From Longitalea arenae (GTDB taxonomy: Bacteria; Bacteroidota; Bacteroidia; Chitinophagales; Chitinophagaceae), in NCBI RefSeq assembly GCF_016924755.1, contig NZ_JAFFJX010000003.1:434001-498000 (forward strand): DNA of 64,000 bases. The letters run 5' to 3'. Shown here piece by piece: positions 1 to 64,000 of the stretch; position 1 is the stretch's first letter; the number at the start of each line of letters is the position of its first letter. The translations under genes and the position numbers were made by a program. The notes beneath the pieces were generated by a model, which did not search any database, was not told the DNA's origin, and saw nothing but the letters and a program-made list of their open reading frames with translations.

Positions 1-666
1 ATGATACCCTTTATCATCTTCCAGCACTACATACCACAGCAGGTTATTTAACGGTGTAGGCGTGGTAAAATGCCGCCGGTATTCAATTTTTTCCTGTCTG
101 GCCACTCTTTGCACTGCGCCCTCAACAATCGACTTATTAAATATATCGATACCCAGGTAAAATACACACCAGCCGATGGCAATGGTCGCCCAGCGTTTCC
201 GCTTAAAGTCCCGCTTCATAAAAAACAGCAATACCGCAATGATGGCCGGCGCAATGGTGAATAGCGGATCAGCCACGAACATCGCATGCATACAAAAGCG
301 CCGGTGCGAGAAAGGCTCCAGCAAACCGGTGCCATAGGCATTAAAGCAATCAAGCAGCAGATGCGTGCCCAATTCTGCTGCAAAAAACCAAAGCCAGATC
401 GAAAACCGGATATTGTGCGGACGCCGCCATCGGTCGGCCAGCCAGGCCAGCAAAGGCGTTACTATTAAAACGAACAATAATGAATGGGTGATTCCCCGGT
501 GCGCAATCAGATCCTGGGTAGGCGTCATCCAGAAAGAAGCAACAAAATCAATATCCGGCAGGCTTTGCGCAGCAGCCCCCATAACCAGGGAGCGTTTGCC
601 CGCTTTCTTTCCAATAAACAATTCACCAATACAGGCACCCAATACAATATGCGTAAGAGAATCCAT
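1..666 (-). CDS. Partial YdjM/DUF457-type membrane metal-dependent hydrolase
   Basis: The reading frame is open from an ATG at 666 down to the window edge (222 codons, no stop), so the C-terminus is missing. It begins MDSLTHIVLGACIGELF and continues with SLPDIDF and IAHRGITHS, then several hydrophobic segments. The early D/H pattern (DSLTH, PDIDF, HRGITHS) and multiple membrane helices are the hallmark of the LexA-regulated YdjM family of inner-membrane predicted metal-dependent hydrolases (DUF457). The physiological substrate of this family is not established. It is transcribed away from the GntP gene. Family assignment is from motif recognition. Confidence 0.8.
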   Translation of the reverse strand, partial: MDSLTHIVLGACIGELFIGKKAGKRSLVMGAAAQSLPDIDFVASFWMTPTQDLIAHRGITHSLLFVLIVTPLLAWLADRWRRPHNIRFSIWLWFFAAELGTHLLLDCFNAYGTGLLEPFSHRRFCMHAMFVADPLFTIAPAIIAVLLFFMKRDFKRKRWATIAIGWCVFYLGIDIFNKSIVEGAVQRVARQEKIEYRRHFTTPTPLNNLLWYVVLEDDKGYH

Positions 667-918
667 GGCGGCAAGTTAATAAAAGGCGTTGAGGCAACAA
701 GGCAAAAAGGAAACCAGGGAATCAGTTAGGTATCATCCTACTATTGGCCCAAAGAACCTGAACATCATCTGCAGCGGGAATGAATGTGCAATACTCTACA
801 ACGGCTGATTTTACCATTATTTCACAAAAAAGATCGTTACATTAGTAGCAAGTGGAAATATTGCCACCCTGTGGGCAATTTCGTTTAACCGGTACCATTA
901 CTGCCATATCCATTCATC

Positions 919-2268
919 ATGACCACATTATTCATCGTATTGCTTTGCATTATCGCCCTGGTGCTGCTTATCTCCTGGGTGAAGCTGAATCCGTTCTTAG
1001 CTTTTCTGCTTGTATCCATTGGCGCCGGCCTCTCACTGGGCATCCCCCTTGACAAGATCACTACTTCCGTTCAAAAAGGCATTGGCGATACCCTGGGTTC
1101 CCTGGTTATCATCATTGGACTGGGGGCCATGCTGGGTAAACTGGTAGCAGAAAGCGGCGCAGCCCAAAAGATCACCCAGGTGCTCATGCGCACATTCGGG
1201 GAGAAACACCTGCAATGGGCTTTGATGGTCACCGGCTTTGTTGTGGGCATTCCACTCTATTATAATGTTGGATTTGTTTTGATGGTGCCGCTGATCTTCT
1301 CAGTCGTATACCAATATAAACTACCGGCCGTTTACATTGGCCTGCCCATGCTGGCCGCATTGTCGGTAACCCATGGTTTTTTACCGCCGCACCCCTCCCC
1401 CACGGCTCTGGTAACGCAGCTTAAAGCCGATATGGGACTTACCCTGGTATATGGCATTGTCCTGGCCATTCCGGCTATTATCATAGCGGGACCTTTGTTC
1501 TCAAAAACGCTCAGGCATATTCGCAGCACGCCTTTGCAGATATTTCAAACCAAAGTAATACCCGATGAACAAATGCCTAACGCGGCAAACAGCTTTTTAA
1601 CCGCCCTGCTGCCCGTATTGCTGATCGCCATCACCACTAGCATTCCGCTTATTATTATATTGCTGAACAAGATCCCTTCCGTACATCTCGTCTTACGCGG
1701 CCCTGCACTCCAATTCATCAGTTTTTTAAGCGATCCCGTGATCGTCATGCTGCTCTCATTGCTGGCCGCCACCTTTACGCTGGGCATTCATACCGGCCGT
1801 TCCATGAAAGCGATCATGGATATTTATGGCGAGGCCATCAAAGATGTGGCCGTGATCCTCCTGATCGTCGCCGGCGCAGGCGTTCTGAAACAGGTATTCA
1901 CCGACAGCGGCGTAAGTAAAGCCATTGCAGAAAACATCAAAGGATGGCAGATCCATCCCCTGATACTCGGTTGGATAATAGCCGGCATCATTCGTATCTG
2001 TGTGGGATCGGCCACTGTTGCCGGCTTAACGGCTGCCGGTATCATCGGGCCGGTGATCCCGCAAATGCACGTGAATCCTAACCTCATGGTCTTATCCATC
2101 GGCGCCGGCAGTTTATTATTCTCCCATGTAAATGACTCGGGCTTCTGGATGTATAAAGAATACTTCAACCTCAGCATCCGCGATACCATAAAATCCTGGT
2201 CAGTCATGGAAACGATCGTTTCTGTCGTAGGGCTGATCGGTGTATTGATCATGGATCTTTTTATCTGA
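919..2268 (+). CDS. GntP-family gluconate/D-amino acid:H+ symporter
   Basis: A 449-residue, almost wholly hydrophobic protein with about a dozen membrane helices, the usual length of the GntP family. The conserved loop THGFLPPHPSPT sits at residues 151-162 and the C-terminal half contains SATVAGLTAAG and HVNDSGFW, all typical of GntP permeases. Known members import gluconate or related sugar acids, and the DsdX branch imports D-serine. The next gene, 96 bp downstream on the same strand, is a D-threonine aldolase/D-serine dehydratase-type enzyme, so I infer a D-hydroxyamino acid as the more likely substrate here. No sugar-acid kinase or dehydratase is nearby. Confidence 0.85.
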   Translation: MTTLFIVLLCIIALVLLISWVKLNPFLAFLLVSIGAGLSLGIPLDKITTSVQKGIGDTLGSLVIIIGLGAMLGKLVAESGAAQKITQVLMRTFGEKHLQWALMVTGFVVGIPLYYNVGFVLMVPLIFSVVYQYKLPAVYIGLPMLAALSVTHGFLPPHPSPTALVTQLKADMGLTLVYGIVLAIPAIIIAGPLFSKTLRHIRSTPLQIFQTKVIPDEQMPNAANSFLTALLPVLLIAITTSIPLIIILLNKIPSVHLVLRGPALQFISFLSDPVIVMLLSLLAATFTLGIHTGRSMKAIMDIYGEAIKDVAVILLIVAGAGVLKQVFTDSGVSKAIAENIKGWQIHPLILGWIIAGIIRICVGSATVAGLTAAGIIGPVIPQMHVNPNLMVLSIGAGSLLFSHVNDSGFWMYKEYFNLSIRDTIKSWSVMETIVSVVGLIGVLIMDLFI

Positions 2269-2364
2269 ACCTCCAGCGGATGCAAACACGGAACCTGCTA
2301 TAATCATTACCTTTGGCCGCAACCCGCTTCGCGGCAGACCGCGAACGGGCACAAACAACAGTCA

Positions 2365-3474
2365 ATGGAAAAGAACTGGTATCAGATAGATAATATCGGG
2401 GAACTGGATACCCCCGCCCTGGTCATATATCCCGAACGGGTGAAAGAGAATATCGCCACCCTTACCCAAATGATCGATGACCCGCAGCGGCTGCGCCCGC
2501 ATGTAAAAACCCACAAGTCTAAAGAAGCCACTGAACTATTGATGGCCGCAGGCATCGGCAAATTCAAATGTGCTACCATTGCCGAAGCAGAAATGTTAGC
2601 TATGTGTGGGGCTCCCGATGTATTACTGGCCTACCAGCCCATTGGTCCTAAATTAAAACGCTTTCTAACGCTGCATCAACAATTCCCGAACACGCATTTT
2701 GCCTGCCTGGTCGACAATATCCCCAGCGCAGCCGCCATTGCCAGCGCTTTTGCGGCGGCCAGCACGGCCATTACCGTGTATATAGATCTGAATGTGGGAC
2801 AAAACCGTACAGGAATAACGCCGGGCGGGCAAGCCATTGCCCTGTACAAGTATTGTGCAGAAGCCAGGGGTTTATCAATAGCCGGACTACACGCTTACGA
2901 CGGGCATACCCGCGGCAGCCTGCAAGAGCGCAAAGCCAGCAGCGACCAATCATTTGCTATGGCAGAAACGCTAAAAACGACATTGCAATCCATGGGCTAT
3001 TCCAACATTAAGATCATTGCCGGCGGATCGCCCGCTTTTCCCATCCACGCCAACCGCAAAGAAGTGGAATGCAGTCCGGGTACCTTTATCTTCTGGGATA
3101 AGAGCTACCTCGATCAATGTCCCGAACAGGCTTTTCAAATAGCCGCCCTGGTAGTAAGCCGGGTGATCTCATTGCCCGATGCCAGTCATATCTGTGTTGA
3201 CCTGGGCCATAAATCGATCGCAGCAGAGAATGAGCTTGGGAAACGGGTCTTTTTCCTGAATGCACCTGGTCTTAAAGCCGTTTCGCAAAGTGAAGAACAC
3301 CTTGTATTATATGCCGGTGAAGGCCATTCCTATCAACCCGGTGATGTATTATATGGCATCCCACAACATGTTTGTCCAACCATCGCTTTATACGAACGAG
3401 CCTTTACCATTGAGCAAAGTAAACTCAGTGGTGAGTGGAAGATAATCGCCAGGGACAGGAAATTAAGTGTATAG
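2365..3474 (+). CDS. D-threonine aldolase / D-serine dehydratase-like PLP enzyme
   Basis: The 369-residue protein is a fold-type III PLP enzyme with an alanine-racemase-like N-terminal barrel and the DSD1-like C-terminal domain. The PLP-lysine segment RPHVKTHKS is at residues 44-52 (K48 the probable Schiff-base lysine). The C-terminal metal-site motif QHVCPT supplies H335 and C337, which coordinate a divalent metal in D-serine dehydratases and D-threonine aldolases. The reaction would be metal-assisted cleavage or deamination of a D-beta-hydroxy amino acid. Sequence alone does not separate aldolase from dehydratase. It probably shares a transcript with the GntP permease upstream. Confidence 0.85.
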   Translation: MEKNWYQIDNIGELDTPALVIYPERVKENIATLTQMIDDPQRLRPHVKTHKSKEATELLMAAGIGKFKCATIAEAEMLAMCGAPDVLLAYQPIGPKLKRFLTLHQQFPNTHFACLVDNIPSAAAIASAFAAASTAITVYIDLNVGQNRTGITPGGQAIALYKYCAEARGLSIAGLHAYDGHTRGSLQERKASSDQSFAMAETLKTTLQSMGYSNIKIIAGGSPAFPIHANRKEVECSPGTFIFWDKSYLDQCPEQAFQIAALVVSRVISLPDASHICVDLGHKSIAAENELGKRVFFLNAPGLKAVSQSEEHLVLYAGEGHSYQPGDVLYGIPQHVCPTIALYERAFTIEQSKLSGEWKIIARDRKLSV

Positions 3475-3549
3475 TTGGTAGCATTGGATAAAGGCAGAAC
3501 CCGCTTTCTGAATTATTGGGGCCTTAAATTGTCAGGCGCTCTCATTAAC

Positions 3550-3600
3550 TTGTCAACTTTATCAACTGTATCTTCATCAACTTTATCAATTATCAATTAA
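3550..3600. repeat. Short direct word repeats (TCAACTTTATC-type)
   Basis: Upstream of the Gfo/Idh gene the spacer consists of loose repeats of a 9-11 bp word: TCAACTTTATCAAC, then TCATCAACTTTATCAAT, then TATCAATTAA. The same word on the opposite strand (GTTGA) recurs near 20,600. No coding potential is visible. These look like slippage-prone intergenic words and not a defined operator. Confidence 0.6.
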
Positions 3601-3610
3601 TTCAGTGATC

Positions 3611-4684
3611 ATGCATACACCCATAAAGGTCGGATTGGTAGGCTACGGGATCTCCGCAAAAGTATTTCACGCCCCGTTTATAACAAGCAATAGCAATTAC
3701 CAACTGGTTGCGGTGGTAGAAAGGCATAAAGAGGAGTCGAAGGAAAAATTTCCCTATGTGCAGGTGCTGCGAAGTTTTGAAGAATTGCTGCAAAACGATG
3801 CTATTGACCTGGTAGTGATCACTACCCCGAATGAAACCCATTTTCCCTATGCGAAGGCGGCGCTGGAAGCCGGCAAACATGTGGTACTGGAAAAACCGGT
3901 CACCAATACATCGGCAGAAGCCAGACAATTGCTTGAGATCTCACAACGTACGGGCAAGGTATTGAGCGTTTATCAGAACCGCCGGTATGTGAGCGATTTC
4001 CTCACGATACAGGATGTGCTCGATAAAAAGTTATTGGGTGAGGTACATACGTTTGAAGGCCATTATGACCGCTATCGGGCGGAAGCACGGCCACAGGCAT
4101 GGCGCGAGCACGTATTGCCCGGCAGCGGCATTTTGTTCGATCTGGGCCCGCACCTGCTCGACCAGGTATTGTATCTCTTTGGCCTCCCCAACACTATAAG
4201 CGCCGATATCCGCCTGCAGCGGCCACATGCCAGGGTAGATGACTATTTCGACCTGCGGCTCGATTATGGTTTTCTGAAAGTCATTCTGCAGGCCGGCATG
4301 CTGGTGCGTGAACCAGGCCCCCGCTATTTGATCCATGGCACGAAAGGATCATTTGTAAAATCGGGTGAAGACCCACAGGAAGCTTTGTTGCGGGCCGGTG
4401 CGCCACCGGTTGGCGATGACTGGGGGCAGGAAAAAGCGGCTATTTATGGCATACTGCATACAGAAATAGACGGGAAGCTGCTGCGCGAGGTCTATCCTTC
4501 GCATAAAGGAGATTATGCGCAATATTACAGAAACCTGTATGAGACCATCGTAAACAATAAACCGGTGCGGGAAAGAATAGAACATGGCTATAACACGATC
4601 CGCCTGATCGAACTGGCCTTTGAAAGCCATCAGCAACAACGCACCATAAACTGTACAGGATTACTGCCGGTTGCTTATCGTTAG
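3611..4684 (+). CDS. Gfo/Idh/MocA-family NAD(P)-dependent oxidoreductase
   Basis: A 357-residue protein with an N-terminal Rossmann fold (VGLVGYGISAKVF at residues 7-19) and the family EKPVTNT motif at 94-100, followed by a C-terminal beta-sheet domain containing the conserved LFDLGPHLLDQ segment. Family members oxidise or reduce sugars, inositols and related polyols with NAD(P). I chose ATG at 3611 over an in-frame GTG two codons upstream because it is the first ATG and the Rossmann motif starts immediately after it. The substrate cannot be read from the sequence. It ends 10 bp from the convergent cupin gene. Confidence 0.85.
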   Translation: MHTPIKVGLVGYGISAKVFHAPFITSNSNYQLVAVVERHKEESKEKFPYVQVLRSFEELLQNDAIDLVVITTPNETHFPYAKAALEAGKHVVLEKPVTNTSAEARQLLEISQRTGKVLSVYQNRRYVSDFLTIQDVLDKKLLGEVHTFEGHYDRYRAEARPQAWREHVLPGSGILFDLGPHLLDQVLYLFGLPNTISADIRLQRPHARVDDYFDLRLDYGFLKVILQAGMLVREPGPRYLIHGTKGSFVKSGEDPQEALLRAGAPPVGDDWGQEKAAIYGILHTEIDGKLLREVYPSHKGDYAQYYRNLYETIVNNKPVRERIEHGYNTIRLIELAFESHQQQRTINCTGLLPVAYR

Positions 4685-4694
4685 CTGATTCTTT

Positions 4695-5171
4695 TTATTC
4701 AAACTTTAAAGGCGGGCCCACTATTTCCATGCCATGGATCCGGTATAAACGTTCAAAATCGCGCAGGGTGCCATCCGGCAGCTGACTGGCTTGTAAATAA
4801 AACTCATCCATCGTACCGGCAGGTTGATATACCATCAGCATTCTGCCCTCCGGATCACCTATTTTGGCAAATGTATGCGGGATCTGGCGCGGAGCGAACA
4901 CTGCATCGCCGGCTTTGGCGTTGAAAATATCATCACCGATCTTGAAAATAAATTCGCCTTCCAAAATGTAGAAAAACGCATCCTGCGTGTAGTGAAAATG
5001 ATAAGGTGGACCTCCTTTAGCCATTTTAGTAGTATCGTACACACAAAAACCTTGTTTACTATCGTTCGAGGATACTTTACAGGCAATGCTGCCCCCTGAA
5101 AAAGTGATTACCTCATTGAAGCGATCATTCCCGGCATCGATCTTAAAACCGTGCGTTGATTTTGTTTCCAT
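4695..5171 (-). CDS. Cupin-domain protein
   Basis: 158 residues from the ATG at 5171, which begins METKSTHGFKI; a longer frame to 5228 exists but adds residues unlike a cupin N-terminus. A single small-beta-barrel cupin domain is visible: PPYHFHYTQDAFFYILEGE supplies the HxH...E metal ligands of cupin motif 1, and APRQIPHTF supplies the later histidine of motif 2. Such proteins may be metal-dependent dioxygenases, isomerases or sugar-binding sensors, and no specific function can be assigned. It is convergent with the Gfo/Idh oxidoreductase. Confidence 0.8.
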   Translation of the reverse strand: METKSTHGFKIDAGNDRFNEVITFSGGSIACKVSSNDSKQGFCVYDTTKMAKGGPPYHFHYTQDAFFYILEGEFIFKIGDDIFNAKAGDAVFAPRQIPHTFAKIGDPEGRMLMVYQPAGTMDEFYLQASQLPDGTLRDFERLYRIHGMEIVGPPLKFE

Positions 5172-5274
5172 GACTGAATGGTTTAATAGGGTTCTACCTG
5201 AAGTTACTAAAATAACTTCACACTGCATGGAGCAAGTTGGGCCAGCGATCCACTGCGAGCATCAACAGCTGACA

Positions 5275-5308
5275 TAAAAAAAACTGCCCCGGTTCCCCAA
5301 GGCAGTTT
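5275..5308 (-). terminator. Intrinsic terminator after the 123-residue lipoprotein gene
   Basis: On the minus strand an AAACTGCC/GGCAGTTT stem closes a G-rich loop and is followed by a run of eight T. It begins 16 bp after the stop codon of the gene ending at 5324. Confidence 0.8.
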
Positions 5309-5323
5309 GACATACGTTTTATC

Positions 5324-5695
5324 TTACTTTGTTTCTTCTATCATCACATCTGTAATATCATATTTTGCAGTGGGTGGTCCGTCAAACATCATACAATACA
5401 CACAATCATTCGGCTTGGAACTGCTCGCTTTAAAGCGGATGGTGGCTCCCGCTTTTACGCCGGCGGGTATTTTACAGGCATTGCTCGCCGTAAATACATT
5501 ATCGTATTGCACATTGTTATTCGTCATATCCTTCCAGCCATCCTCTCCAAATGAATCATTGTTCAATACCTGCACTACAAAGCTGGCACATGAAATACGC
5601 ACAACCTTACCTCTTAAATAACCATCATTTTCCTTGTTCTTATTGCATTTGGATGCTAAAACCGGTAACGCAATCAGAATAAATAAAAATTTCAT
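5324..5695 (-). CDS. Small predicted lipoprotein, unknown function
   Basis: A 123-residue protein with a short hydrophobic N-terminus ending in LPVLASKC, a plausible lipobox with Cys at residue 17. The mature part is rich in polar residues and has four further cysteines (SCAS, NAC, DCVYC), which may form disulfides or bind metal in the envelope. I recognise no domain. It has its own downstream terminator and stands 65 bp downstream of the LuxE-like gene on the same strand, so it could be partly co-transcribed with it. Confidence 0.65.
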   Translation of the reverse strand: MKFLFILIALPVLASKCNKNKENDGYLRGKVVRISCASFVVQVLNNDSFGEDGWKDMTNNNVQYDNVFTASNACKIPAGVKAGATIRFKASSSKPNDCVYCMMFDGPPTAKYDITDVMIEETK

Positions 5696-5760
5696 ATCGT
5701 TTTTCTTTTAGCCTTTGACTCAGGATCTACTATAAACGTTGCATAGCAGCTTGTTAAAAT

Positions 5761-6747
5761 CTATAATCCTGCGATTAACAGGTTACATCCCCTGATATCG
5801 CTGGTATCTACCCGGCCCAATACTTCAAAACTGCCATCGGGTTTAACAATACCAACATCATCCGTTGCAATGAACGAACAGGAATACAGATTGGCCAGAT
5901 CAATGATATTGATCACCCCGCTGCCGGTTAGCCGAACATCCAATGGATCATCATCCTGCCGCACCAGCACTTTCATCCAGGGCGGACAATTAAAAACACC
6001 ATCTCCGTATGAGTAAGCCTGTGATAAGAGCTCGGTCATGCCATATTCTGAATGCACGGCATGGGTTTTAAACGCAGCCGTCAATAGTAAATGTACCTCC
6101 TCCCTGGTCATTTCGCGGCGGCGCCCCTTCATACCCCCTGTTTCCATAATGATGGTATGCTGCAGCGGCATCGGGTATTTCTTCGCAAAATCAAGCAATG
6201 CAAACGTAACCCCTATCAATATTGTTTTTTGTCCCTCCTTTTCCAGTTCCTGTAATACCGAGGCCAGCTTCTCATGTTCGTATAAATAAAAGCCACTGTG
6301 CCTATGCCGGCTAAGCCTGATCATGTCATTGACCATAACCACCAGGGAAGAGTTCTGCCTTTCGAGGTAAGCAGGCAATAAGCCGATCACGCACCAATCC
6401 TGCACCGGTCCATAAAATTTCTCCCACGCTTTTAAAAAACTTTGCCGGTACATATTCAAATTCTTTACATAATGCCGGCTGTTGATGGTTTGCGTCGTAC
6501 CGCTGCTTTCAAAAACGGCTTCCGGCTCAAAGGCGGTGGTCTTTATATCGGCCGTTTTGAAAAAACGGATGGGTAAAAAAGGGATCTGTTCAACCGACCG
6601 CACCTTTGACCCAACGATCGAGAGGGCATTTACGTATTGCTGATAAATAGCATTATTATTGTACTGGAATTGGAAGGTTTCAAGCGCCAGTTGTTCAAAA
6701 TCAGCTGGTTCAACCGTAAAAATTTTATCTTCTATTTCACAAATCAT
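5761..6747 (-). CDS. LuxE/PaaK-type acyl-protein synthetase-like protein
   Basis: A 328-residue protein resembling the LuxE acyl-protein synthetase family, a branch of the ANL adenylate-forming superfamily. The phosphate-binding signature FESSGTT lies at residues 79-85, followed by METGGMKGRRREM and the conserved HSEYGMTELLSQAYS region, then a C-terminal ATDDVGIV segment. In bioluminescent bacteria LuxE activates fatty acids for reduction by LuxC. Here there is no LuxC or LuxD, so the acyl acceptor is unknown. In Bacteroidota such stand-alone genes are common. It is divergent from a lipoprotein gene 51 bp away. Confidence 0.8.
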   Translation of the reverse strand: MICEIEDKIFTVEPADFEQLALETFQFQYNNNAIYQQYVNALSIVGSKVRSVEQIPFLPIRFFKTADIKTTAFEPEAVFESSGTTQTINSRHYVKNLNMYRQSFLKAWEKFYGPVQDWCVIGLLPAYLERQNSSLVVMVNDMIRLSRHRHSGFYLYEHEKLASVLQELEKEGQKTILIGVTFALLDFAKKYPMPLQHTIIMETGGMKGRRREMTREEVHLLLTAAFKTHAVHSEYGMTELLSQAYSYGDGVFNCPPWMKVLVRQDDDPLDVRLTGSGVINIIDLANLYSCSFIATDDVGIVKPDGSFEVLGRVDTSDIRGCNLLIAGL

Positions 6748-6771
6748 ACATTTATTGCAACTTTTGGCTTG

Positions 6772-6779
6772 TAAATTTG
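6772..6779 (+). promoter_or_regulatory. Candidate -7 promoter box (TAAATTTG)
   Basis: TAAATTTG matches the Bacteroidetes primary sigma -7 consensus TAnnTTTG and lies 19 bp before the ATG of the lipoprotein gene at 6799. A TTG is present upstream but only 14 bp away, less than the usual 19-21, so the -33 element is unconvincing. Confidence 0.4.
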
Positions 6780-6798
6780 TATTCGTTAATTAAAATAT

Positions 6799-7263
6799 AT
6801 GCAAAAATTCCTTTTATATAGCTTTTTAGGCCTGGCGCTCTTCGTTGCCTGCAGCAAAGATAAGTTTGAAGACAAACCCACCATTGAAATAAAGTCAATT
6901 AACCCTACTTATGTGTCGGCGTTAAGCGGGGCCTATGCAGAAATTGAAATGGAATTTACCGATAAACAGGGCGACCTGGACTCCGTCTTTTTGTACAAGA
7001 ACCGGCTCAATATAAATCAAAAGCCATTACTGAACCCTTACCTGCCTTACCCGTTGCCCGACTTTCCCGAAAAATCGAAAGGCGTTTTAAAGGTGACCTT
7101 ACAAAATACCGATCTTGCTGCAACAGGGTCCCCAAACACCAAGCCGGATGAACCATTTGGCAAAGAACCCGATACTATCAACTTCAAGATCGTGGTAAAA
7201 GACAAATCCGGAAATGTAAGCGACACCATTACTACCGACCAGCTTATAATAGAAAGATCTTAA
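6799..7263 (+). CDS. Predicted lipoprotein, unknown function
   Basis: A 154-residue protein with a clear lipoprotein signal: hydrophobic core LLYSFLGLALFVACSKD with the lipobox cysteine at residue 18. The mature part contains segments such as EIEMEFTDKQGDLDSVFLYKN and KIVVKDKSGNVSDTI that look like beta-strands of an Ig-like or cadherin-like surface domain. No enzyme motif is seen. It precedes the UbiA-like gene by 23 bp on the same strand, so the two are probably co-transcribed. Confidence 0.75.
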   Translation: MQKFLLYSFLGLALFVACSKDKFEDKPTIEIKSINPTYVSALSGAYAEIEMEFTDKQGDLDSVFLYKNRLNINQKPLLNPYLPYPLPDFPEKSKGVLKVTLQNTDLAATGSPNTKPDEPFGKEPDTINFKIVVKDKSGNVSDTITTDQLIIERS

Positions 7264-7286
7264 CTTGCGGACCACAGCGCTGAAGG

Positions 7287-8129
7287 ATGTTGAAATATTC
7301 ATTTGATCTGTTCCTGTTTTCGAGTTGTTTCATCGCCGGTTGTGCCTTATTGATGGTCGTTCAAACCAATCAGTTACTGTACCTGCAATATGACGTTTAC
7401 GGGTATCTGGTCTTTGTATTTTTTTCTACCCTGTGCAGTTATAATTTTCATTGGTACCTGAGCGCTGATGCCACCAGTGAAAATGCCCGCGTCCGCTGGA
7501 CCCTGCATCACAAAAAGCTGCATCTCGTACTCACAGCCATAGGCGCTATTGTTTCGGCCTGGTATTTCTTTCATTTTATAGAACACTGGTTCTGGCTGGG
7601 CGGCGCCGTGCTGCTAACCTTTCTTTATTCAGCTCCCAAATTGCGATTCGGGCCTTTTGCATGGCTTAGCCGGATAGCCGTGGGCAAAACCCTGTTCCTG
7701 GCCTTTGTATGGATGTATGTGACCACATTTTTACCCATCGCCATCGACAACCATCACTGGCATCCGGACTCCTTTTTATTCTGCACCAGCCGCTTTCTGC
7801 TGATTTACGCCATTTGTATCATTTTCGACTACCGCGACCGCGACTACGATAGAAAAGCGGGTATCCGCAGTATGATCACTTACTTTAACGAACGCGGTAT
7901 TGACAACCTGTTTGGCTTGTCAATAGCCGGCTTTGCAGTTAGCACCATTGGCTTATATTTTTACGGATTTTCTGCGCTCACCATTGTTCTGTTGCTCATT
8001 CCCGGAGCCATTACCACGGTGCTGTACCCGGTAGCTAAAAAGAACTTCAGCGACTACCTCTATTATTTCGTGCTCGACGGGCTGATGATGTTTTCCTCCC
8101 TGTTAACGATATTCATCTCAAATAAGTAG
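7287..8129 (+). CDS. UbiA-like prenyltransferase family membrane protein
   Basis: A 280-residue integral membrane protein with about eight hydrophobic helices. The second aspartate-rich motif of UbiA prenyltransferases is recognisable as DYRDRDYDRKAG starting at residue 181. The first motif appears as SYNFHWYLSAD at 51-61 and is degenerate compared with the usual NDxxDxxxD. UbiA enzymes transfer a polyprenyl chain to an aromatic acceptor in quinone, heme or lipid synthesis. With a weak first motif, this member may have an unusual substrate or be non-catalytic. There are no quinone biosynthesis genes next to it. Confidence 0.7.
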   Translation: MLKYSFDLFLFSSCFIAGCALLMVVQTNQLLYLQYDVYGYLVFVFFSTLCSYNFHWYLSADATSENARVRWTLHHKKLHLVLTAIGAIVSAWYFFHFIEHWFWLGGAVLLTFLYSAPKLRFGPFAWLSRIAVGKTLFLAFVWMYVTTFLPIAIDNHHWHPDSFLFCTSRFLLIYAICIIFDYRDRDYDRKAGIRSMITYFNERGIDNLFGLSIAGFAVSTIGLYFYGFSALTIVLLLIPGAITTVLYPVAKKNFSDYLYYFVLDGLMMFSSLLTIFISNK

Positions 8130-8197
8130 TTTTGCGCTGATTAAATTGATATATTTATCATATATAGAACAGGCTCTAATCTTTTAATACTGTAAAT

Positions 8198-9322
8198 ATG
8201 GCTAAAAGTAAAACGAACGCCGCACCTGCAACGACGATCTCCAGGCTGTCTGATCAATCCCTGAAATTCCTCAAGACCTATATCAATACCCCATCACCCG
8301 TTGGCTTTGAAAGCGGCGGGCAAAAATTATGGTTAGATTATATAAAACCACTGGTTGATACCACATTTGTTGACCCTTACGGTACCGCTGTAGGCGTGAT
8401 CAATCCCGATGCTGCTTTCAAAGTGGTTATTGAGGCACATGCCGATGAGATCAGCTGGTTTGTGAATTATATCACCCCCGAAGGGCTTGTTTACCTGAAA
8501 CGCAATGGCGGTGTTGACCATGTGATCGCACCGGGGCAAAGGGTATTTATTCATGGAAAAAAAGGACCGGTAAAAGCGGTTTTCGGCTGGCCGGCCATTC
8601 ATACCCGCTTACATAATCCCGATACCAAGGATCCGCAGCCCAAAGTGGAAAACCTCTTCCTCGACAGCGGCGCCCGCTCTAAAAAAGAAGTGGAAGAACT
8701 GGGCATTCATATTGGAGCGGTGGTGACCTACCAGGATGGCTTCGACGAACTGGCCTATGACTATTTTATCGGCCGCGCCTTTGATAACCGCGTAGGCGGT
8801 TTTATGATCGCTGAAGTAGCACGCCTGCTCAAAGAAAATAAAAAGCAATTACCATTCGGTTTATATGTGGTGAATGCCGTGCAGGAAGAGATTGGCTTAC
8901 GCGGCGCCGAAATGATCGCCCGCCGCATAAAACCCAATGTGGCCATCATTACCGATGTTACGCACGATACCTATACGCCCATGATCAATAAAGTGATCGA
9001 AGGCGATGTAAGCTGCGGAAAAGGCCCTTCACTGGCGTACGGCCCCGCAGTGCATAACAAACTGCTGAGCCTGGTGCAGGATGTGGCTCAAAAACATGAG
9101 ATCCCCGTGCAATTGCGTACGGTTTCACGCAGCACCGGTACCGATACCGATTCCTTTGCCTATGCCAATGACGGCTGCCCCTCTGTACTAATTTCCATTC
9201 CATTACGTTATATGCATACAACGGTTGAAATGCTGCATAAAAGCGATATAGAGCAAACCATTCGCTTAATGTATGAGACCTTGTTAACGTTAACACCCAA
9301 AACAAATCTCAGCTATTTGTGA
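8198..9322 (+). CDS. M42-family metalloaminopeptidase
   Basis: A 374-residue protein of typical M42 length. The two-metal site is intact by motif: H81 in EAHADEISW, D197 in RAFDNRVGG, the catalytic glutamate pair in VQEEIGLRG (230-231) and D253 in ITDVTHD. M42 peptidases (glutamyl aminopeptidase, FrvX, TET-type) form large cytosolic oligomers and trim peptides. The stop codon overlaps the GTG start of the following small membrane protein (TGTGA), implying translational coupling with the downstream module. Confidence 0.9.
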   Translation: MAKSKTNAAPATTISRLSDQSLKFLKTYINTPSPVGFESGGQKLWLDYIKPLVDTTFVDPYGTAVGVINPDAAFKVVIEAHADEISWFVNYITPEGLVYLKRNGGVDHVIAPGQRVFIHGKKGPVKAVFGWPAIHTRLHNPDTKDPQPKVENLFLDSGARSKKEVEELGIHIGAVVTYQDGFDELAYDYFIGRAFDNRVGGFMIAEVARLLKENKKQLPFGLYVVNAVQEEIGLRGAEMIARRIKPNVAIITDVTHDTYTPMINKVIEGDVSCGKGPSLAYGPAVHNKLLSLVQDVAQKHEIPVQLRTVSRSTGTDTDSFAYANDGCPSVLISIPLRYMHTTVEMLHKSDIEQTIRLMYETLLTLTPKTNLSYL

Positions 9323-9498
9323 TCCAATCATACATCTTATTATACGTTGATCCCGGCAGCGGCAGTTATCTGATACAAATGATCATTGCCGCTATCCTGG
9401 GCGCGTTATTTTACTTTAAGAATATCTGGTGGAAGATCAAGGCTTTTTTCTTCAAGCCTAAAAAAGAAGACGCAGAGGGAGAAGATATTGTGAAATGA
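9319..9498 (+). CDS. 59-residue DPGSGS-type small membrane protein
   Basis: A short gene starting at GTG 9319, overlapping the M42 stop codon, and ending TGA at 9498, where ATGA couples it to the methyltransferase. The peptide contains YVDPGSGSYLIQMII followed by a hydrophobic stretch and a basic, aromatic cytoplasmic segment (NIWWKIKAFFFKPKK). I recognise this DPGSGSYLxQ plus single-helix pattern from small proteins encoded beside cell-surface biosynthesis genes. Its biochemical role is unknown; as inference, it could anchor or recruit the next two gene products at the membrane. The double overlap and conserved motif make it a real gene despite its size. Confidence 0.75.
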   Translation: MIQSYILLYVDPGSGSYLIQMIIAAILGALFYFKNIWWKIKAFFFKPKKEDAEGEDIVK

Positions 9499-10889
9499 CA
9501 ACATACACGCGCCATCCTTCATCATTTAAAGATCCTTCGGGTTTTGTATTCCAATCGGAAGGAAATATTTACCGGCAGGTAAACCAGTATTATGCCGCCT
9601 TATACCGTCAATTGATGGATTCCGGCCTGTACCAGCAGCTAACCGGCAGCAAACAGCTGATATCCCACGAAGAATTAGCTGAAAACATAACCAACAGCAC
9701 TGAATGGTTCACCACCCTTCGGCCCGAGGCCATTCCCTACATCTCTTACCCCTACGAATGGTGTTTTGAACAACTCCAGGACGCTGCCCTGCTTACCCTT
9801 TCCATACTGAAAACATCCATCCAGCATGGCATGATATTGAAAGATGCCACACCCTACAATATCCAGTTCCATAAAGGAAGGCCGGTATTCATCGACACAC
9901 TGTCTTTCAACAGCTACGATCCCAAACAACCGTGGATCGCTTACCGGCAGTTCTGCCAGTGTTTCCTGTTCCCGCTCTACCTCGAGCACTACCTGAAAAC
10001 CGATATTCAAAAGATCCTCAGCACTTATATCGACGGCATACCGGTTGACTTTGTGGCCAAACTCCTGCCATTGAAAAGCCGGCTAAGCTTGGGCGTGTGG
10101 TTACATGTATACTTACAGCACAGCGCATCTGTAAGCACAAGCGCCAGCGCCCGAACAAACAAACCCAATGGCGCTTTCAGCAAAAAAAAGCTGCTCGATG
10201 TGGTCAGCCACCTGACGAACATCATTGCGAGTTTCCCGGTGAATAAAACGTATAAAACGACCTGGAGCAACTATTACGAAGACACCATCCTGAGCAGCGA
10301 ATACCTGCAGGAGAAAGAAAAGATCATACAGGCGTTTTGCGGGCAAACCAGGGCCCGCAGTGTGCTTGACCTGGGCGCTAACGACGGCTATTTTTCCAAA
10401 TTATTTGCAGCTCACCAGATGGAGGTGATTGCCACCGATGCCGATAACCGGTGCATTTCAAGATTGTACCAGGAGGTAAAGAAAAACAGGATCGAAAATA
10501 TTCTGCCTCTGATGCTGGATATTGCCAATCCATCGCCGGCCATTGGCTTTCACAACCAGGAACGCGCGGCCTTTCACGACCGTATCAAAACCGATCTGGT
10601 GGCGGCCCTGGCCCTCATTCATCACCTGGTTATTGGTAAGAACATTTCATTGCCGGTACTGGCAGACTATTTCAATAGCATTGCCCCGGAACTGATCATT
10701 GAGTTTGTGCCCAAGGAAGATGAAAAGGTGCAACAAATGCTGGCAAGCAGGCCGGATACTTTCCCGGACTATACCATTACCAACTTCGAGAACCTGTTCT
10801 TTCAGTACTTCGAGGTCATCAGCAGGCAGCCTGTTCCGGGAACCCACCGGGTTTTATATCACCTGCAGCGAATCAAGCAACCGGGATAA
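9495..10889 (+). CDS. Class I SAM methyltransferase with kinase-like N-terminal region (NoeA-like)
   Basis: A 464-residue two-part protein. The C-terminal ~180 residues are a class I methyltransferase: motif I SVLDLGANDGYF at 289-300 and an acidic strand-2 end in IATDAD. The N-terminal ~250 residues include HGMILKDATPYNIQF (111-125) and PVFIDTLSF (130-138), reminiscent of the kinase catalytic loop (D117, N122) and metal-binding aspartate (D134). This arrangement is known from NoeA-like nodulation/host-specificity proteins. The substrate is unknown; the next gene, a membrane sulfatase-like enzyme, suggests an envelope glycan or lipid. The start overlaps the preceding stop by 4 bp. Confidence 0.8.
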   Translation: MTTYTRHPSSFKDPSGFVFQSEGNIYRQVNQYYAALYRQLMDSGLYQQLTGSKQLISHEELAENITNSTEWFTTLRPEAIPYISYPYEWCFEQLQDAALLTLSILKTSIQHGMILKDATPYNIQFHKGRPVFIDTLSFNSYDPKQPWIAYRQFCQCFLFPLYLEHYLKTDIQKILSTYIDGIPVDFVAKLLPLKSRLSLGVWLHVYLQHSASVSTSASARTNKPNGAFSKKKLLDVVSHLTNIIASFPVNKTYKTTWSNYYEDTILSSEYLQEKEKIIQAFCGQTRARSVLDLGANDGYFSKLFAAHQMEVIATDADNRCISRLYQEVKKNRIENILPLMLDIANPSPAIGFHNQERAAFHDRIKTDLVAALALIHHLVIGKNISLPVLADYFNSIAPELIIEFVPKEDEKVQQMLASRPDTFPDYTITNFENLFFQYFEVISRQPVPGTHRVLYHLQRIKQPG

Positions 10890-10927
10890 ACGTTTATCTT
10901 TGACCCCCTGATAAAAAGCCAAGCCTA

Positions 10928-12436
10928 ATGAAGCTGAGTAGCATTAAAAAATTTCCCTTCCATACATTCTTCCTACCAGCCTTTTTTATATTACATATAA
11001 ACAACGAATACTTCAGCCTGTTACCGGCGCCAACCATTGTCGAATTCTTTCTTTATTATGTATTACTGGCAGCCGTTTTACTGGTCACCGGCCGGCTGCT
11101 GTACAGATCAATTACCAAAGCAGGGGTATGGGCTACCACCCTGCTGATACCCTTCTTCTTTTTCGGAGCGGCCCATGATCTTGTAAAAACAACCCCGTTC
11201 ATCCGATCCTTTTCTTCCTATACGATTGTATTGCCTGTTTTGCTGATCAGCTTGCTGCTCTTCAGCTGGTACTGCAAAAAGAAGGCTGGCAACTTTGATA
11301 AGGCCCACAAATATTTTACCATCCTTTTCACTATCCTGGTCAGCATGGAGCTGGTGATCCTGGCACAAAAAACGATCACAAACAACCAGGAGAACAACCT
11401 TGCCTCTCACAATGAATTTATTAAACCGGTAGCCAATTGCCATCCATGCGAAAAACCTGATATCTTCTTTATTGTATTTGACGAATATGCCAGCTCGCGC
11501 AGCCTGCAGCATTATTTTGGCTTTGACAACAGCCTGCTGGATTCTTCCTTTAAAAAGAATAACTATTATATAGCAACCAATTCGAAAAGCAATTATAATA
11601 TAACGCCCTTATCAATTGGCTCTACCTTTAACCTGCAATATTTTAACCGGCCATTGGAAAATGAGACTGTCAACACCCTTACTTTGTTACAAAGCTGTCA
11701 GTCATTCAAGGAGAGCCGGTTACCCGATCTACTCGGGCAATCGGGTTATGCCATCCACAATTTCGGGTTCAATCATTTCACCAATTATCCGGTGAGCACA
11801 TTCCGTTATTTCGAAAACTTTGAACGCAATGCACTTTATCATGAAACCCTGTTCGGCAGGATCACCAGGGATATTTTATGGAATATCTGGAGGCTGAGCC
11901 CTGCTTTGAGAAAAAAGCGGGCACAACTAGACCGGCAAGAGCAAATGCAGTTCATCGAAAGAAATAAGAAGAACTGGCAGCTGGTATTACAGGAATTGAA
12001 AACACAGAATGAGCAACCGAAATTTGTCTTTAGCCATGTTATGATGCCGCATGCCCCTTTCTATTTGGATAGAAAAGGCAACAGGACCAATGATTTTTCA
12101 TCTATCTACAATAAGAACAACAACCCCGGCCCCTACCTTGAACAGCTGATGTATACCAATACCTGGATCGACTCAATATTAAATGCCACCGATCGCAACT
12201 TTTCGCGGCCCCGGGTTGTAATTGTGGAGGGTGATCATGGATATCGTGATACTCCTTTTGTGCCCGGACAAAGGGAAAAACATTTTATGAACCTGAACAC
12301 TTATTATTTCTCAGATAAAGATTATTCTATGTTATACGATAGCATAAGCCCGGTGAATACCTTCCGGGTTGTAATGAATAAGTATTTCCATACAAAGCTC
12401 CCTTTATTAAAGGACAGCACGATACTTTTGCAATAA
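10928..12436 (+). CDS. Membrane-bound sulfatase / phosphoglycerol-transferase-like enzyme
   Basis: A 502-residue protein with four or five N-terminal membrane helices (about residues 10-150) followed by an extracytoplasmic alkaline-phosphatase-superfamily domain. KPDIFFIVFDEYASS at 176-190 carries the first metal ligand (D185), H370 and H375 lie in FSHVMMPHAPF, and the late EGDHG motif supplies D436 and H437. This architecture matches LTA-synthase/arylsulfatase-like enzymes that modify surface polymers or lipids. No formylglycine-type CxPSR site is visible, so sulfatase activity proper is doubtful and a phospho-group transferase is more likely. It begins 38 bp after the methyltransferase stop. 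Confidence 0.8.
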   Translation: MKLSSIKKFPFHTFFLPAFFILHINNEYFSLLPAPTIVEFFLYYVLLAAVLLVTGRLLYRSITKAGVWATTLLIPFFFFGAAHDLVKTTPFIRSFSSYTIVLPVLLISLLLFSWYCKKKAGNFDKAHKYFTILFTILVSMELVILAQKTITNNQENNLASHNEFIKPVANCHPCEKPDIFFIVFDEYASSRSLQHYFGFDNSLLDSSFKKNNYYIATNSKSNYNITPLSIGSTFNLQYFNRPLENETVNTLTLLQSCQSFKESRLPDLLGQSGYAIHNFGFNHFTNYPVSTFRYFENFERNALYHETLFGRITRDILWNIWRLSPALRKKRAQLDRQEQMQFIERNKKNWQLVLQELKTQNEQPKFVFSHVMMPHAPFYLDRKGNRTNDFSSIYNKNNNPGPYLEQLMYTNTWIDSILNATDRNFSRPRVVIVEGDHGYRDTPFVPGQREKHFMNLNTYYFSDKDYSMLYDSISPVNTFRVVMNKYFHTKLPLLKDSTILLQ

Positions 12437-12537
12437 ACACAACCATGTTTTTCCCTATCTTCACAGCTTCTTAAGGTAGCAATACCAGGGAAAAACCAGC
12501 AATTCGCACCTATATATTTTACTGTAAATCATTCGAA

Positions 12538-13518
12538 ATGAAGGAAATTATAAGAAACGACTGGACTATTGAAGAAATACAGGAAATTTACAATACCCCA
12601 TTGCTCGAGCTTATTTACCGCGCTGCCACCATTCACCGCCAGTATAACAACACCGGAGAAGTACAGGTCTGTACGCTGCTTTCCATAAAAACCGGAGGCT
12701 GTTCTGAAGATTGCGCCTATTGCCCACAGGCAGCCCGTTACAATACAGGCGTTAATGTACATGCCTTGATGCAGAAAGAGCAGGTACTGGAATACGCCGC
12801 CAAAGCAAAAGCGGCCGGTTCAACCCGTTTTTGCATGGGCGCTGCCTGGCGCGAAGTAAGGGATAACCGCGATTTTGACCGCGTTATCGACATGGTTAAA
12901 GGCGTAAATGAAATGGGCATGGAAGTTTGCTGCACGCTTGGTATGCTGACCGAATCACAGGCGCAGAAACTGGCCGAAGCGGGTTTGTATGCCTACAACC
13001 ACAACCTGGATACATCCAAGGAATATTATAAAGAGATCATTTCTACCCGTACTTACAACGACCGGTTAGATACATTGGATAATGTACGCAAAGCCGGGAT
13101 CTCTGTTTGTTGCGGTGGCATTGTTGGTCTGGGTGAAACCCATGCAGACCGTATCAAAATGCTGCATACACTGAGCACCATGCCCGAACATCCGGAAAGT
13201 GTGCCCATCAACGCACTGGTGCCTGTAGCCGGTACGCCGCTGGAAAATAATCAGAAAGTAGACGTATGGGATATGGTAAAGATGATCGCTACTGCGCGCA
13301 TCCTGATGCCTAAAGCAATGGTTCGTTTAAGTGCAGGCCGTGCAACCATGAGCGTATCAGACCAGGCATTATGCTTTATGGCCGGCGCTAACTCCATTTT
13401 TACCGGCGAAAAGCTGCTAACCACGCCAAACCCTTCTTTTGATGAAGATAAAGCCATGTTTGATATGCTGGGCTTAACGCCACGGGAAGCATTTAAAGAA
13501 GAGAAAGTACTTGCTTAA
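12538..13518 (+). CDS. bioB: Biotin synthase
   Basis: A 326-residue radical SAM enzyme that inserts sulfur into dethiobiotin in the last step of biotin synthesis. The 4Fe-4S cluster motif CSEDCAYC gives C55, C59 and C62. The BioB-specific segments [18 protein letters not shown] and [10 protein letters not shown], which contributes to the 2Fe-2S cluster site, are all present. Length is normal for BioB. No other bio genes are in the window, so this is a solitary copy. A strong terminator follows 26 bp after the stop. Confidence 0.96.
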
Positions 13519-13543
13519 GTAAGTAATACTATACAGCATAAAG

Positions 13544-13592
13544 AAGTCCGGAACAGGTAGTGCCAAACACCCGTTTCGGACTTTTATTTTTG
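13544..13592 (+). terminator. bioB intrinsic terminator
   Basis: AAGTCCGGAAC pairs with GTTTCGGACTT with one mismatch across an 18-nt loop, followed by CTTTTATTTTTG. It sits just after bioB. Confidence 0.75.
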
Positions 13593-13664
13593 TTCATTTT
13601 TCTTCTGTGTTCCTCCTGCTTCATACCGCCTGTTTCTTACTTCATAATCCCAGGAAGAAAGATC

Positions 13665-14087
13665 TTACTTCGGGAATATACTGCTGTCGAGCACATCAGC
13701 TATTTCCTTACAGAAGTATTGTTTGCCTTCCATGACCAGCATAATGGCCCGAACCATTTCTTCACCGGAAGAGTTTTTGGTAACATATCCATTGGCGCCC
13801 GCATGCATCAGGGCATTGATATAGGGAAGATCGGTATGAACAGAGATTCCAATTATACGTATGGCGTTTGTAAATGCCCGGATGGCTCTGGTAGCTTCAA
13901 TACCACTCACGGGGTCCATGTTAATATCCATTAAAACGACATCGGGTGAAAGCGTTTTACAGGCTTCAATAACCTGTTGGCCGTTTTCACATATGGCTAT
14001 TATCGACAGCCTTTTATCCCTGCTCAAGAGCAGGTTCCAGGCCTCGCGTACCAGTTTGTGATCATCTGCTATAATCACTTTGATCAT
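13665..14087 (-). CDS. Receiver-only NarL-type response regulator
   Basis: A 140-residue protein consisting of a complete receiver domain: acidic pair in IIADDHK (residues 8-9), phospho-acceptor aspartate in VVLMDINMD (about D54), the conserved serine in GISVH and the lysine in YVTKNSS. The sequence resembles the NarL/FixJ family, but the frame stops at IFPK without the LuxR-type helix-turn-helix that normally follows for another ~65 residues, and no such domain is seen downstream. It may signal by protein contact or be a truncated regulator. No histidine kinase is adjacent. Confidence 0.85.
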   Translation of the reverse strand: MIKVIIADDHKLVREAWNLLLSRDKRLSIIAICENGQQVIEACKTLSPDVVLMDINMDPVSGIEATRAIRAFTNAIRIIGISVHTDLPYINALMHAGANGYVTKNSSGEEMVRAIMLVMEGKQYFCKEIADVLDSSIFPK

Positions 14088-14207
14088 TAAGCTAAGGTTT
14101 AATTAATGGCAAATTAAGATTAAACATTTTGCAGGATAAACAAAATTCCATGCCCTTAAATTTTAAAAGTTTAAGGAAAGCGGTTACAAAAAATTAAGGG
14201 GAAACAA

Positions 14208-15260
14208 TTATTTATCACGTCCGCCCTGACCGAAATCGTTTAGCCTGAGGGTTAAGCCGAACTGGTTATAAAAAGAATTATTTTGATAATAACTCCTCGC
14301 GTAACGGATCTGGATTTTTTTAAATAACACGCCGGCTCCCATTGAAAACCCGTTTAGCCCATTGCCAGCGTTCGTTACATTCAATTCTTTTCTGCGGAGG
14401 TAATTGTATCCGGCAGTTACTTCTACTTTATCGCCGATGTATAACTGCACAGCCAGGATAACATGCCTGAAAAACTTGTCAAATATATATTTTTTTTCCT
14501 TGCTATCCTGTGCCAAACCTATTTCGTTATTAAATAAAGTGTCACTATAACGTGTATTGAACTGCTGTAATTGAAAGAGCGTAAGCGAGAACTGCAATGG
14601 CGCATGCGCCAGCCGTTTCGAAATACCCACTTGCAGGTCGAAAGGCAGATCGCCTGCGGTGCTGCCGGTATACTTCTTTAACTGGGCGCCCATATTCCGG
14701 GCCACCAGGGAGGCCTGCCATAAATGAGCAGAATCGCTGTACGTTATACCTACATCCAGTGCGGCGCCCGAAGAACGATAGATCCCATATGATGAATGAA
14801 TGAATTTGGCAGTAACCCCATAATGCCAGCGCTCTCCATATTGCCGCGTTGCACTGAGCTGCACCACATAATCTGCCGGCCGCATCGTACCCAGTACATT
14901 ACCCGTTACATCTGTTTCGGGCATAGAGCCGTAACTGAAATAATTGACACCGGCGGCAAAAGTGGTTTTAAGCGGTTCATGATGAAAACCTGCCATTAAA
15001 TGGTAATTCCTGATGCCCGCATAAAAAGAGTTGAAAACCATTGATGTTTGGGTGTGCATGGCTGGCCTTAATAAAGCCGGATTGTTAAAAGCCAGGCCAA
15101 TATCAGCGGTTTGATTGGTAATGTTGATGCCGCCTAAAGCGGTTAACTGGGGCGTATTGGAGAGTTTCAGGAAATTATACACCGTATTGCCGCCCAATGT
15201 TTGCGCATTTGCCCGGGTAAGGATCAATAAAAATATTAATATATGCAGTTTGCTTTGCAT
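14208..15260 (-). CDS. porQ: Type IX secretion system protein PorQ
   Basis: 350 residues from ATG 15260 (MQSKLHILIFLLIL), which gives a standard signal peptide ending at ANAQ; an upstream in-frame ATG at 15308 overlaps a terminator and is rejected. The mature start LGGNTVYNFLKLSNTPQL is diagnostic of PorQ, and the rest is a repetitive beta-barrel with GAGVLFKKIQIRYARS near the end. PorQ is an outer-membrane partner in the type IX system, contributing with PorU/V/Z to attachment of secreted proteins. It implies T9SS elsewhere in the genome. PorQ is encoded on its own here. Confidence 0.88.
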   Translation of the reverse strand: MQSKLHILIFLLILTRANAQTLGGNTVYNFLKLSNTPQLTALGGINITNQTADIGLAFNNPALLRPAMHTQTSMVFNSFYAGIRNYHLMAGFHHEPLKTTFAAGVNYFSYGSMPETDVTGNVLGTMRPADYVVQLSATRQYGERWHYGVTAKFIHSSYGIYRSSGAALDVGITYSDSAHLWQASLVARNMGAQLKKYTGSTAGDLPFDLQVGISKRLAHAPLQFSLTLFQLQQFNTRYSDTLFNNEIGLAQDSKEKKYIFDKFFRHVILAVQLYIGDKVEVTAGYNYLRRKELNVTNAGNGLNGFSMGAGVLFKKIQIRYARSYYQNNSFYNQFGLTLRLNDFGQGGRDK

Positions 15261-15283
15261 GTACGCTACCGTACGAAAATAGG

Positions 15284-15318
15284 CAAAAAAAAATTCCTCC
15301 ATTGACATGGAGGAATTT
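15284..15318 (-). terminator. Intrinsic terminator downstream of lon
   Basis: On the minus strand AAATTCCTCCA pairs with TGGAGGAATTT around a six-base loop, followed by a run of nine T. It lies about 150 bp beyond the lon stop codon and just upstream of the porQ start, so it most simply ends the lon transcript and leaves a ~150-nt 3' UTR. Confidence 0.8.
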
Positions 15319-15466
15319 CTTTAACCCTTAAAACAACCAACATGAAAAAAAATCTCGGTTGAATAATTATTAACAGGGTTGAATTGTTATTTGTTCAATG
15401 ATGTCTTAAAAGTTCATATTAAAATCCTATTAAAGGGATCTTGTTCTTTTTCGTAGAAGAATCACC

Positions 15467-17869
15467 TCACCCTAATGCAATATCAAGCACCTGCTGCATG
15501 GTTTTAACATAGTGAAAGTTTAACCCTTTAATGAAAGCAGGTTCAATTTCCTTGATGTCGCGCTCGTTCTGCCAGCACAGCACGATCTCTTTCAACCCCG
15601 CCCGGCGGGCAGCCAGCACTTTTTCCTTGATGCCTCCTACCGGCAACACCTGACCGCGCAAGGTTATTTCGCCAGTCATGGCCAGATAGGGTTTTACCCT
15701 TTTACCGGTCAACGCCGAGGCAATAGAGGTCATGATGGTGATCCCGGCGCTGGGCCCATCCTTCGGCACTGCCCCTTCAGGCACATGCACATGAATGCTT
15801 TTCTTCTCGAACAGGGATGGGTTGATGCCTGCCTTTTTTGCATTCGACATCAGGTAGGTCAAGGCCGTAGTGGCGCTTTCTTTCATTACATTGCCCAGGT
15901 TACCCGTGAGCTTCAGCTCGCCCTTGCCATCACTAAGGCTGGTTTCCATAAACAGAATATCACCGCCAACATAGGTCCACGCAAGGCCAATAGATACGCC
16001 CGGAATATTGGCTACCTTATATATTTCATTGTTGTATTTGGGCTTGCCCAGGATCTTTTCTATGTCTTTTTCGGTAAGTGTATTTTTAACATTTTCGTGC
16101 AGGGCATATTCCTTTGCCTCATACCGCATAATGGAAGCCAGGTAGCGGTCGAGCTCGCGAACGCCGCTTTCCCGCGTATAATCCTGGATGATCTTTTGCA
16201 AAACGGTATCGCCGATCTTGAATTCGATCTTTTTCAAACCATGCGCTTCTTTTTGCTTGGGAACCAGGTGCCGTTTGGCGATCTGTACTTTTTCTTCCAC
16301 GGCATAACCGCTCAGGTTAATGATCTCGAGCCGGTCGCGCAGCGCCGGTTGAATATTATTGATATCATTGGCGGTAGCAATGAAGAGGACCTTGCTGAGA
16401 TCATACTCCAGCTCCAGGTAATTATCGTAGAAGGTATTGTTCTGCTCGGGATCCAGCACTTCCAGCAAAGCAGAAGAAGGATCGCCGCGGAAATCGTTCC
16501 CTACCTTATCAATTTCATCGAGAATGATGACGGGGTTCGACGATTTCAGTTTCCGCAGCATTTGGATGATCCGGCCCGGCATGGCGCCGATATAGGTTTT
16601 GCGGTGGCCGCGGATCTCGCTTTCGTCATGCAAACCACCCAGACTGATGCGGCCATATTTACGCTGAATAGCGGTGGCTATGCTGCGGCCAAGGGAGGTT
16701 TTGCCAATGCCCGGAGGGCCTACAAAACAGAGGATCGGACTTTTCATATCCCCTTTCAATTTCAGCACCGCCAGGTATTCGAGCAGGCGTTCTTTTACCT
16801 TATCCATGCCATAATGGTCATGGTCGAGCACCTTTTTAGCTTTTTTGAGGTCGTACTGATCTTCGGTCACTTCCTGCCAGGGAAGGTCGAGCATCAGGTC
16901 GAGGTGATTGTACACCACGGAATAATCAGGGGTGCTCGGGTGCATACGCTCCAGTTTTTCCACCCCTTTTTTGAACATCTCCCGGGCGGCTTCGGTCCAT
17001 TTTTTAGCCTCCGCCCTTTTCAGCATCTCTTTTACTTCCCGCTCATTGGTATCGCCGCCCAGCTCCTCTTTAATGCTCTTCATCTGCTGTTGCAGGAAAT
17101 ATTCGCGCTGCTGTTTGTCGAGCTCCGTTTTGGTCTTGGTGGTCACCTTGTTCTTGAGTTCGGCAAACTGCAACTCGCGCTGCAACAGTTTCATCAGCAG
17201 GTCGGCCCGGGTCTCAATATTGTTCAGCTCCAGCAGTTTCTGTTTCTCTGCCAGCTCTGTGTTCAGGTTGCTTGATATGAAATGGATGAGAAAAGACGGG
17301 TTTTCGATATTGCGTAAAATGATCGAAGCTTCAGAGGGTATATTGGGCGAAAGCTGAATGATCTGGCCGGCCAGCTCTTTTATATTGGCCACATAGGCGT
17401 TAAAATCCTCATTCTTAGGGGCTTCATCCTCTTCCAGCAATTCGATGCGGGCTTTGAAATAAGGGTCTTCTGCCGTGATCTCGGTCACTTTAAAGCGGCG
17501 TTTGCCCTGGATAATGACGGTGGTGCCGCCATCGGGCATTTTGATCATTTTAATGATCTTGGCCACGGTTCCGATATCTTCCAGGTCTTTGACCGCAGGA
17601 TCTTCCACATTACTGTCTTTTTGCGCTATAACGCCTATCAGTTTGTCAGCTTTATAAGCATCATTTACAGCTTTTATACTTTTATCGCGGCCCACAGTGA
17701 TCGGCAGAACCACACCGGGGAACAAAACGGTATTTCTTAACGGTAAAAGTGACAATTCCGACGGAATGACTATATCTGCACTGTTATCTCCTTCATTTTC
17801 ATTCAGGGGAATAATAGGAATAAAATCCATTTCATCTTCAGGCGTGAATAATATTTTCGCTTCTTTCAT
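15467..17869 (-). CDS. lon: ATP-dependent Lon protease
   Basis: An 800-residue LonA-type protease. The N-terminal substrate-binding domain starts at LSLLPLRNTVLFPGVVLPI (39-57), the AAA+ module has Walker A GPPGIGKTS (K390) and a Walker B ILDEIDKVG, and the C-terminal peptidase domain has the Ser-Lys dyad S707 (DGPSAG) and K750 (GGIKEK). Lon degrades damaged and regulatory proteins in the cytosol. Length and motif order are normal. A long antisense frame overlies the gene but has no recognisable protein features. Confidence 0.97.
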   Translation of the reverse strand: MKEAKILFTPEDEMDFIPIIPLNENEGDNSADIVIPSELSLLPLRNTVLFPGVVLPITVGRDKSIKAVNDAYKADKLIGVIAQKDSNVEDPAVKDLEDIGTVAKIIKMIKMPDGGTTVIIQGKRRFKVTEITAEDPYFKARIELLEEDEAPKNEDFNAYVANIKELAGQIIQLSPNIPSEASIILRNIENPSFLIHFISSNLNTELAEKQKLLELNNIETRADLLMKLLQRELQFAELKNKVTTKTKTELDKQQREYFLQQQMKSIKEELGGDTNEREVKEMLKRAEAKKWTEAAREMFKKGVEKLERMHPSTPDYSVVYNHLDLMLDLPWQEVTEDQYDLKKAKKVLDHDHYGMDKVKERLLEYLAVLKLKGDMKSPILCFVGPPGIGKTSLGRSIATAIQRKYGRISLGGLHDESEIRGHRKTYIGAMPGRIIQMLRKLKSSNPVIILDEIDKVGNDFRGDPSSALLEVLDPEQNNTFYDNYLELEYDLSKVLFIATANDINNIQPALRDRLEIINLSGYAVEEKVQIAKRHLVPKQKEAHGLKKIEFKIGDTVLQKIIQDYTRESGVRELDRYLASIMRYEAKEYALHENVKNTLTEKDIEKILGKPKYNNEIYKVANIPGVSIGLAWTYVGGDILFMETSLSDGKGELKLTGNLGNVMKESATTALTYLMSNAKKAGINPSLFEKKSIHVHVPEGAVPKDGPSAGITIMTSIASALTGKRVKPYLAMTGEITLRGQVLPVGGIKEKVLAARRAGLKEIVLCWQNERDIKEIEPAFIKGLNFHYVKTMQQVLDIALG

Positions 17870-18133
17870 TACTTAGATTATCTGTGACAAAATAACATAC
17901 TATTGCTTAGAATACCATGAATTGAAGGCAATTGGCATATATGTCAAGTTTAATGCCAGTGCAGTAAAGGCATAATAATCAAGGGGATCGATGCATGTTT
18001 TGGCAGGAAAATCAGGCAACGGCGTTTAATATTCTGATCATTGAGCTTATAATGATCCGGGATCGCCCCTGACGAACGCTTAAGCTCAGTGAAACATCCT
18101 GTGCAGCGGGCGCGGGCGCTGCCCTGCAGGCAT
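17870..18133. other. Intergenic region upstream of lon, no gene seen
   Basis: This stretch between lon and the terminator of the PUR gene shows no convincing open frame, RNA gene or strong repeat. It must contain the lon promoter; a TATTTTG near 17,890 on the minus strand resembles the -7 box but lacks one spacer base. Confidence 0.4.
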
Positions 18134-18158
18134 AAAAAAAAGCTCCTTGCGGGAGCTT
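18134..18158 (-). terminator. Intrinsic terminator of the PUR-domain gene
   Basis: On the minus strand AAGCTCC and GGAGCTT form a short GC-containing stem followed by eight T. It begins about 30 bp after the PUR gene stop codon. Confidence 0.8.
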
Positions 18159-18186
18159 GCTAGATCAAAGAACGTTTATGGAGATA

Positions 18187-18603
18187 TTACCATTTATCAA
18201 CTTCTTCACCAGCATCAGCAGCAGAACCAGTTCCATTGTTAGAAGCGGTGCTTACTGGTGATAATTCCGGAGCTTCAGCTACTTCATCGATATCTGTATC
18301 TGCAACTTGATCGTGGTTGTAGGCGTCAAAATCGAAATTCGGCATCAGTTCAGTTTTCACATAATCTACTGCTTCGGTCAATGCCTTTAAGAATTTGTTG
18401 AAATCTTCTTTGTAAAGAAAGATCTTGTGCCTGTCGTACCCGTTTTCATTGAATTTTTTGCGGCTCTCCGTAATGGTAATGTAGTAATCATTTCCACGGG
18501 TAGCCCTCACATCAAAGAAGTAGGTTCTTCTTTTCCCAGCTCTTATGCGTTTGCTATAAACGCTTTCCATACGTTTGTCGTTGTTTTCGTACGCCACAGT
18601 CAT
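18187..18603 (-). CDS. PUR-alpha-like nucleic-acid-binding protein (DUF3276)
   Basis: A 138-residue protein. The N-terminal ~90 residues (VYSKRIRAGKRRTYFFDVRA ... YYITITESRKKF ... HKIFLYKEDFNKFLKAL) form the single PUR repeat typical of bacterial DUF3276 proteins, which dimerise and bind single-stranded DNA or RNA; the Borrelia homologue BpuR is an RNA-binding regulator. The C-terminal ~45 residues are acidic and low in complexity. The gene is monocistronic, with a promoter-like TATATTTG upstream and a terminator downstream, fitting an abundant protein. Confidence 0.9.
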   Translation of the reverse strand: MTVAYENNDKRMESVYSKRIRAGKRRTYFFDVRATRGNDYYITITESRKKFNENGYDRHKIFLYKEDFNKFLKALTEAVDYVKTELMPNFDFDAYNHDQVADTDIDEVAEAPELSPVSTASNNGTGSAADAGEEVDKW

Positions 18604-18652
18604 TTAAGTTTTGCAGTTAACAATTATCAAATTTTCACAAAAAAAAGCGTTA

Positions 18653-18681
18653 CAAATATAATATTGTTTTAGAATCAACAA
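18653..18681 (-). promoter_or_regulatory. Candidate promoter of the PUR gene
   Basis: Read on the minus strand, TTG, 18 bases, then TATATTTG, matching the Bacteroidetes -33/-7 pattern with a spacer one base shorter than the usual 19-21. The ATG follows about 50 bases after the -7 box. Confidence 0.55.
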
Positions 18682-18739
18682 AATTTCATTAGCATTTTAC
18701 GAAGTAATTTCCCTTAGTTATCCCCATTTCCGGCCTATT

Positions 18740-20590
18740 TTAACCTTCTTCGCGCTCCTGTTGCAGCTGTTGTTCGTATAAATACGCATAATAACCGTTT
18801 AATGATAATAATTCATTATGTGTTCCGGTCTCTACGATCTTCCCTTCATCAAGCACAACAATGATATCAAAATCGAAAAGGGTAAAAATGCGGTGAGTGA
18901 TAATAATAGCCGTCTTATGCTGCAGGTAGATACTTAAATTGCCCAGGATCTCTTTCTCTGTGCGGGCGTCAACGGCACTAAGGCAATCGTCAAACACCAC
19001 GATCTGCGGGTCTTTGGCGAGTGCACGCGCAATCGAAATACGTTGTTTTTGTCCGCCACTTAGTGTAACACCCCGCTCCCCTACCATTGTATCGTATTTG
19101 TCGTGAAAATGCTCTATCTCGCGTTCAACACTCGCATAGCGGGCTGCCTTTACAACAGTATCGTTATTGGCATTATCATTCGTAGCCGGACTGAACAGAA
19201 TATTATTATTAATAGTATCGCTGAACAGGAACACATCCTGTGGCACATAACTGATCTGGCGCCGCAATTCCTGCAGATCCATTTGCCGCAGATCAGTGCC
19301 GTCGATCTTCACGCTGCCCACCGTTGGGTCGTACATGCGTAATAACAATTGCGCAATAGTGGTTTTACCGCTGCCGGTATGACCGATGATCGCCACTTTC
19401 TGTCCTTTTTTGATCTGCAAATTGAATTGAGTAAGCGCCTGGATCCCGGTATTGGGATAAACAAAATCAACATTATCAAATTCAATACTGCCCTGCAGAG
19501 CCGGTTTTTGCGCATTTGCCGGGTTCACAATGGCCGGCTCGGTATGCAGGAATTCATTGATCCGTTTTTGAGAAGCCGCCGCGCGCTGGATCATGCTGGC
19601 CGTCCACCCGATTGCACCTACGGGGAAAGTGAGCATATTGATGTACATCACAAATTCGGCAATGGTGCTCATCTGAATATCATGCTTTCCGTAAATAGCG
19701 TAAATGCCGCCGATCATGATCGTAAGCAAGGTACTCAAACCAATGAGCAGCGTCATGGATGGAAAATACAAGGCTTCTGTTTTCGCCAGCGCAATAGCGT
19801 TCGTTTTATATTCCTCACTGTTCTTCTCGAAGAACTGGAACATGGCCTTTTCCTGTACAAAGGATTTAATGACCCGGATACCGGAATAGGATTCCTGGGC
19901 ATTGGTAGTGAGATCGCTCAGTAATGCCTGGATCCTTTCACTCTTTTTATTGATGATGGTATTTACTATATAAATGGTAACTGCCAGAATGGGCAGCGGC
20001 GCCAGTACATACATGGTAAGCATGTGATCTTTCTTCCACATATAATATACCGACAGGGAGATCAGCGACACCAGGTTGATGAAATACATAATGGCCGGTC
20101 CCGTGAACATCCGCACCCGGCTAACATCTTCCGCCATGCGGTTCATGAGGTCGCCCGTACTGTGGGTCTTATAAAAATTGGTATCGAGGGTGAGATAATG
20201 CTTGAAGATCTGGTTCTTTTGATCGAATTCAATATGCCGGCTCATCACGATGATGGTTTGCCGCATCAGGAACATGAAAATACCACGGATCAGCGCAAGC
20301 ACCAGGATGGTAATGCCGCAGAGGGCAATAACAGAAATGGTCCTGTGCTTTTCGGCAAATCCGATAAAATAGATCACCAGCCAGTCATACTGTACAGGTG
20401 CTTTCTTCTGCTCAATGCCAAATGAGCGTTGCACCACATCAAATACATAACCGGTGACCTGGGGCGCCAGCACGGCAAAATAGTTGGAAACAACGATAAA
20501 CAGGATGCCCAGGAACAACCGGTACCGGTATTTCCAGAAATAGGTCTCAAGCGCTTTTAAATGTTTCAACCGCAGGAATTTGAGGGGCAA
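18740..20590 (-). CDS. ABC exporter, fused permease and ATPase
   Basis: A 616-residue half-transporter with six predicted membrane helices in the first ~330 residues and a nucleotide-binding domain near residues 360-600. Walker A GHTGSGKTT, Q-loop VPQDVFLF, signature LSGGQKQRIS, Walker B IVVFDDCLSAVD and the H-loop ITHR are all intact. The arrangement is that of MsbA/LmrA-type homodimeric exporters for lipids or drugs. In the Walker B the catalytic glutamate position reads D-D (FDDCLSAVD), a substitution seen in some heterodimeric exporters, so hydrolysis could be altered. The substrate cannot be predicted. Confidence 0.9.
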   Translation of the reverse strand: MPLKFLRLKHLKALETYFWKYRYRLFLGILFIVVSNYFAVLAPQVTGYVFDVVQRSFGIEQKKAPVQYDWLVIYFIGFAEKHRTISVIALCGITILVLALIRGIFMFLMRQTIIVMSRHIEFDQKNQIFKHYLTLDTNFYKTHSTGDLMNRMAEDVSRVRMFTGPAIMYFINLVSLISLSVYYMWKKDHMLTMYVLAPLPILAVTIYIVNTIINKKSERIQALLSDLTTNAQESYSGIRVIKSFVQEKAMFQFFEKNSEEYKTNAIALAKTEALYFPSMTLLIGLSTLLTIMIGGIYAIYGKHDIQMSTIAEFVMYINMLTFPVGAIGWTASMIQRAAASQKRINEFLHTEPAIVNPANAQKPALQGSIEFDNVDFVYPNTGIQALTQFNLQIKKGQKVAIIGHTGSGKTTIAQLLLRMYDPTVGSVKIDGTDLRQMDLQELRRQISYVPQDVFLFSDTINNNILFSPATNDNANNDTVVKAARYASVEREIEHFHDKYDTMVGERGVTLSGGQKQRISIARALAKDPQIVVFDDCLSAVDARTEKEILGNLSIYLQHKTAIIITHRIFTLFDFDIIVVLDEGKIVETGTHNELLSLNGYYAYLYEQQLQQEREEG

Positions 20591-20596
20591 ATTTAA

Positions 20597-20630
20597 GTTG
20601 AAAAGTTAACTAGTTGACCAGTTGAAACGG
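20597..20630. repeat. Short GTTGA word repeats
   Basis: AGTTGAAAAGTTAAC, then TAGTTGACCAGTTGAAA: three to four direct copies of AGTTGAnn upstream of the ABC exporter start. It is the reverse complement of the word found at 3550-3600. Confidence 0.55.
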
Positions 20631-20720
20631 CATCCTGATGCTCTCCACTGTAATTATTTGTTAATCCGTTAACTCCTCAACCGATCATCCCGTCGGCCCG
20701 CCAACCCCTGAACCGGCCGC

Positions 20721-20948
20721 TCAGCCTTCCTCCGGCGCATTCATCTTCGGCGGCTCCTCACCTGGTTGCTGCTCATTTTTAACATGATCTTCATTGGGCA
20801 GCTGATTAAGCGCCGTACCCCTGTCATTCTCATCGAGCTTTTTAGGCGTTTCTTCACGCACTACATTGAAATCGTTCCCAACACTGGTCTCAAATTCACT
20901 GTGGACCTGCTCTGACAGTCCTTCTTGTTTATTTTTTTTGTTTGCCAT
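20721..20948 (-). CDS. Small hydrophilic acidic protein, unknown
   Basis: A 75-residue, highly charged and probably disordered protein (starts MANKKNKQEGLSEQVHSEF, ends EEPPKMNAPEEG). It has no hydrophobic stretch and no domain that I recognise. Short disordered acidic proteins of this kind are frequent next to stress genes in Bacteroidota. It is divergent from the GH13 gene 88 bp away and upstream of the ABC exporter on the same strand. Coding status is supported by an uninterrupted frame with a clean start but remains moderate. Confidence 0.5.
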   Translation of the reverse strand: MANKKNKQEGLSEQVHSEFETSVGNDFNVVREETPKKLDENDRGTALNQLPNEDHVKNEQQPGEEPPKMNAPEEG

Positions 20949-21036
20949 GCAGTTAAACGTTCAAAATTCATACCCCGCCACCCCGGGAACAGGTGGTATC
21001 GGAATTGCTAAATTTTAACAACATTAATCTTTACGT

Positions 21037-22743
21037 ATGCAGATAAAAGATAAAGAATGGTGGAAAGAAACCGTGATATACCAGGTTTACCCGCGGAGTT
21101 TTAAGGACAGTAATGGTGATGGTATCGGCGATCTGCCGGGCCTTATTTCAAAACTGGATTATATTCAAAGCCTGGGTGTGGGGCTGGTATGGCTCAATCC
21201 CATTTATGCCTCCCCCAATGATGATAACGGGTACGATATCAGTAACTATGAAGCTATTTCACCCACATTTGGCACCATCGCCGATTTCAATGCTTTGCTG
21301 GTAGGTTTACATGCCAGGGGTATAAAACTGATCATGGACCTCGTCGTTAATCACACCAGCGACGAACATCCCTGGTTTGTGGAATCGAGGAAATCGAGGG
21401 ATAATCCCTATCGCGACTATTACCACTGGTGGCCTGCAGAAAAAGGCAAACCACCACACCGGTACAGCTTTTTCGATAAAAAAGGCGACGCCTGGCAATA
21501 CGATCCCTCAACAGATGCTTATTACCTGCATTATTTCTCCAACAAACAACCCGATCTTAACTGGGAAAATCCCAAAGTAAGGCAGGAGATCTATCAAATG
21601 ATGCGGTTCTGGCTCGACAAAGGGATCGACGGTTTCCGGCTGGATGCCATTTCCTATATTTCAAAAGACACTACATGGCCGGTAGTGTCAGAAAAAGACC
21701 TGGCTGAAAAATATAAGAATGACTTTTCTTATTTCTATTCCAAAGGGCCTAAACTGCATGATTACCTGCATGAAATGAACCGCGAAGTACTGCAGCATTA
21801 TAAAGATGTGGTCACCATCTCCGAAACGCCGGGTATTGAAAAAGAGGAGGCTTTGCTCTTTGTGCATGAAGACCGGCAGGAACTGCACATGTTGTACCAT
21901 TTTAAGGGTATGGAGCTCGGTTACGCGAAAGAGGGTTTTAAACGGCCCGACCCCAATGGGTACTCGCTGCCGGCCTTTAAGAAATTATATACGGAATGGA
22001 ACGATGTGTTTGCCAAAGAAGGCTGGGGCACCATTTACCTTGGCAATCATGATCAACCGCGGATGCTTTCCCGATGGGGCAATGATGCACCGGAATTCAG
22101 GATTCCCTCCTGTAAACTGCTGATGACCTTCCTGCTCACGATGCGCGCCACCCCCATTTTTTATAACGGCGATGAGCTGGGTATGGCCAATATCAAGTTT
22201 GAATCCATCGATGAATACCGGGATCTTGAAACCTTGTACATGTATCATTACCTGAAATCTAAAAATGAAGACATAGAGCAGTTCGTTAAAGACCAGCAAT
22301 TCGGTGCACGCGACAATGGCCGTACGCCTTTTCAGTGGGACGCCACACCTTGCGCCGGTTTTACTACCTGCCAACCCTGGATCAAGGTAAATAATGACCA
22401 TGTGTATATCAACCAGGAAGCACAGGATGCCGATAGGAATTCACCACTCAATTATTTCAGGCACCTGGTGCAGCTAAGAAAAGATCACCTGGAACTGGTC
22501 TATGGCGAATACAAAGTGTATGATGTGGACCATGAAAAAGTATATGCATATACCCGCACCCTTGAAAAAACGACGACCCTTATCGTGCTTAATTTTTCCA
22601 ATGACCTGGTCGCTTATAAGATCCCGAAGGAACTGCAAAAGAAACAATTTCAGCTGATCAATAACAATGAAACCTCCCTGCAACACGATGCACATGAATT
22701 GACATTATTACCCTGGCAGGCGCTCATGTTCAAACTGAAGTAG
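21037..22743 (+). CDS. GH13 alpha-glucosidase (oligo-1,6-glucosidase type)
   Basis: A 568-residue cytosolic enzyme without a signal peptide. The start WWKETVIYQVYPRSFKD is typical of oligo-1,6-glucosidases and related alpha-glucosidases of GH13. The catalytic triad is intact: nucleophile D203 (GFRLDAIS), acid/base E263 (TISETPG) and transition-state aspartate D339 (LGNHDQP). It would release glucose from the non-reducing ends of short alpha-glucans. Trehalose-6-phosphate hydrolase or glucosyltransferase specificity cannot be excluded from sequence. It is followed by the PNPOx-like gene on the same strand. Confidence 0.9.
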   Translation: MQIKDKEWWKETVIYQVYPRSFKDSNGDGIGDLPGLISKLDYIQSLGVGLVWLNPIYASPNDDNGYDISNYEAISPTFGTIADFNALLVGLHARGIKLIMDLVVNHTSDEHPWFVESRKSRDNPYRDYYHWWPAEKGKPPHRYSFFDKKGDAWQYDPSTDAYYLHYFSNKQPDLNWENPKVRQEIYQMMRFWLDKGIDGFRLDAISYISKDTTWPVVSEKDLAEKYKNDFSYFYSKGPKLHDYLHEMNREVLQHYKDVVTISETPGIEKEEALLFVHEDRQELHMLYHFKGMELGYAKEGFKRPDPNGYSLPAFKKLYTEWNDVFAKEGWGTIYLGNHDQPRMLSRWGNDAPEFRIPSCKLLMTFLLTMRATPIFYNGDELGMANIKFESIDEYRDLETLYMYHYLKSKNEDIEQFVKDQQFGARDNGRTPFQWDATPCAGFTTCQPWIKVNNDHVYINQEAQDADRNSPLNYFRHLVQLRKDHLELVYGEYKVYDVDHEKVYAYTRTLEKTTTLIVLNFSNDLVAYKIPKELQKKQFQLINNNETSLQHDAHELTLLPWQALMFKLK

Positions 22744-22817
22744 CGGGCGGGCCGGTGCATATTGAGAAATAAATGACCCGGCATATTTGTTGAACAAGCT
22801 ATATTAAATCAAATGTT

Positions 22818-23357
22818 ATGGATAGCATTAACAAAAATCAACCGGAAAAGAATCGCGAAAACCTGAGCAATGAAGCGGCTATTGAAAAGTTACGCGAACT
22901 GGTTGATAAAGCAAAGACCTGTTTCTTTGATACAGGACATCCCGTCAGCGGGCAATCGAACGGCGTTCGCCCGATGAGTGTACAACAAATTGATGAAGCG
23001 GGTAATCTTTGGTTCCTCAGCGCAAGTGACAGTCATAAAAACCAGGAGATAGCCATTGATCATACAGTAAAACTGTTTTTCCAGGGATCGGCCCATGCCG
23101 ATTTTATGTATTTAACAGGTAAAGCAGAGATCATCACCGACCGGAATAAAATTGAAGAATTGTGGGAACCGATCATGAAGACCTGGTTTACGGAAGGCAA
23201 GGATGATCCGCGCATCACCGTTATTAAAGTAACTCCGGAAGAAGGCTATTACTGGGATACCAAACACGGCAAGGCCATTGCTTTTCTTAAAATGATGGTA
23301 GGCGCCGCCACCGGTAAAACACTGGATGATTCCATTGAAGGCAGGCTAACCATGTAA
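22818..23357 (+). CDS. Pyridoxamine-5'-phosphate-oxidase-like stress protein
   Basis: A 179-residue protein of the split-barrel flavin-binding family related to general stress protein 26. Typical segments are RPMSVQQIDEAGNLWFLSASDSHKNQEI and the later LTGKAEII, followed by a C-terminal helix (KHGKAIAFLKMMVGAATGK). Family members bind FMN or F420 and may handle oxidative stress; the vitamin B6 oxidase reaction is not implied. It ends at a terminator shared with the convergent baeRF-like gene. Confidence 0.85.
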   Translation: MDSINKNQPEKNRENLSNEAAIEKLRELVDKAKTCFFDTGHPVSGQSNGVRPMSVQQIDEAGNLWFLSASDSHKNQEIAIDHTVKLFFQGSAHADFMYLTGKAEIITDRNKIEELWEPIMKTWFTEGKDDPRITVIKVTPEEGYYWDTKHGKAIAFLKMMVGAATGKTLDDSIEGRLTM

Positions 23358-23373
23358 GATATTCCTACAAAAC

Positions 23374-23409
23374 AAAAGGCCGTCCGATCAATTCGAGACG
23401 GCCTTTTTT
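23374..23409. terminator. Bidirectional intrinsic terminator
   Basis: AAAAGGCCGTC pairs with GACGGCCTTTT around a 12-base loop, with A-rich and T-rich flanks on both sides. It lies between two convergent genes and can serve both. Confidence 0.85.
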
Positions 23410-23437
23410 GATGTATGACGAGTTGGTTGGGCATCCA

Positions 23438-24805
23438 TCAATACCTGAGAATAGCGGCCAGTTCACCCTGTTCCGGCATTTCATTGGCCTCCAGGAAATA
23501 TACTTCGCCGCCGTTCTGGATGGTTTTGATCACAGCTTTATCGATAAGATCATCCACTGTCTCTGATTCATTATCCAGAATATCCAGTTTGTTCTCCTGT
23601 TCATTAAAGGTTCCCCAGATCCTGCTGCCCTTTCTTACAAACAAATGAGAAACTCTTGAATAATAGGTGGCCGGTATAATTACACCTACATTGGTAGACG
23701 TTAATTCAGTGGCTGATTTGTTCCCATAATCTTCGAGGGCCCGCATTAATGGCTGATCGAAGTATGGTTTCATCACCTGCATGGCTTCTTCATACAATTC
23801 ATTGTCGTTCTGCTGGTGGTGATTACCGGTCAATGCTTCGGGCCAGATGTATTTATAATCGGATACCGACCGGTAGATGGGGATCAGGAAGTCCTGCCCC
23901 GCCAGTAATAAGGGCACCGTTTCGCGGTTAAGATGCGTTTGCCAAATGGTATCGTCCACCTCTTCCAGGTAGATCGCAATATTCTCTTTTTCATCCGGCC
24001 GGCCTGCACCTAGTCCGTGAAAGTTCGCGGCGGGACCTGCTTTCCCTGCCGTTCTGAAGACACCATTACCACCTTTTTCTTCTACCTGTACCACATCATC
24101 TACACCGCTGGGCAATTCTTCTACCTGCAAATGCTCAATACCTATGGCATCGGCGCGGTAAAAACGGGGGAACTTTTTGGCAATGTCGAGTATGTAAAAA
24201 TATTCAGATCGAACCATAAAAGGAACCAGCGGGCTCACATAAAAAGATGTATTCACGCGAACATGTTGTATCAATGGTGCGCGCAGTTTTAGATATTTAA
24301 AAAAGCCATCGGCTATATATACCGCCAGTCCATGATTGAGTGAACGCCAGAACTTGTCTTCCCGTAAGAGATCGTAACCGGGCTTCAACATCTTTTTGAT
24401 AAGGATCGTATCCGTTCCCTGGTCATTCAGGATCTTTTCAGCCTGCTGTAAGGCGCTTTTGAATACGGTCATATCAACCTGCTCATTCACTTCCACACCC
24501 GCTTTATGCGTAGGCATCAGGATACTGATACAGGGCGATTGTTCATAACTTGCTAGTTCAATAAAAATGTCTTTTGTCAGATCACCAACCAGTTCTTCCG
24601 GCTGGGTTTTCGTTACCTCCTCTGTATACGTTTCGTTTCTACTCTTGTTTTGTGTTGATTCAGTCTTTGAAAAATCCTCACCCTTGCTGGTATTTCTATT
24701 AGGGTGCCGAACCGGCAGATCAGCGGGAATTTCCGGCTCGCTTTTATTCGCACCGGAGGGCTTTCCTTTGCCGGGGTGAAATTTACCTTCTCTATCTTTT
24801 CCCAT
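23438..24805 (-). CDS. baeRF-type (bacterial eRF1-like) protein
   Basis: A 455-residue protein. The first ~70 residues are basic and disordered. From about residue 80 it matches the bacterial archaeo-eukaryotic release-factor families: ISILMPTHKAG, HGLAVYIADGFFKYLKL, a central FYILDIAKKFPRFYRADAIG, and the final third with NVGVIIPATYYSRVSHLFV and DKAVIKTIQNGGEVYFLEANEMP. Such proteins are predicted to act on ribosomes or tRNA, possibly in ribosome rescue or hibernation, but most are uncharacterised. The GGQ-like loop of true release factors is not evident. It is convergent with the PNPOx-like stress gene. Confidence 0.7.
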   Translation of the reverse strand: MGKDREGKFHPGKGKPSGANKSEPEIPADLPVRHPNRNTSKGEDFSKTESTQNKSRNETYTEEVTKTQPEELVGDLTKDIFIELASYEQSPCISILMPTHKAGVEVNEQVDMTVFKSALQQAEKILNDQGTDTILIKKMLKPGYDLLREDKFWRSLNHGLAVYIADGFFKYLKLRAPLIQHVRVNTSFYVSPLVPFMVRSEYFYILDIAKKFPRFYRADAIGIEHLQVEELPSGVDDVVQVEEKGGNGVFRTAGKAGPAANFHGLGAGRPDEKENIAIYLEEVDDTIWQTHLNRETVPLLLAGQDFLIPIYRSVSDYKYIWPEALTGNHHQQNDNELYEEAMQVMKPYFDQPLMRALEDYGNKSATELTSTNVGVIIPATYYSRVSHLFVRKGSRIWGTFNEQENKLDILDNESETVDDLIDKAVIKTIQNGGEVYFLEANEMPEQGELAAILRY

Positions 24806-25011
24806 ACAATATTGTTTTATGGTAAGACCTCAATAAATATACCAGCGACCATTACAAATCAATATGCTATAACCGAAAAGCGCTTGCAAAAAATGGGGTT
24901 TTTATAGCCCATTTTGTTGCATCCCCGGCGCCATGCCAGGCTTGTGTATTCAGCCGATCATGGCAATAAGAAACTTCAGTGGTGGAACGGCAAAACTGGC
25001 GGGGACGCCCC

Positions 25012-25043
25012 AAAAAAAATGGCATCCTCAGCTGAGGATGCCA
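25012..25043 (-). terminator. Intrinsic terminator of the S9 peptidase gene
   Basis: A 24-base perfect palindrome built on GGCATCCTCAG / CTGAGGATGCC, followed on the minus strand by eight T, 20 bp after the stop codon. The stem has almost no loop, so pairing near the centre must open. Confidence 0.8.
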
Positions 25044-25062
25044 CCGGGTCATCGATCATTAG

Positions 25063-27501
25063 TTAAAATCCTTTTTTGCCGCCTCCTTCTTCACTCCCCC
25101 TGCCTGCCTGCTTCACATATTTTTCCAGCCAGGCATTTTGCTCATACAGCATGTGCAGCAGGTTTTCCCTGGCCCTGTAACCATGCGCTTCATAAGGCAG
25201 GCTTACAAAACGAACCGTGCCGCCATGTCCTTTAACGGCATTGAACAGGCGCTCACTTTGAATGGGAAAAGTGCCGGGATTATCATCCATTTCACCGTGG
25301 ATCAACAATAAAGGCGTTTTTATTTTATCGGCATAACTGAAAGGGCTCATCGCCGCATATAATTCGGGCGCCTGCCAGTAAGTACGGTCTTCATTCTGAA
25401 AACCAAATGGCGTAAGGCTGCGGTTATAGGCCCCGCTCCGCGCAATACCTGCTTTGAACAGGTTCGTATGCGCCAGCAGGTTGGCGGTCATAAAGGCGCC
25501 GTAGCTATGTCCGCCAACAGCAACCCGGTTACGGTCACCTACACCCATATCGGCCAGTTTATTGATAGCGGCTTCTGCATTCATGCGCAGCTGATCGATG
25601 AAATTATCATTGGGCTTTTTATTGGCATCCGTAGCAACGATCGGCATCTCCGCATTATCGAGCACCGCATAACCTTGTGTAACCCAGAAAACAGGTCCCC
25701 CATAACTTACCATGGTAAACTTTTCTTTGGTGCCGCGCACCTGCGCCGCATCGGCAGCAGAATTGAATTCGCGGGGATAGGCCCACATCAATACAGGAAG
25801 CGGACCATCTTTTTTGGGATCATAATTTTTTGGCAGGTACAGGTCACCGGTGAGGTCGACACCATCGGCTCTTTTGTAAAAGATCTTTTGTTTGTGAATG
25901 CCTTCCAGCTGGGGATAGGGATTGGTAAAACTGGTGATAGGCTGATCTGCTATCCGGCGGATCAGATTCTTAATATAATAATTCGGCATCTCCTGCTGCG
26001 ACTCCCGGCGGGTGAGCAGTACCAAATTATCGGCATCCAGCACTTCTACCACCGTTTCAAAAGAACCTTCCGGGCAACGCCAGATAATATCATTTTGTTT
26101 CGTGCTGAGATCGAATTTGGCAATAAAAGGCAGGTCGCCCTTCGGTGAACTGCCAACGGGATTATTCATCAGCATTTTGGTATCATTATCGATCAGCTTT
26201 ATTACCGGGCGGCCATATTTATTCTTCACGGTAACCGGCGTGCCAGGGTTCCCGTAAGCATCGGTGGTATTTCTTTCCATCAGGGTTTCCAACCGGCCGC
26301 TGGCAGGATCATACCCGCTGAAGCGTACGCTTTGTTTGCTTTGCAGGCGTTCAGTGACCAGGGCCATTTTTTCGTTGCCCCACAGTATGCCGCCAAAGCG
26401 CCAGCTGGTCTTGAAAAGCGCTTTGGGCTCAGCGGTAAAAGGAGCGCTCAATGAATATACTGCATCATGAAAATCGGTCTTGCTTTTGTAAATACCACTA
26501 TCGAGCGGTGTGCACCAGACAAGGGTAGCCGCTTCATCATCGCGCCACTCGAATCCACGGGGTGCATTTAAGACATTGTCATATCCTGAAGGCGATAGCT
26601 CTGAAGAAGGCAGGGTGGCCACCACTTTCACCACCTTACCGGTAAGATCGGTAATGCGCACCGTTGCATTGAAACCATAGGCCGGCACCAGGTAAGAGAA
26701 TGGTTTGTTAATGGTGCGGATGAGTAAATATTTTTTATCAGGTGAACAACTGAAAGAACTGTAAATGTCTGGTTTACCAATATTGCTTTCCACACCATTC
26801 ACATTTTTCACCAGTTGCACCGTGCTGTAGAATGCAAAGAGTTTTTCATCATAAGGAGACCTGATAAGATCCTGGTAGGTACGGCTGGGCGCCACCTTAC
26901 CGAGGTTCTCCTGGATGGCGGGGCCGGAAGGCATCAGCGACTTGACGGGCGCTGCTGAGGCTGGTTGTACGATGGTCTTATACAAGAGGGTATTGTTATC
27001 CATCCACAGCAGGTCAGTGCCCAGGATCAGGTTCAACGGGCGTTTATTCACTTTGGTGGCTTTCCGGCTGGCCACATCGATCACGTACAGGTCAACGCTT
27101 TTGCTCGTCGTATTGGTAAATGCGATCTTTTTATCATCGGGGCTCCAGCTTATATTCGCTGCCAGCATATTGGCAGGCAGGCCGCTCACCGGGTATTCTT
27201 TTCCCGCTTTAATGTCTTTTAGCATGAATTGATTGATGAAGTTCTGGCGGCTCGGTGCAAAATTATTGGGGTTGATCCGCTGGCCGGCCAGCTTTAACTC
27301 CGGTTGTGCCAGTTCTTCTACAGATGGATAACTGTTGCGTTCCATCAGCAGCATCCAGGCGCCTTTTCCATCTACACTTACTGCAGGGGTGGGTTTGGCC
27401 AGCAGCAATTCGGCCATTTCCTTAGGTGGTTTTTTATACCCTTCCTGCGCAAAACAAAAATTTACTACAAAGTAGCTAACCAGTAGCAGCAATTTTCTCA
27501 T
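25063..27501 (-). CDS. S9-family serine peptidase (prolyl oligopeptidase type), secreted
   Basis: 812 residues from ATG 27501 (MRKLLLLVSYFVVNFCFAQ), which provides a signal peptide cleaved after FAQ; the frame extends to 27627 but the extra part is not signal-like. An N-terminal beta-propeller precedes a C-terminal alpha/beta-hydrolase domain with nucleophile S666 (GGHSYGAF), aspartate D739 (HGEMDDN) and H773 (YEAHGY). The order and the EMDDNPGTF segment resemble the glutamyl endopeptidase/dipeptidyl peptidase branch of family S9. It probably digests peptides in the periplasm. The gene has its own terminator. Confidence 0.9.
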   Translation of the reverse strand: MRKLLLLVSYFVVNFCFAQEGYKKPPKEMAELLLAKPTPAVSVDGKGAWMLLMERNSYPSVEELAQPELKLAGQRINPNNFAPSRQNFINQFMLKDIKAGKEYPVSGLPANMLAANISWSPDDKKIAFTNTTSKSVDLYVIDVASRKATKVNKRPLNLILGTDLLWMDNNTLLYKTIVQPASAAPVKSLMPSGPAIQENLGKVAPSRTYQDLIRSPYDEKLFAFYSTVQLVKNVNGVESNIGKPDIYSSFSCSPDKKYLLIRTINKPFSYLVPAYGFNATVRITDLTGKVVKVVATLPSSELSPSGYDNVLNAPRGFEWRDDEAATLVWCTPLDSGIYKSKTDFHDAVYSLSAPFTAEPKALFKTSWRFGGILWGNEKMALVTERLQSKQSVRFSGYDPASGRLETLMERNTTDAYGNPGTPVTVKNKYGRPVIKLIDNDTKMLMNNPVGSSPKGDLPFIAKFDLSTKQNDIIWRCPEGSFETVVEVLDADNLVLLTRRESQQEMPNYYIKNLIRRIADQPITSFTNPYPQLEGIHKQKIFYKRADGVDLTGDLYLPKNYDPKKDGPLPVLMWAYPREFNSAADAAQVRGTKEKFTMVSYGGPVFWVTQGYAVLDNAEMPIVATDANKKPNDNFIDQLRMNAEAAINKLADMGVGDRNRVAVGGHSYGAFMTANLLAHTNLFKAGIARSGAYNRSLTPFGFQNEDRTYWQAPELYAAMSPFSYADKIKTPLLLIHGEMDDNPGTFPIQSERLFNAVKGHGGTVRFVSLPYEAHGYRARENLLHMLYEQNAWLEKYVKQAGRGSEEGGGKKGF

Positions 27502-27679
27502 GTATGAACTTTTTAAAATAAAATATATGAATCTGACGGCAAAACGCCGGCAATCATGCACGACCCAACCGCAAAATGTAAAGTAAAGAAAAAAGGGTGA
27601 GCCCTGCCGAAAGGTTGGACGCTGCAATAGGAAAAAGACCGTATTTTAGTTCAAATAATCTACCTGCGAATCTGCCTTG

Positions 27680-28231
27680 ATGTATATTGACCATCCTTCA
27701 TATGAAAGATTTGAACAGCTTTTCAGGGCGCATTATAATGCATTGGCCAACTATGCGTATTCTTTCCTAAAGAATAAAGAAGACGCAGAAGATGTGGCGC
27801 AGGAAGTTTTTATTAAACTATGGAAGAAGAAACCGGCGGTCATGTTTACCGACCAGGTTAAATTCTATTTGCTCACAGCTACCAAAAACGGCTGTATTTC
27901 CTTATTGCGCAAACAGGCGGGCAAATATATGGTTGAACCGGAAGGGGCGCAGCTGGCGGCCACTCCTGACCCGCAAGCCACCACGGAGGCCGACATCAAC
28001 AAGATCATCAGCAAGGCCCTGGCGCTCCTGCCGCCACAATGCCTGGTCATCTTCAAGCTCAGCCGCTTTGGGCAGCTCAGCTACCAGCAGATCGCCGATG
28101 AACTGGGACTTTCCGTAAAAACCGTCGAAAACCAGATGGGCAAGGCATTGCGTATTTTACGGGATTATGCCAAACAAAATAACGTACCCTATATCGTGCT
28201 CTTTTATCTGGTGAGCCATTATTTAAAATAA
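27680..28231 (+). CDS. ECF RNA polymerase sigma factor (FecI-like)
   Basis: 183 residues from ATG 27680; a TTG directly before it is in frame but less likely. Region 2 is clear (FRAHYNALANYAYSFLKNKE, then DAEDVAQEVFIKLWKK) and region 4 follows (FKLSRFGQLSYQQIADELG, LSVKTVENQMGKALRILR). It belongs to the Bacteroidetes sigma-70 family paired with FecR anti-sigma factors and TonB receptors. Here the FecR gene lies 580 bp downstream with a small lipoprotein gene between, and the TonB receptor carries an STN signalling domain. Confidence 0.93.
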   Translation: MYIDHPSYERFEQLFRAHYNALANYAYSFLKNKEDAEDVAQEVFIKLWKKKPAVMFTDQVKFYLLTATKNGCISLLRKQAGKYMVEPEGAQLAATPDPQATTEADINKIISKALALLPPQCLVIFKLSRFGQLSYQQIADELGLSVKTVENQMGKALRILRDYAKQNNVPYIVLFYLVSHYLK

Positions 28232-28316
28232 AGTCGGGTGCCGGATAGGGGTTTTAAAAAAACGCTGCGTTTCTCCCCAAACAACAGTAGTTATTTAATA
28301 ACCCAAAGGTACAGTT

Positions 28317-28739
28317 ATGAAAAAGATCTGTGTTATTGCATTATGTATTTCAATACTTATTACAGGGGGTTGCAACCGGAACGATGACCTGCAGCAATTT
28401 GCAGCCACCAGGGCCATGTTGCTGGGCAAATGGCAGCTCGATAAAAGCATAGAGGAATATTACAAACCGGTACCTGTTCTACAGGAACGCGAAGAAACAA
28501 GCGGCACCACCGGCGACACAGTGATCTTTAAAAACGACAATCTGGTGTATGCCTACAGAACCCTGTCAACAGGTGTTGAAGAAGAAATATTCGAATATAC
28601 GCTGGTAAACGACAGCACGGTGATCATCGACGACGAAGCATGGCGCATAAGGCAACTGACCGCACATGAGCTGACCCTATACCAGGAAGAAACCGAAAAC
28701 GATGAAAGGGACATAAGAGTCGGTTATTTTATAAGATAA
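28317..28739 (+). CDS. Lipocalin-like small lipoprotein
   Basis: A 140-residue protein with a lipoprotein signal: hydrophobic VIALCISILITGGC with cysteine at residue 19. The mature region begins LLGKWQLDKSIEEYY and contains alternating strands (DTVIFKNDNLVYAYR, EIFEYTLVNDSTVIIDD), the layout of the lipocalin-like 'GKWxL' proteins frequent in Bacteroidota. These are thought to bind small hydrophobic ligands, but functions are rarely known. It is inserted between the sigma factor and FecR genes, an unusual position. Confidence 0.75.
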   Translation: MKKICVIALCISILITGGCNRNDDLQQFAATRAMLLGKWQLDKSIEEYYKPVPVLQEREETSGTTGDTVIFKNDNLVYAYRTLSTGVEEEIFEYTLVNDSTVIIDDEAWRIRQLTAHELTLYQEETENDERDIRVGYFIR

Positions 28740-28808
28740 CCGTCCGGTTATCTTTGCAGGGACCTTCGTCTTCAAGGTGTTTGTTTACCGGCCATTAAAT
28801 ATACAGGT

Positions 28809-29765
28809 ATGAGTGAAGACATCTACAATCTGCTGGCCAAACATTTTACCGGCCAAACCAGCGAAGCGGAAGCAGCTGATATCCGGCAATGGTTAAACGC
28901 CAGCGCGCAGAACGAGGCTGATTACCGCTTGCTGGAAAAGTTATGGCATCAGTCAGCCGAACAGGAGCCCATCGACTTTGATACCGAACTGGCATTACAA
29001 ACAGTTTCTGCACAACTGCAGCCCGCAAAAACCGGCTGGATCATTACCCTCGGCAGGGCCGCCGCCATAGCGGCCGCTCTTCTGATAGGCTTGCTGATCT
29101 GGGAGCTGTTTAATGCAAACAGGATGCGCATCGTTGCAGCCGATACCGCCGTAAAAGAAGTGAAACTCGAAGATGGCAGCCGGGTTTACCTGCGCCAGGG
29201 GGCTGCCTTGCATTACCCCGCTCATTTTACGAACAGCAAACGCGCGGTGGCATTGACGGGCGAAGCATTTTTCAGTGTAGTGCGTAATACCGCTTCGCCT
29301 TTTATCGTGAACGCCGGCCCCGCGCATGTAACGGTACTGGGCACCAGCTTTTCGGTCATCAATGCAAACGACTCTGTGCAGCTGATCGTAAAAACGGGGC
29401 TGGTAAAATTCAATGCAGCGCATGATACGGCCAGCAAGCTGCTCGTATCAGCCGGGGAAAAAGCGGTATATGGGCAGAACCGATTGCAGAAGGCCATGAA
29501 TACCGACGTGAACTTCAACGCCTGGCAGTCGAAGCAGCTGGTGTTTAAGAATACCCCATTGCAGCAGGTAATGGCTACCCTCAGCAATTATTACCAGGTA
29601 AATATGATACTCAACAGGCAGGATTCAGCTCAACTGGCAGGCACTACCATAACGGTTACCTTTAATGACCAGCCATTGACGAAAGTGCTGCAGGAACTAT
29701 CCCTTATTACTTCATTCAACATCAAAGAGGAAAGCAACCGGCAGTACATCATCAGCGCCCGCTAA
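28809..29765 (+). CDS. FecR-family anti-sigma factor
   Basis: A 318-residue single-pass membrane protein. The cytosolic N-terminus (LLAKHFTGQTSEAEAADIRQWL) contacts the sigma factor, a helix spans about residues 77-100 (AAAIAAALLIGLLIWELF), and the periplasmic part carries the FecR domain (EVKLEDGSRVYLRQGAALHYP ... VTVLGTSFSV) and a C-terminal DUF4974 region (TPLQQVMATLSNYYQVN). It transmits a signal from the outer-membrane receptor to the upstream ECF sigma factor. Confidence 0.93.
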   Translation: MSEDIYNLLAKHFTGQTSEAEAADIRQWLNASAQNEADYRLLEKLWHQSAEQEPIDFDTELALQTVSAQLQPAKTGWIITLGRAAAIAAALLIGLLIWELFNANRMRIVAADTAVKEVKLEDGSRVYLRQGAALHYPAHFTNSKRAVALTGEAFFSVVRNTASPFIVNAGPAHVTVLGTSFSVINANDSVQLIVKTGLVKFNAAHDTASKLLVSAGEKAVYGQNRLQKAMNTDVNFNAWQSKQLVFKNTPLQQVMATLSNYYQVNMILNRQDSAQLAGTTITVTFNDQPLTKVLQELSLITSFNIKEESNRQYIISAR

Positions 29766-29828
29766 ACCGCAGTTTGTAGATCCGGCGGCATAGGGCACTA
29801 CCTGTTCCCAATCTTAAAAAAGGAAATC

Positions 29829-32408
29829 ATGCGGCTATTCATCGCGTTCCTATTGCTCTGCGCTACCTGCCAGGGCCAGATGCTGAAAAGGCCGGTCAGT
29901 TTGCCACGCCTTACCGGCACTACCGGCGAGTTGCTGGAGCTATTGAACCAGCAACCGGGTGTTCTTATCAATTACAGTTCATCCGTTGTAAAACTGGCCA
30001 AACCCATTCGTTTGAGCGGACAGGAAAAAACAGTGGAAGATGTATTGATCGTCATTTGCAGAAAACAGCCTGTACGATTTGTTGAACAAACAGATAAGAT
30101 CATTTTGGTGGCCGACACCAGTTCGCAAAAAAAATATACCATCAGCGGTTATGTTTCCGCGAAAAAAACCGGGGAAAGGCTGACCGGCGCCTCCGTTATT
30201 ATTCCAACACTGAATTCCGGCACTACAAGTAATACCTACGGCTTTTTCTCCATTACCCTGCCCGCCGGCACGATCCCCATGCAGGTATCTTATGCCGGTT
30301 ATATTACGGAAGAACAGCACGTACCATTAACATCAGATGTTTCGTTGAATATACAGCTCGACATTCGCGACCAACCGAATGAAACCGTGATCGTACAGGC
30401 CGCCGGTAAAAAAACTGCCCCCGAAGGATTTGTTTCAGGCAAAATGAATCTCACATCGGCCTTTGTAAAATCAGTGCCGGCCTTATTGGGTGAATCAGAC
30501 CTTTTAAAGACCATGCAGTTATTGCCCGGGATCCAGGGCGGTTATGAAGGCACCAGCGGCCTGCATGTGCGAGGCGGCAGTGCCGATCAAAACCTCATTC
30601 TGCTCGATGGGGTGCCGGTGTACAATACAACCCATGCCTTTGGCCTCTTCAGCATTTTCAATGCAGATGCCGTTCAAAACGCAGCTATCGTGAAAGGAGG
30701 TATACCTGCCAGTTATGGCGGCCGCCTCTCTTCGGTAGTAGATGTACAGCTGAAAGAAGGCGATAAATACCAGTTGCATGGCGAGGGCGGTGTTGGACTC
30801 ATCTTCTCGAAGCTCACCCTGGAAGGACCCATACAAAAAGGAAGATCCTCATTCCTGGTCTCCGGCCGCAGAACCTACGTAGACCTCTTCCTGCGCCCTA
30901 TTCAGGCTATTAACAAGAGTGATATAAGGATGAATCCATTCTTTACCGATCTGAACGCAAAAGCGAATTTCGAAGCCGGCAAAAAAGATCATATTTATGT
31001 GAGCTGTTACCTGGGGCAGGATAAATTGCTTGCGAAAGAGGAAGCGGAAGGAACGAACTACCAGGGCCGTTATGATTCCTATAAAGGCCGCGACGGATTT
31101 TCCTGGGGCAATATGACCGGTATGCTGCGCTGGAACCATGTGCTGAACAAAAAGACATTTTCGAACGTAACAGCCACGTACAGCCGGTACAGGTTCAAAA
31201 CGATCAGTTCCTACGAAGAAAAACTCACTGATCCCGATCACTTTTACCAGGAAAAGAATGTTTACCACTCATCTATCCGTGACTGGGGCATCCGGGCCGA
31301 CCTGGATCATCTGCCATCCCCCAACCATTTTATTAAGACCGGCCTCTCGGCCACTTTTCACAGGTACCAGCCCGGCAGCAGTTATTTTTACCAGGAAGCC
31401 AATGTGGTACTGAACGATACCCGCGTCAACTATGCGGCATCCACTTCCGGGGAATATGATGTATATGCTGAAGACGATATCCGTTTGTTACCGGGCATGA
31501 AAGCCAATATCGGTATCCGCCTGAGTCTGTTCCATGCACAAAAAAATGGGTTCACTTCTTTGCAACCCCGGTTCAGTTGGTTATACCAGCTGAAAAAACG
31601 CTGGACCCTTTCCGCCTCTTACCATGAAATGAACCAGTTCATTCACCAGTTATCGAACAGCAATATCGGCTTGCCTACCGATCTATGGCTGCCCGTGACC
31701 AGCCGGGTTCCACCCCAAAAAGCCCGGCAGGCATCGGCGGGTGTCAGTTATCATCATAAACAGGTATATAGCTTTGGTATGGACCTGTATTATAAAACCA
31801 TGAAAAATGTCATTGACTATATCGACCAGTCTGTTTTCTTCAACGCCTATGATAACTGGGAAGATAAAGTGACCACGGGCAAGGGCCGGTCATACGGCAT
31901 TGAATGGTCGCTGCAAAAAACGAAAGGGAAGTTACAAGGCCTGGCTGCTTATACAATAAGCAAAAGCACGAGGCAGTTTGACGATATCAATGAGGGCCGG
32001 TCATTTCCCTTTTTATTCGACCGGCGGCACGAAATAAAACTGGCCGCTGTCTGGAAAAGGTCGGCCCGCTTTGAAGCAGGCGCCAACTGGCTGTATACTT
32101 CCGGCCGCCCCGTCACCCTGCCGGATGAAAGCTATTATGACCCTTATACCTGGGAACTGATCGATGTATACAGCAGCCGCAACAATGTGCGGCTGCCCGC
32201 CTATCACCGGTTAGATCTGTCGCTCAAATTCATTAAACCGAAAAAACATTATACCCGCACCTGGCTGGTGAGTATTTACAATGCGTATAACCGGTTCAAT
32301 ATCTTTTACCTGGATGAGATCAGAAGAAATGATCAAAACACCTTTCATGTAAAAGCAAAAGCTGTTTTCCCGATCGTTCCTTCGATCAGCTACCAGTTTA
32401 AATTTTAG
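29829..32408 (+). CDS. TonB-dependent receptor with STN and carboxypeptidase-like N-terminal domains
   Basis: An 859-residue outer-membrane receptor. After the signal peptide (ends CQG) comes an STN domain (LLELLNQQPGVLINYSSS ... EDVLIVICRKQPVRF, about 35-95), then a carboxypeptidase-regulatory-like domain (YTISGYVSAKKTGERLTGAS), a plug with GVHVRGG-like LHVRGGSADQNLILLDGVP, and a C-terminal barrel ending SYQFKF. STN domains in such receptors signal to FecR, consistent with the neighbouring genes. The next gene, a DUF4249 lipoprotein 3 bp away, is a usual partner. The substrate is unknown. Confidence 0.92.
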   Translation: MRLFIAFLLLCATCQGQMLKRPVSLPRLTGTTGELLELLNQQPGVLINYSSSVVKLAKPIRLSGQEKTVEDVLIVICRKQPVRFVEQTDKIILVADTSSQKKYTISGYVSAKKTGERLTGASVIIPTLNSGTTSNTYGFFSITLPAGTIPMQVSYAGYITEEQHVPLTSDVSLNIQLDIRDQPNETVIVQAAGKKTAPEGFVSGKMNLTSAFVKSVPALLGESDLLKTMQLLPGIQGGYEGTSGLHVRGGSADQNLILLDGVPVYNTTHAFGLFSIFNADAVQNAAIVKGGIPASYGGRLSSVVDVQLKEGDKYQLHGEGGVGLIFSKLTLEGPIQKGRSSFLVSGRRTYVDLFLRPIQAINKSDIRMNPFFTDLNAKANFEAGKKDHIYVSCYLGQDKLLAKEEAEGTNYQGRYDSYKGRDGFSWGNMTGMLRWNHVLNKKTFSNVTATYSRYRFKTISSYEEKLTDPDHFYQEKNVYHSSIRDWGIRADLDHLPSPNHFIKTGLSATFHRYQPGSSYFYQEANVVLNDTRVNYAASTSGEYDVYAEDDIRLLPGMKANIGIRLSLFHAQKNGFTSLQPRFSWLYQLKKRWTLSASYHEMNQFIHQLSNSNIGLPTDLWLPVTSRVPPQKARQASAGVSYHHKQVYSFGMDLYYKTMKNVIDYIDQSVFFNAYDNWEDKVTTGKGRSYGIEWSLQKTKGKLQGLAAYTISKSTRQFDDINEGRSFPFLFDRRHEIKLAAVWKRSARFEAGANWLYTSGRPVTLPDESYYDPYTWELIDVYSSRNNVRLPAYHRLDLSLKFIKPKKHYTRTWLVSIYNAYNRFNIFYLDEIRRNDQNTFHVKAKAVFPIVPSISYQFKF

Positions 32409-32411
32409 TCT

Positions 32412-33302
32412 ATGTTACGAACACCCCTTATATTGATCTTATTGTTTTCGTGCTCCCGCACGATCGACATCGCATTGCCCCATACGCAAAAACTGGTGAT
32501 CCATGGTTATATAGCCGTAGGCGACCGGTTCATGGTTAGCATCGACCGCACGGTAAACACCCAGATGCCCGATACGCAGCGTTATATTAAGAACGCCTGG
32601 GTGGCGCTGTATGCAAATGATGTTTTTATCGACAGCCTGCTCTTTTATCCACAAGAGAAAAAATACATCAGCCGGCAAGCCAGCGCCGAACCCGGGAAGA
32701 CCTATACTATAAAAGCAGGCGCCCCCGGTTATCCAACTGCGGAAGCCACTGCCGCAGCAACGGCCCCGGTGCCTACCCTGTCGGTGTCGCATATTAAAAA
32801 TGCCCGGCTCGATGATGTTGGCCAATTCCTGGATGATGTACAATTCAGTTTCCAGGACCCTGCAGGAGTTAGCAATTATTATCTTACCTCATTACATGCC
32901 AGCACACATGCCGGCATTAATTTGCTGTGTGTATATGCTGCAGATCCGGCCATCGACCGCAAACAGGCAGATCTCTTACCTACTGGTGAAGGTAAATGTA
33001 TCGAACCCAAGCTCATCCTCTTCAACGATCGATCATTCGATGGAACGACAAAAACGATAACCCTCAGCGCCTGGCCAAGAGCCCTGGAAACAATTCGCGA
33101 CGATTCAGGTGTTGTGCACAAGCCTTATTTAAAAAGATACGCTATTAGTGAAGTTTGCTATAAATATCTCAAAAATATAAGCAGCCAGGACTATGAACTG
33201 GGTTTTCCTTCTTTGAAGGTACCAGCTACGGGCATCGGGAATGTCAACAATGGTTATGGTCTGTTCACCATCTTTTCAGTAATAACCGATTCATTGCCCT
33301 GA
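32412..33302 (+). CDS. DUF4249 lipoprotein
   Basis: A 296-residue protein beginning MLRTPLILILLFSCSR, with a short lipoprotein signal and Cys14. The first ~110 residues (LVIHGYIAVGDRFMVSIDRT ... AWVALYANDVFIDSL ... YTIKAGAPGYPTAEA) match the Ig-like start of DUF4249 proteins. These are encoded directly after TonB receptors in Bacteroidota and are presumed surface partners of the receptor. The gene starts 3 bp after the receptor stop codon, so they form one transcript. Confidence 0.85.
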   Translation: MLRTPLILILLFSCSRTIDIALPHTQKLVIHGYIAVGDRFMVSIDRTVNTQMPDTQRYIKNAWVALYANDVFIDSLLFYPQEKKYISRQASAEPGKTYTIKAGAPGYPTAEATAAATAPVPTLSVSHIKNARLDDVGQFLDDVQFSFQDPAGVSNYYLTSLHASTHAGINLLCVYAADPAIDRKQADLLPTGEGKCIEPKLILFNDRSFDGTTKTITLSAWPRALETIRDDSGVVHKPYLKRYAISEVCYKYLKNISSQDYELGFPSLKVPATGIGNVNNGYGLFTIFSVITDSLP

Positions 33303-33379
33303 ATAAGCTGGCGGTATGTGATTTGCAGACCAGTAACAATACCATCAATTATGTATTGCAGGCTTTAATTAACAGGAAC

Positions 33380-34690
33380 ATGCGTGCAGTTGCTTTTTAC
33401 TGTATAGTGTTTATAGCGGCGCTGGCATCCTGCCACCCATCACAGCCAGGTTTATTCGGGAAAAGAACGCCCCATGAAACCTACCGCAACAGTCTTGAAA
33501 AGGCCGGACTGGAAAAAACCCGGCTGGGAAAATTATGGATCGCTGCAGCTGATAAAAGTTTGGAAAGCCCTTTGCCTGTTAGCATTCCTTATAAAGAAAC
33601 CGGCTATTTTGAAATGAATATGCCAGCAGCCACCAGTTATCTCTTTTCAGCGAAACGCGGAGATCAGGTGACTGTACACGTTAATACCAATCCCGTCTCG
33701 GGCATTTTGTTATTTACCGAATTATGGCAACCGGTAACAAATGGCCAGCCGAAGTTGCTGGCGGCAGCCGATACTGCTACCGGAAGCATCTCTTATGAGA
33801 TCACGAAAGAAGGGTCGTATATCGTTCGGCTGCAGCCTGAGCTCTTGCAGGGACTGGCCTATACGGTCACCATAAACACTGCGCCATCCCTGGCCTTTCC
33901 CGTACATAAAAGCGGTAATCCCCGCATTATAAGTATCTGGGGGGCCGACCGCGATGCGGGGGCCAGGCGCCATGAAGGCATCGACATCCAGGCGCCCCGT
34001 TTAACGCCAACATTGGCCGCTGTCAATGGAATGGTGACCAATGTGAGCGAAAACAAACTGGGTGGTAAAGTGGTGTTCCTGCGGGCCGCTGGCAAAGGTT
34101 ACACCTTGTATTATGCGCATCTTGACCAGCAGCTGGTACAGGCGGGCCAGTCGGTACAGGTGGGTGATACCATCGGCCTGATCGGCAATACCGGTAATGC
34201 CAAACATACCGTGCCCCACCTGCACTTTGGCATTTATACCATGGATGGGCCTGTGGACCCATTACCGTTCGTTAATCCACGGCGGGAGCAAGCGAAGGAA
34301 ATACGCACAGATACCACAAATCTTCGAAAATACGCCCGCACAACAACGAATACGGCATTTTATACTGAAGCCTCCGGCATCAGGAACCGGCAGACAAACC
34401 TGCCCAAAGGAAGCATCATTAAACTACAGGCGGCTACCGATCAATTCTATAAAGTGCAATTGCCCGATAGTACCATTGGACTTGTAGCGGGTTCCGCCAT
34501 AAGCGTTTCGCCTTTGCAACAGCGACGTTTGTCTCAGGTACTGCCCTTATTAAACGCGCCCGACAGCAATGCTGCCGTAAAAATGCCCCTGGAAAGCGGC
34601 AGTACGGTGAGTTTATTAGGCGCCTATAAAGACTATTTTTTCGTCGAATGGCAGGATAAACAGGGATGGATCCGGAAGCAAATCAACTGA
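33380..34690 (+). CDS. M23 metallopeptidase lipoprotein with SH3-like domains
   Basis: 436 residues from ATG 33380 (MRAVAFYCIVFIAALASC), a lipoprotein signal with Cys18; an upstream ATG at 33323 would bury it. The LytM/M23 domain holds the zinc ligands H198 and D202 (RRHEGIDIQAP) and H280/H282 (PHLHFGIY), with catalytic H247 (YYAHLDQ). Two SH3b-like segments follow (about 330-380 and 400-436). Such enzymes cleave peptidoglycan cross-bridges or act as envelope endopeptidases. It is 77 bp downstream of DUF4249 and may be the last gene of the surface-signalling operon. Confidence 0.88.
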   Translation: MRAVAFYCIVFIAALASCHPSQPGLFGKRTPHETYRNSLEKAGLEKTRLGKLWIAAADKSLESPLPVSIPYKETGYFEMNMPAATSYLFSAKRGDQVTVHVNTNPVSGILLFTELWQPVTNGQPKLLAAADTATGSISYEITKEGSYIVRLQPELLQGLAYTVTINTAPSLAFPVHKSGNPRIISIWGADRDAGARRHEGIDIQAPRLTPTLAAVNGMVTNVSENKLGGKVVFLRAAGKGYTLYYAHLDQQLVQAGQSVQVGDTIGLIGNTGNAKHTVPHLHFGIYTMDGPVDPLPFVNPRREQAKEIRTDTTNLRKYARTTTNTAFYTEASGIRNRQTNLPKGSIIKLQAATDQFYKVQLPDSTIGLVAGSAISVSPLQQRRLSQVLPLLNAPDSNAAVKMPLESGSTVSLLGAYKDYFFVEWQDKQGWIRKQIN

Positions 34691-34730
34691 AACTGGCCCG
34701 GCTTAATGCCCTGAATGCGTTCAACCTTCC

Positions 34731-34752
34731 TCATAACTATGTGTGATTATGA
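34731..34752. other. Hairpin after the M23 gene
   Basis: CTCATAA and TTATGAG form a 7-bp stem about 40 bp beyond the stop codon. No T-run follows, so it is at best a weak or factor-dependent 3' end structure. Confidence 0.35.
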
Positions 34753-34769
34753 GTCACTTGCACCTAAAA

Positions 34770-35135
34770 TCATTGAACGATCCATACCAGTTTATTGAAC
34801 AATCAATAACAGTTTATTGAACGATCCATACCAGTTTGTTGAACAACCTGGTATGGTTTATTGAATACTAGCACCCAATTCATTGAACAATCAGGTATCG
34901 ATCATTGAAAAATCAGCGGAGTTTATTGAACAAACTGAACCTGTTTGTTGAACAAACCGAACCTGTTTGTTGAATACTCAGAACAATTTTTTGAACGATC
35001 TGACCCCATTTCTTCAACGATCAACCCCTGTTTATTGAACGATGTAACCATATATTTGAAATCCAGGCGCTGTTTATTGCATTCCTGGAACAGATCCTTC
35101 AACGATCTGTGCTGTTTTTTCAACACCTCACAGGA
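34770..35135. repeat. Degenerate 21-22 bp tandem repeat array, about 17 units
   Basis: Some 366 bases consist of consecutive units of 20-22 bp (mostly 22) sharing the core TTATTGAACGATC, each unit about two helical turns. The first three units are nearly identical; later ones diverge, with TTGAAC/TTCAAC kept most strictly. Many units contain the small dyad ATTG-AA-CAAT. There are no spacers, so it is not a CRISPR array. In-frame stops recur, and the overlapping short frames on both strands (88-90 codons) show no consistent protein pattern. Its role is unknown. Confidence 0.85.
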
Positions 35136-35210
35136 AGTGGATACAGTTAAAGTGGCAGGTTTGGTGGATAATTGTAAAGCTCCTTTCATCGCGGCTTTGG
35201 GGTCGAAGCC

Positions 35211-35385
35211 CGTTTAGGGTTTGCACTAATTCAAAAGCCTCTTTAAGGGTTGGGTGATTCAGGGTTTGCGGTTCGCGGGTTTGGGGATCCGGCATTTGGG
35301 GGGATTCGCGGGGTTGCGGGTATTTCTAAGCCCCTTCAGAGGGTCTGGGGGTCGGGGTTTTGGGGCTGGGAGTTCTGGGGTTTGG
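35211..35385 (+). repeat. G-rich tract with quadruplex potential
   Basis: The plus strand is a GGGTTTG/GGGG-rich stretch with few C. The part at 35341-35370 has five consecutive G runs of three or more separated by 2-4 bases (GGG, GGGGG, GGGG, GGGG, GGG), satisfying the usual G-quadruplex pattern. It lies directly beyond the terminator of the adjacent RNA-like element. Confidence 0.65.
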
Positions 35386-35390
35386 CGGTA

Positions 35391-35665
35391 AAGAAAAAAG
35401 GTCCTCTGTAGAAACAGCCGACCTCTAACGATTGCTTGCCATATGAAAAAAAACCTAAGTCTGTTTTGTGTGAAGCTTTTGCTTCGTGGTAGCTCCTTCT
35501 TTTCTGCTCCTCTTACCGTGCTACCGTTGTTGATGATGTAAAAGTACATTGCCGCAGAGCACCTTCAAAAGCATGTTTTTACTGGTTTTATGATCCCAAA
35601 GCTGCTAAATAAATGGCAAAACCCTGATCCCGCAAAGGTTTCATTGAATTTCAGCATTGGTCTCC
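35391..35665 (-). ncRNA. Candidate structured RNA element, copy 1
   Basis: A ~275-nt minus-strand element homologous to 38931-39207. It starts with GGAGACCAATGC about 50 bp after the stop of the trehalose-synthase-like gene. It then has an ATGTA/TACAT hairpin (35536-35549) and a GGTAGC/GCTACC stem (35488-35493 with 35520-35525) enclosing a purine-rich loop. It ends in a 63-nt block identical to copy 2, with a bipartite hairpin (AGGTC..CTGT-loop-ACAG..GACCT) and a T-rich tail forming an intrinsic terminator. A 96-codon frame crosses it but is not conserved in copy 2. It may be an independent small RNA or a 3'-UTR cassette. Confidence 0.65.
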
Positions 35666-35712
35666 AGCCGGAAAAAAAGCTTATTGTTTTTATCATAATT
35701 GCTGCCGCTGGC

Positions 35713-37464
35713 CTATTTAACAAGCTCAAACCAGCCATATCCATAGCCATCTATATGCAGCTTCCATTCTGTTTTACCGGTTTCGATCAGTGCGCCCCTG
35801 TTAATAACTGGTTTTGCAACAGCATCCTTCAATACACTGTCGCCGGCGCGAAAGGCCTGTGCTGCTCTTGAAAAATTAATTACACTCAACAGGCTTTTTC
35901 CCTGCCAGCTATATACGATACCAAAAATATATGGATTGTCAGTTTCCAGTATTTTCCAGCTGCCCGCGCCTATTTCGGGGTGCTGCCGTCGCAATTGTAC
36001 CATGTAACGCGTCCAGTTCAACAGGGAGCTGCTATCGCCGTTTTGCAAGGCTACATTCCGTTTGTGAAAAGAATATTCCCCGCTGTCAATCACCGGTCTT
36101 ACCGGCCTGGCAGCCATAGAAAATCCGCTGTTGCGTTCGGCTGACCATTGCATTGGCGTTCTTACAGATTCCCGCTCTTTCAGCTCCTGATCATCGCCCA
36201 TGGCAATTTCATCACCATAACGCAGCACGGGTGTACTGGGCAAACTAAACAGCACCGCATAGGCCAGTTCCAGTTTTTTGCGGTTATCGTTCAACATGGG
36301 CGCCAGCCTTCTTCTGACGCCGCGGTCATACAATTGCATGCTTTGCTGCGGACCCATGGAATCGTACACGGTCTGTCTTTCTTTTTCGCTCAGGCGCCCC
36401 AGGTCAACCTCATCATGATTGCGCAGGAACTGTCCCCACTGGGCAACAGCCGGAATATCTGCCGTTTCTTTCATGGCCCTGATCATGGGCGTTGGGTTCT
36501 CATTGGCAAGCGACAAAAACAAATGCTGGTTCACAAAGAAGTTGAACATCATGTGCATGCCATCCCCTTTTTTACCAAAGTAGTCCTCCTGCTCTTCAGG
36601 CAGCACATTGGCTTCCCCTAAGATGACCGCATCTTTGCGCAGCGATTGCACATAATGCCGCAGGTTAGTAAGCATCTCGAAACGATGTTCGAATTTATCG
36701 CCTTTCGTTTTCGGAATTTCTATATAAAACGGAACACCGTCGAGCCGGAAACCCGCTATGCCCATGTCCATCCAGTGTTTAATTATTTTTTTGATCTCCT
36801 GCTCCACCCCGGGGTGCTGGGTGTTTAGATCGGGCTGAAATTCATAGAACCGGTGATAATAATATTGCTTCACAGCCGGCGCATAGGTCCAGGTGCTCTT
36901 TTGAACGCCGGGAAATACCATACCAGTATGTATATTGTCGGGCTTCGTAGCCGACCAGATATACCAGTCATGATAGGGAGAGCGCAGGTCCTTGCTGGCC
37001 GCTTTGAACCAGGGATGCTGATCAGAAGTATGATTGATCACCAGGTCCATGATCACCCGCATATTGCGCTCTTTTGCGGCCGCCATGAATTCCCTGAAAT
37101 CGGTAAGGGTGCCCAGTCTTTCGTCCACCGTATAATAATCGCTTACATCATAACCGTCATCCCGGTTGGGCGTGGGTTGAAATGGGGCCAGCCAGACAGC
37201 GTCTGCGCCCAGGGAATCAATATAACCCAGCCTGCTGGTCAAACCATCAAAGTCACCCACCCCATTATTATCGGAATCTTTAAACACCTCTACATCGAGG
37301 GTGTAGATGACACTGTTCTTATACCACAATAAACCCACAGCATCTGCCTGTCGTGTGGAACCCGTTTGCTGCAACTTATTTTTATCATGGCCTGGTTTTC
37401 TTATCAACCAGAATATCAATCCGGTGACAACCAGGATGATAACAATCAATATTCCTTTTTTCAT
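35713..37464 (-). CDS. Membrane-anchored trehalose-synthase-like GH13 enzyme
   Basis: 583 residues from ATG 37464 (MKKGILIVIILVVTGLIFWLIRKPG), an N-terminal anchor or uncleaved signal; the frame upstream to 37560 is not used. The catalytic triad is D242 (GFRLDGVP), E283 (LGEANVLP) and D350 (LRNHDEVD). The stretches LRNHDEVDLGRL, RGVRRRLAPML and LRYGDEIAMGDD are hallmarks of trehalose synthase (maltose-trehalose isomerase) and its close relatives. Standard TreS is cytosolic with an N-terminal YKNAVIY-type start; here the enzyme seems exported or membrane-bound, so it may act on periplasmic maltose or as an amylase. Copy 1 of the RNA element follows its stop codon. Confidence 0.85.
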   Translation of the reverse strand: MKKGILIVIILVVTGLIFWLIRKPGHDKNKLQQTGSTRQADAVGLLWYKNSVIYTLDVEVFKDSDNNGVGDFDGLTSRLGYIDSLGADAVWLAPFQPTPNRDDGYDVSDYYTVDERLGTLTDFREFMAAAKERNMRVIMDLVINHTSDQHPWFKAASKDLRSPYHDWYIWSATKPDNIHTGMVFPGVQKSTWTYAPAVKQYYYHRFYEFQPDLNTQHPGVEQEIKKIIKHWMDMGIAGFRLDGVPFYIEIPKTKGDKFEHRFEMLTNLRHYVQSLRKDAVILGEANVLPEEQEDYFGKKGDGMHMMFNFFVNQHLFLSLANENPTPMIRAMKETADIPAVAQWGQFLRNHDEVDLGRLSEKERQTVYDSMGPQQSMQLYDRGVRRRLAPMLNDNRKKLELAYAVLFSLPSTPVLRYGDEIAMGDDQELKERESVRTPMQWSAERNSGFSMAARPVRPVIDSGEYSFHKRNVALQNGDSSSLLNWTRYMVQLRRQHPEIGAGSWKILETDNPYIFGIVYSWQGKSLLSVINFSRAAQAFRAGDSVLKDAVAKPVINRGALIETGKTEWKLHIDGYGYGWFELVK

Positions 37465-37578
37465 ATGATAAAATCCGGCTTGCGGTGCCGTATGTGTACA
37501 ATTACGATACCACGCTGCTGGCGCATTTTTAGCATATAAAAATTGGTAATGCCAAAGCATACTATAAAGCTTAGCGCG

Positions 37579-38154
37579 ATGAATAGCCTGTTAACATTAT
37601 TTGATCAACCGCCCCTGCTCCCGGAAGGATTTCATTACACCCCGGAATTTATTACGGTAGAACAGGAATCGGAATTACTGGCAGTTATTGAGCAGCTGGA
37701 ACTGCATGCCATGGTATTCCAGGGATATACCGCAAAAAGAAAAGTCGCCAGCTTTGGTTACGATTATAATTTCACAACACGGCAATTGACCAAAGGCCAG
37801 CCGATACCCGGCCAGTTCGACTGGCTGATCGATAAGGTAGCGGCTCAGTTAATGATCAGCCGCGAACAAATTGCAGAATTGCTGGTCACAGAATATCCCA
37901 TGGGCGCCGTGATCAACTGGCACCGCGATGCGCCGCCTTTTGACCGGATCGCAGGCATCTCACTGGCAGGGGATTGCATATTTAAATTAAGGCCGTACGA
38001 CAGATCATTACGAACAAGAAAGTCCAGCATCTCTTTCCCCGTGAGGCAAAGATCTCTATACATCATGCAGGGGCCGGCGAGGAGCGACTGGGAACACAGC
38101 ACAGCGCCGGTAACAGCAACGCGTTACTCAATCACTCTTCGAACACTTGCCTGA
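37579..38154 (+). CDS. AlkB-like 2-oxoglutarate/Fe(II) dioxygenase
   Basis: 191 residues from ATG 37579 (MNSLLTLFDQPPLLPEGF); a longer TTG-started frame is less likely. The Fe(II) ligands H115 and D117 (NWHRDAPPF) and H173 (WEHST) and the 2-oxoglutarate arginines R182/R188 (RYSITLR) are intact. YNFTTRQL and the substrate-lid SFGYDY region match AlkB. These enzymes repair 1-methyladenine and 3-methylcytosine by oxidative demethylation, though some relatives act on RNA or protein. It is divergent from the GH13 gene. Confidence 0.85.
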   Translation: MNSLLTLFDQPPLLPEGFHYTPEFITVEQESELLAVIEQLELHAMVFQGYTAKRKVASFGYDYNFTTRQLTKGQPIPGQFDWLIDKVAAQLMISREQIAELLVTEYPMGAVINWHRDAPPFDRIAGISLAGDCIFKLRPYDRSLRTRKSSISFPVRQRSLYIMQGPARSDWEHSTAPVTATRYSITLRTLA

Positions 38155-38197
38155 TGCGCTGGCATGAATTTTAAAGCTCATTACTCAAAATTCATAT

Positions 38198-38914
38198 ATG
38201 GAAACCTCAACCGTTTTAGAAGGTTATAGCGACCAGGAGAAAGGCGCTTACCTGGGCGCCATTGCCTCCATTGCTACTGCAGACCGGCATGCTTCGGAGG
38301 AAGAGCTGCAATCTCTTGAAGCCCTCTGCGATGCGGCCGATATTTCTGAGCAACAGAAACAAGCGGTGATCCAGGCAGCGAGCGAGTTAAGCGGCGAAGA
38401 GCTCAGGAAATGCCTGGATATCTTAAAGAACAGCGACCTCAAATATTCCCTGGTAGCAGATCTTATCGCATTTGCAAAATCCGATAACAATTACGGCCAG
38501 GAAGAGCAGCAACGGGTACAGGAAATTTCGCAATACCTGGGGGTTGACCAAAAGCAATTTTCATTACTCAATGAATTTACCGATAAAGCAACTGCTGCTA
38601 AGGATGTACCGCCCGAAGAAAAGGCAAAGCCATCCTTTTTATCATCGCTTGGTTTAACGGAAAAGCTGAAAGGCGCGGGCATTAATTCAGGCAATCTTAT
38701 GAAAGGGTTATTGGGCATCGCAGGACCTTTGATCCTTGGCGGAATCGTCTCCAATGCGCTGCGCCGTCGAGGCCGCGGAACTGGTATGCTGGGCGGTATG
38801 GGCGGCATGATGGCCGGTGGTGGATTGGGTTCGCTGATCGGCATGTTAAGCGGCGGAAGAGGATTCAGGAATAGCGGCGGTTTATTGGGAAGGATCTTTG
38901 GCAACCGCTTCTAA
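38198..38914 (+). CDS. TerB-like protein with glycine-rich C-terminus
   Basis: A 238-residue protein. The N-terminal ~120 residues form a TerB/DjlA-like helical bundle (AYLGAIASIATADRHASEEELQSLEALCD ... ADLIAFAKSDNNYGQEEQQRVQEIS). This is followed by a linker and a glycine/methionine-rich hydrophobic tail (residues ~165-235, with ALRRRGRGTGMLGGMGGMM) that may insert in a membrane or form aggregates. TerB domains occur in tellurite-resistance and envelope-stress contexts, but the function here is unknown. It lies 43 bp after the AlkB-like gene and is convergent with copy 2 of the RNA element. Confidence 0.75.
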   Translation: METSTVLEGYSDQEKGAYLGAIASIATADRHASEEELQSLEALCDAADISEQQKQAVIQAASELSGEELRKCLDILKNSDLKYSLVADLIAFAKSDNNYGQEEQQRVQEISQYLGVDQKQFSLLNEFTDKATAAKDVPPEEKAKPSFLSSLGLTEKLKGAGINSGNLMKGLLGIAGPLILGGIVSNALRRRGRGTGMLGGMGGMMAGGGLGSLIGMLSGGRGFRNSGGLLGRIFGNRF

Positions 38915-38930
38915 CGAATGAAGGTAGGGC

Positions 38931-39207
38931 TAAAAAGAAAAAAGGTCCTCTGTAGAAACAGCCGACCTCTAACGATTGCTTGCCATATGAAAAAAATCGT
39001 AAAATCTACTTTTATTTGAAACCAGATAACCAATTTATCCCTTTCACTTTTCTTATCCTGTTATCTCTTTGTTTCTGATGTAAAATTACATCGCGGCCTC
39101 CCTTCCTCAAAAGCATGTTTTGGACTGTTTTATGATCCCAAACAGCACAATTGGCCTGTAAAACGCTGGCCGGGCAAGGGTTTTATCAAATTCCGGCATT
39201 GGTCTCC
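38931..39207 (-). ncRNA. Candidate structured RNA element, copy 2
   Basis: A ~277-nt minus-strand element homologous to 35391-35665. It begins GGAGACCAATGC about 55 bp after the stop of a lipoprotein gene. It keeps the block TTTGGGATCATAAAAC and ACATGCTTTTGA, then a GATGTAA/TTACATC hairpin (39077-39092). Its GATAAC/GTTATC stem (39025-39030 with 39060-39065) differs from copy 1 by two compensatory G-C to A-T changes. It ends with the identical 63-nt terminator block, convergent with the TerB-like gene 16 bp away. The frame that crosses copy 1 is interrupted by stops here, which argues for RNA function. Confidence 0.65.
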
Positions 39208-39261
39208 ACCGCTTTAAACCATCAGAAAACAGGCGTTATTTTATCTCATCAGCCGGAAAAT

Positions 39262-39999
39262 CTACTGGTAAGTATAGGTTTTCACGATTGTTCTGCCATC
39301 ACTGCCGGCTGCTGTTTCCTGGTGAAGCCTTTTGCGCTCATCGTACAGGTAGCTGTGTTCAATTTGAATGGTTCGTCCATGGCGGGTAGCATAGGTATGG
39401 GTAGGCAGCTTCGCCACAAACGGAAAATAGAATGGCTCCAGCTGCACGGTATTTTCATGCACGGAATCGTACCGGTAGGTAGTCTCCGCAAAACTCTCCG
39501 AGACCTTCGTAAGTGTTCCTTTCAGATCGTAAACGTAATTGGTGGTGTTAACCAATACCGGCTTCGAAATAAGGTAAGAATGTATGTATTCCTTCTTTTT
39601 TATGAGCCTGTTCTCTTCGTCATAAAAATACCTGAACGAAAGGGTGTCGTTAAGCTTATATTGATAGGCGCTGTCAACCAGCGAATGGCTGTTCAGATAA
39701 TAGGTGCTGTGTTCCGTTACTTTATTGCCTTCAATCTTTTCAAATGTAAATTCATCATCATGCTCGTAGGTATATTCCTGGCGGTAACCGGGTCTTGTTA
39801 CGGATACCAGGCTGCTTAGCCGGCCCGCGGCATCGTAATTAACACTATACGTTTCTACCGTACGGCCTCCGACAGCGGTAATATCTTCGGTATAGGTCTT
39901 TAACTGTTGGGAACCCGTGCTGCTATTACCTGTTGATTCCTTTTTACAGGAAGCATTTACTACAAAAAAAGCTACCAGGGAAAAAGTGATCGTTTTCAT
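39262..39999 (-). CDS. Predicted lipoprotein with YD-type repeats, unknown function
   Basis: A 245-residue protein beginning MKTITFSLVAFFVVNASCKKE, with lipobox cysteine 18. The mature part holds several repeats of the type VNYDAAGRLSSL, FYDEENRLIKKKEY and YVYDLKGTLTKV, ending YLYDERKRLHQE, recalling the YD strands of RHS-like proteins but without a toxin or core domain. Similar solitary YD-repeat lipoproteins occur widely in Bacteroidota with no assigned role. Copy 2 of the RNA element lies directly downstream. Confidence 0.8.
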   Translation of the reverse strand: MKTITFSLVAFFVVNASCKKESTGNSSTGSQQLKTYTEDITAVGGRTVETYSVNYDAAGRLSSLVSVTRPGYRQEYTYEHDDEFTFEKIEGNKVTEHSTYYLNSHSLVDSAYQYKLNDTLSFRYFYDEENRLIKKKEYIHSYLISKPVLVNTTNYVYDLKGTLTKVSESFAETTYRYDSVHENTVQLEPFYFPFVAKLPTHTYATRHGRTIQIEHSYLYDERKRLHQETAAGSDGRTIVKTYTYQ

Positions 40000-40149
40000 G
40001 TTGTCAGGCTTAAGGACTTCAATTAACCGCCGCGAAACTATAAAAAATTATGAATCAGGGCCGGTGAAACTAATAAGCGTGTTGTTTTGGGCTTTTTTCG
40101 TGCAGTTTTCGCCCAAAAACGCACCATAGTATAACGGCCGCACAGGCTT

Positions 40150-40512
40150 TTAATTATTCCCGCTTTTGAGATGTTTTATCCCCCACTCTTCGAGCAGCTT
40201 TAAAACAGGTTGCAGTCCTTTACCGCTTTCAGTAAGCTCATATTCTACCCGCAGGGGCACTTCTGCAAAAACAGTTCGTTTTATGAGCCTGTTCTTTTCC
40301 ATTTTTTTCAACTGAAGCGCCAGCATACGCTCGGTGATCCAGGGTAAACGCTTTTTTAATTCACCAAAACGCAGTTTGCCATTGATCAAATGGCAGCAAA
40401 TGGCCAGGGTCCATTGACCGCCAATGATATTTGCGGCATAGATCTCCATACACTCAGCCGCAAGCGCTTTCTTATTCTCATTCTGTGAAGATGATTCTTT
40501 TACTCTGGTCAT
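40150..40512 (-). CDS. HxlR-family transcriptional regulator
   Basis: A 120-residue winged-helix protein: ANIIGGQWTLAICCHLINGKLRFGELKKRL, then ITERMLALQLKKMEKNRLIKR and the wing VEYELTESGKGLQPVL, the standard HxlR pattern. Members often sense electrophiles or oxidants through an N-terminal cysteine; Cys21 (AECMEIY) is in the usual place. It is divergent from the flavodoxin-like oxidoreductase gene across a 95-bp gap, so it probably controls that gene and itself. Confidence 0.88.
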   Translation of the reverse strand: MTRVKESSSQNENKKALAAECMEIYAANIIGGQWTLAICCHLINGKLRFGELKKRLPWITERMLALQLKKMEKNRLIKRTVFAEVPLRVEYELTESGKGLQPVLKLLEEWGIKHLKSGNN

Positions 40513-40574
40513 ACTTACAAAAGTTATAGTACCCTACAATCGGATGCTGCCTTACAGGCAATTCCGTTTACTGC

Positions 40575-40582
40575 TAAATTTG
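40575..40582 (+). promoter_or_regulatory. Candidate -7 promoter box (TAAATTTG)
   Basis: TAAATTTG fits the TAnnTTTG consensus 25 bp before the oxidoreductase ATG. The expected TTG about 20 bp upstream is not clear (TTA is found), which would suit an activator- or repressor-controlled promoter. Confidence 0.45.
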
Positions 40583-40607
40583 TCTGCAGCTCAAAAAAGA
40601 TAACAGC

Positions 40608-41138
40608 ATGCAAACCTTAATAGTTGTGATCCATCCCAATTTAAACAAATCGGTTGTTAATAAACGGTGGATGAACGAATTGAAAAAACACCCGCAAAAA
40701 TATACCATCCATGACCTGCATAGCGAATACCCCGACGAAAAAATTGATATTATAAAAGAACAAAAACTGATCGAGCGCTTCGACAAAATTGTTTTTCAGT
40801 TTCCTTTTTACTGGTTTAATTGTCCACCCTTTTTTAAAAAATGGCTCGATGATGTATTGACCTATGGCTGGGCTTATGGAAGTAAAAGCGGTTATAAGCT
40901 GCAGGGTAAAAAAATTGCGCTGGCGATATCAGCGGGCATCGATGAAGAAGAATACAGGGCGGACGGCAAATACAGGTACACCATGAAAGAGCTCACCGCC
41001 CCTTTTGAGATCACCTTTGAATATGTAAAAGCAGCCTACCAACCACCATTTGTATTTTATGGCATGGAACATAATGCCCGGGCAGACAGAATTGAAAAAA
41101 GTGTTGGCGACTACCTGTCGTTCCTGGAATCTTTCTAA
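40608..41138 (+). CDS. NAD(P)H-dependent flavodoxin-fold oxidoreductase (KefF/MdaB type)
   Basis: A 176-residue FMN-binding quinone reductase. Conserved features are LIVVIHPNLNKSVVNKRW at the N-terminus (phosphate loop), IVFQFPFYWFNCPPFFKKWLDDVL and the GWAYG segment at the flavin site, and ALAISAGI. The family reduces quinones or electrophiles by two electrons; KefF also gates potassium efflux. The divergent HxlR regulator supports a role in electrophile response. Confidence 0.9.
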   Translation: MQTLIVVIHPNLNKSVVNKRWMNELKKHPQKYTIHDLHSEYPDEKIDIIKEQKLIERFDKIVFQFPFYWFNCPPFFKKWLDDVLTYGWAYGSKSGYKLQGKKIALAISAGIDEEEYRADGKYRYTMKELTAPFEITFEYVKAAYQPPFVFYGMEHNARADRIEKSVGDYLSFLESF

Positions 41139-41163
41139 CATGGGAACGGTTGCTGCCAAAGAA

Positions 41164-41191
41164 AAGCCCCGGTGTGGAAACATCGGGGCTT
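41164..41191. terminator. Terminator-like hairpin
   Basis: AAGCCCCGGTG pairs with CATCGGGGCTT (one G-T pair) around a 6-base loop, 25 bp after the oxidoreductase stop. The T-rich flank (TTTTCTTT) is on the minus strand only, so as a plus-strand terminator it lacks the usual U-run. Confidence 0.55.
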
Positions 41192-41382
41192 CAGTTAAAG
41201 TACTGATCAGTGTACTATTAAAACAATTGAACTGCCCGAATTGACTAAAGCCTTTTTCATATTTCCGACAAAAACGTCAGCGGCGGCCCGGCAGGCCTTG
41301 CGCATTTTCCTACAGCAGCCTGATTGATAAGCAGTTATTTTTAACAATATGCCGGGGTTCGGTTTTTGCATTTATAGTAAAA

Positions 41383-41742
41383 ATGGCGACGGCGACAGAA
41401 AATATTGAATTATACGAACAACAGACAAAAAGCGGTACTACCGATCCATTTCCTTACGACCGGCTGATGATCCATTACCGCAAACAGAAAGAATATAAAA
41501 AGGAATTGCAGCTGATCAATCAGGCGCTAAAGGTCTTTAGCGAGCGATTGAAAAAACAGACTAACCAGATCTTTGAAGGGGCAAAGTCGCGCACCGCCAG
41601 TAAAAAACTCATGGAAAAATTCGGCAGGTCCGTGGGATTGATGGATAAAAAAGGAAACCTCAAAATGCTGCCTGAACCGCTTGCCCGCTGGACCAAGAGA
41701 AAACAAACGGTTCAGCAAAAGATCAAAAAAGTAAAAACATGA
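41383..41742 (+). CDS. Small basic helical protein, unknown function
   Basis: A 119-residue protein rich in lysine. The segment DPFPYDRLMIHYRKQKEYKKELQLINQALKVF looks like a single tetratricopeptide-like helix pair, followed by a basic, mostly helical tail. I recognise the DPFPYDRLMIxYRKQKxYKKE pattern from small conserved Bacteroidota proteins without assigned function. It overlaps the next gene by 4 bp (ATGA), so the two are translationally coupled. Confidence 0.65.
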   Translation: MATATENIELYEQQTKSGTTDPFPYDRLMIHYRKQKEYKKELQLINQALKVFSERLKKQTNQIFEGAKSRTASKKLMEKFGRSVGLMDKKGNLKMLPEPLARWTKRKQTVQQKIKKVKT

Positions 41743-41957
41743 GCCAGGCATTTGTAAAAGAAAATGATGAGCAGTGGCTGCATGAAATTCCACCCACGCT
41801 CACCGCGCTGATCAACTATCTTACGCGTGAAAATAATGGCGTACGGGTTTATGAAACCAAAACCAGCACCGACACCGCAGGAAAAAGCCTGCATCATATG
41901 AGCAATGGTTTGATCTATTTTGTAAATGATCAATCGCAGTGGGAAATAAAGTGGTAG
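41739..41957 (+). CDS. Small protein, unknown function
   Basis: A 72-residue protein (MSQAFVKENDEQWLHEIPP ... LIYFVNDQSQWEIKW) that starts inside the stop codon of the preceding gene and stops one base before the convergent TonB receptor stop. No domain is recognised; no signal or membrane segment is present. The coupling with the gene upstream makes a common function likely. Confidence 0.6.
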   Translation: MSQAFVKENDEQWLHEIPPTLTALINYLTRENNGVRVYETKTSTDTAGKSLHHMSNGLIYFVNDQSQWEIKW

Positions 41958-44357
41958 CTACAAACTGAGCTGAACAGTAAAATACCCATTCCGCTTGTCT
42001 GCCGGTATGATCCCAGGTCCGGGATAACCATCGGCCCGCCGCGTAAAATATTTTTCATCGGCAAGGTTGTTGATACCGGTAAAAAAGGCCAGGCTTCTCC
42101 ATTTATAACTTATACTAAGATCTAAAACGCTGAAGGCAGGAATAGCGCCATCAACGGCCGTTGGCGTGATCTCGGTGTTAGTAGCATCTGAATACTGTTT
42201 GCCCTGGTACGCATACTGCAAAGAAATATTGAAATGCGGATCGGCAAAGCTGATGCCGCTCCTGAATACAATGGGCGGAACATTCTCTACCAGTTTGTCT
42301 GCAATAGCGCTGTTCTTGGTGTTGATATACCGCGCATCGATCAATGAAAAGCTGGTATACAGGTTCAGTCTGTATTTTGATTTCATTCCAAATGCTTTCA
42401 GGAGATCTCCATCGAGCAATACCTCGGTTCCTATATTGCGGCTATCGCTTACATTGGTACGCAGGCGGTAGGTCATAAAACTGGTATCCCGGGTAAATAC
42501 CGAGCCGATACGGTTATTGTACTTCAACAGGAAGACACTGAGATCGGCATAGAGCCAGCCTTTATAATTGCCCCTGAAGCCCGCATCGATATTATAACCG
42601 TCTTCATCTTTCAGCTCAGGATCTACTTTGGCATTGGCATTAACAACCCTTATGTCGTTAAAATTGATGGAGCGGTAGTTCTGCGAAATATTCGCATAGA
42701 GCTCGGTGCCATTTGGAAACTTCCACGAGCTGCCGAAACCCAGCAGAACAAATGAACGCGGGTTCGACTTATCTTCCAGGATCTTTTCATCGGCTATGAA
42801 AATATTCCGCTTGTAATAGTAACCATTGGCCTTTGTATTGATATGTTCGAAACGGATGCCGGGCGTAATACTCCAGCGGGGTGTTAACCGGAATACATTC
42901 TCTGCAAAAAAGGCCAGGTTATTGCCGGGAAAACGGAAAGCTGAAGCATCCGGCTCTTCCCCCTCAAAATCGAAATCGGCGCCGCTGCCATCATTGCCCC
43001 TGCCCTGCCGGCGGTCGGTCAGTCCCTTATACCATCTGCCGCCGATAAGCAATGTGCTTTGTTTATGTAACAAAGCGTAATCATGAATAAAACGCAGTTC
43101 CGAAGCGTAATTGTTATAATCGTCAGCCAACAGATCCCGGTTGCCGCCATTATCAGGGCGGTTGATATAAGTGAGCACGCCCAATGCATCGCGGCTGCCC
43201 TGTAAGGTATAATTCCGCCAGTTCAAACGCGTATGTTCATTGAACTGGTAATCGAAGAGGAGGCTCACCAGGTTCCAGTTAACGGTAAACCAGTTACGGG
43301 CCCTTACTGATAAGGAAGCATCTTCCTTAAACTGTTCATCGGTTAAACCACCCGGCTGCTGGGCCAGGTATTTCATCAGGGTATATTCGCCTGTCACCTT
43401 AAAGCGAGGCGTAAGATTATAGGCCAGATGCACATACGCATTGTGCTGATCATAATGGCTGTTGGGCCGCCAGCTATCGCCTTTTTTATACTGGTAAAAG
43501 GTATAATAATTCAATTTGTTATTAGCAATGGTGCCCCCCAGGCTGTTGAATGAATTAAAGAATCCAAAGGAGCCGATGGTCTGCCTGGTGGTAAACCGCC
43601 ATTTCTCCTGTTTCGGTCCTTCCTTCATTACAAAGTTCACGAGCCCGCCAAACTGCGGACCGTACTGTAAGCTCGCTGCGCCGCGTACGATCTCGATGCG
43701 GTCAAGCGCTTCGGTAGAAGGCGTATAATAACTTTCCGGGTAACCCAGCGCATCGGCGCTTATGTCGTATCCGTTCTGGCGAATATTGAAATTAGACGAC
43801 CGGTTGGGACTAAGTCCGCGTCCGCCGATACCTAACTGCAATCCGCCATGATCGTATTCCCAGATATTCAGGCCGGGTATACGGGCATAGATCTGCCTGG
43901 TATTATTGGTAGCCAGGTTGGCATTGATATTTTTCAGGTTGATCAGCTCCGTTTTCTTGCCGGCATAGATCGCCGTGCCTGAAACATCCTGCAGTTTGCC
44001 GGAGGCCGACTCGCCTTTTCTCCCCGCGACAATTACATTTTCCAGGCTGGAAACTTCTGCAGGCTGAAGCGTAATGTGCAGGCTTTCATTGGAAGTGGTA
44101 ATATGTACAGGTATAATCTGGGTAGCATAGCCTACATGGGAGATCTTCAATGCATAACTTCCTGTATCCAATTTGGAAAATCGGAAGAAGCCATTTTCAT
44201 TGGTCATTCTTTGTATACCGGATGGCAACAAAACTACCGTGGCCTGTTCAGCCGCTTCCTGCTGAAAACGCACGGTTCCGCTTATCGTAAAGGAACCCTG
44301 CGCCATAGTAGTTAACATACAAATCATACCAGTAACGATACCAAACAATTTTTTCAT
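41958..44357 (-). CDS. TonB-dependent siderophore/iron receptor (FecA-like)
   Basis: A 799-residue outer-membrane receptor with signal peptide (ends TMAQG), a carboxypeptidase-like domain (FTISGTVRFQQEAAEQATVV), a plug domain (IYARIPGLNIWEYDHGGLQLGIGGRGL and IEIVRGAASLQYGPQFGG) and a C-terminal barrel ending YFTVQLSL. The plug and the repeated YANISQNYR, INNLADEKYFTRR strands are characteristic of FecA/ferric-citrate-type receptors. It is the last gene of a minus-strand operon with HTTM, imelysin and DUF4856 genes, which supports a role in iron uptake. Confidence 0.88.
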   Translation of the reverse strand: MKKLFGIVTGMICMLTTMAQGSFTISGTVRFQQEAAEQATVVLLPSGIQRMTNENGFFRFSKLDTGSYALKISHVGYATQIIPVHITTSNESLHITLQPAEVSSLENVIVAGRKGESASGKLQDVSGTAIYAGKKTELINLKNINANLATNNTRQIYARIPGLNIWEYDHGGLQLGIGGRGLSPNRSSNFNIRQNGYDISADALGYPESYYTPSTEALDRIEIVRGAASLQYGPQFGGLVNFVMKEGPKQEKWRFTTRQTIGSFGFFNSFNSLGGTIANNKLNYYTFYQYKKGDSWRPNSHYDQHNAYVHLAYNLTPRFKVTGEYTLMKYLAQQPGGLTDEQFKEDASLSVRARNWFTVNWNLVSLLFDYQFNEHTRLNWRNYTLQGSRDALGVLTYINRPDNGGNRDLLADDYNNYASELRFIHDYALLHKQSTLLIGGRWYKGLTDRRQGRGNDGSGADFDFEGEEPDASAFRFPGNNLAFFAENVFRLTPRWSITPGIRFEHINTKANGYYYKRNIFIADEKILEDKSNPRSFVLLGFGSSWKFPNGTELYANISQNYRSINFNDIRVVNANAKVDPELKDEDGYNIDAGFRGNYKGWLYADLSVFLLKYNNRIGSVFTRDTSFMTYRLRTNVSDSRNIGTEVLLDGDLLKAFGMKSKYRLNLYTSFSLIDARYINTKNSAIADKLVENVPPIVFRSGISFADPHFNISLQYAYQGKQYSDATNTEITPTAVDGAIPAFSVLDLSISYKWRSLAFFTGINNLADEKYFTRRADGYPGPGIIPADKRNGYFTVQLSL

Positions 44358-44358
44358 C

Positions 44359-45699
44359 TCAGTTAGCTGCTTTATACGGTAAAATCCATGGGTAATGTTT
44401 CCAGCTGAAGCGTTCTGCCGCCAGGTTCACACTGGAATCAATGAACAGGCGCGAACCAGCGCCGTTGAGGGTCACATATACTTCCCCGTATACCCGGGGT
44501 TGCGCTATACCTCTTTGGGCATACGTATCTGCCAGGAAATGGGCATAGCGCAGGATCATATCAGGCTGCGTGCTCATCATTTTTTCCTGCAAAGGCGTAA
44601 GGAATTCGGCATTGTTCACGGTATAAAACTGTTTTCCGGTTTTATCCTTTACCGTGAAATAGGCCGCCCCTGCTTTTTCCATCAACATAACGCGCCAGGA
44701 AAAGCGGTATCCTTCTTCGGTCCAGAACAAATGATCAGGATAGAGCAGGAAACGTACAGGAACCAGACATTGCAGCCCAACATACACCAGCATTATTCTA
44801 TACAGCCATTTCTTATAGGTAAACGTATAGGCGGTTACAATGTGACCAGACGCTTTATAGCCGGGGAGAAAAGATAATAACCGCTCATGAAAAGAGCTGG
44901 AAAAAAAGATCAGGCTGCTAACGATCATCACATAGGGGAACAAACCAATGCCCGGAAAGAAGATGGCGGTGGAAATGTGAAAGATCAAAACAAAAGCATA
45001 TGCCGATAACCTTGTGCTGCGGTTCAGTAAAAAAAATACAATGCACAGATCATACAGGGCGCCAAACCATGAGAAAAGGTAAGCCACCCAGTCTTTATAC
45101 ATCAGGGCGCCAACGATGGGAAGATGGCTTTTGGCCGGTAACCAGGTCTTCATGGGTTGCGCATCGAGCAGCCAATCGGGATTCAACTTGGCCAGGCCGG
45201 CGAAGAAATAAACCACTCCCAGCTGAAAGCGGATGATGCCGATCGTCCATGCGGGCACCAGTAAGCGCCTTTTAGCGGGTTTTATTAAGACATCTATAGC
45301 ATACAGGCGGTTGGCGGGTAACCATATCATTAAAAAAGCTACCAGGCTTATAAAATAGTAGTGATTCAGATAGGTGGTTACATCGATCAGCTCTACATAG
45401 GTGAAGCAAATAAAGAAGAGCACTGTTGCCAGGCGGTACAAGAGACCCACTGCGATCATCAATGCCGTACAGGCGATTATTGAATACAAGAGATACATGC
45501 CCGGCCTGCCGAATGGCTGCACCCATTCGAAACCCCAGTATGTAAAATGAAAGGAGGGCGAAACATACACCGCATCTACCCAGCCGCGCCACCAGAAACG
45601 AAGCGTACTGACAAACATGAGTAGTCCGAACGCTATCCGGAAGGTGATGAGCGGTGTTATGGAAACGGGTTTCTCCCAGCTTTGCCTGTTAATCGCCAT
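44359..45699 (-). CDS. HTTM-domain membrane protein (vitamin K carboxylase-like)
   Basis: 446 residues from ATG 45699, which overlaps the imelysin stop by 11 bp (the ATG of this gene lies within GATGGCGATTAA). About eight membrane helices occupy the first ~300 residues (HYYFISLVAFLMIWLPANRLYAIDV, FQLGVVYFFAGLAKLNPDWL), the HTTM domain related to gamma-glutamyl carboxylase. A soluble C-terminal part contains YRFSWRVMLMEK. The biochemical role of bacterial HTTM proteins is unsettled. It is a conserved neighbour of imelysin and FecA-like receptors in Bacteroidota. The TonB gene begins 1 bp after its stop. Confidence 0.85.
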   Translation of the reverse strand: MAINRQSWEKPVSITPLITFRIAFGLLMFVSTLRFWWRGWVDAVYVSPSFHFTYWGFEWVQPFGRPGMYLLYSIIACTALMIAVGLLYRLATVLFFICFTYVELIDVTTYLNHYYFISLVAFLMIWLPANRLYAIDVLIKPAKRRLLVPAWTIGIIRFQLGVVYFFAGLAKLNPDWLLDAQPMKTWLPAKSHLPIVGALMYKDWVAYLFSWFGALYDLCIVFFLLNRSTRLSAYAFVLIFHISTAIFFPGIGLFPYVMIVSSLIFFSSSFHERLLSFLPGYKASGHIVTAYTFTYKKWLYRIMLVYVGLQCLVPVRFLLYPDHLFWTEEGYRFSWRVMLMEKAGAAYFTVKDKTGKQFYTVNNAEFLTPLQEKMMSTQPDMILRYAHFLADTYAQRGIAQPRVYGEVYVTLNGAGSRLFIDSSVNLAAERFSWKHYPWILPYKAAN

Positions 45700-46813
45700 C
45701 ATTGTCCATAAATGTGATCTGAACGCCTGTAGCCGATGCCACATCTGTTTTTATTAAAGTCAAAAGCTTCTGGATCTCCTTATATGCTTCTTCGACTTTG
45801 GCAGGTTGCGCCGTAATTGTAGTAGACAGCGGGTCAGGTAACATGTCAAGCTTTGATATAAGAAGATCAAACTGTGCTGTTACCTGGCTGGCAAGCTCCG
45901 CTTTGTCAAGCGATATGAGATAATCTGACAATCCTTTACCACTGCCATTGGCGGTAAAGACCTTTTTCAGGTTCCGCATACTTTCCTGGGCCAGCGCGGC
46001 CGAATTACCGGCGAAATACGCTTCTACTTTGGTGGGAAAGGCAATTCCATTCGATTGTTTGCCAAAGGGCCATCCGATGCGGGGTCCCTTTAGTACATCC
46101 AGCTCATAGGCCATGGCGTTGATCATATTACCAATAGGACTTCCCACATTGGTCCTGGTATTGCTGATGAATTCAGTACGGTAGGCCGTCCAGTCCGTAT
46201 TAATCCTGTCGACCAGCGATTTCATGCGGTGGATCACATCCTTTGCATATTTAACCCGGTTCGCAGTATTGGTATTGAATTTCGCAATGGCGTTCGGCCC
46301 GAAAAAGAGGTAATTGAGCGCGGCAAATCCCTGCGCATAAAATGAGTTGCGTACATAAAGGGAAAGATCGTAACTGCCGGAACTGATATTGTTCTCGATC
46401 GTAGTGCTGTCGATAGAAAAACCAACCAGCTCGCCATTGCTGGCAAAATTATAATCGAGGCCACCGTTATAATTCAAATATACTTCCAGGGAGGCAACCA
46501 CGGCCGGACCCAGGTTATATGCTTCTACCCGGGTATATTGCAGGTGCAACTGTTTGTAGGCTTCCAGCAATGCCTGTTGATTGGCCGTGCTCCTGGTATC
46601 GAGGAAGCTGTTGGCAAGCGCCTGGAAACCGTTCACCTTCTCCTGCAAGGATTGATAGGCAGGAATGATCAGCTGATCGGCATAGTTAGTGAGCATGGCG
46701 GTCTTGTCGAATCCATTGTCATTACCGTTGTCATCACCATTGCCTGATTTGCTGCAAAAAACACCGGCAGTTATCACCGTAGCAGCCAGGAATCCCATGA
46801 ATGCTTTTTTCAT
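45689..46813 (-). CDS. Imelysin-family lipoprotein
   Basis: A 374-residue protein with a lipoprotein signal (VITAGVFCSKSG, cysteine at residue 20). The remaining helical domain contains the imelysin repeats: YADQLIIPAYQSLQEKVNGF, LHLQYTRVEAYNLGP, and the later GPRIGWPFGKQSNG. The GxHxxE motif of the peptidase-like members is absent, so this is an imelysin-like iron-uptake protein of the IrpA/EfeO kind and not a protease. It lies between DUF4856 and HTTM genes in an iron-uptake operon. Confidence 0.85.
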   Translation of the reverse strand: MKKAFMGFLAATVITAGVFCSKSGNGDDNGNDNGFDKTAMLTNYADQLIIPAYQSLQEKVNGFQALANSFLDTRSTANQQALLEAYKQLHLQYTRVEAYNLGPAVVASLEVYLNYNGGLDYNFASNGELVGFSIDSTTIENNISSGSYDLSLYVRNSFYAQGFAALNYLFFGPNAIAKFNTNTANRVKYAKDVIHRMKSLVDRINTDWTAYRTEFISNTRTNVGSPIGNMINAMAYELDVLKGPRIGWPFGKQSNGIAFPTKVEAYFAGNSAALAQESMRNLKKVFTANGSGKGLSDYLISLDKAELASQVTAQFDLLISKLDMLPDPLSTTITAQPAKVEEAYKEIQKLLTLIKTDVASATGVQITFMDNDGD

Positions 46814-46844
46814 TATACAGCTATATTAAATGTATACAATGCGT

Positions 46845-46872
46845 AAAACTCCCGGTACAAACCGGGAGTTTT
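46845..46872 (-). terminator. Hairpin between DUF4856 and imelysin genes
   Basis: AAAACTCCCGGT and ACCGGGAGTTTT form a perfect 12-bp stem with a 4-base loop, 24 bp after the DUF4856 stop and 32 bp before the imelysin ATG. On the minus strand the T-run is only four bases, so partial termination or RNA processing that lowers distal expression is more likely than a full stop. Confidence 0.65.
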
Positions 46873-46895
46873 TAATTTATCTGTTGCTCAATTTA

Positions 46896-47999
46896 TTAAG
46901 GTTGCAGTTGTCCATACGCTGCCGTCAGTATCTGTTGCGCCTGCTTTAATTTGGTAAAGCTGGCATCGTTGATAAGTGTATACAGGTTTGGATTGGCCCC
47001 AAGGATACCGATAAGGCTTTGATAAGCCGAAGCGCTCAATTTGCTGTTGGCCGGGCGGTAGTTTAATGCAATAACAAAGCCGCAACCTTCAGACAGTTCA
47101 TGTAACTGGTCAGACTTATTGGTTTTTGCCTGCGGACTTGTTACATAATGATAACAGGCGGCAGCGATGGTCTTTTCCAAAAACTCTTTGATGGTGGCGG
47201 CGGCTGCATCCCGGCCCTGGTAATCTTTGGCGGCAATTGCAGCCCGGCCTTTGCGGAAGGCTTCGAAGACAATACCGCCTGCTTTAATATATTTACCTCT
47301 TTCGGCAAAATAGCCGCCTATAGCAAGCGGTCTCTTGGGATCGGTGCTCGCATACGCTTTTGACGTATCGTAGTCGGTAGCGATGCCCACATAGCCGAAT
47401 GCCATATCCCATTCATGCTGCATGGCAGTCCCTTTTCCAGGCGTTACTGTATTGTTATCGGCATTGGCAGCAGCATCGAGGTGCTGGATCACTTTTGACA
47501 ATACCATAGCCCCCATCATGCCTTTAGCAACAAGCTGGTTGAACTCGATACCGGCATGATTGAATATACGGTTGCCTTGTTTCCCGGCTTTACCTTCTGA
47601 ACCAGCTGTATTATAGAACTGGCTTATTTTAACCATTGAGTCGGCCAAAGCCTTTATGATAGCAGCATCAGCTGTTCTCGATGCCAGATTGAATCCGGAA
47701 GCATTCAACTGCTGAGGCGTATTAGGCAGGTTTGAAATGAATTCTGCAGTAAAGGCGTTATTGGTATTATTCCATAAATAATTCACGGTATCCTGGCTAA
47801 GCTGCCGGGTAGCGCCCCTGCCCAGGTAGAACTGAAAGCCCTGCCACATGTTCACAGAAGCAGTCGCTTCCGCAAATTCCGCATTGTCGAAATTGTAGGT
47901 GCCGGGTACTGTATAAGAAGGAGCATCGTCGTCTTTGTCGCAGGAAGTAATAAAAACGGCGCATGCCAAAGCAGTTAGTGTCAGTATCCTTTTTTTCAT
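46896..47999 (-). CDS. DUF4856 lipoprotein
   Basis: A 367-residue protein with a lipoprotein signal (LACAVFITSCDKDD, Cys20). The sequence after it (YNFDNAEFAEATASVNMWQGF, then GIEFNQLVAKGMMGAM, HEWDMAFGYVGIATDYD and SEGCGFVIALNYRP) is diagnostic of DUF4856. The family is imelysin-like in fold and accompanies imelysin and TonB genes; I infer that it contributes to periplasmic or surface iron handling. It is the first gene of the operon. Confidence 0.85.
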   Translation of the reverse strand: MKKRILTLTALACAVFITSCDKDDDAPSYTVPGTYNFDNAEFAEATASVNMWQGFQFYLGRGATRQLSQDTVNYLWNNTNNAFTAEFISNLPNTPQQLNASGFNLASRTADAAIIKALADSMVKISQFYNTAGSEGKAGKQGNRIFNHAGIEFNQLVAKGMMGAMVLSKVIQHLDAAANADNNTVTPGKGTAMQHEWDMAFGYVGIATDYDTSKAYASTDPKRPLAIGGYFAERGKYIKAGGIVFEAFRKGRAAIAAKDYQGRDAAAATIKEFLEKTIAAACYHYVTSPQAKTNKSDQLHELSEGCGFVIALNYRPANSKLSASAYQSLIGILGANPNLYTLINDASFTKLKQAQQILTAAYGQLQP

Positions 48000-48092
48000 G
48001 TTGATGGGAAATTTTATGCAAAGGAACAGGATGGCCGCTTCCTGCCTTTACGAGAAAAGGAAATCGGTTTACTGGATCGGGAAATATATTAT

Positions 48093-48108
48093 CAATTAAT
48101 ACTAATTG
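48093..48108. promoter_or_regulatory. Inverted repeat, possible operator of the DUF4856 operon
   Basis: CAATTA-ATAC-TAATTG is a perfect 6-6 inverted repeat about 95 bp before the DUF4856 start, in the gap shared with the divergent SDR gene. It resembles half-sites of iron or redox regulators only loosely, so the regulator is unknown. Confidence 0.35.
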
Positions 48109-48243
48109 AAAAAAAGGAGATGTGATACGCAGGATGGCCGTTTGAGGTTGCCTGGCAGCATTTAATATGTCAGAAAGTAAATTTCGCCCCTTCCAGCCCA
48201 TTTTTGGCTGGCGTATTTCTTGTATAAATTAAGATAAAAGTCT

Positions 48244-49230
48244 ATGAATACCAGTCTACAAGCAATGAGTACCAAAACAGTTGTGATCACCGGCGCCAGC
48301 AGCGGCGTGGGCAAGGCCATGGCCCTGGAACTGGCCCGGGAGGGAGCAAAACTGGTGTTGGCGGGCCGCAGAAAGGATGCCCTGGATGAACTGGTGGCAG
48401 AATGTAATCAATTGGGCGGACTGGCCCTGGCAGTACCTGCCGATATGCGTTCACTAGACGCTATTCACCAGCTCGCCTCACAGGCTTTTCAGTTCGGGGG
48501 CTCTATCGATGTGTGGATCAATAATGCCGGGGTACTGGCAGCAGGGAATTTAGAGGAGATACCTGCGGAAGTAAATGAAAGTGTTATAAGGACGAATCTG
48601 TTGGGATATATCCATGGTGCGCATACGGTGCTGCCCTACTTTAAGGAACAGGGTTATGGTATTTTGATCAATAACATCTCTGTGGGTGGCTGGTTTCCGA
48701 CACCCTATGGAGCTGCCTATACTGCCAGCAAATTCGGCCTGCGTGGTTTTTCCGAATCATTGAAAGGTGAATTGCAGGATTATCCTGACATTCATATCTG
48801 TGATCTGTATCCGGGTTTCCTGGATACACCGGGTATACAGCATGCGGCCAATTATACCGGAAAAATGTTGAAGCCAGCTCCGCCGGTATACGATCCCCGG
48901 AAAGTAGCAAGGGCGGTGGTGGCGCTGATCAATAATCCCCGGCCACAAAAAACAGTTGGCGCATCCGCTGTCTTCCTGCGCATGGCCTATATGTTATTCC
49001 CTGCTTTAACCCGCACTATTACCTCTTCGGTCATACGCACTTATCTTAAACAGGCAGCGCCGATGGAGCATCAAAGCGGTAATATTTTGCACACGGTTCC
49101 TTATGGCACCAGCGTAGATGGCGGCTGGCGTAAACCAATGATCCGGTCGATGAACACAAAAGCGGGTTTGGTGGCTGCAGGTGTGGCCGGTGTGCTTATC
49201 GGGGCTTTCCTGTTGGGGCGGAAAAGCTGA
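48244..49230 (+). CDS. Short-chain dehydrogenase/reductase with C-terminal membrane helix
   Basis: A 328-residue SDR; ATG 48265 is an equally possible start seven codons later. The Rossmann motif TGASSGVGKAMA, the NNAG motif (WINNAGVLAAG) and the catalytic YTASK (AYTASKFGL, with the upstream serine in NNISVGG) are intact. After the catalytic domain comes a region with IRTYLKQAAP and a final hydrophobic helix (AGLVAAGVAGVLIGAFLLGR) that would tether it to the membrane. The substrate is unknown. It is divergent from the DUF4856 operon. Confidence 0.85.
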   Translation: MNTSLQAMSTKTVVITGASSGVGKAMALELAREGAKLVLAGRRKDALDELVAECNQLGGLALAVPADMRSLDAIHQLASQAFQFGGSIDVWINNAGVLAAGNLEEIPAEVNESVIRTNLLGYIHGAHTVLPYFKEQGYGILINNISVGGWFPTPYGAAYTASKFGLRGFSESLKGELQDYPDIHICDLYPGFLDTPGIQHAANYTGKMLKPAPPVYDPRKVARAVVALINNPRPQKTVGASAVFLRMAYMLFPALTRTITSSVIRTYLKQAAPMEHQSGNILHTVPYGTSVDGGWRKPMIRSMNTKAGLVAAGVAGVLIGAFLLGRKS

Positions 49231-49247
49231 ACGATGAAGTCAGGCAC

Positions 49248-49508
49248 TTATTTCTTTTCCCAATTGTTTTGCATGGCCTTGTAAGATCTTTTCGAAACGG
49301 TCGATTTGTTCTTCGGCCTTGAAGTACCTTTTTTCTTGCGCGCATTGATATTATTGACCAGCGAATTTTTTACACCCAGTGTATTCTTTTTGGCGGCTGA
49401 TTTTTTAGCCGCTTTCTTTTTGCCGGCGCTCTTTTTAACAGTCGCTTTTTTTGCTGTCTTTTTTGCCGGACGCGCTTTTTTCCTGGCTGCTTTTTTTGCT
49501 TGTGCCAT
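49248..49508 (-). CDS. Histone H1-like lysine/alanine-rich protein
   Basis: 86 residues from ATG 49508 (MAQAKKAARKKARPAKKTA); the in-frame ATG at 49541 is less likely. Over the first 50 residues it consists of KKAA/KKSA repeats like eukaryotic H1 tails and the bacterial Hc1/AlgP proteins, then a less repetitive C-terminus ending MQNNWEKK. Such proteins bind DNA without sequence preference and compact the nucleoid. It is convergent with the SDR gene. Confidence 0.8.
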   Translation of the reverse strand: MAQAKKAARKKARPAKKTAKKATVKKSAGKKKAAKKSAAKKNTLGVKNSLVNNINARKKKGTSRPKNKSTVSKRSYKAMQNNWEKK

Positions 49509-49552
49509 AATTACTTTATTATAAATGAATGCAATTGACATTCCATAAAGTA

Positions 49553-49584
49553 AAATGGGCGTCCCTTATCAGCGACGCCCATTT
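49553..49584 (-). terminator. Intrinsic terminator of the SusC/SusD operon
   Basis: On the minus strand AAATGGGCGTC pairs with GACGCCCATTT around a 10-base loop and is followed by a short T-rich tail (TTTTACTTT), 20 bp after the SusD-like stop. Confidence 0.8.
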
Positions 49585-49603
49585 CCATCATCACCGTTCT
49601 GGT

Positions 49604-51112
49604 TTAATTGAACAGGTTCGGATTGTTCTGCTCTTCGGATTGGGGTATAGCGAATATGTAATTCGGACTATTGGCAATAAAGGGAGCGCCACCGGCAAAA
49701 CTGCGCTCGGTATGGTATCTTGCCGGCACCTGTTTGGTAGTGCCATCGGGTGTGGTGATAGTTACCTGTATCGCATTTCCGCCGGCGTCTACATAAGGCT
49801 TGCGCACAACCGGCAACTGATTTCGGATGATGTCGGCCAGGGCAAAACCTTCGCCCCACAGTTCTTTGCGCCTTTCGATGAGGATCGCTTCTATCAGTTG
49901 TTCTTTCGTAGCGCCTGCAGGGTCGAATGTACTGGCGCCACGGGCGCTGCGCAGGGTATTGAGTGCAGCGGCCCCCTCCGTGATATTATTGTCACGAGCA
50001 TACCCTTCGGCTTTGATCAGATAAGCTTCCGCACTTCGCATCAATACCAGGTCGCCGGTTTGATCGGAACGGAATTTGAACTTCTTATATTGAAGATGAC
50101 CTTCGCGGCCCGGATTCCCATCCCAGGAAAAAAGGGTTTTGCGGATATCGCCATGCTCGAAAAGATCTCCGAAGAAAGGATCGGCCATGAAGCTGTAATA
50201 ATAAGCCGAAGGCGATGATACATCCAGGAAGTGAAAGCTGTAACTGCCATCGCTCTGGCTGGGAATTTCCGGATGCCCCCAGATCCACTCGGAATTGTTT
50301 ACGTCATTAAATCCTTTGGTATAATCGGCCGGCGGCATAAGCGGATAATTCTTCAATGCCTCATTGGCAGCTTCTGCTGCCGCCGCCCATCTTCCCGTAT
50401 TCAGGTAAGCGCGTGCCAGCAGTCCATTCACTACATTCGTATTGATCTTGTATTTCGCCGTACGCTGGTAGCCTTCCAGCAATCCTCTGGCTTCGAGCAG
50501 ATCGGAAAAGATGAGGGTATAGATGTCTTTCAGCGTTGCTTTCGGATTACCCCGGGTAGTGTCAGAGGTAGGCGTTGTATAGATCGGCGCTGTCTTCGCC
50601 AATGAATCTTTCAGGTAGGAGAACTGATAGAAGGAAGCAATGGTAAGATAGGTATGCGCCCGCAAGGCGAGTGCCTGTCCTTTCAATACCTTCTTCGCGG
50701 TGGCATCACCGCTTACATTGTCTACATTGGCAATAATGATATTGTTGCTGTTAATGATCTTATACAGCTGGTTCCAGATGGCGTTCAACCGGCTTTGCGT
50801 TTTATCGCTCATTTGCGTAAACCGGTAAACAGGCGCAAAACTGTATTTGGTAGTGATCAGCGCCACATCGTTGCCCATGGCCTCGCTCACCAGTGTAATG
50901 GTCTTGAAACCAGGATTTCCGAAGGTACCGCCGTAAAAATCGTCCATCATCGATGCCCAGGTGCCTTCCGAGAGGGCCGTTAAATTGGCAACGGTCTTCA
51001 AAACGATCTCTTCAGAAACTGCATTTGAGGGGGATGTATTTAATTGTTTGTTGCAGGCAGACAAACCGATGGCCACTGCAACAATGAGTATATATGATTT
51101 GATTGATTTCAT
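49604..51112 (-). CDS. SusD/RagB-family surface lipoprotein
   Basis: 502 residues from ATG 51112 (MKSIKSYILIVAVAIGLSAC), a lipoprotein signal with Cys20. Typical SusD features follow: an N-terminal TPR-like helical region (SRLNAIWNQLYKIINSNNIIIANVDN), the KGQALALRAHTYLTIASFYQF segment, and the C-terminal VLMRSAEAYLIKAEGYAR and ILIERRKELWGEGFALADIIR. It caps the SusC-type receptor and binds substrate at the cell surface. The gene starts 23 bp after the SusC stop. Confidence 0.94.
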   Translation of the reverse strand: MKSIKSYILIVAVAIGLSACNKQLNTSPSNAVSEEIVLKTVANLTALSEGTWASMMDDFYGGTFGNPGFKTITLVSEAMGNDVALITTKYSFAPVYRFTQMSDKTQSRLNAIWNQLYKIINSNNIIIANVDNVSGDATAKKVLKGQALALRAHTYLTIASFYQFSYLKDSLAKTAPIYTTPTSDTTRGNPKATLKDIYTLIFSDLLEARGLLEGYQRTAKYKINTNVVNGLLARAYLNTGRWAAAAEAANEALKNYPLMPPADYTKGFNDVNNSEWIWGHPEIPSQSDGSYSFHFLDVSSPSAYYYSFMADPFFGDLFEHGDIRKTLFSWDGNPGREGHLQYKKFKFRSDQTGDLVLMRSAEAYLIKAEGYARDNNITEGAAALNTLRSARGASTFDPAGATKEQLIEAILIERRKELWGEGFALADIIRNQLPVVRKPYVDAGGNAIQVTITTPDGTTKQVPARYHTERSFAGGAPFIANSPNYIFAIPQSEEQNNPNLFN

Positions 51113-51135
51113 ACAAATGATATTTATTGTGAACA

Positions 51136-54100
51136 TTACAAACCTACCTGCAAGCCTATTGACACCGTTTTCATTTGCGGGTACTGGTAATAGGTGGTGC
51201 CATCAATGGACTGCTCGGGATCCATTCCCTTATGACCATAAAAAGTCAACAGGTTCTCTGCCAGTCCATAAACCTTAGCCGATCTGAGGCCAATTCTTCC
51301 CAGGAGATCTGCAGGAATATTGTACCCGAGGGATACCTGTTTCAACCGCGCATAGGTAGCATCATACAGGAAACGGGTTGACGTGGAGGTCCAGGCCAGA
51401 TCGTCGGTGGTGAACCGGGGAACATTGGTATAGGGGTTATCGGGTGTCCAGCGGTTGAGCAATTCCGTTGACCAGTTACGGCCGAGTGAGGCTACGCCGG
51501 TGAGCAGTGAAATATAATCGGCATCCAGCACTTTACCACCAATACTATAGGCAAGCACAAATGATAATTCCACCTGCTTATAACTAATCGAATTGGTGAT
51601 ACCGCCGGTTACATCGGGCAGTGCAGAGCCTGCATAGTACTGCGTACCCTGTGCATAGCTGGTGGTCGTTTCCTTTTTGCCATCCGCGGTAGTTCTGTAC
51701 CACAATGGATTTCCTGTTGCAGGGTCTACGCCGGCCCACTCGCGTAGAAAGAAGTCATATACAGAAGTGCCCACCATCAGTTTCTTGGTGCCGCTGATGA
51801 TCTCTTTTTGCGGCAATGAAGTGATCTCATTCTTGTTGTGTGCAAGGTTTAGGTCTACCGTCCATTTCCAGTCCCGGGTACTTATGGGAACAACGTTTAA
51901 CTCCAGTTCAACCCCGGTGTTGCGCAGTTCACCGATATTGGCGCTGATGGACGTAAAGCCGGTAGAACCTGCCAGCGGCCTCGAGTATAAAAGATCTTTA
52001 CTGGTTCTTCGGTAATAGTTGATGGTACCGTAAATGCGATTCTTCAGGATACCAAAGTCGATACCGGTATTAAAGTTCAGGTTTGTTTCCCATTTGAGCT
52101 TCGGTGTAGGCAGGCGGGAAGTGACCACGCCCCCATTGCCCAGGTTGTTCCTGATGCTGTAGAGTGCGAGGTACGAATAATAGCCCAGGTTGGCGCTTGT
52201 TGATACGCCGGTACCAGAGAGATTATCATTGCCCGAAGCACCATAGCTTGCCTTTACCGTCAATGCGCTGAGCCAGTTCACCGGTTTCAGGAATTCTTCT
52301 TCACTGATGCGCCAGGAAGCGCCGGTTGACCAGAAAGTACCCCAACGCGAGTCGGGTGAAAAGCGCGAAGAACCATCGCGGCGAACGGAGGCGGTAAGAA
52401 AATATTTACCCAGGTAATTGTATTGTGCCTGACCAAAAAAGCTCAGTTTGGCATAGTTGTCTGCAAAACCGGAAAAATCATTGAGCTGTGAAGCAGCCAC
52501 TGGTTCATACAGATCGGCAAGCGCAAACTTTTGCCGGCTTCCATTCAGCCCACTTCCGTTCAGGTAATAGTATTCTTGTCCGGCCAGCAGGTTCAGATGA
52601 TGTGCTGATGCGAAGTCGAGATCGTAGGTAGCTATATTGTTCCAGGTATAAGCTACAAAACGGGTGCTGAGTTTGCTTACCGTACCACCAATGGCCGCAT
52701 CTTCGCCTACAAGCGGGTTGGTATAATACAGTTGGTTGATATTGATATAATCGAGGTTGAAGCTTGTTTTCAGTTTCAAAGCTTTGGTAAGCGCTGCTTC
52801 CAGGAAAGTGCGGGCAGAAACGTTCTCATTCGTATTCCTGGATCTGTTCAACGGTAAGGAACCTATGAGATTGTAGCGGGGTAAGGCACCATTGGGCCGG
52901 TAAGCGCCATAGTCGTATTGTTTCTCGCCGTTGTTGTCGAGCTTGTAGCTGCCATCCGGATTGCGTTGATAGATCGGATAGAAGCTGGGAATGCTGCGGC
53001 CAAACAGTACGACATTGGTTTGCCGGGAATCAGACGATGTCGGATAATCCTGCGAAGTGCTGGCTCCGTTGAGATTGAGGCCCACCTTCAGCCATGATTT
53101 TGCCTGCAGTGTAAGATTACTTCTGAAATTATATCGTTTGAAACCCGAAGCAAGATAGGCGCCCTGGTTGTTCGTATAACCGGCACCTATATAATAGGTT
53201 GACTTTTCACCACCACCTGAAAAACTGAGTTGGGCCTGGGTGTATCTGGCATCCTGCAACATCGCTTCTTCCCAATCATCATTCCATAAGGGAGTTGCGC
53301 CTGGAACGATCTTTCCATCTAACCCAACCGGCTCCGGAAAAGCAGGGCCGTATGGATTAATATTGAGGTTGGGCACTACCTGCCTGCTGGCGGCAGCAGC
53401 TGCCTGCGCCGGGCTTTGCCCGCTGGAAAGGCCTTTATTGCGCAGGGCCTCCCAGTATAGTTCAAAATATTGATCGGTATTGAGCTTTTCATAATCCTTC
53501 ACTGCACGGCTGCTCCAGCCATGGTTGATCGTGCCATTAATGGCCACATCAGCCCCTTTTTTACCTTGTTTGGTAGTAATGATGATAACGCCATTGGCCG
53601 CACGCGAGCCGTAGAGGTTCGCTGCCGTGGCATCTTTCAAAATATTGATGGAGGCGATATCAGCCGGATCAAGCGCATTGATATCTCCTTCATAAGGGGC
53701 GCCGTCTACCACAAACAGCGGTGCACTGGAGGCGTTAATACTGCCAACGCCGCGAATGCGGATGGTAGAGCTGTTACCAGGCTGCCCATTTGCAGACGTT
53801 GTTTGAATGCCTGGCGCCAGGCCCTGCAGCGCATTGGAGATATTCGGCGTGAGCCGGTTATTCACCTTGTCGGCAGAGATGGTAGTCACTGCGCCGGGAT
53901 AACCAGACCGCTTTACGGTTGTATAGGCGACGGCTACTACTTCCTCCAGGGTATTGTTAGCAGTTTTCAACAGAATAGTAATGTCTGATTGACCAGCTTT
54001 CACTTCTATTTGAGCGGTCTCCCGGCCTACAAATGAGATCGTCAGTAAAGCTTTATCATTGGGCAACTGTAACTCAAACTGCCCCTGTGCATTGGTGATA

Positions 54101-54255
54101 GCAGGCTGGTTAAAGCCGTTGATGGTTACCGTTGCGCCTTCGAGCGGCTGTTTATTTTCCGCGGCCAGCACTACACCGCGTATTTGTTTTGGTTGAGCGA
54201 ACAGCCCGGTGCTGAAAAGGAGTATCAGCACGAGCAAGCCATGTTTCTGTAGCAT
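51136..54255 (-). CDS. SusC/RagA-family TonB-linked outer-membrane transporter
   Basis: A 1039-residue receptor: signal peptide (MLQKHGLLVLILLFSTGLFAQ), carboxypeptidase-like domain (KQIRGVVLAAENKQPLEGATV), the SusC plug with NALQGLAPGIQ, IRIRGVGSINASSAPLFVVDG and NILKDATAANLYGSRAANG, then a 22-strand barrel. It imports oligomeric nutrients with the SusD-like partner. No glycoside hydrolase, peptidase or sulfatase is encoded in the operon, so the substrate cannot be deduced. A promoter and a ~235-nt leader precede it. Confidence 0.94.
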   Translation of the reverse strand: MLQKHGLLVLILLFSTGLFAQPKQIRGVVLAAENKQPLEGATVTINGFNQPAITNAQGQFELQLPNDKALLTISFVGRETAQIEVKAGQSDITILLKTANNTLEEVVAVAYTTVKRSGYPGAVTTISADKVNNRLTPNISNALQGLAPGIQTTSANGQPGNSSTIRIRGVGSINASSAPLFVVDGAPYEGDINALDPADIASINILKDATAANLYGSRAANGVIIITTKQGKKGADVAINGTINHGWSSRAVKDYEKLNTDQYFELYWEALRNKGLSSGQSPAQAAAAASRQVVPNLNINPYGPAFPEPVGLDGKIVPGATPLWNDDWEEAMLQDARYTQAQLSFSGGGEKSTYYIGAGYTNNQGAYLASGFKRYNFRSNLTLQAKSWLKVGLNLNGASTSQDYPTSSDSRQTNVVLFGRSIPSFYPIYQRNPDGSYKLDNNGEKQYDYGAYRPNGALPRYNLIGSLPLNRSRNTNENVSARTFLEAALTKALKLKTSFNLDYININQLYYTNPLVGEDAAIGGTVSKLSTRFVAYTWNNIATYDLDFASAHHLNLLAGQEYYYLNGSGLNGSRQKFALADLYEPVAASQLNDFSGFADNYAKLSFFGQAQYNYLGKYFLTASVRRDGSSRFSPDSRWGTFWSTGASWRISEEEFLKPVNWLSALTVKASYGASGNDNLSGTGVSTSANLGYYSYLALYSIRNNLGNGGVVTSRLPTPKLKWETNLNFNTGIDFGILKNRIYGTINYYRRTSKDLLYSRPLAGSTGFTSISANIGELRNTGVELELNVVPISTRDWKWTVDLNLAHNKNEITSLPQKEIISGTKKLMVGTSVYDFFLREWAGVDPATGNPLWYRTTADGKKETTTSYAQGTQYYAGSALPDVTGGITNSISYKQVELSFVLAYSIGGKVLDADYISLLTGVASLGRNWSTELLNRWTPDNPYTNVPRFTTDDLAWTSTSTRFLYDATYARLKQVSLGYNIPADLLGRIGLRSAKVYGLAENLLTFYGHKGMDPEQSIDGTTYYQYPQMKTVSIGLQVGL

Positions 54256-54497
54256 ACATTATAGATTGAAAATTGGAATACTTATCTGCATCCATCAGTA
54301 CATAATGGATGGGCAAAGCAAGCCGTTACAGTCACGCCGCGGCGGACCGTTCAGTAATAACTATTAAGTGTTGATAACAAAGGATCCTTACCCGGTACAG
54401 CAGCAACAACAAGTGTACGGTACATACAAGTTAAACAGATATAACAGGGGTCGCGGTGAATTATTCATTGTCATATTGTGACTCGTTGGGGACGATG

Positions 54498-54528
54498 CAA
54501 ATATATGGACAATCATAAAACCCACCAA
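54498..54528 (-). promoter_or_regulatory. Promoter of the SusC/SusD operon
   Basis: On the minus strand TTG, exactly 20 bases, then TATATTTG: a full match to the Bacteroidetes -33/-7 consensus with the preferred spacing. Transcription would start near 54,490, giving a leader of about 235 nt before the SusC ATG, including a CATCCAT/ATGGATG hairpin close to 54,300. Confidence 0.7.
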
Positions 54529-54605
54529 AATGGTAGACTTAATTATCTATAATGTATGTGTAAGTGGTGGCTCGGATGGATGGATGACGGGAACTGGATA
54601 AGAAG

Positions 54606-54690
54606 GCGGAACGCGGAACGTTAAACGCCGGGGGCAGGATGGGAAAAGCAAAACGCGGAACGCAAAACACTGACTTGCCAAACGCGTATC
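54606..54690. repeat. GCGGAACG word repeats
   Basis: The spacer between the SusC promoter and ytxJ contains loosely repeated words: GGCGGAACGCGGAACGTTAAACGC and, 30 bp later, AAAACGCGGAACGCAAAAC, then AAACGCG. A 60-codon minus-strand frame covers it (54547-54729), but its composition simply follows the repeat and I do not call it a gene. Nothing else is seen between 54,529 and 54,744. Confidence 0.5.
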
Positions 54691-54744
54691 GTTGACGTCA
54701 GGTATTTTGCATTCAGACCAGGCGTTCAAACCTGGCTTTCAGCC

Positions 54745-55083
54745 TTACGACAAATGCCGCGCGATCACAGCCGGATCGATGGCATTATGTGATGAGGTAT
54801 AGATCACCTGTTTGTCTTTCACCAATATGATCTGGGGCGACTGATGTGTGACTTTCAACTCCTGCGCAATGAGATTGGAAATAGGACGGAAAGTAAGCAG
54901 ATCCAGGTAATGAAAATCGGCTTTGTCTGCGATCTGCTCAAAGCCGTTTTGCAGCTTGTATTTTGCATGGGCGCTGATACCGCAGGTGGTGCTGTCCTTA
55001 AAGATGATCTGCGGCTTGGCCGACGAGTTCTCTAAAATGGTATAGAATTGCTCTTTTTCTGTGACGCTGTTCCAACTTTTCAT
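54745..55083 (-). CDS. ytxJ: Bacillithiol-system redox protein YtxJ
   Basis: 112 residues from ATG 55083 (MKSWNSVTEKEQFYTIL). The thioredoxin-like fold carries the YtxJ signature FKDSTTCGISAHAKYKL with a single active-site cysteine at residue ~36, followed by YLDLLTFRPISNLIAQEL and SPQIILVKDKQVIY. YtxJ is a monothiol bacilliredoxin-like protein of low-G+C and Bacteroidota bacteria that use bacillithiol. It is encoded singly. Confidence 0.88.
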   Translation of the reverse strand: MKSWNSVTEKEQFYTILENSSAKPQIIFKDSTTCGISAHAKYKLQNGFEQIADKADFHYLDLLTFRPISNLIAQELKVTHQSPQIILVKDKQVIYTSSHNAIDPAVIARHLS

Positions 55084-55220
55084 AGTGCAAAAATACACAA
55101 TTGTCAAGATATTTTCACATGGCCCATTAGCTGATTAACAATGCTTTATGAGGCAATGACCTGACAAAGATTTTACATTATTATTTGAACAATGTTAACC
55201 CGGGTTTGTTACCTCGAGCG

Positions 55221-57359
55221 CTACTCGATCTCCAGTTCAAAACCTGCGTTCAAGGTCAGTTTTCCTTCGCTTTCCCCATCAGTACCTGCCAGCTTCCAGC
55301 CTTTCATCTTACCCGTCTTCCCTTTCGTGACCAGTTCAGCGATCTGTTTGTCGGACAGTTTCTTGCCAAATACTTCAAAGGGCACCTTGAAACCACAGGC
55401 CCTGAAATTGGCGCAGCCATAGGCCGTATTGCCTTTCTTCAACAAATGCGATTTACATTTGGGACATTGCTGTTCCTCGATAACGATCGCTTTTTTGGGT
55501 TCTCTGGGCTTCGTTTCTTTTTTGGGTTTTTCTTCCTGTGCTTTTTCTTTTTTCCCCGGCTCATTAGGCGCAATGGTGATCACTTTGTAAGTAGCCGTTT
55601 TCACTTCTGCGGTAAGATCGATCACCATCTGGATCAGCTCCTGCTTGAACGTATCAATAGCATATTCGCCTTTTTCGATCAGGCGCAATTTGCGTTCCCA
55701 GATGCCTGTGAGCTCAGGACTTTTCAATAACTCGGTTTGAATGGTGTCAATGAGGTCGATACCGGTTTGCGTGGCGTAAATGTTCTTCTTACGTTTCTCT
55801 ATATATTTCCGGCGGAACAGGGTCTCAATTATATTGGCGCGGGTAGAAGGACGGCCAATGCCGTTATCTTTCAGCAGTTCCCGCAGATCTTCATCTTCCA
55901 CCTGTTTACCGGCGGTTTCCATAGCCCGCAGCAAAGTGGCTTCGGTAAACGCTTTGGGCGGGGTTGTTTTTCCTTTATGGATCCTTGGCGTATGTGAACC
56001 GCTTTCTCCCACTGCAAATACAGGCAGGATCTTTTCTTCTTCCTCTTCCTTCTCGTCTTTTTTTGTTTGCACGTCGTTCGCATACACTTCCTTCCAGCCC
56101 GGTTCCAGGATTTGTTTACCGGTCACTTTAAAAGGCACCTGCCCTACCTTGCCCAGCACGGTGGTGTTGGCGATCTTACACTCCGGGTAGAAGGCTGCTA
56201 TAAAACGCCGGGCTACCAGGTCATAGATGCGTTTTTCTTCGGTGGGCAGATTGGAAGGATAAACACCCGTGGGAATGATGGCATGGTGGTCGGTCACTTT
56301 TTTGTCGTCAAAGACCGTTTTTAATTTGGGAATGGGATTGGCCAGGATGGGGGCCGTCAACGCCGCATAAGGCGTCATATCCTGCAGGATGCCTGCAATT
56401 TTCGGATACATATCTTCGGGGAGGTAAGTCGTATCTACCCGTGGATAGGTGACCATTTTTTTCTCATACAGGTTCTGAATGTATTTCAGGGTATCATCTG
56501 CCGAATAAGCGTATTTTTTATTGGCTTCCACCTGCAGGGCAGTCAGGTCGAAGAGGCGGGGATTACCTTCTTTGCCTTCTTTTCGCTCAAAGGATGTGAT
56601 CTCGAAAGGATGTTCCTTCAAATAGGCCAGGCCTTTTTCAGCCCTTTCCAATACCTTAATGCGGTCGATAGTAGCGGTGAATTCCGTTTCGCGGTAAATG
56701 GTCTTTAATTCCCAATATTCTTCTGCTTTAAATGCATTGATCTCTTTCTGCCGCGCCACGATCATGGCCAGGGTGGGTGTTTGCACGCGGCCGATAGACA
56801 ACACCGTTTTGTCCTGGGCGAATTTTTTGGTGAACAGGCGGGTTGCATTCATCCCCAGCAGCCAGTCGCCAATGGCGCGGGCGCTGCCGGCGGCATACAG
56901 GTTATCGTATTGACTGCTTTCTTTTAGTTTTTGAAAGCCCTCGCGGATAGCTTCTTCGGTAAGGGAAGAGATCCATAATCTTTTTACGGGGGCGGTGCAT
57001 TGCGCTTTCAGCAGTACCCAGCGCTGAATAAGCTCTCCTTCCTGGCCGGCGTCACCACAGTTGATCACTTCTTCACACTGGCTTACCAGTTGCTCAATGA
57101 TCCTGAATTGTTTTTGAACCCCTTCGTTGTTGATGAGTTTGATGCCAAAACTGCGCGGGATCATGGGAAGGTCTTCGAGCCGCCAGTATTTCCATTGTTC
57201 GGTATAATCGTGCGGTTCTTTGAGGGTACAGAAATGCCCGAAGGTCCAGGTAACCTGGTAGCCGTTGCCTTCCAGGTATCCCTCCTTCCGTTCTTTGGCG
57301 CCGATAACAGCTGCAATGTCTCTGGCCACGCTGGGCTTTTCCGCAATGCAAACCTTCAT
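55221..57359 (-). CDS. topB: DNA topoisomerase III
   Basis: A 712-residue type IA topoisomerase. The TOPRIM domain is at the N-terminus (CIAEKPSVARDIAAVIG; acidic motif GDAGQEGEL at 102-110), the catalytic tyrosine is Y305 (VTYPRVDTTYL), and AIGDWLLGMNATRLF and SIGRVQTPTLAMIV are further signatures. The C-terminus has one zinc ribbon (CPKCKSHLL ... CANFRACGF) and the SDKQIAELVTKGKTGKMKGW repeat. It decatenates and relaxes single-stranded DNA during replication. TopB is also common on Bacteroidetes conjugative elements, but no mobilisation genes are nearby. Confidence 0.95.
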   Translation of the reverse strand: MKVCIAEKPSVARDIAAVIGAKERKEGYLEGNGYQVTWTFGHFCTLKEPHDYTEQWKYWRLEDLPMIPRSFGIKLINNEGVQKQFRIIEQLVSQCEEVINCGDAGQEGELIQRWVLLKAQCTAPVKRLWISSLTEEAIREGFQKLKESSQYDNLYAAGSARAIGDWLLGMNATRLFTKKFAQDKTVLSIGRVQTPTLAMIVARQKEINAFKAEEYWELKTIYRETEFTATIDRIKVLERAEKGLAYLKEHPFEITSFERKEGKEGNPRLFDLTALQVEANKKYAYSADDTLKYIQNLYEKKMVTYPRVDTTYLPEDMYPKIAGILQDMTPYAALTAPILANPIPKLKTVFDDKKVTDHHAIIPTGVYPSNLPTEEKRIYDLVARRFIAAFYPECKIANTTVLGKVGQVPFKVTGKQILEPGWKEVYANDVQTKKDEKEEEEEKILPVFAVGESGSHTPRIHKGKTTPPKAFTEATLLRAMETAGKQVEDEDLRELLKDNGIGRPSTRANIIETLFRRKYIEKRKKNIYATQTGIDLIDTIQTELLKSPELTGIWERKLRLIEKGEYAIDTFKQELIQMVIDLTAEVKTATYKVITIAPNEPGKKEKAQEEKPKKETKPREPKKAIVIEEQQCPKCKSHLLKKGNTAYGCANFRACGFKVPFEVFGKKLSDKQIAELVTKGKTGKMKGWKLAGTDGESEGKLTLNAGFELEIE

Positions 57360-57429
57360 AGTTGTTGAAAGAGCGCAAATGTCGGGAATTTTTGCAAGAT
57401 AGGAGGATCATCTGCAATCCGGAGGCACC

Positions 57430-57882
57430 TTACATGGCCCTGCCTGTTTGCGTCAGCCGCCGGGTGACCAAACCTGTTACTATTCCGCCAATGGTATAGA
57501 GAGCGATGGTAAGCATTCTCCTGTTCGATGTTGCGGCTGTGGTTGCTGCGTTCAATCCCAGTCGGCCAGGAAGTTTCACGGCGCCAGCCCCTGCTGTTGC
57601 TCCGAGCACGGTACCGGTAAGCAAAGCACTGCCGGGTTTGAATGCAACGGTGCTGTAGTATAAGGTATTGGAAATAAGATCTGCTGCCAGGGATGCCGGG
57701 TATTGCTTTTCAGCAGGCACATGGCGGCCGGTTACTGCAGCAACCGTTTTGTCCAATGCTTCTTCGCCTAGTTTGTCGAGCCGCGGTGCATCTGAAAAAT
57801 TGCGGCGCAGTAACTCATGTAATACTGTTACGGTGATGGCTCCGGCCAAACCGCCGATCAATCCTGCAAGTGGTTTATTCAT
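57430..57882 (-). CDS. Small membrane protein, unknown function
   Basis: A 150-residue protein with glycine-rich hydrophobic segments at both ends (PLAGLIGGLAGAITVTVLHEL and ALYTIGGIVTGLVTRR) and one in the middle (ALLTGTVLGATAGAGAV). It may be a three-helix membrane protein. No domain is recognised. It is downstream of the protease operon on the same strand, with a 110-bp gap, so membership of that operon is uncertain. Confidence 0.65.
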   Translation of the reverse strand: MNKPLAGLIGGLAGAITVTVLHELLRRNFSDAPRLDKLGEEALDKTVAAVTGRHVPAEKQYPASLAADLISNTLYYSTVAFKPGSALLTGTVLGATAGAGAVKLPGRLGLNAATTAATSNRRMLTIALYTIGGIVTGLVTRRLTQTGRAM

Positions 57883-57992
57883 GCAAGATGTAGTAATAAT
57901 ATTGTGCCAGGGGTGTAGCCGGAAAATATGTATAAGATAATTACAAAGATTGACTTTAAACTAATGGCAACACGCTGGTATAAGATCAGTTT

Positions 57993-58202
57993 TTAAATAC
58001 CGCGATTATTCATTTCCCGCTCCACCATTTTAACGCCTTTGATCTTGACCTGATCAAGCCGTTTGCCATTTAAACTACCAATGATAATACCGCCTAACCT
58101 CAGCACATTGTCAATACGAAACCCTAAACGCTTCAGGTCGTCGGCAATCTCCTGAACTTGATATTTGTCTTCAACTGTTGCTATAAACCGTTCTTCCTTC
58201 AT
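57993..58202 (-). CDS. Stand-alone inhibitor I9 / subtilisin propeptide-like protein
   Basis: A 69-residue protein with the beta-alpha-beta pattern of the I9 propeptide: RFIATVEDKYQVQEIADDL, GFRIDNVLRLGGIIIGSL, then the terminal KIKGVKMVERE, matching the 'xGVxxVExD' end that occupies the subtilase active site. Free-standing I9 proteins are known as protease inhibitors or intermolecular chaperones. The gene lies 45 bp after the stop of the S8 peptidase gene on the same strand, so it is very likely a partner of that protease. Confidence 0.75.
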   Translation of the reverse strand: MKEERFIATVEDKYQVQEIADDLKRLGFRIDNVLRLGGIIIGSLNGKRLDQVKIKGVKMVEREMNNRGI

Positions 58203-58247
58203 CGATGATAAATAAAGTCAGATCAATATTAGCCAAATTTACCGAAT

Positions 58248-59909
58248 TCAGGTGTAATATACCAGCCCTACCCCTACGTCGGCCGAGCTATGTGGCAATC
58301 TCCTTGCTGTTTGCATTAATTTCACCCATATGTCGGCGGCAGTTGCCTGCGGATTTGCTTCCCAATAGAGGGCAGCAACACCAGCTACAAATGGTGCAGC
58401 AAGCGAGGTACCGGTATCAACTGCATAGTATTGTTGTGGTAACCAGCTGCTTATTATGCCAACTCCCGGTCCGGAAATGTCTATTTGACCACCACCCGGC
58501 TCTATGCCTGCACATCCGCCATTATAAATTTCCATTTGCGCATCCACAGCAGCGACAGCCATAATGGATGGACAATTGGCTGGATGTAAAACCGGGGCTT
58601 TCAGGCCAAACTGGCGATCACTTTCATTGCCTGCAGCAGCGATCAGCAAAACACCTTCCCGGAAAGCGGCGGAGGCCGTACTCTCATAGGCTGGTGAATA
58701 CTTTTCTTTTGCATTTGTAACGCCGCCTACAGACATCGAAATGATTTTACAACCTTGCTCCACCGCCCATTGAATGGCGGCCAGCAGGTCGCCATCACGG
58801 CCATTACCCTGGCTATCCAGCACCCTGCCTACATATAGGTCAGAACCGTGTGCCACGCCGTACTTGTAGCCGTAACCGCTATGGGTACTGCCACAAGCGA
58901 TACCAGCACACATGGTGCCATGGCCGTATTCGTCGTCTGCAGCTGGATTGTCGTGCAGGAATGACCTGCTCACAATTTTCCGGCCCTTGAAAGCAGGATG
59001 TGAAGCTGTAGACCCAGAATCCAAAACGGCGATCTTCACGCCTTTACCGGAATGCGGTGCCCCGCCTACGTTAGTAGCATGTATACCCCACGTTGCATTG
59101 GCATCATCGGCAATTTTAGTAGTAGCCCCGGATAAAGAATAAATGAAGCGTTCCGGTTCGGTAGACAGAAACTTATTCGCTCCATCAGTGGTAGCCATCA
59201 ATTTGCCAAGCTTGTCCTGGCTCTGGCCGCCCACAATGGCCACATTGAGTTTATCATATATGAGGCCATCTGCCTGATCGAGTGCAGCCTCCAGGTTAAA
59301 ATTCTTATCAGTCGTAAAATCGCGGATATTGGCCATACGTATAGAAGAACGGCTCGCCGTTTTTGTTTGCGATCTCGTGCTCGATTCAGGGTTAAGGACC
59401 ACCAATTTATGGCCGGTAAATCGTGGCAGGCCAGATAATTTTCGTTCACCTTGAACGCCTCCAAGCCATTGTGGTATTGCTTCTGACGATAGTGCAGCTA
59501 CTTTGGTTTTGGTGTATTGATTGTCCTTAATAAAAGTCAACAGTTTCTCCTGCAGTTCCTTGTTTGCTCCCAGCCCTGAAAGTGGTTCATCAATGGATAT
59601 ACCAATATCCGGCGATATATTCAGTGCCTGGGTCATCCTGTTTGTTACAACCGTAACATTCATCGCTTTTTTCTCAACAACTACATTTGTGCCGGTTTTG
59701 AGGTCTTTATTAAGAACTACCTCAACCGCCTCTTCTTTATGTACATTCGCTTTCTTGATCTTACCGGCTTTAGCGCCTGCTTTCTTGCCCTCTGCGCCAC
59801 CCTGAATGTCACCTTTAGTGGCGGTACTTCGCTTGCTGGCCTCATTTACCTTCTTGGGGCTGGCTTTTTTAGAGGATGGCTTACTTCGGTTTAATTTCTT
59901 ATTTGGCAT
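58248..59909 (-). CDS. S8-family subtilisin-like peptidase without signal peptide
   Basis: A 553-residue protein. The catalytic residues are D297 (IAVLDSGS), H330 (YGHGTMCAG), oxyanion N428 (AAAGNES) and S502 (GTSLAAPF), all intact. The first ~60 residues are very rich in lysine (SSKKASPKKVNEASKR) with no hydrophobic signal. A middle part near 215-262 (KLNVAIVGG ... EPERFIYSL) resembles an internal prodomain. Export is therefore not evident, suggesting a cytosolic or non-classically exported protease. The gene is 6 bp after the membrane protein gene and 45 bp before the I9-like gene. Confidence 0.88.
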   Translation of the reverse strand: MPNKKLNRSKPSSKKASPKKVNEASKRSTATKGDIQGGAEGKKAGAKAGKIKKANVHKEEAVEVVLNKDLKTGTNVVVEKKAMNVTVVTNRMTQALNISPDIGISIDEPLSGLGANKELQEKLLTFIKDNQYTKTKVAALSSEAIPQWLGGVQGERKLSGLPRFTGHKLVVLNPESSTRSQTKTASRSSIRMANIRDFTTDKNFNLEAALDQADGLIYDKLNVAIVGGQSQDKLGKLMATTDGANKFLSTEPERFIYSLSGATTKIADDANATWGIHATNVGGAPHSGKGVKIAVLDSGSTASHPAFKGRKIVSRSFLHDNPAADDEYGHGTMCAGIACGSTHSGYGYKYGVAHGSDLYVGRVLDSQGNGRDGDLLAAIQWAVEQGCKIISMSVGGVTNAKEKYSPAYESTASAAFREGVLLIAAAGNESDRQFGLKAPVLHPANCPSIMAVAAVDAQMEIYNGGCAGIEPGGGQIDISGPGVGIISSWLPQQYYAVDTGTSLAAPFVAGVAALYWEANPQATAADIWVKLMQTARRLPHSSADVGVGLVYYT

Positions 59910-59915
59910 AAGTAG

Positions 59916-60404
59916 TTATGTATTTTGAGGTGATGTTGGTACTGGAGGTGTAGGTGGTACCGGATTTGACGGAACCGGATCGCCGGAAGGAGGATAGGTC
60001 ACCAGCGGGACGACCAGCGTATAAATAGGCACAAGTATGGCTCCGATAAATTGCGGAGAATAAAGCCCTTGCGGTAAATAATACAAGGGACCGCCTAATG
60101 ACAGCACCCATATAAGAAAGGAGACCATGCTTACCATTATTTGTTTACCATCTTTTATACCCGCTGCTCTTTTCAGATAAAACGGCATAATGATCAAAAC
60201 CAACGCCAATACGATCCATTGCATCGGTGCATCATCTCCAGGTTTGGGCGCCTGATTCTTAATAAGCGTAAATACGCCTAAGTATACCGCAATGACGTCA
60301 GCAGGCACCAGTTTGATCACCTTTGCCAAATAAGGATCTTCATTGTTTGCAGCCTGCGGACGGATTACGCCTGGTGCTGATTTTCTTTGGATTTGCCGTG
60401 ACAT
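59916..60404 (-). CDS. Four-helix membrane protein of the protease operon
   Basis: A 162-residue protein with four hydrophobic helices: LVPADVIAVYLGVFTLI, IVLALVLIIMPFYL, ISMVSFLIWVLSL-type (near residue 100) and FIGAILVPIYTLVVPLV. The N-terminus is polar and the C-terminal ~25 residues are proline-rich (SGDPVPSNPVPPTPPVP). The PAxVIAVY motif is one I have seen in unannotated membrane proteins, but no function is known. It is 6 bp upstream of the S8 gene, hence translationally close. Confidence 0.7.
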   Translation of the reverse strand: MSRQIQRKSAPGVIRPQAANNEDPYLAKVIKLVPADVIAVYLGVFTLIKNQAPKPGDDAPMQWIVLALVLIIMPFYLKRAAGIKDGKQIMVSMVSFLIWVLSLGGPLYYLPQGLYSPQFIGAILVPIYTLVVPLVTYPPSGDPVPSNPVPPTPPVPTSPQNT

Positions 60405-60458
60405 ATGCTTTGATTTTTATTTTTAAAAACAATTCGTGTTCTATTTAAAACAGGCGGA

Positions 60459-61988
60459 TCAATCTTCACTGGGCGCGGAGCTAAAGTTGAATGAGACCGA
60501 TAAAAAGCCACCCAGACGAAGTACTTTTTTCGTCAATTCAGTGGATTCTATTTCTTCAAACCGCTTATAACTTGGCCAGTCTTTATATTCTGGTTTGATG
60601 CGTTCTGCATAACCGATCGAAACACCTCCGCTTACCACCAACCGCCGCGTTAATTCAATGCTGGAAGGAAAGCCAAGACCAGCACCGATGAATAAACGTG
60701 ACTTGGCTAGTGTTGAAAAATCGGGAGAAAGCCCAATGGTAAACATCGTTTGTATGGCATGACAGGTGGTCCTGTACCAGTGCACATTTATAACCGGTGA
60801 GAATTGATAAAGGTTATTCTTCTTATTTGTGTACAATTCAACCAGTGCAGTATCCGGACCATCGGTAGCATCTTTAGGATTTTTACGGAACTGGTATTCG
60901 GCATCATTGCCCCCAATGTTAACAGCCAGGCCAACACTGGCATTCACCCGGGCACCGCCATATGTTTTGATCCGCTGCGGCTCAATGGTAGTGATCACAG
61001 CTCCACGTTGATCCTTGAGTTCATCAGAGAACTCAATATAATCGCCACTGGCGTTACCGATCTTACGGGGCCGTAAACTAAATGGCACCGAAAGCATGTT
61101 CTGTGCATTCGCCTGCATGACAGCCGCATTGGCAAGGAGCGTTGGATCCAGATAAATGGCCGTGATCTCACTGTTCTTTTTACGCAGGTCGTTGATCAGC
61201 TTTTGTGTGGCTTCCCTTTCGGCCGTGGAAACTACAGAAGAGAACAAATCAAGTACGTTCTGAAGGCCAAGGATCTCTTCTTCCACTTTTTGTGTTTTCT
61301 CCAGTATGCCGTCAACTTTCGTTTTAACTATGCTGGTGATCTCTTCTACACTATTTACTCCATATACTTTGACCGGGGCGAGGAAGGCCGCCTGCATCTG
61401 CTGTGGAGTATATAGTGCCGCATTGGCTGCTGCCTGCTTCATCAATGTATCTATCGTCATGATGCCCTTGAGGTCAATCGCTTCTCTTTTTAGCTGCAGC
61501 CAGCCACGTTCTATATTGATAAGAAATCCAGCTTTTAACTTTGTAAATCTTCTAGCGTCCTTATTTTTATTATCTTTTGCATCACCCGTTAAAGCCGCTG
61601 TACTATCAGTTTTATCGCCGGCGCCTTTAGCACCTGCCACCGCAGCCAAACCAGTCTGCAGCGCTGCGATGCCGTTGTTATAATTGGCATTAACAGCTGT
61701 AAATACAGGACTGGAACTAACCGCCCAGGGATTAACATTAAGGTATTTAATGATAACGGCCGACCCTTCCTTAATACAGCTCGGAATGGAAACAAACTCG
61801 GAATTTTGAACATCATAGGCAATAAATTCCTGTTTTGTTGCAATACCATCTTTGACATGCCTTTTTCTGTTGGCCGGATCTTTCGCTTTTTGAGCAGGCA
61901 ATGTGTCCTCTCTTGTTAGCTCCGGTTGCCCATAAACGTAGATCGTTGCTGTAAGCAACATTGCCGAAATAAAACAATGTAGTCGCAT
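60459..61988 (-). CDS. Secreted coiled-coil protein with barrel-like C-terminus, unknown function
   Basis: A 509-residue protein with a signal peptide (CFISAMLLTATIYVYGQ). Residues ~110-290 are helical with coiled-coil character (IVKTKVDGILEKTQKVEEEIL; ATQKLINDLRKKNSEIT). The last ~150 residues have alternating strands (FTIGLSPDFS, RLFIGAGLGFPSS, VVSGGVSIGYAE) and end with an aromatic strand (LSVSFNF), a pattern of outer-membrane beta-barrels. It is the first gene of an operon with the membrane protein, the S8 peptidase and the I9-like inhibitor. I recognise no family. Confidence 0.7.
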   Translation of the reverse strand: MRLHCFISAMLLTATIYVYGQPELTREDTLPAQKAKDPANRKRHVKDGIATKQEFIAYDVQNSEFVSIPSCIKEGSAVIIKYLNVNPWAVSSSPVFTAVNANYNNGIAALQTGLAAVAGAKGAGDKTDSTAALTGDAKDNKNKDARRFTKLKAGFLINIERGWLQLKREAIDLKGIMTIDTLMKQAAANAALYTPQQMQAAFLAPVKVYGVNSVEEITSIVKTKVDGILEKTQKVEEEILGLQNVLDLFSSVVSTAEREATQKLINDLRKKNSEITAIYLDPTLLANAAVMQANAQNMLSVPFSLRPRKIGNASGDYIEFSDELKDQRGAVITTIEPQRIKTYGGARVNASVGLAVNIGGNDAEYQFRKNPKDATDGPDTALVELYTNKKNNLYQFSPVINVHWYRTTCHAIQTMFTIGLSPDFSTLAKSRLFIGAGLGFPSSIELTRRLVVSGGVSIGYAERIKPEYKDWPSYKRFEEIESTELTKKVLRLGGFLSVSFNFSSAPSED

Positions 61989-62167
61989 AATGAATGGGGT
62001 TTAATTGTAATTGGGGATATAAGCTGTTATAGCCTTCCCAAGATTACAAATAACCCCCTTCTTACAAGCAGGTGTTTTTCACGTATTTGGTCTGATAAAT
62101 ACCGTTAAAATACTGTTTTTTTACCCGTTCGATGTTCTGAACACCTAAGTAAGTGCAGGACTATTGT

Positions 62168-63097
62168 TTATTCAGCATACTTGATATGACCTTTCGTTCT
62201 ATCAATGACCGACCTCACCCAGTCATATCCATCAACGGTCGACAATTTCAATAACAGCTCCTTGGGTAAATGGCTGATGCCAAGAAGTGCACCGGCTATT
62301 TGTCCGGCCAGTGATGCATTCGTATCGGTGTCGCCGCCGCACCCGATAACACTTTTATACATCTCATACATTCCGATCCTACCGGCCTGGGTAGCCGCAA
62401 AAATGGCAAAGGGCACCGAGTTTACGACGTATCCATTGTTGCCCAGTGCGGCAATGGTCTTTATATCTGACTTGCATTGAATGGCATTGATCTCCATTAA
62501 TCTGTCCCGTACGCGGGTATCGGGCAGTGCCGGTATAATAAGCTCAAACAAATTATTTTTACCCGTCCACTCACCTGCTACAATTGCTTTCAGGGAAAGA
62601 AATATGGCCAGGGCGCCTACGTATGCTTCATCATTCCGGTGTGTGATCCAGCAGGCGCTTCTGATATTTTCTCTTGACATATTTCCAAAGAACGCAAATG
62701 GCGCTATCCGCATGGCCGCGCCATTACCGGCAGCGAACTCGCCTGTGCGGCCAACCTGGCTCCAATGAGCACCAGCTTCCAGTTCTACAATGGCTTTTAA
62801 AGTGCTTGCACCCAGTCCCGATAATCTTTTCTCTTTATAATAACGCACGAATACATCCGCCAGCAGATCGGGCCGAAAATCAGCGGAAGCGCAAAGCGCT
62901 TCACAGGTGGCCATTGTCAATTGCGTATCATCAGTAAATGCCCATAGGGGATTCGTTTCTTTAGGTTTACTCAGGTAGAATGCAGTGGTACTGTCCGGAA
63001 TTTTCAGATTTTCAAACGCACTGCCCCAGGCATCGCCTATGGCCCCGCCTAACATACAGGCTTCGAAGCGCTCGCGGAGTATGGCTGCTTTTTTCAT
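62168..63097 (-). CDS. ADP-ribosylglycohydrolase (DraG-like)
   Basis: 309 residues from ATG 63097 (MKKAAILRERFEACML). The Mg-binding motifs are intact: GGAIGDAWGSAFEN near residue 15, AFTDDTQLTMA near residue 53 and the late GCGGDTDTNASLAGQIAGALLG. DraG/ARH enzymes remove ADP-ribose from arginine or other groups on proteins, or hydrolyse related N-glycosides. No ADP-ribosyltransferase is seen nearby. It is divergent from the partial secreted protein gene. Confidence 0.92.
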   Translation of the reverse strand: MKKAAILRERFEACMLGGAIGDAWGSAFENLKIPDSTTAFYLSKPKETNPLWAFTDDTQLTMATCEALCASADFRPDLLADVFVRYYKEKRLSGLGASTLKAIVELEAGAHWSQVGRTGEFAAGNGAAMRIAPFAFFGNMSRENIRSACWITHRNDEAYVGALAIFLSLKAIVAGEWTGKNNLFELIIPALPDTRVRDRLMEINAIQCKSDIKTIAALGNNGYVVNSVPFAIFAATQAGRIGMYEMYKSVIGCGGDTDTNASLAGQIAGALLGISHLPKELLLKLSTVDGYDWVRSVIDRTKGHIKYAE

Positions 63098-63236
63098 TGT
63101 AGATCTGATCACATTTGTACTGCCGGATCACAAAATTAAATTAATAACGAATATGATAACTGCAGGCATTTGCCGGAACCTACACATTGATTATCTGCGA
63201 ATGAACAAATTGCAAGTTTTTGTATATTCGTAAGAT

Positions 63237-64000
63237 ATGAAGCAAAATATGAAAGCACCTTTATTACTTGTTCTCACGTTATTTACGATCTCGGTCTATT
63301 CGCAAAACACGCTCAACAATTACAAATATGTACTTATACCCGAAAGGTTTGGTTTCTCCAGATCAGATGATCAATATGGCCTGAACACCCTGACGAAATT
63401 GCTGCTGGAAGATAAAGGGTTTACTGCTTTTGTAGGCAACGCCAATTTGCCGCCGGAAGTAGTGGCCAACAAATGCAATGCGCTGAACGCGGAAGTAGTG
63501 GAGAAAAAAGGCATCTTCGTTACCAACCTCACTTTGCAGTTGAAAGATTGCCAGGGCAATGTGATCTTCAAAAGCAAGGAAGGCAAAAGCCGCGAAAAAG
63601 AGTATCATACCGCATACAATCTCGCTTTAAGGGATGCTTTTACTTCCCTCAACGATGTGGCTTATAAATACGACGGCACAACCATTACACAAGCGCAACA
63701 ACCAACAGCAGCGCCGGCAGCTGCTCCTGCTTCACAGGCCAGCCGGCCAGCGGCAGCTCCCGCAGCTGCGGCCATTACCGACGCTACCGGCACTTTATAC
63801 GCACAACCGACCGCGAATGGCTACCAGTTAATTGATACAACCCCCAAAAAGGTATTGACCTTGCTGAAGACTTCCCTGCCCGACTATTACATCGCGGAAG
63901 GCGGCCCTTCGGCGGGTATTGTTTTCAAAAAGAATGAAGAGTGGGTCCTCGAGTACTATAAAAACAATCAACTTGTGTCCCAGAAATTACAGATCAAGTT
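63237..64000 (+). CDS. Partial secreted Bacteroidota protein, unknown function
   Basis: The frame opens at ATG 63237 and runs to the window edge (254 codons, C-terminus missing). An in-frame ATG at 63249 (MKAPLLLVLTLFTISVYSQ) offers an alternative start with the better signal peptide. The first 140 residues (YKYVLIPERFGFSRSDDQYGLN ... LTKLLLEDKGF ... EYHTAYNLALRDAFTSL) match a conserved envelope protein of Bacteroidota that has no known function. A proline/alanine-rich linker near 160-185 precedes a second domain. Confidence 0.75.
   Translation, partial: MKQNMKAPLLLVLTLFTISVYSQNTLNNYKYVLIPERFGFSRSDDQYGLNTLTKLLLEDKGFTAFVGNANLPPEVVANKCNALNAEVVEKKGIFVTNLTLQLKDCQGNVIFKSKEGKSREKEYHTAYNLALRDAFTSLNDVAYKYDGTTITQAQQPTAAPAAAPASQASRPAAAPAAAAITDATGTLYAQPTANGYQLIDTTPKKVLTLLKTSLPDYYIAEGGPSAGIVFKKNEEWVLEYYKNNQLVSQKLQIK

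Follow-up and report, generated by a model that had tools for sequence, protein, structure and literature searches.

What do two similar repeats of about 275 nt encode on the minus strand of a 64,000-nucleotide stretch of the Longitalea arenae genome (the stretch is hereafter the window, the genome G000)? An earlier note had described them as copies of one structured RNA (copy 1, 35391-35665; copy 2, 38931-39207). Coordinates and letters are both confirmed, the blocks that were said to be shared are present, and the 3' block is identical in the two copies from the U-run through the terminator. From sequence comparison, the repeats almost certainly represent an RNA family, and they would be members of a small-RNA family that has apparently not been described before and is, as far as tested, restricted to Chitinophagaceae.

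Anatomy of the two copies

Each copy probably combines a promoter region of about 135 bp with the gene of a roughly 137-nt small RNA. A -7-like box lies in the middle of each unit, so that the predicted transcripts run from about 35531 to 35394 and from about 39073 to 38938, and not over 275 nt. The structured RNA of the earlier note thus survives as a real RNA family, while its length does not, the 5' half looking like an extended promoter. Consistent with family members having their own promoters, the motif TAnnTTTG is overrepresented at 75-149 nt before the core, and a -7 box is recognisable in 46 of 61 distinct Niastella copies. The features are as follows.

35665-35654 (copy 1) and 39207-39196 (copy 2), minus strand: GGAGACCAATGC block (sequence, copy alignment)
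35600-35585 (copy 1) and 39142-39127 (copy 2), minus strand: TTTGGGATCATAAAAC block (sequence, copy alignment)
35532-35665, minus strand: copy 1, conserved upstream region, putative promoter (sequence, alignment with copy 2, comparable blocks preceding other Niastella copies, TAnnTTTG excess)
35570-35565, minus strand: copy 1, TTTTGA (sequence)
35546-35538, minus strand: copy 1, -7-like box TACTTTTAC (sequence)
35394-35531, minus strand: copy 1, putative small-RNA transcript, about 138 nt (bounded by promoter box and terminator; putative start site)
35488-35525, minus strand: copy 1, 5' hairpin, GGTAGC (35525-35520) with GCTACC (35493-35488) (stem kept in Niastella copies)
35472-35485, minus strand: copy 1, GAAGC-AAAA-GCTTC as second hairpin (seen in 35 of the 46 boxed Niastella copies)
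35423-35453, minus strand: copy 1, U-run and invariant core, proposed seed (conservation, covariance model, duplex scores)
35394-35423, minus strand: copy 1, terminator hairpin (35423-35400) and T-tract (folding, covariation, covariance model)
39074-39207, minus strand: copy 2, conserved upstream region, putative promoter (sequence, alignment with copy 1, similar blocks in Niastella copies)
39112-39107, minus strand: copy 2, TTTTGA (sequence)
39088-39080, minus strand: copy 2, -7-like box TAATTTTAC (sequence)
38938-39073, minus strand: copy 2, putative small-RNA transcript, about 136 nt (sequence, folding; putative start site)
39025-39065, minus strand: copy 2, 5' hairpin, GATAAC (39065-39060) with GTTATC (39030-39025) (sequence; stem kept in Niastella copies)
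38967-38996, minus strand: copy 2, U-run and invariant core, proposed seed (covariance model, sequence)
38938-38967, minus strand: copy 2, terminator hairpin (38967-38944) and T-tract (folding, covariation, covariance model)

The small RNA thus consists of a 5' stem, often a second hairpin (GAAGC/GCTTC, absent from copy 2), and an almost unvarying tail, UUUUUCAUAUGGCAAGCAAUCGUUAGAGG, that leads into a terminator whose helix covaries across family copies. The compensatory replacement of GGTAGC/GCTACC by GATAAC/GTTATC reported earlier is present, and a 6-bp stem occupies the same 5' position in 39 of the 46 boxed Niastella copies (letter-shuffled RNAs: mean 2.9, maximum 6), with eight distinct arm pairs, GGTAGC/GCTACC accounting for 29 of the 39. 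Thermodynamic support for a structured RNA is modest: folding energy gives z -2.2 for copy 1 (6/200 shuffles fold as well) and z -1.4 for copy 2 (21/200). In the predicted minimum-energy fold of copy 1, part of the core is paired with the 5' end, leaving the core only partly unpaired. In the long form, GCUACC and the seed are alternative pairing partners of the 5' end (AACGGUAGC); in the more speculative reading given below, the RNA may therefore also switch itself.

Structure does not appear to be the main conserved feature. The strongest constraint falls on the almost invariant sequence just before the terminator, where the core and the unselected bases flanking it are likewise fixed, which points to pairing in trans or to protein binding.

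Family members and their distribution

A blastn search of G000 returned seven places, corresponding to seven members. Of 36 Chitinophagaceae genomes, 28 have the 18-nt core, as against none of 23 genomes of other families; the type strain N. yeongjuensis DSM 17621 has it too. A search with a covariance model found 15 positives among 149 genomes of the order, all of them Chitinophagaceae. A covariance model of the 3' module, built without the window copies, recovered each copy within the window at E = 2.1e-15. As the earlier note had anticipated, no known family was recognised: no Rfam 15 family reached gathering scores in a covariance search of the whole window, and relaxing E up to 5 over 35300-39300 gave a single chance match.

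Members take several forms. Many are in tandem; one lies in an mRNA 3' UTR, where it follows a small lipoprotein-like gene's stop codon; and one, of only about 55 nt, comprises little beyond core and terminator. The 3'-UTR member and a member with GTTTGAG each occur once per genome in several Niastella species. The module is also carried by six IMG/VR contigs. One or two additional core-like boxes (AGCAAUCGUUAGAG) are present in each of 42 among 145 copies, the reversed box in none of 145; at the cut-off used, 103 of 145 copies have a single box. Hfq was not found above the PF17209 cut-off in any of 59 genomes, where two weaker matches fell under it.

Complementarity to gene starts

Many SusC-type genes of G000 have start regions with complementarity to the tail. 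With gene starts chosen by script, 21 of 51 SusC start regions gave predicted duplexes at or under -16 kcal/mol. Among other genes the figure was 56 of 813 (p 9e-11), and among the SusC genes of G015, a relative without the core as judged at one mismatch, it was 1 of 30 (p 1e-4 against G000). The mean duplex energy of the 51 regions was -15.41 kcal/mol versus -10.81 for shuffled seeds, none of 200 being as low. The core half alone retained this signal (2/200 shuffles as low; lower than other genes, p 6e-4, and than G015, p 1e-5), whereas the half comprising the U-run and start codon scored the same in G015 and is generic. A control using the 5' part of the RNA also beat shuffles for G000 SusC genes (1/200), but not other genes. 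The signal is uneven, with 18 of the 30 best-scoring SusC genes against 3 of the remaining 21, and the sole SusC gene in the window (start 54255; -10.1) is not a predicted target. SusC-adjacent genes gave a weak signal in G000 (2/100 shuffles as low; 2/30 at or under -16), versus 34/100 and 1/30 in G015.

Core-complementary 7-mers are enriched in positions -30 to -1 of 838 called G000 genes, where GATTGCT, ACGATTG, CGATTGC and AACGATT rank 1, 5, 6 and 15 among 8446; such 7-mers precede 28 genes, where other positional windows gave 5-15 and the sense strand 4. Sites are kept across species ahead of a GH5-type gene (G000, G003, G006 and G007) and of two SusC-type genes (two species each).

The case for SusC targets comes mainly from this one genome. 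In G005, a Niastella genome whose regions were sampled at even steps, core 7-mers show no enrichment, preceding 6 of 513 genes (2-13 in other positional windows, 10 on the sense strand); for its 12 SusC genes, 5/200 shuffles were as low with the full seed, and 67/200 and 57/200 with the core half. Other genera showed no core enrichment at the starts of 616 genes near the RNA. The pattern AACGATTG-N0-9-ATGAAA occurs about 78 times in ten Niastella genomes once the sRNA loci are removed, a figure partly calculated from the matches listed, versus 49 when scrambled, and 31 versus 60 times in 23 genomes of other families; the Niastella excess is suggestive only. Long antisense targets were rejected: at up to three mismatches to the 20-nt core, only one place in G000 was found apart from family members and their extra C6 box, no more than with the reversed control, which gave one. 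A match of core letters to oligonucleotides holding AGCAATCGTTAGA in a Porphyromonas gingivalis HU paper was taken as chance.

A model of trans-acting RNAs and its rivals

Building on the observed family, its distribution, anatomy and covariation, and on the complementarity in one genome, we propose, with a probability of about 0.5, that these RNAs act in trans, pairing with mRNAs at the start codon to regulate SusC-type glycan uptake in the manner of Bacteroides FopS. Each gene would be transcribed from its own promoter, and the RNA would fold into one or two 5' hairpins with a terminator at its end. Between them, the U-run plus CAUAUGGCAAGCAAUCGUUAGAG would act as seed, U-run and CAUAU lying across the start codon (AUGARA) and GGCAAGCAAUCGUU pairing with the bases immediately upstream. 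The main targets would be mRNAs of SusC-type TonB-dependent glycan receptors, joined by some secreted glycan-degrading enzymes and regulators. Such pairing would most likely block translation, so that the RNAs would set the level of the glycan-uptake machinery; with a tail complementary to the starts of many sugar-uptake genes, they may tune which sugars enter the cell.

A broader form of this proposal, which we hold only tentatively and think rather unlikely, is that of a family-wide master riboregulator that arose independently of FopS. A single invariant seed would act on the translation of dozens of SusC receptors simultaneously and independently of Hfq. Each cell would supply this seed through several RNAs that differ in expression, encoded by orphan genes, tandem arrays, an mRNA 3' UTR and viral contigs. 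An independent origin in another family of the phylum would make RNA control of susC start codons a recurrent solution.

The near-invariance of the core would also be expected if the box AGCAAUCGUUAGAG were the site of an RNA-binding protein, for instance of RRM type, that the RNA titrates or carries. The extra boxes with no reversed counterpart, an RRM_1 protein encoded in the sampled G005 DNA and the binding of Bacteroides FopS RNAs to the RRM protein RbpB (PMC11697453, in the text available) agree with this reading, which we still consider unlikely: most copies have a single box, and the SusC complementarity in G000 is left unexplained. Protein binding and pairing in trans are compatible, and any protein partner is putative. 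A cis-acting 3'-end element for termination, processing or stability, copied behind different transcripts, would fit the terminator immediately 3' of the core in aligned copies and the member type behind the lipoprotein-like gene; it is distinctly improbable given the promoter box of most Niastella copies, a short form of little more than core and terminator, and an invariant 30-nt sequence that a terminator does not need.

Multiple and tandem copies, and the module on six IMG/VR contigs, could likewise betray a mobile or selfish repeat that phages or recombination have spread and that has no regulatory role. Retention in 28 of 36 family genomes, covarying helices, a fixed core and the recurrence of the GTTTGAG and 3'-UTR members once per genome in several Niastella species make this very improbable. 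Hardly credible, finally, is a tiny conserved peptide, MASNR. A reading frame from start to stop codon can be drawn through the core (AUG GCA AGC AAU CGU UAG), but the variants GTTTGAG and GTCAGAG have no stop, most upstream boxes lack the ATG, and conservation is equal outside the frame; a protein reading of the core is thereby disfavoured.

To our knowledge, Hfq-free post-transcriptional control in Bacteroidota has been little described outside Bacteroides. Here the RNA is conserved and its core defined, natural variants are numerous, some relatives have the core and others lack it, and there is a concrete class of predicted targets. The family makes the generality of RNA control of SusC receptors across the phylum testable, and likewise the way in which glycan degraders that possess at least 56 SusC genes choose among them.

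Comparison with known systems

LhrC of Listeria monocytogenes is a multicopy sRNA family with a repeated target-binding motif. As far as the available descriptions go, the Chitinophagaceae RNA resembles it in being multicopy and in the motif repeated within the RNA, and differs in phylum, motif, targets and regulators. CsrB and RsmZ titrate proteins through short repeated boxes; here too short boxes recur in one RNA, but the box is another one and most copies have only one.

The closest comparison is with the FopS sRNAs of Bacteroides thetaiotaomicron, described with GibS and the RRM protein RbpB in the available text of PMC11697453 and PMC7366714, and likened here by description, not by sequence. 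FopS is reported in Bacteroidaceae, whereas the present family belongs to Chitinophagaceae and has repeated boxes and covarying 5' hairpins. The window copies have no match in the copy of Rfam 15 that was searched; FopS is, according to PMC11697453, deposited in Rfam. RbpB binding is a FopS feature; in the sampled G005 DNA an RRM_1 protein is encoded. On those descriptions, both are multicopy paralogous sRNAs of Bacteroidota (14 for FopS, seven in G000) with intergenic and 3'-UTR-derived members, and both have a conserved unpaired seed followed by a terminator, the core of copy 1 being only partly unpaired. Phage carriage of FopS is paralleled by the IMG/VR contigs, and pairing at the start codon of susC-type mRNAs, shown for FopS, is predicted for the Chitinophagaceae RNA.

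Organization of the two copies

Reading the sequence and aligning the copies bore out that two copies are present, at 35391-35665 and 38931-39207, both on the minus strand.

Elements of each copy, 5' to 3', as read from the sequence
Minus strand: upstream blocks GGAGACCAATGC, TTTGGGATCATAAAAC and TTTTGA
Minus strand, next 3' of TTTTGA: -7-like box, TGTACTTTTACATC or TGTAATTTTACATC
Minus strand, 3' of the -7-like box: predicted small RNA (about 137 nt) with a terminator and T-tract at its 3' end

The box is similar to the Bacteroidota -7 box, whose consensus we take to be TAnnTTTG. Across 142 copies from many genera, each with 400 nt of upstream sequence, TAnnTTTG occurs 51 times in the interval 75-149 nt upstream of the core (a nearly invariant 18-20-nt sequence preceding the terminator), where about 5 would be expected and the reversed pattern gives 3. 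The earlier note had described a single RNA of about 275 nt; because a -7-like box lies inside this unit, about 137 nt lead from it to the terminator and TAnnTTTG is in excess, the 275 nt are best read, on sequence grounds, as a promoter region plus a small RNA.

The neighboring genes encode an alpha-amylase, a TerB-domain protein, a 2OG-Fe(II) oxygenase and a product with no Pfam hit. Many copies of this long form carry TGTACTTTTACA (35548-35537 and similar boxes), an inverted repeat overlapping the -7 box, together with a conserved upstream block resembling TTTGGCATAATAAAAC; the two are perhaps the site of a common regulator. Downstream of copy 1, 34800-35130 is rich in repeats of the type GTTCAATAAAC / GTTCAACAAAC.

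Conserved core and paired elements

Further family copies show covariation in both the 5' stem and the terminator. The bases flanking the core are also fixed in a set of 155 copies that were chosen solely by an exact 20-nt core and are almost all distinct loci: TTTT at -7 to -4 (98-100%), CAT (95-99%) and the next G (98%). The terminator loop is UUCU in 99 and UUCC in 34 of these. The terminator helix varies yet keeps pairing: in 34 sequences picked for equal stem length, 306/306 cells pair, 34 cells carry a change in both partners (shuffled mean 10.1), and 0/500 shuffles attain the covariation score. The number of pairs with a double change (4, matched by 109/500 shuffles) and of further pair types (8, matched by 486/500) does not exceed that of shuffles.

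Compensatory change in the 5' stem, also put forward earlier, holds for Niastella: among the 46 copies with a -7 box, out of 61 distinct copies, the stem is found in 39, with eight arm pairs (shuffled RNAs: mean 2.9, maximum 6). Arms from one pair fit another pair's partner in 39% of cases, since most arm pairs are GGTAGC variants. A second hairpin is present in 35/46 of these copies and absent from copy 2. At L182, L194 and L205, a CCGCC...GGCGGG hairpin that looks like an inserted short repeat lies in or replaces the 5' hairpin. In copy 1 (35531-35423), the 5' end AACGGUAGC could pair either with GCUACC, forming the 5' hairpin, or with GCAAUCGUU within the core; the predicted fold takes the latter pairing, possibly a switch that would hide the proposed seed (U-run plus core).

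Distribution and member types

Both blastn with copy 1 and the covariance model find seven places in the window's own genome (G000), where the 18-nt core occurs eight times at one mismatch or fewer, one occurrence being the second box of the C6 member. Among 59 relatives, the core is present in 28/36 genomes of the window's family and 0/23 of other families, and the reversed core pattern in none of the 59. Across the phylum (296 genomes) it is found in 8/11 of the family and 1/285 others, the latter a single-mismatch hit. Exact 20-nt matches listed include Niastella, Niabella, Segetibacter, Hydrotalea, Filimonas, Pinibacter, Sediminibacterium and Terrimonas, as well as loosely labelled MAGs, one named Flavobacterium and one Pedobacter. 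When 149 genomes of the order are searched with a covariance model built on the 3' module, 15 are positive, every one of them in the window's family; the negatives listed include three family genomes, 114 others being counted without itemization. The model also recovers diverged members, most of the 20 examined retaining (A/G)GCAAGCAATCG and the hairpin. Six IMG/VR contigs labelled viral (L448-L453) contain the core, each of them also matching the model (E 1e-13 to 3e-5).

Four types are seen in Niastella: the long form, which occurs singly or in tandem and includes the window copies; a form carrying two extra boxes; a form located 3' of a small lipoprotein-like gene's stop codon; and, in G000, G001, G002 and G009, a form of about 55 nt with TACATTTG or TACCTTTG a few bases ahead of the core. 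A very short member (L007 1490-1552; G000 C22:919718), with TACATTTG 8 bases before CATATGG and the core variant GTTTGAG, occurs once per genome in all 10 Niastella genomes. One or two extra boxes (at most 3 mismatches, in the 250 nt preceding the core) accompany 42/145 copies, versus 0/145 for the reversed box.

Our literature searches, partly broad, limited to best matches and covering few subscription journals, returned no description of such an RNA in Chitinophagaceae. AGCAATCGTTAGA turns up, probably by chance, in oligonucleotides directed at a 77-bp inverted repeat close to the P. gingivalis capsule locus (PMC3969353).

Predicted targets

For 838 script-called genes in 1.26 Mb of G000, core-complementary 7-mers are highly enriched at -30 to -1: GATTGCT ranks 1, ACGATTG 5, CGATTGC 6 and AACGATT 15 of the 8446 seen. 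Any of eight core 7-mers occurs there in 28 genes; the corresponding number is 5-15 for the other 30-base intervals and 4 for the sense strand. The predicted partners are rich in exported proteins; SusC, the TonB-dependent glycan receptor, was therefore tested, with start codons picked by signal-peptide score. TIGR04056 matches number at least 56 both in G000 and in G015, which belongs to the window's family but lacks the core at one mismatch. For 51 G000 SusC genes, duplexes with the 31-nt seed average -15.41 kcal/mol versus -10.81 for shuffled seeds (0/200 as low), and 21/51 reach -16 versus 56/813 other genes (p 9e-11); in G015 the mean is -11.03 (11/200 as low) and 1/30 reach -16. It is the core half of the seed, scored by itself against upstream bases, that makes the difference: -8.45 in G000 SusC genes, versus -7.28 for shuffles (2/200), -6.94 for other genes (p 6e-4) and -5.31 in G015 (p 1e-5).

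Contig C22 of G000 has several of the predicted partners grouped near 667-693 kb: fasciclin-domain lipoproteins, rhamnogalacturonan lyase, pectate lyase and a GH5-type cellulase. At 17 of 24 inspected pattern sites (N0-9-ATGAAA endings; partly from hand-picked regions), the matched ATG opens a frame 142 or more residues long. The site is conserved for a GH5-type gene in G000, G003, G006 and G007, for one SusC-type gene in G000 and G007, and for another in G005 and G007.

Taken together, the target prediction is built on a single genome set against one negative contrast, and is partly supported elsewhere. In G000, -16 is reached by 18/30 best-scoring SusC genes versus 3/21 of the rest. For the U-run/start-codon half, which fits AUGARA starts in general, G000 and G015 do not differ in score (p 0.44). 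As control seeds, the terminator gives nothing (45/200), and the RNA 5' part beats shuffles for G000 SusC genes (1/200) but does not distinguish SusC from other genes (p 0.48). In the second Niastella sample, G005, 12 SusC genes taken from evenly spaced regions (a further one, picked by its match, was excluded) average -11.97 with the full seed (5/200; p 0.04 versus other genes), and 67 and 57 of 200 shuffles do as well with the core alone. The core 7-mer test is negative in G005 (6/513 genes) and likewise in other genera, for 616 genes located close to the RNA. The SusC gene inside the window is not among the predicted targets.

Comparison with FopS

We propose, by analogy, that these RNAs work like FopS of Bacteroides thetaiotaomicron, with no claim of family membership, and that they would repress translation of SusC receptors, since their anatomy resembles that of FopS, repression is demonstrated there, Hfq has no match above cut-off in any of 59 genomes, and an RRM_1 protein is encoded in the sampled G005 DNA (the window's own genome being covered in part). 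The negative 7-mer test in other genera makes this mechanism slightly less likely. In PMC11697453, the RRM protein RbpB opposes FopS repression and FopS is also reported in a phage. The likeness to the FopS system extends to paralogous RNAs, a conserved seed ahead of the terminator, members both intergenic and in 3' UTRs, and pairing near the susC start codon (see also the GibS report, PMC7366714), which is shown for FopS and predicted here.
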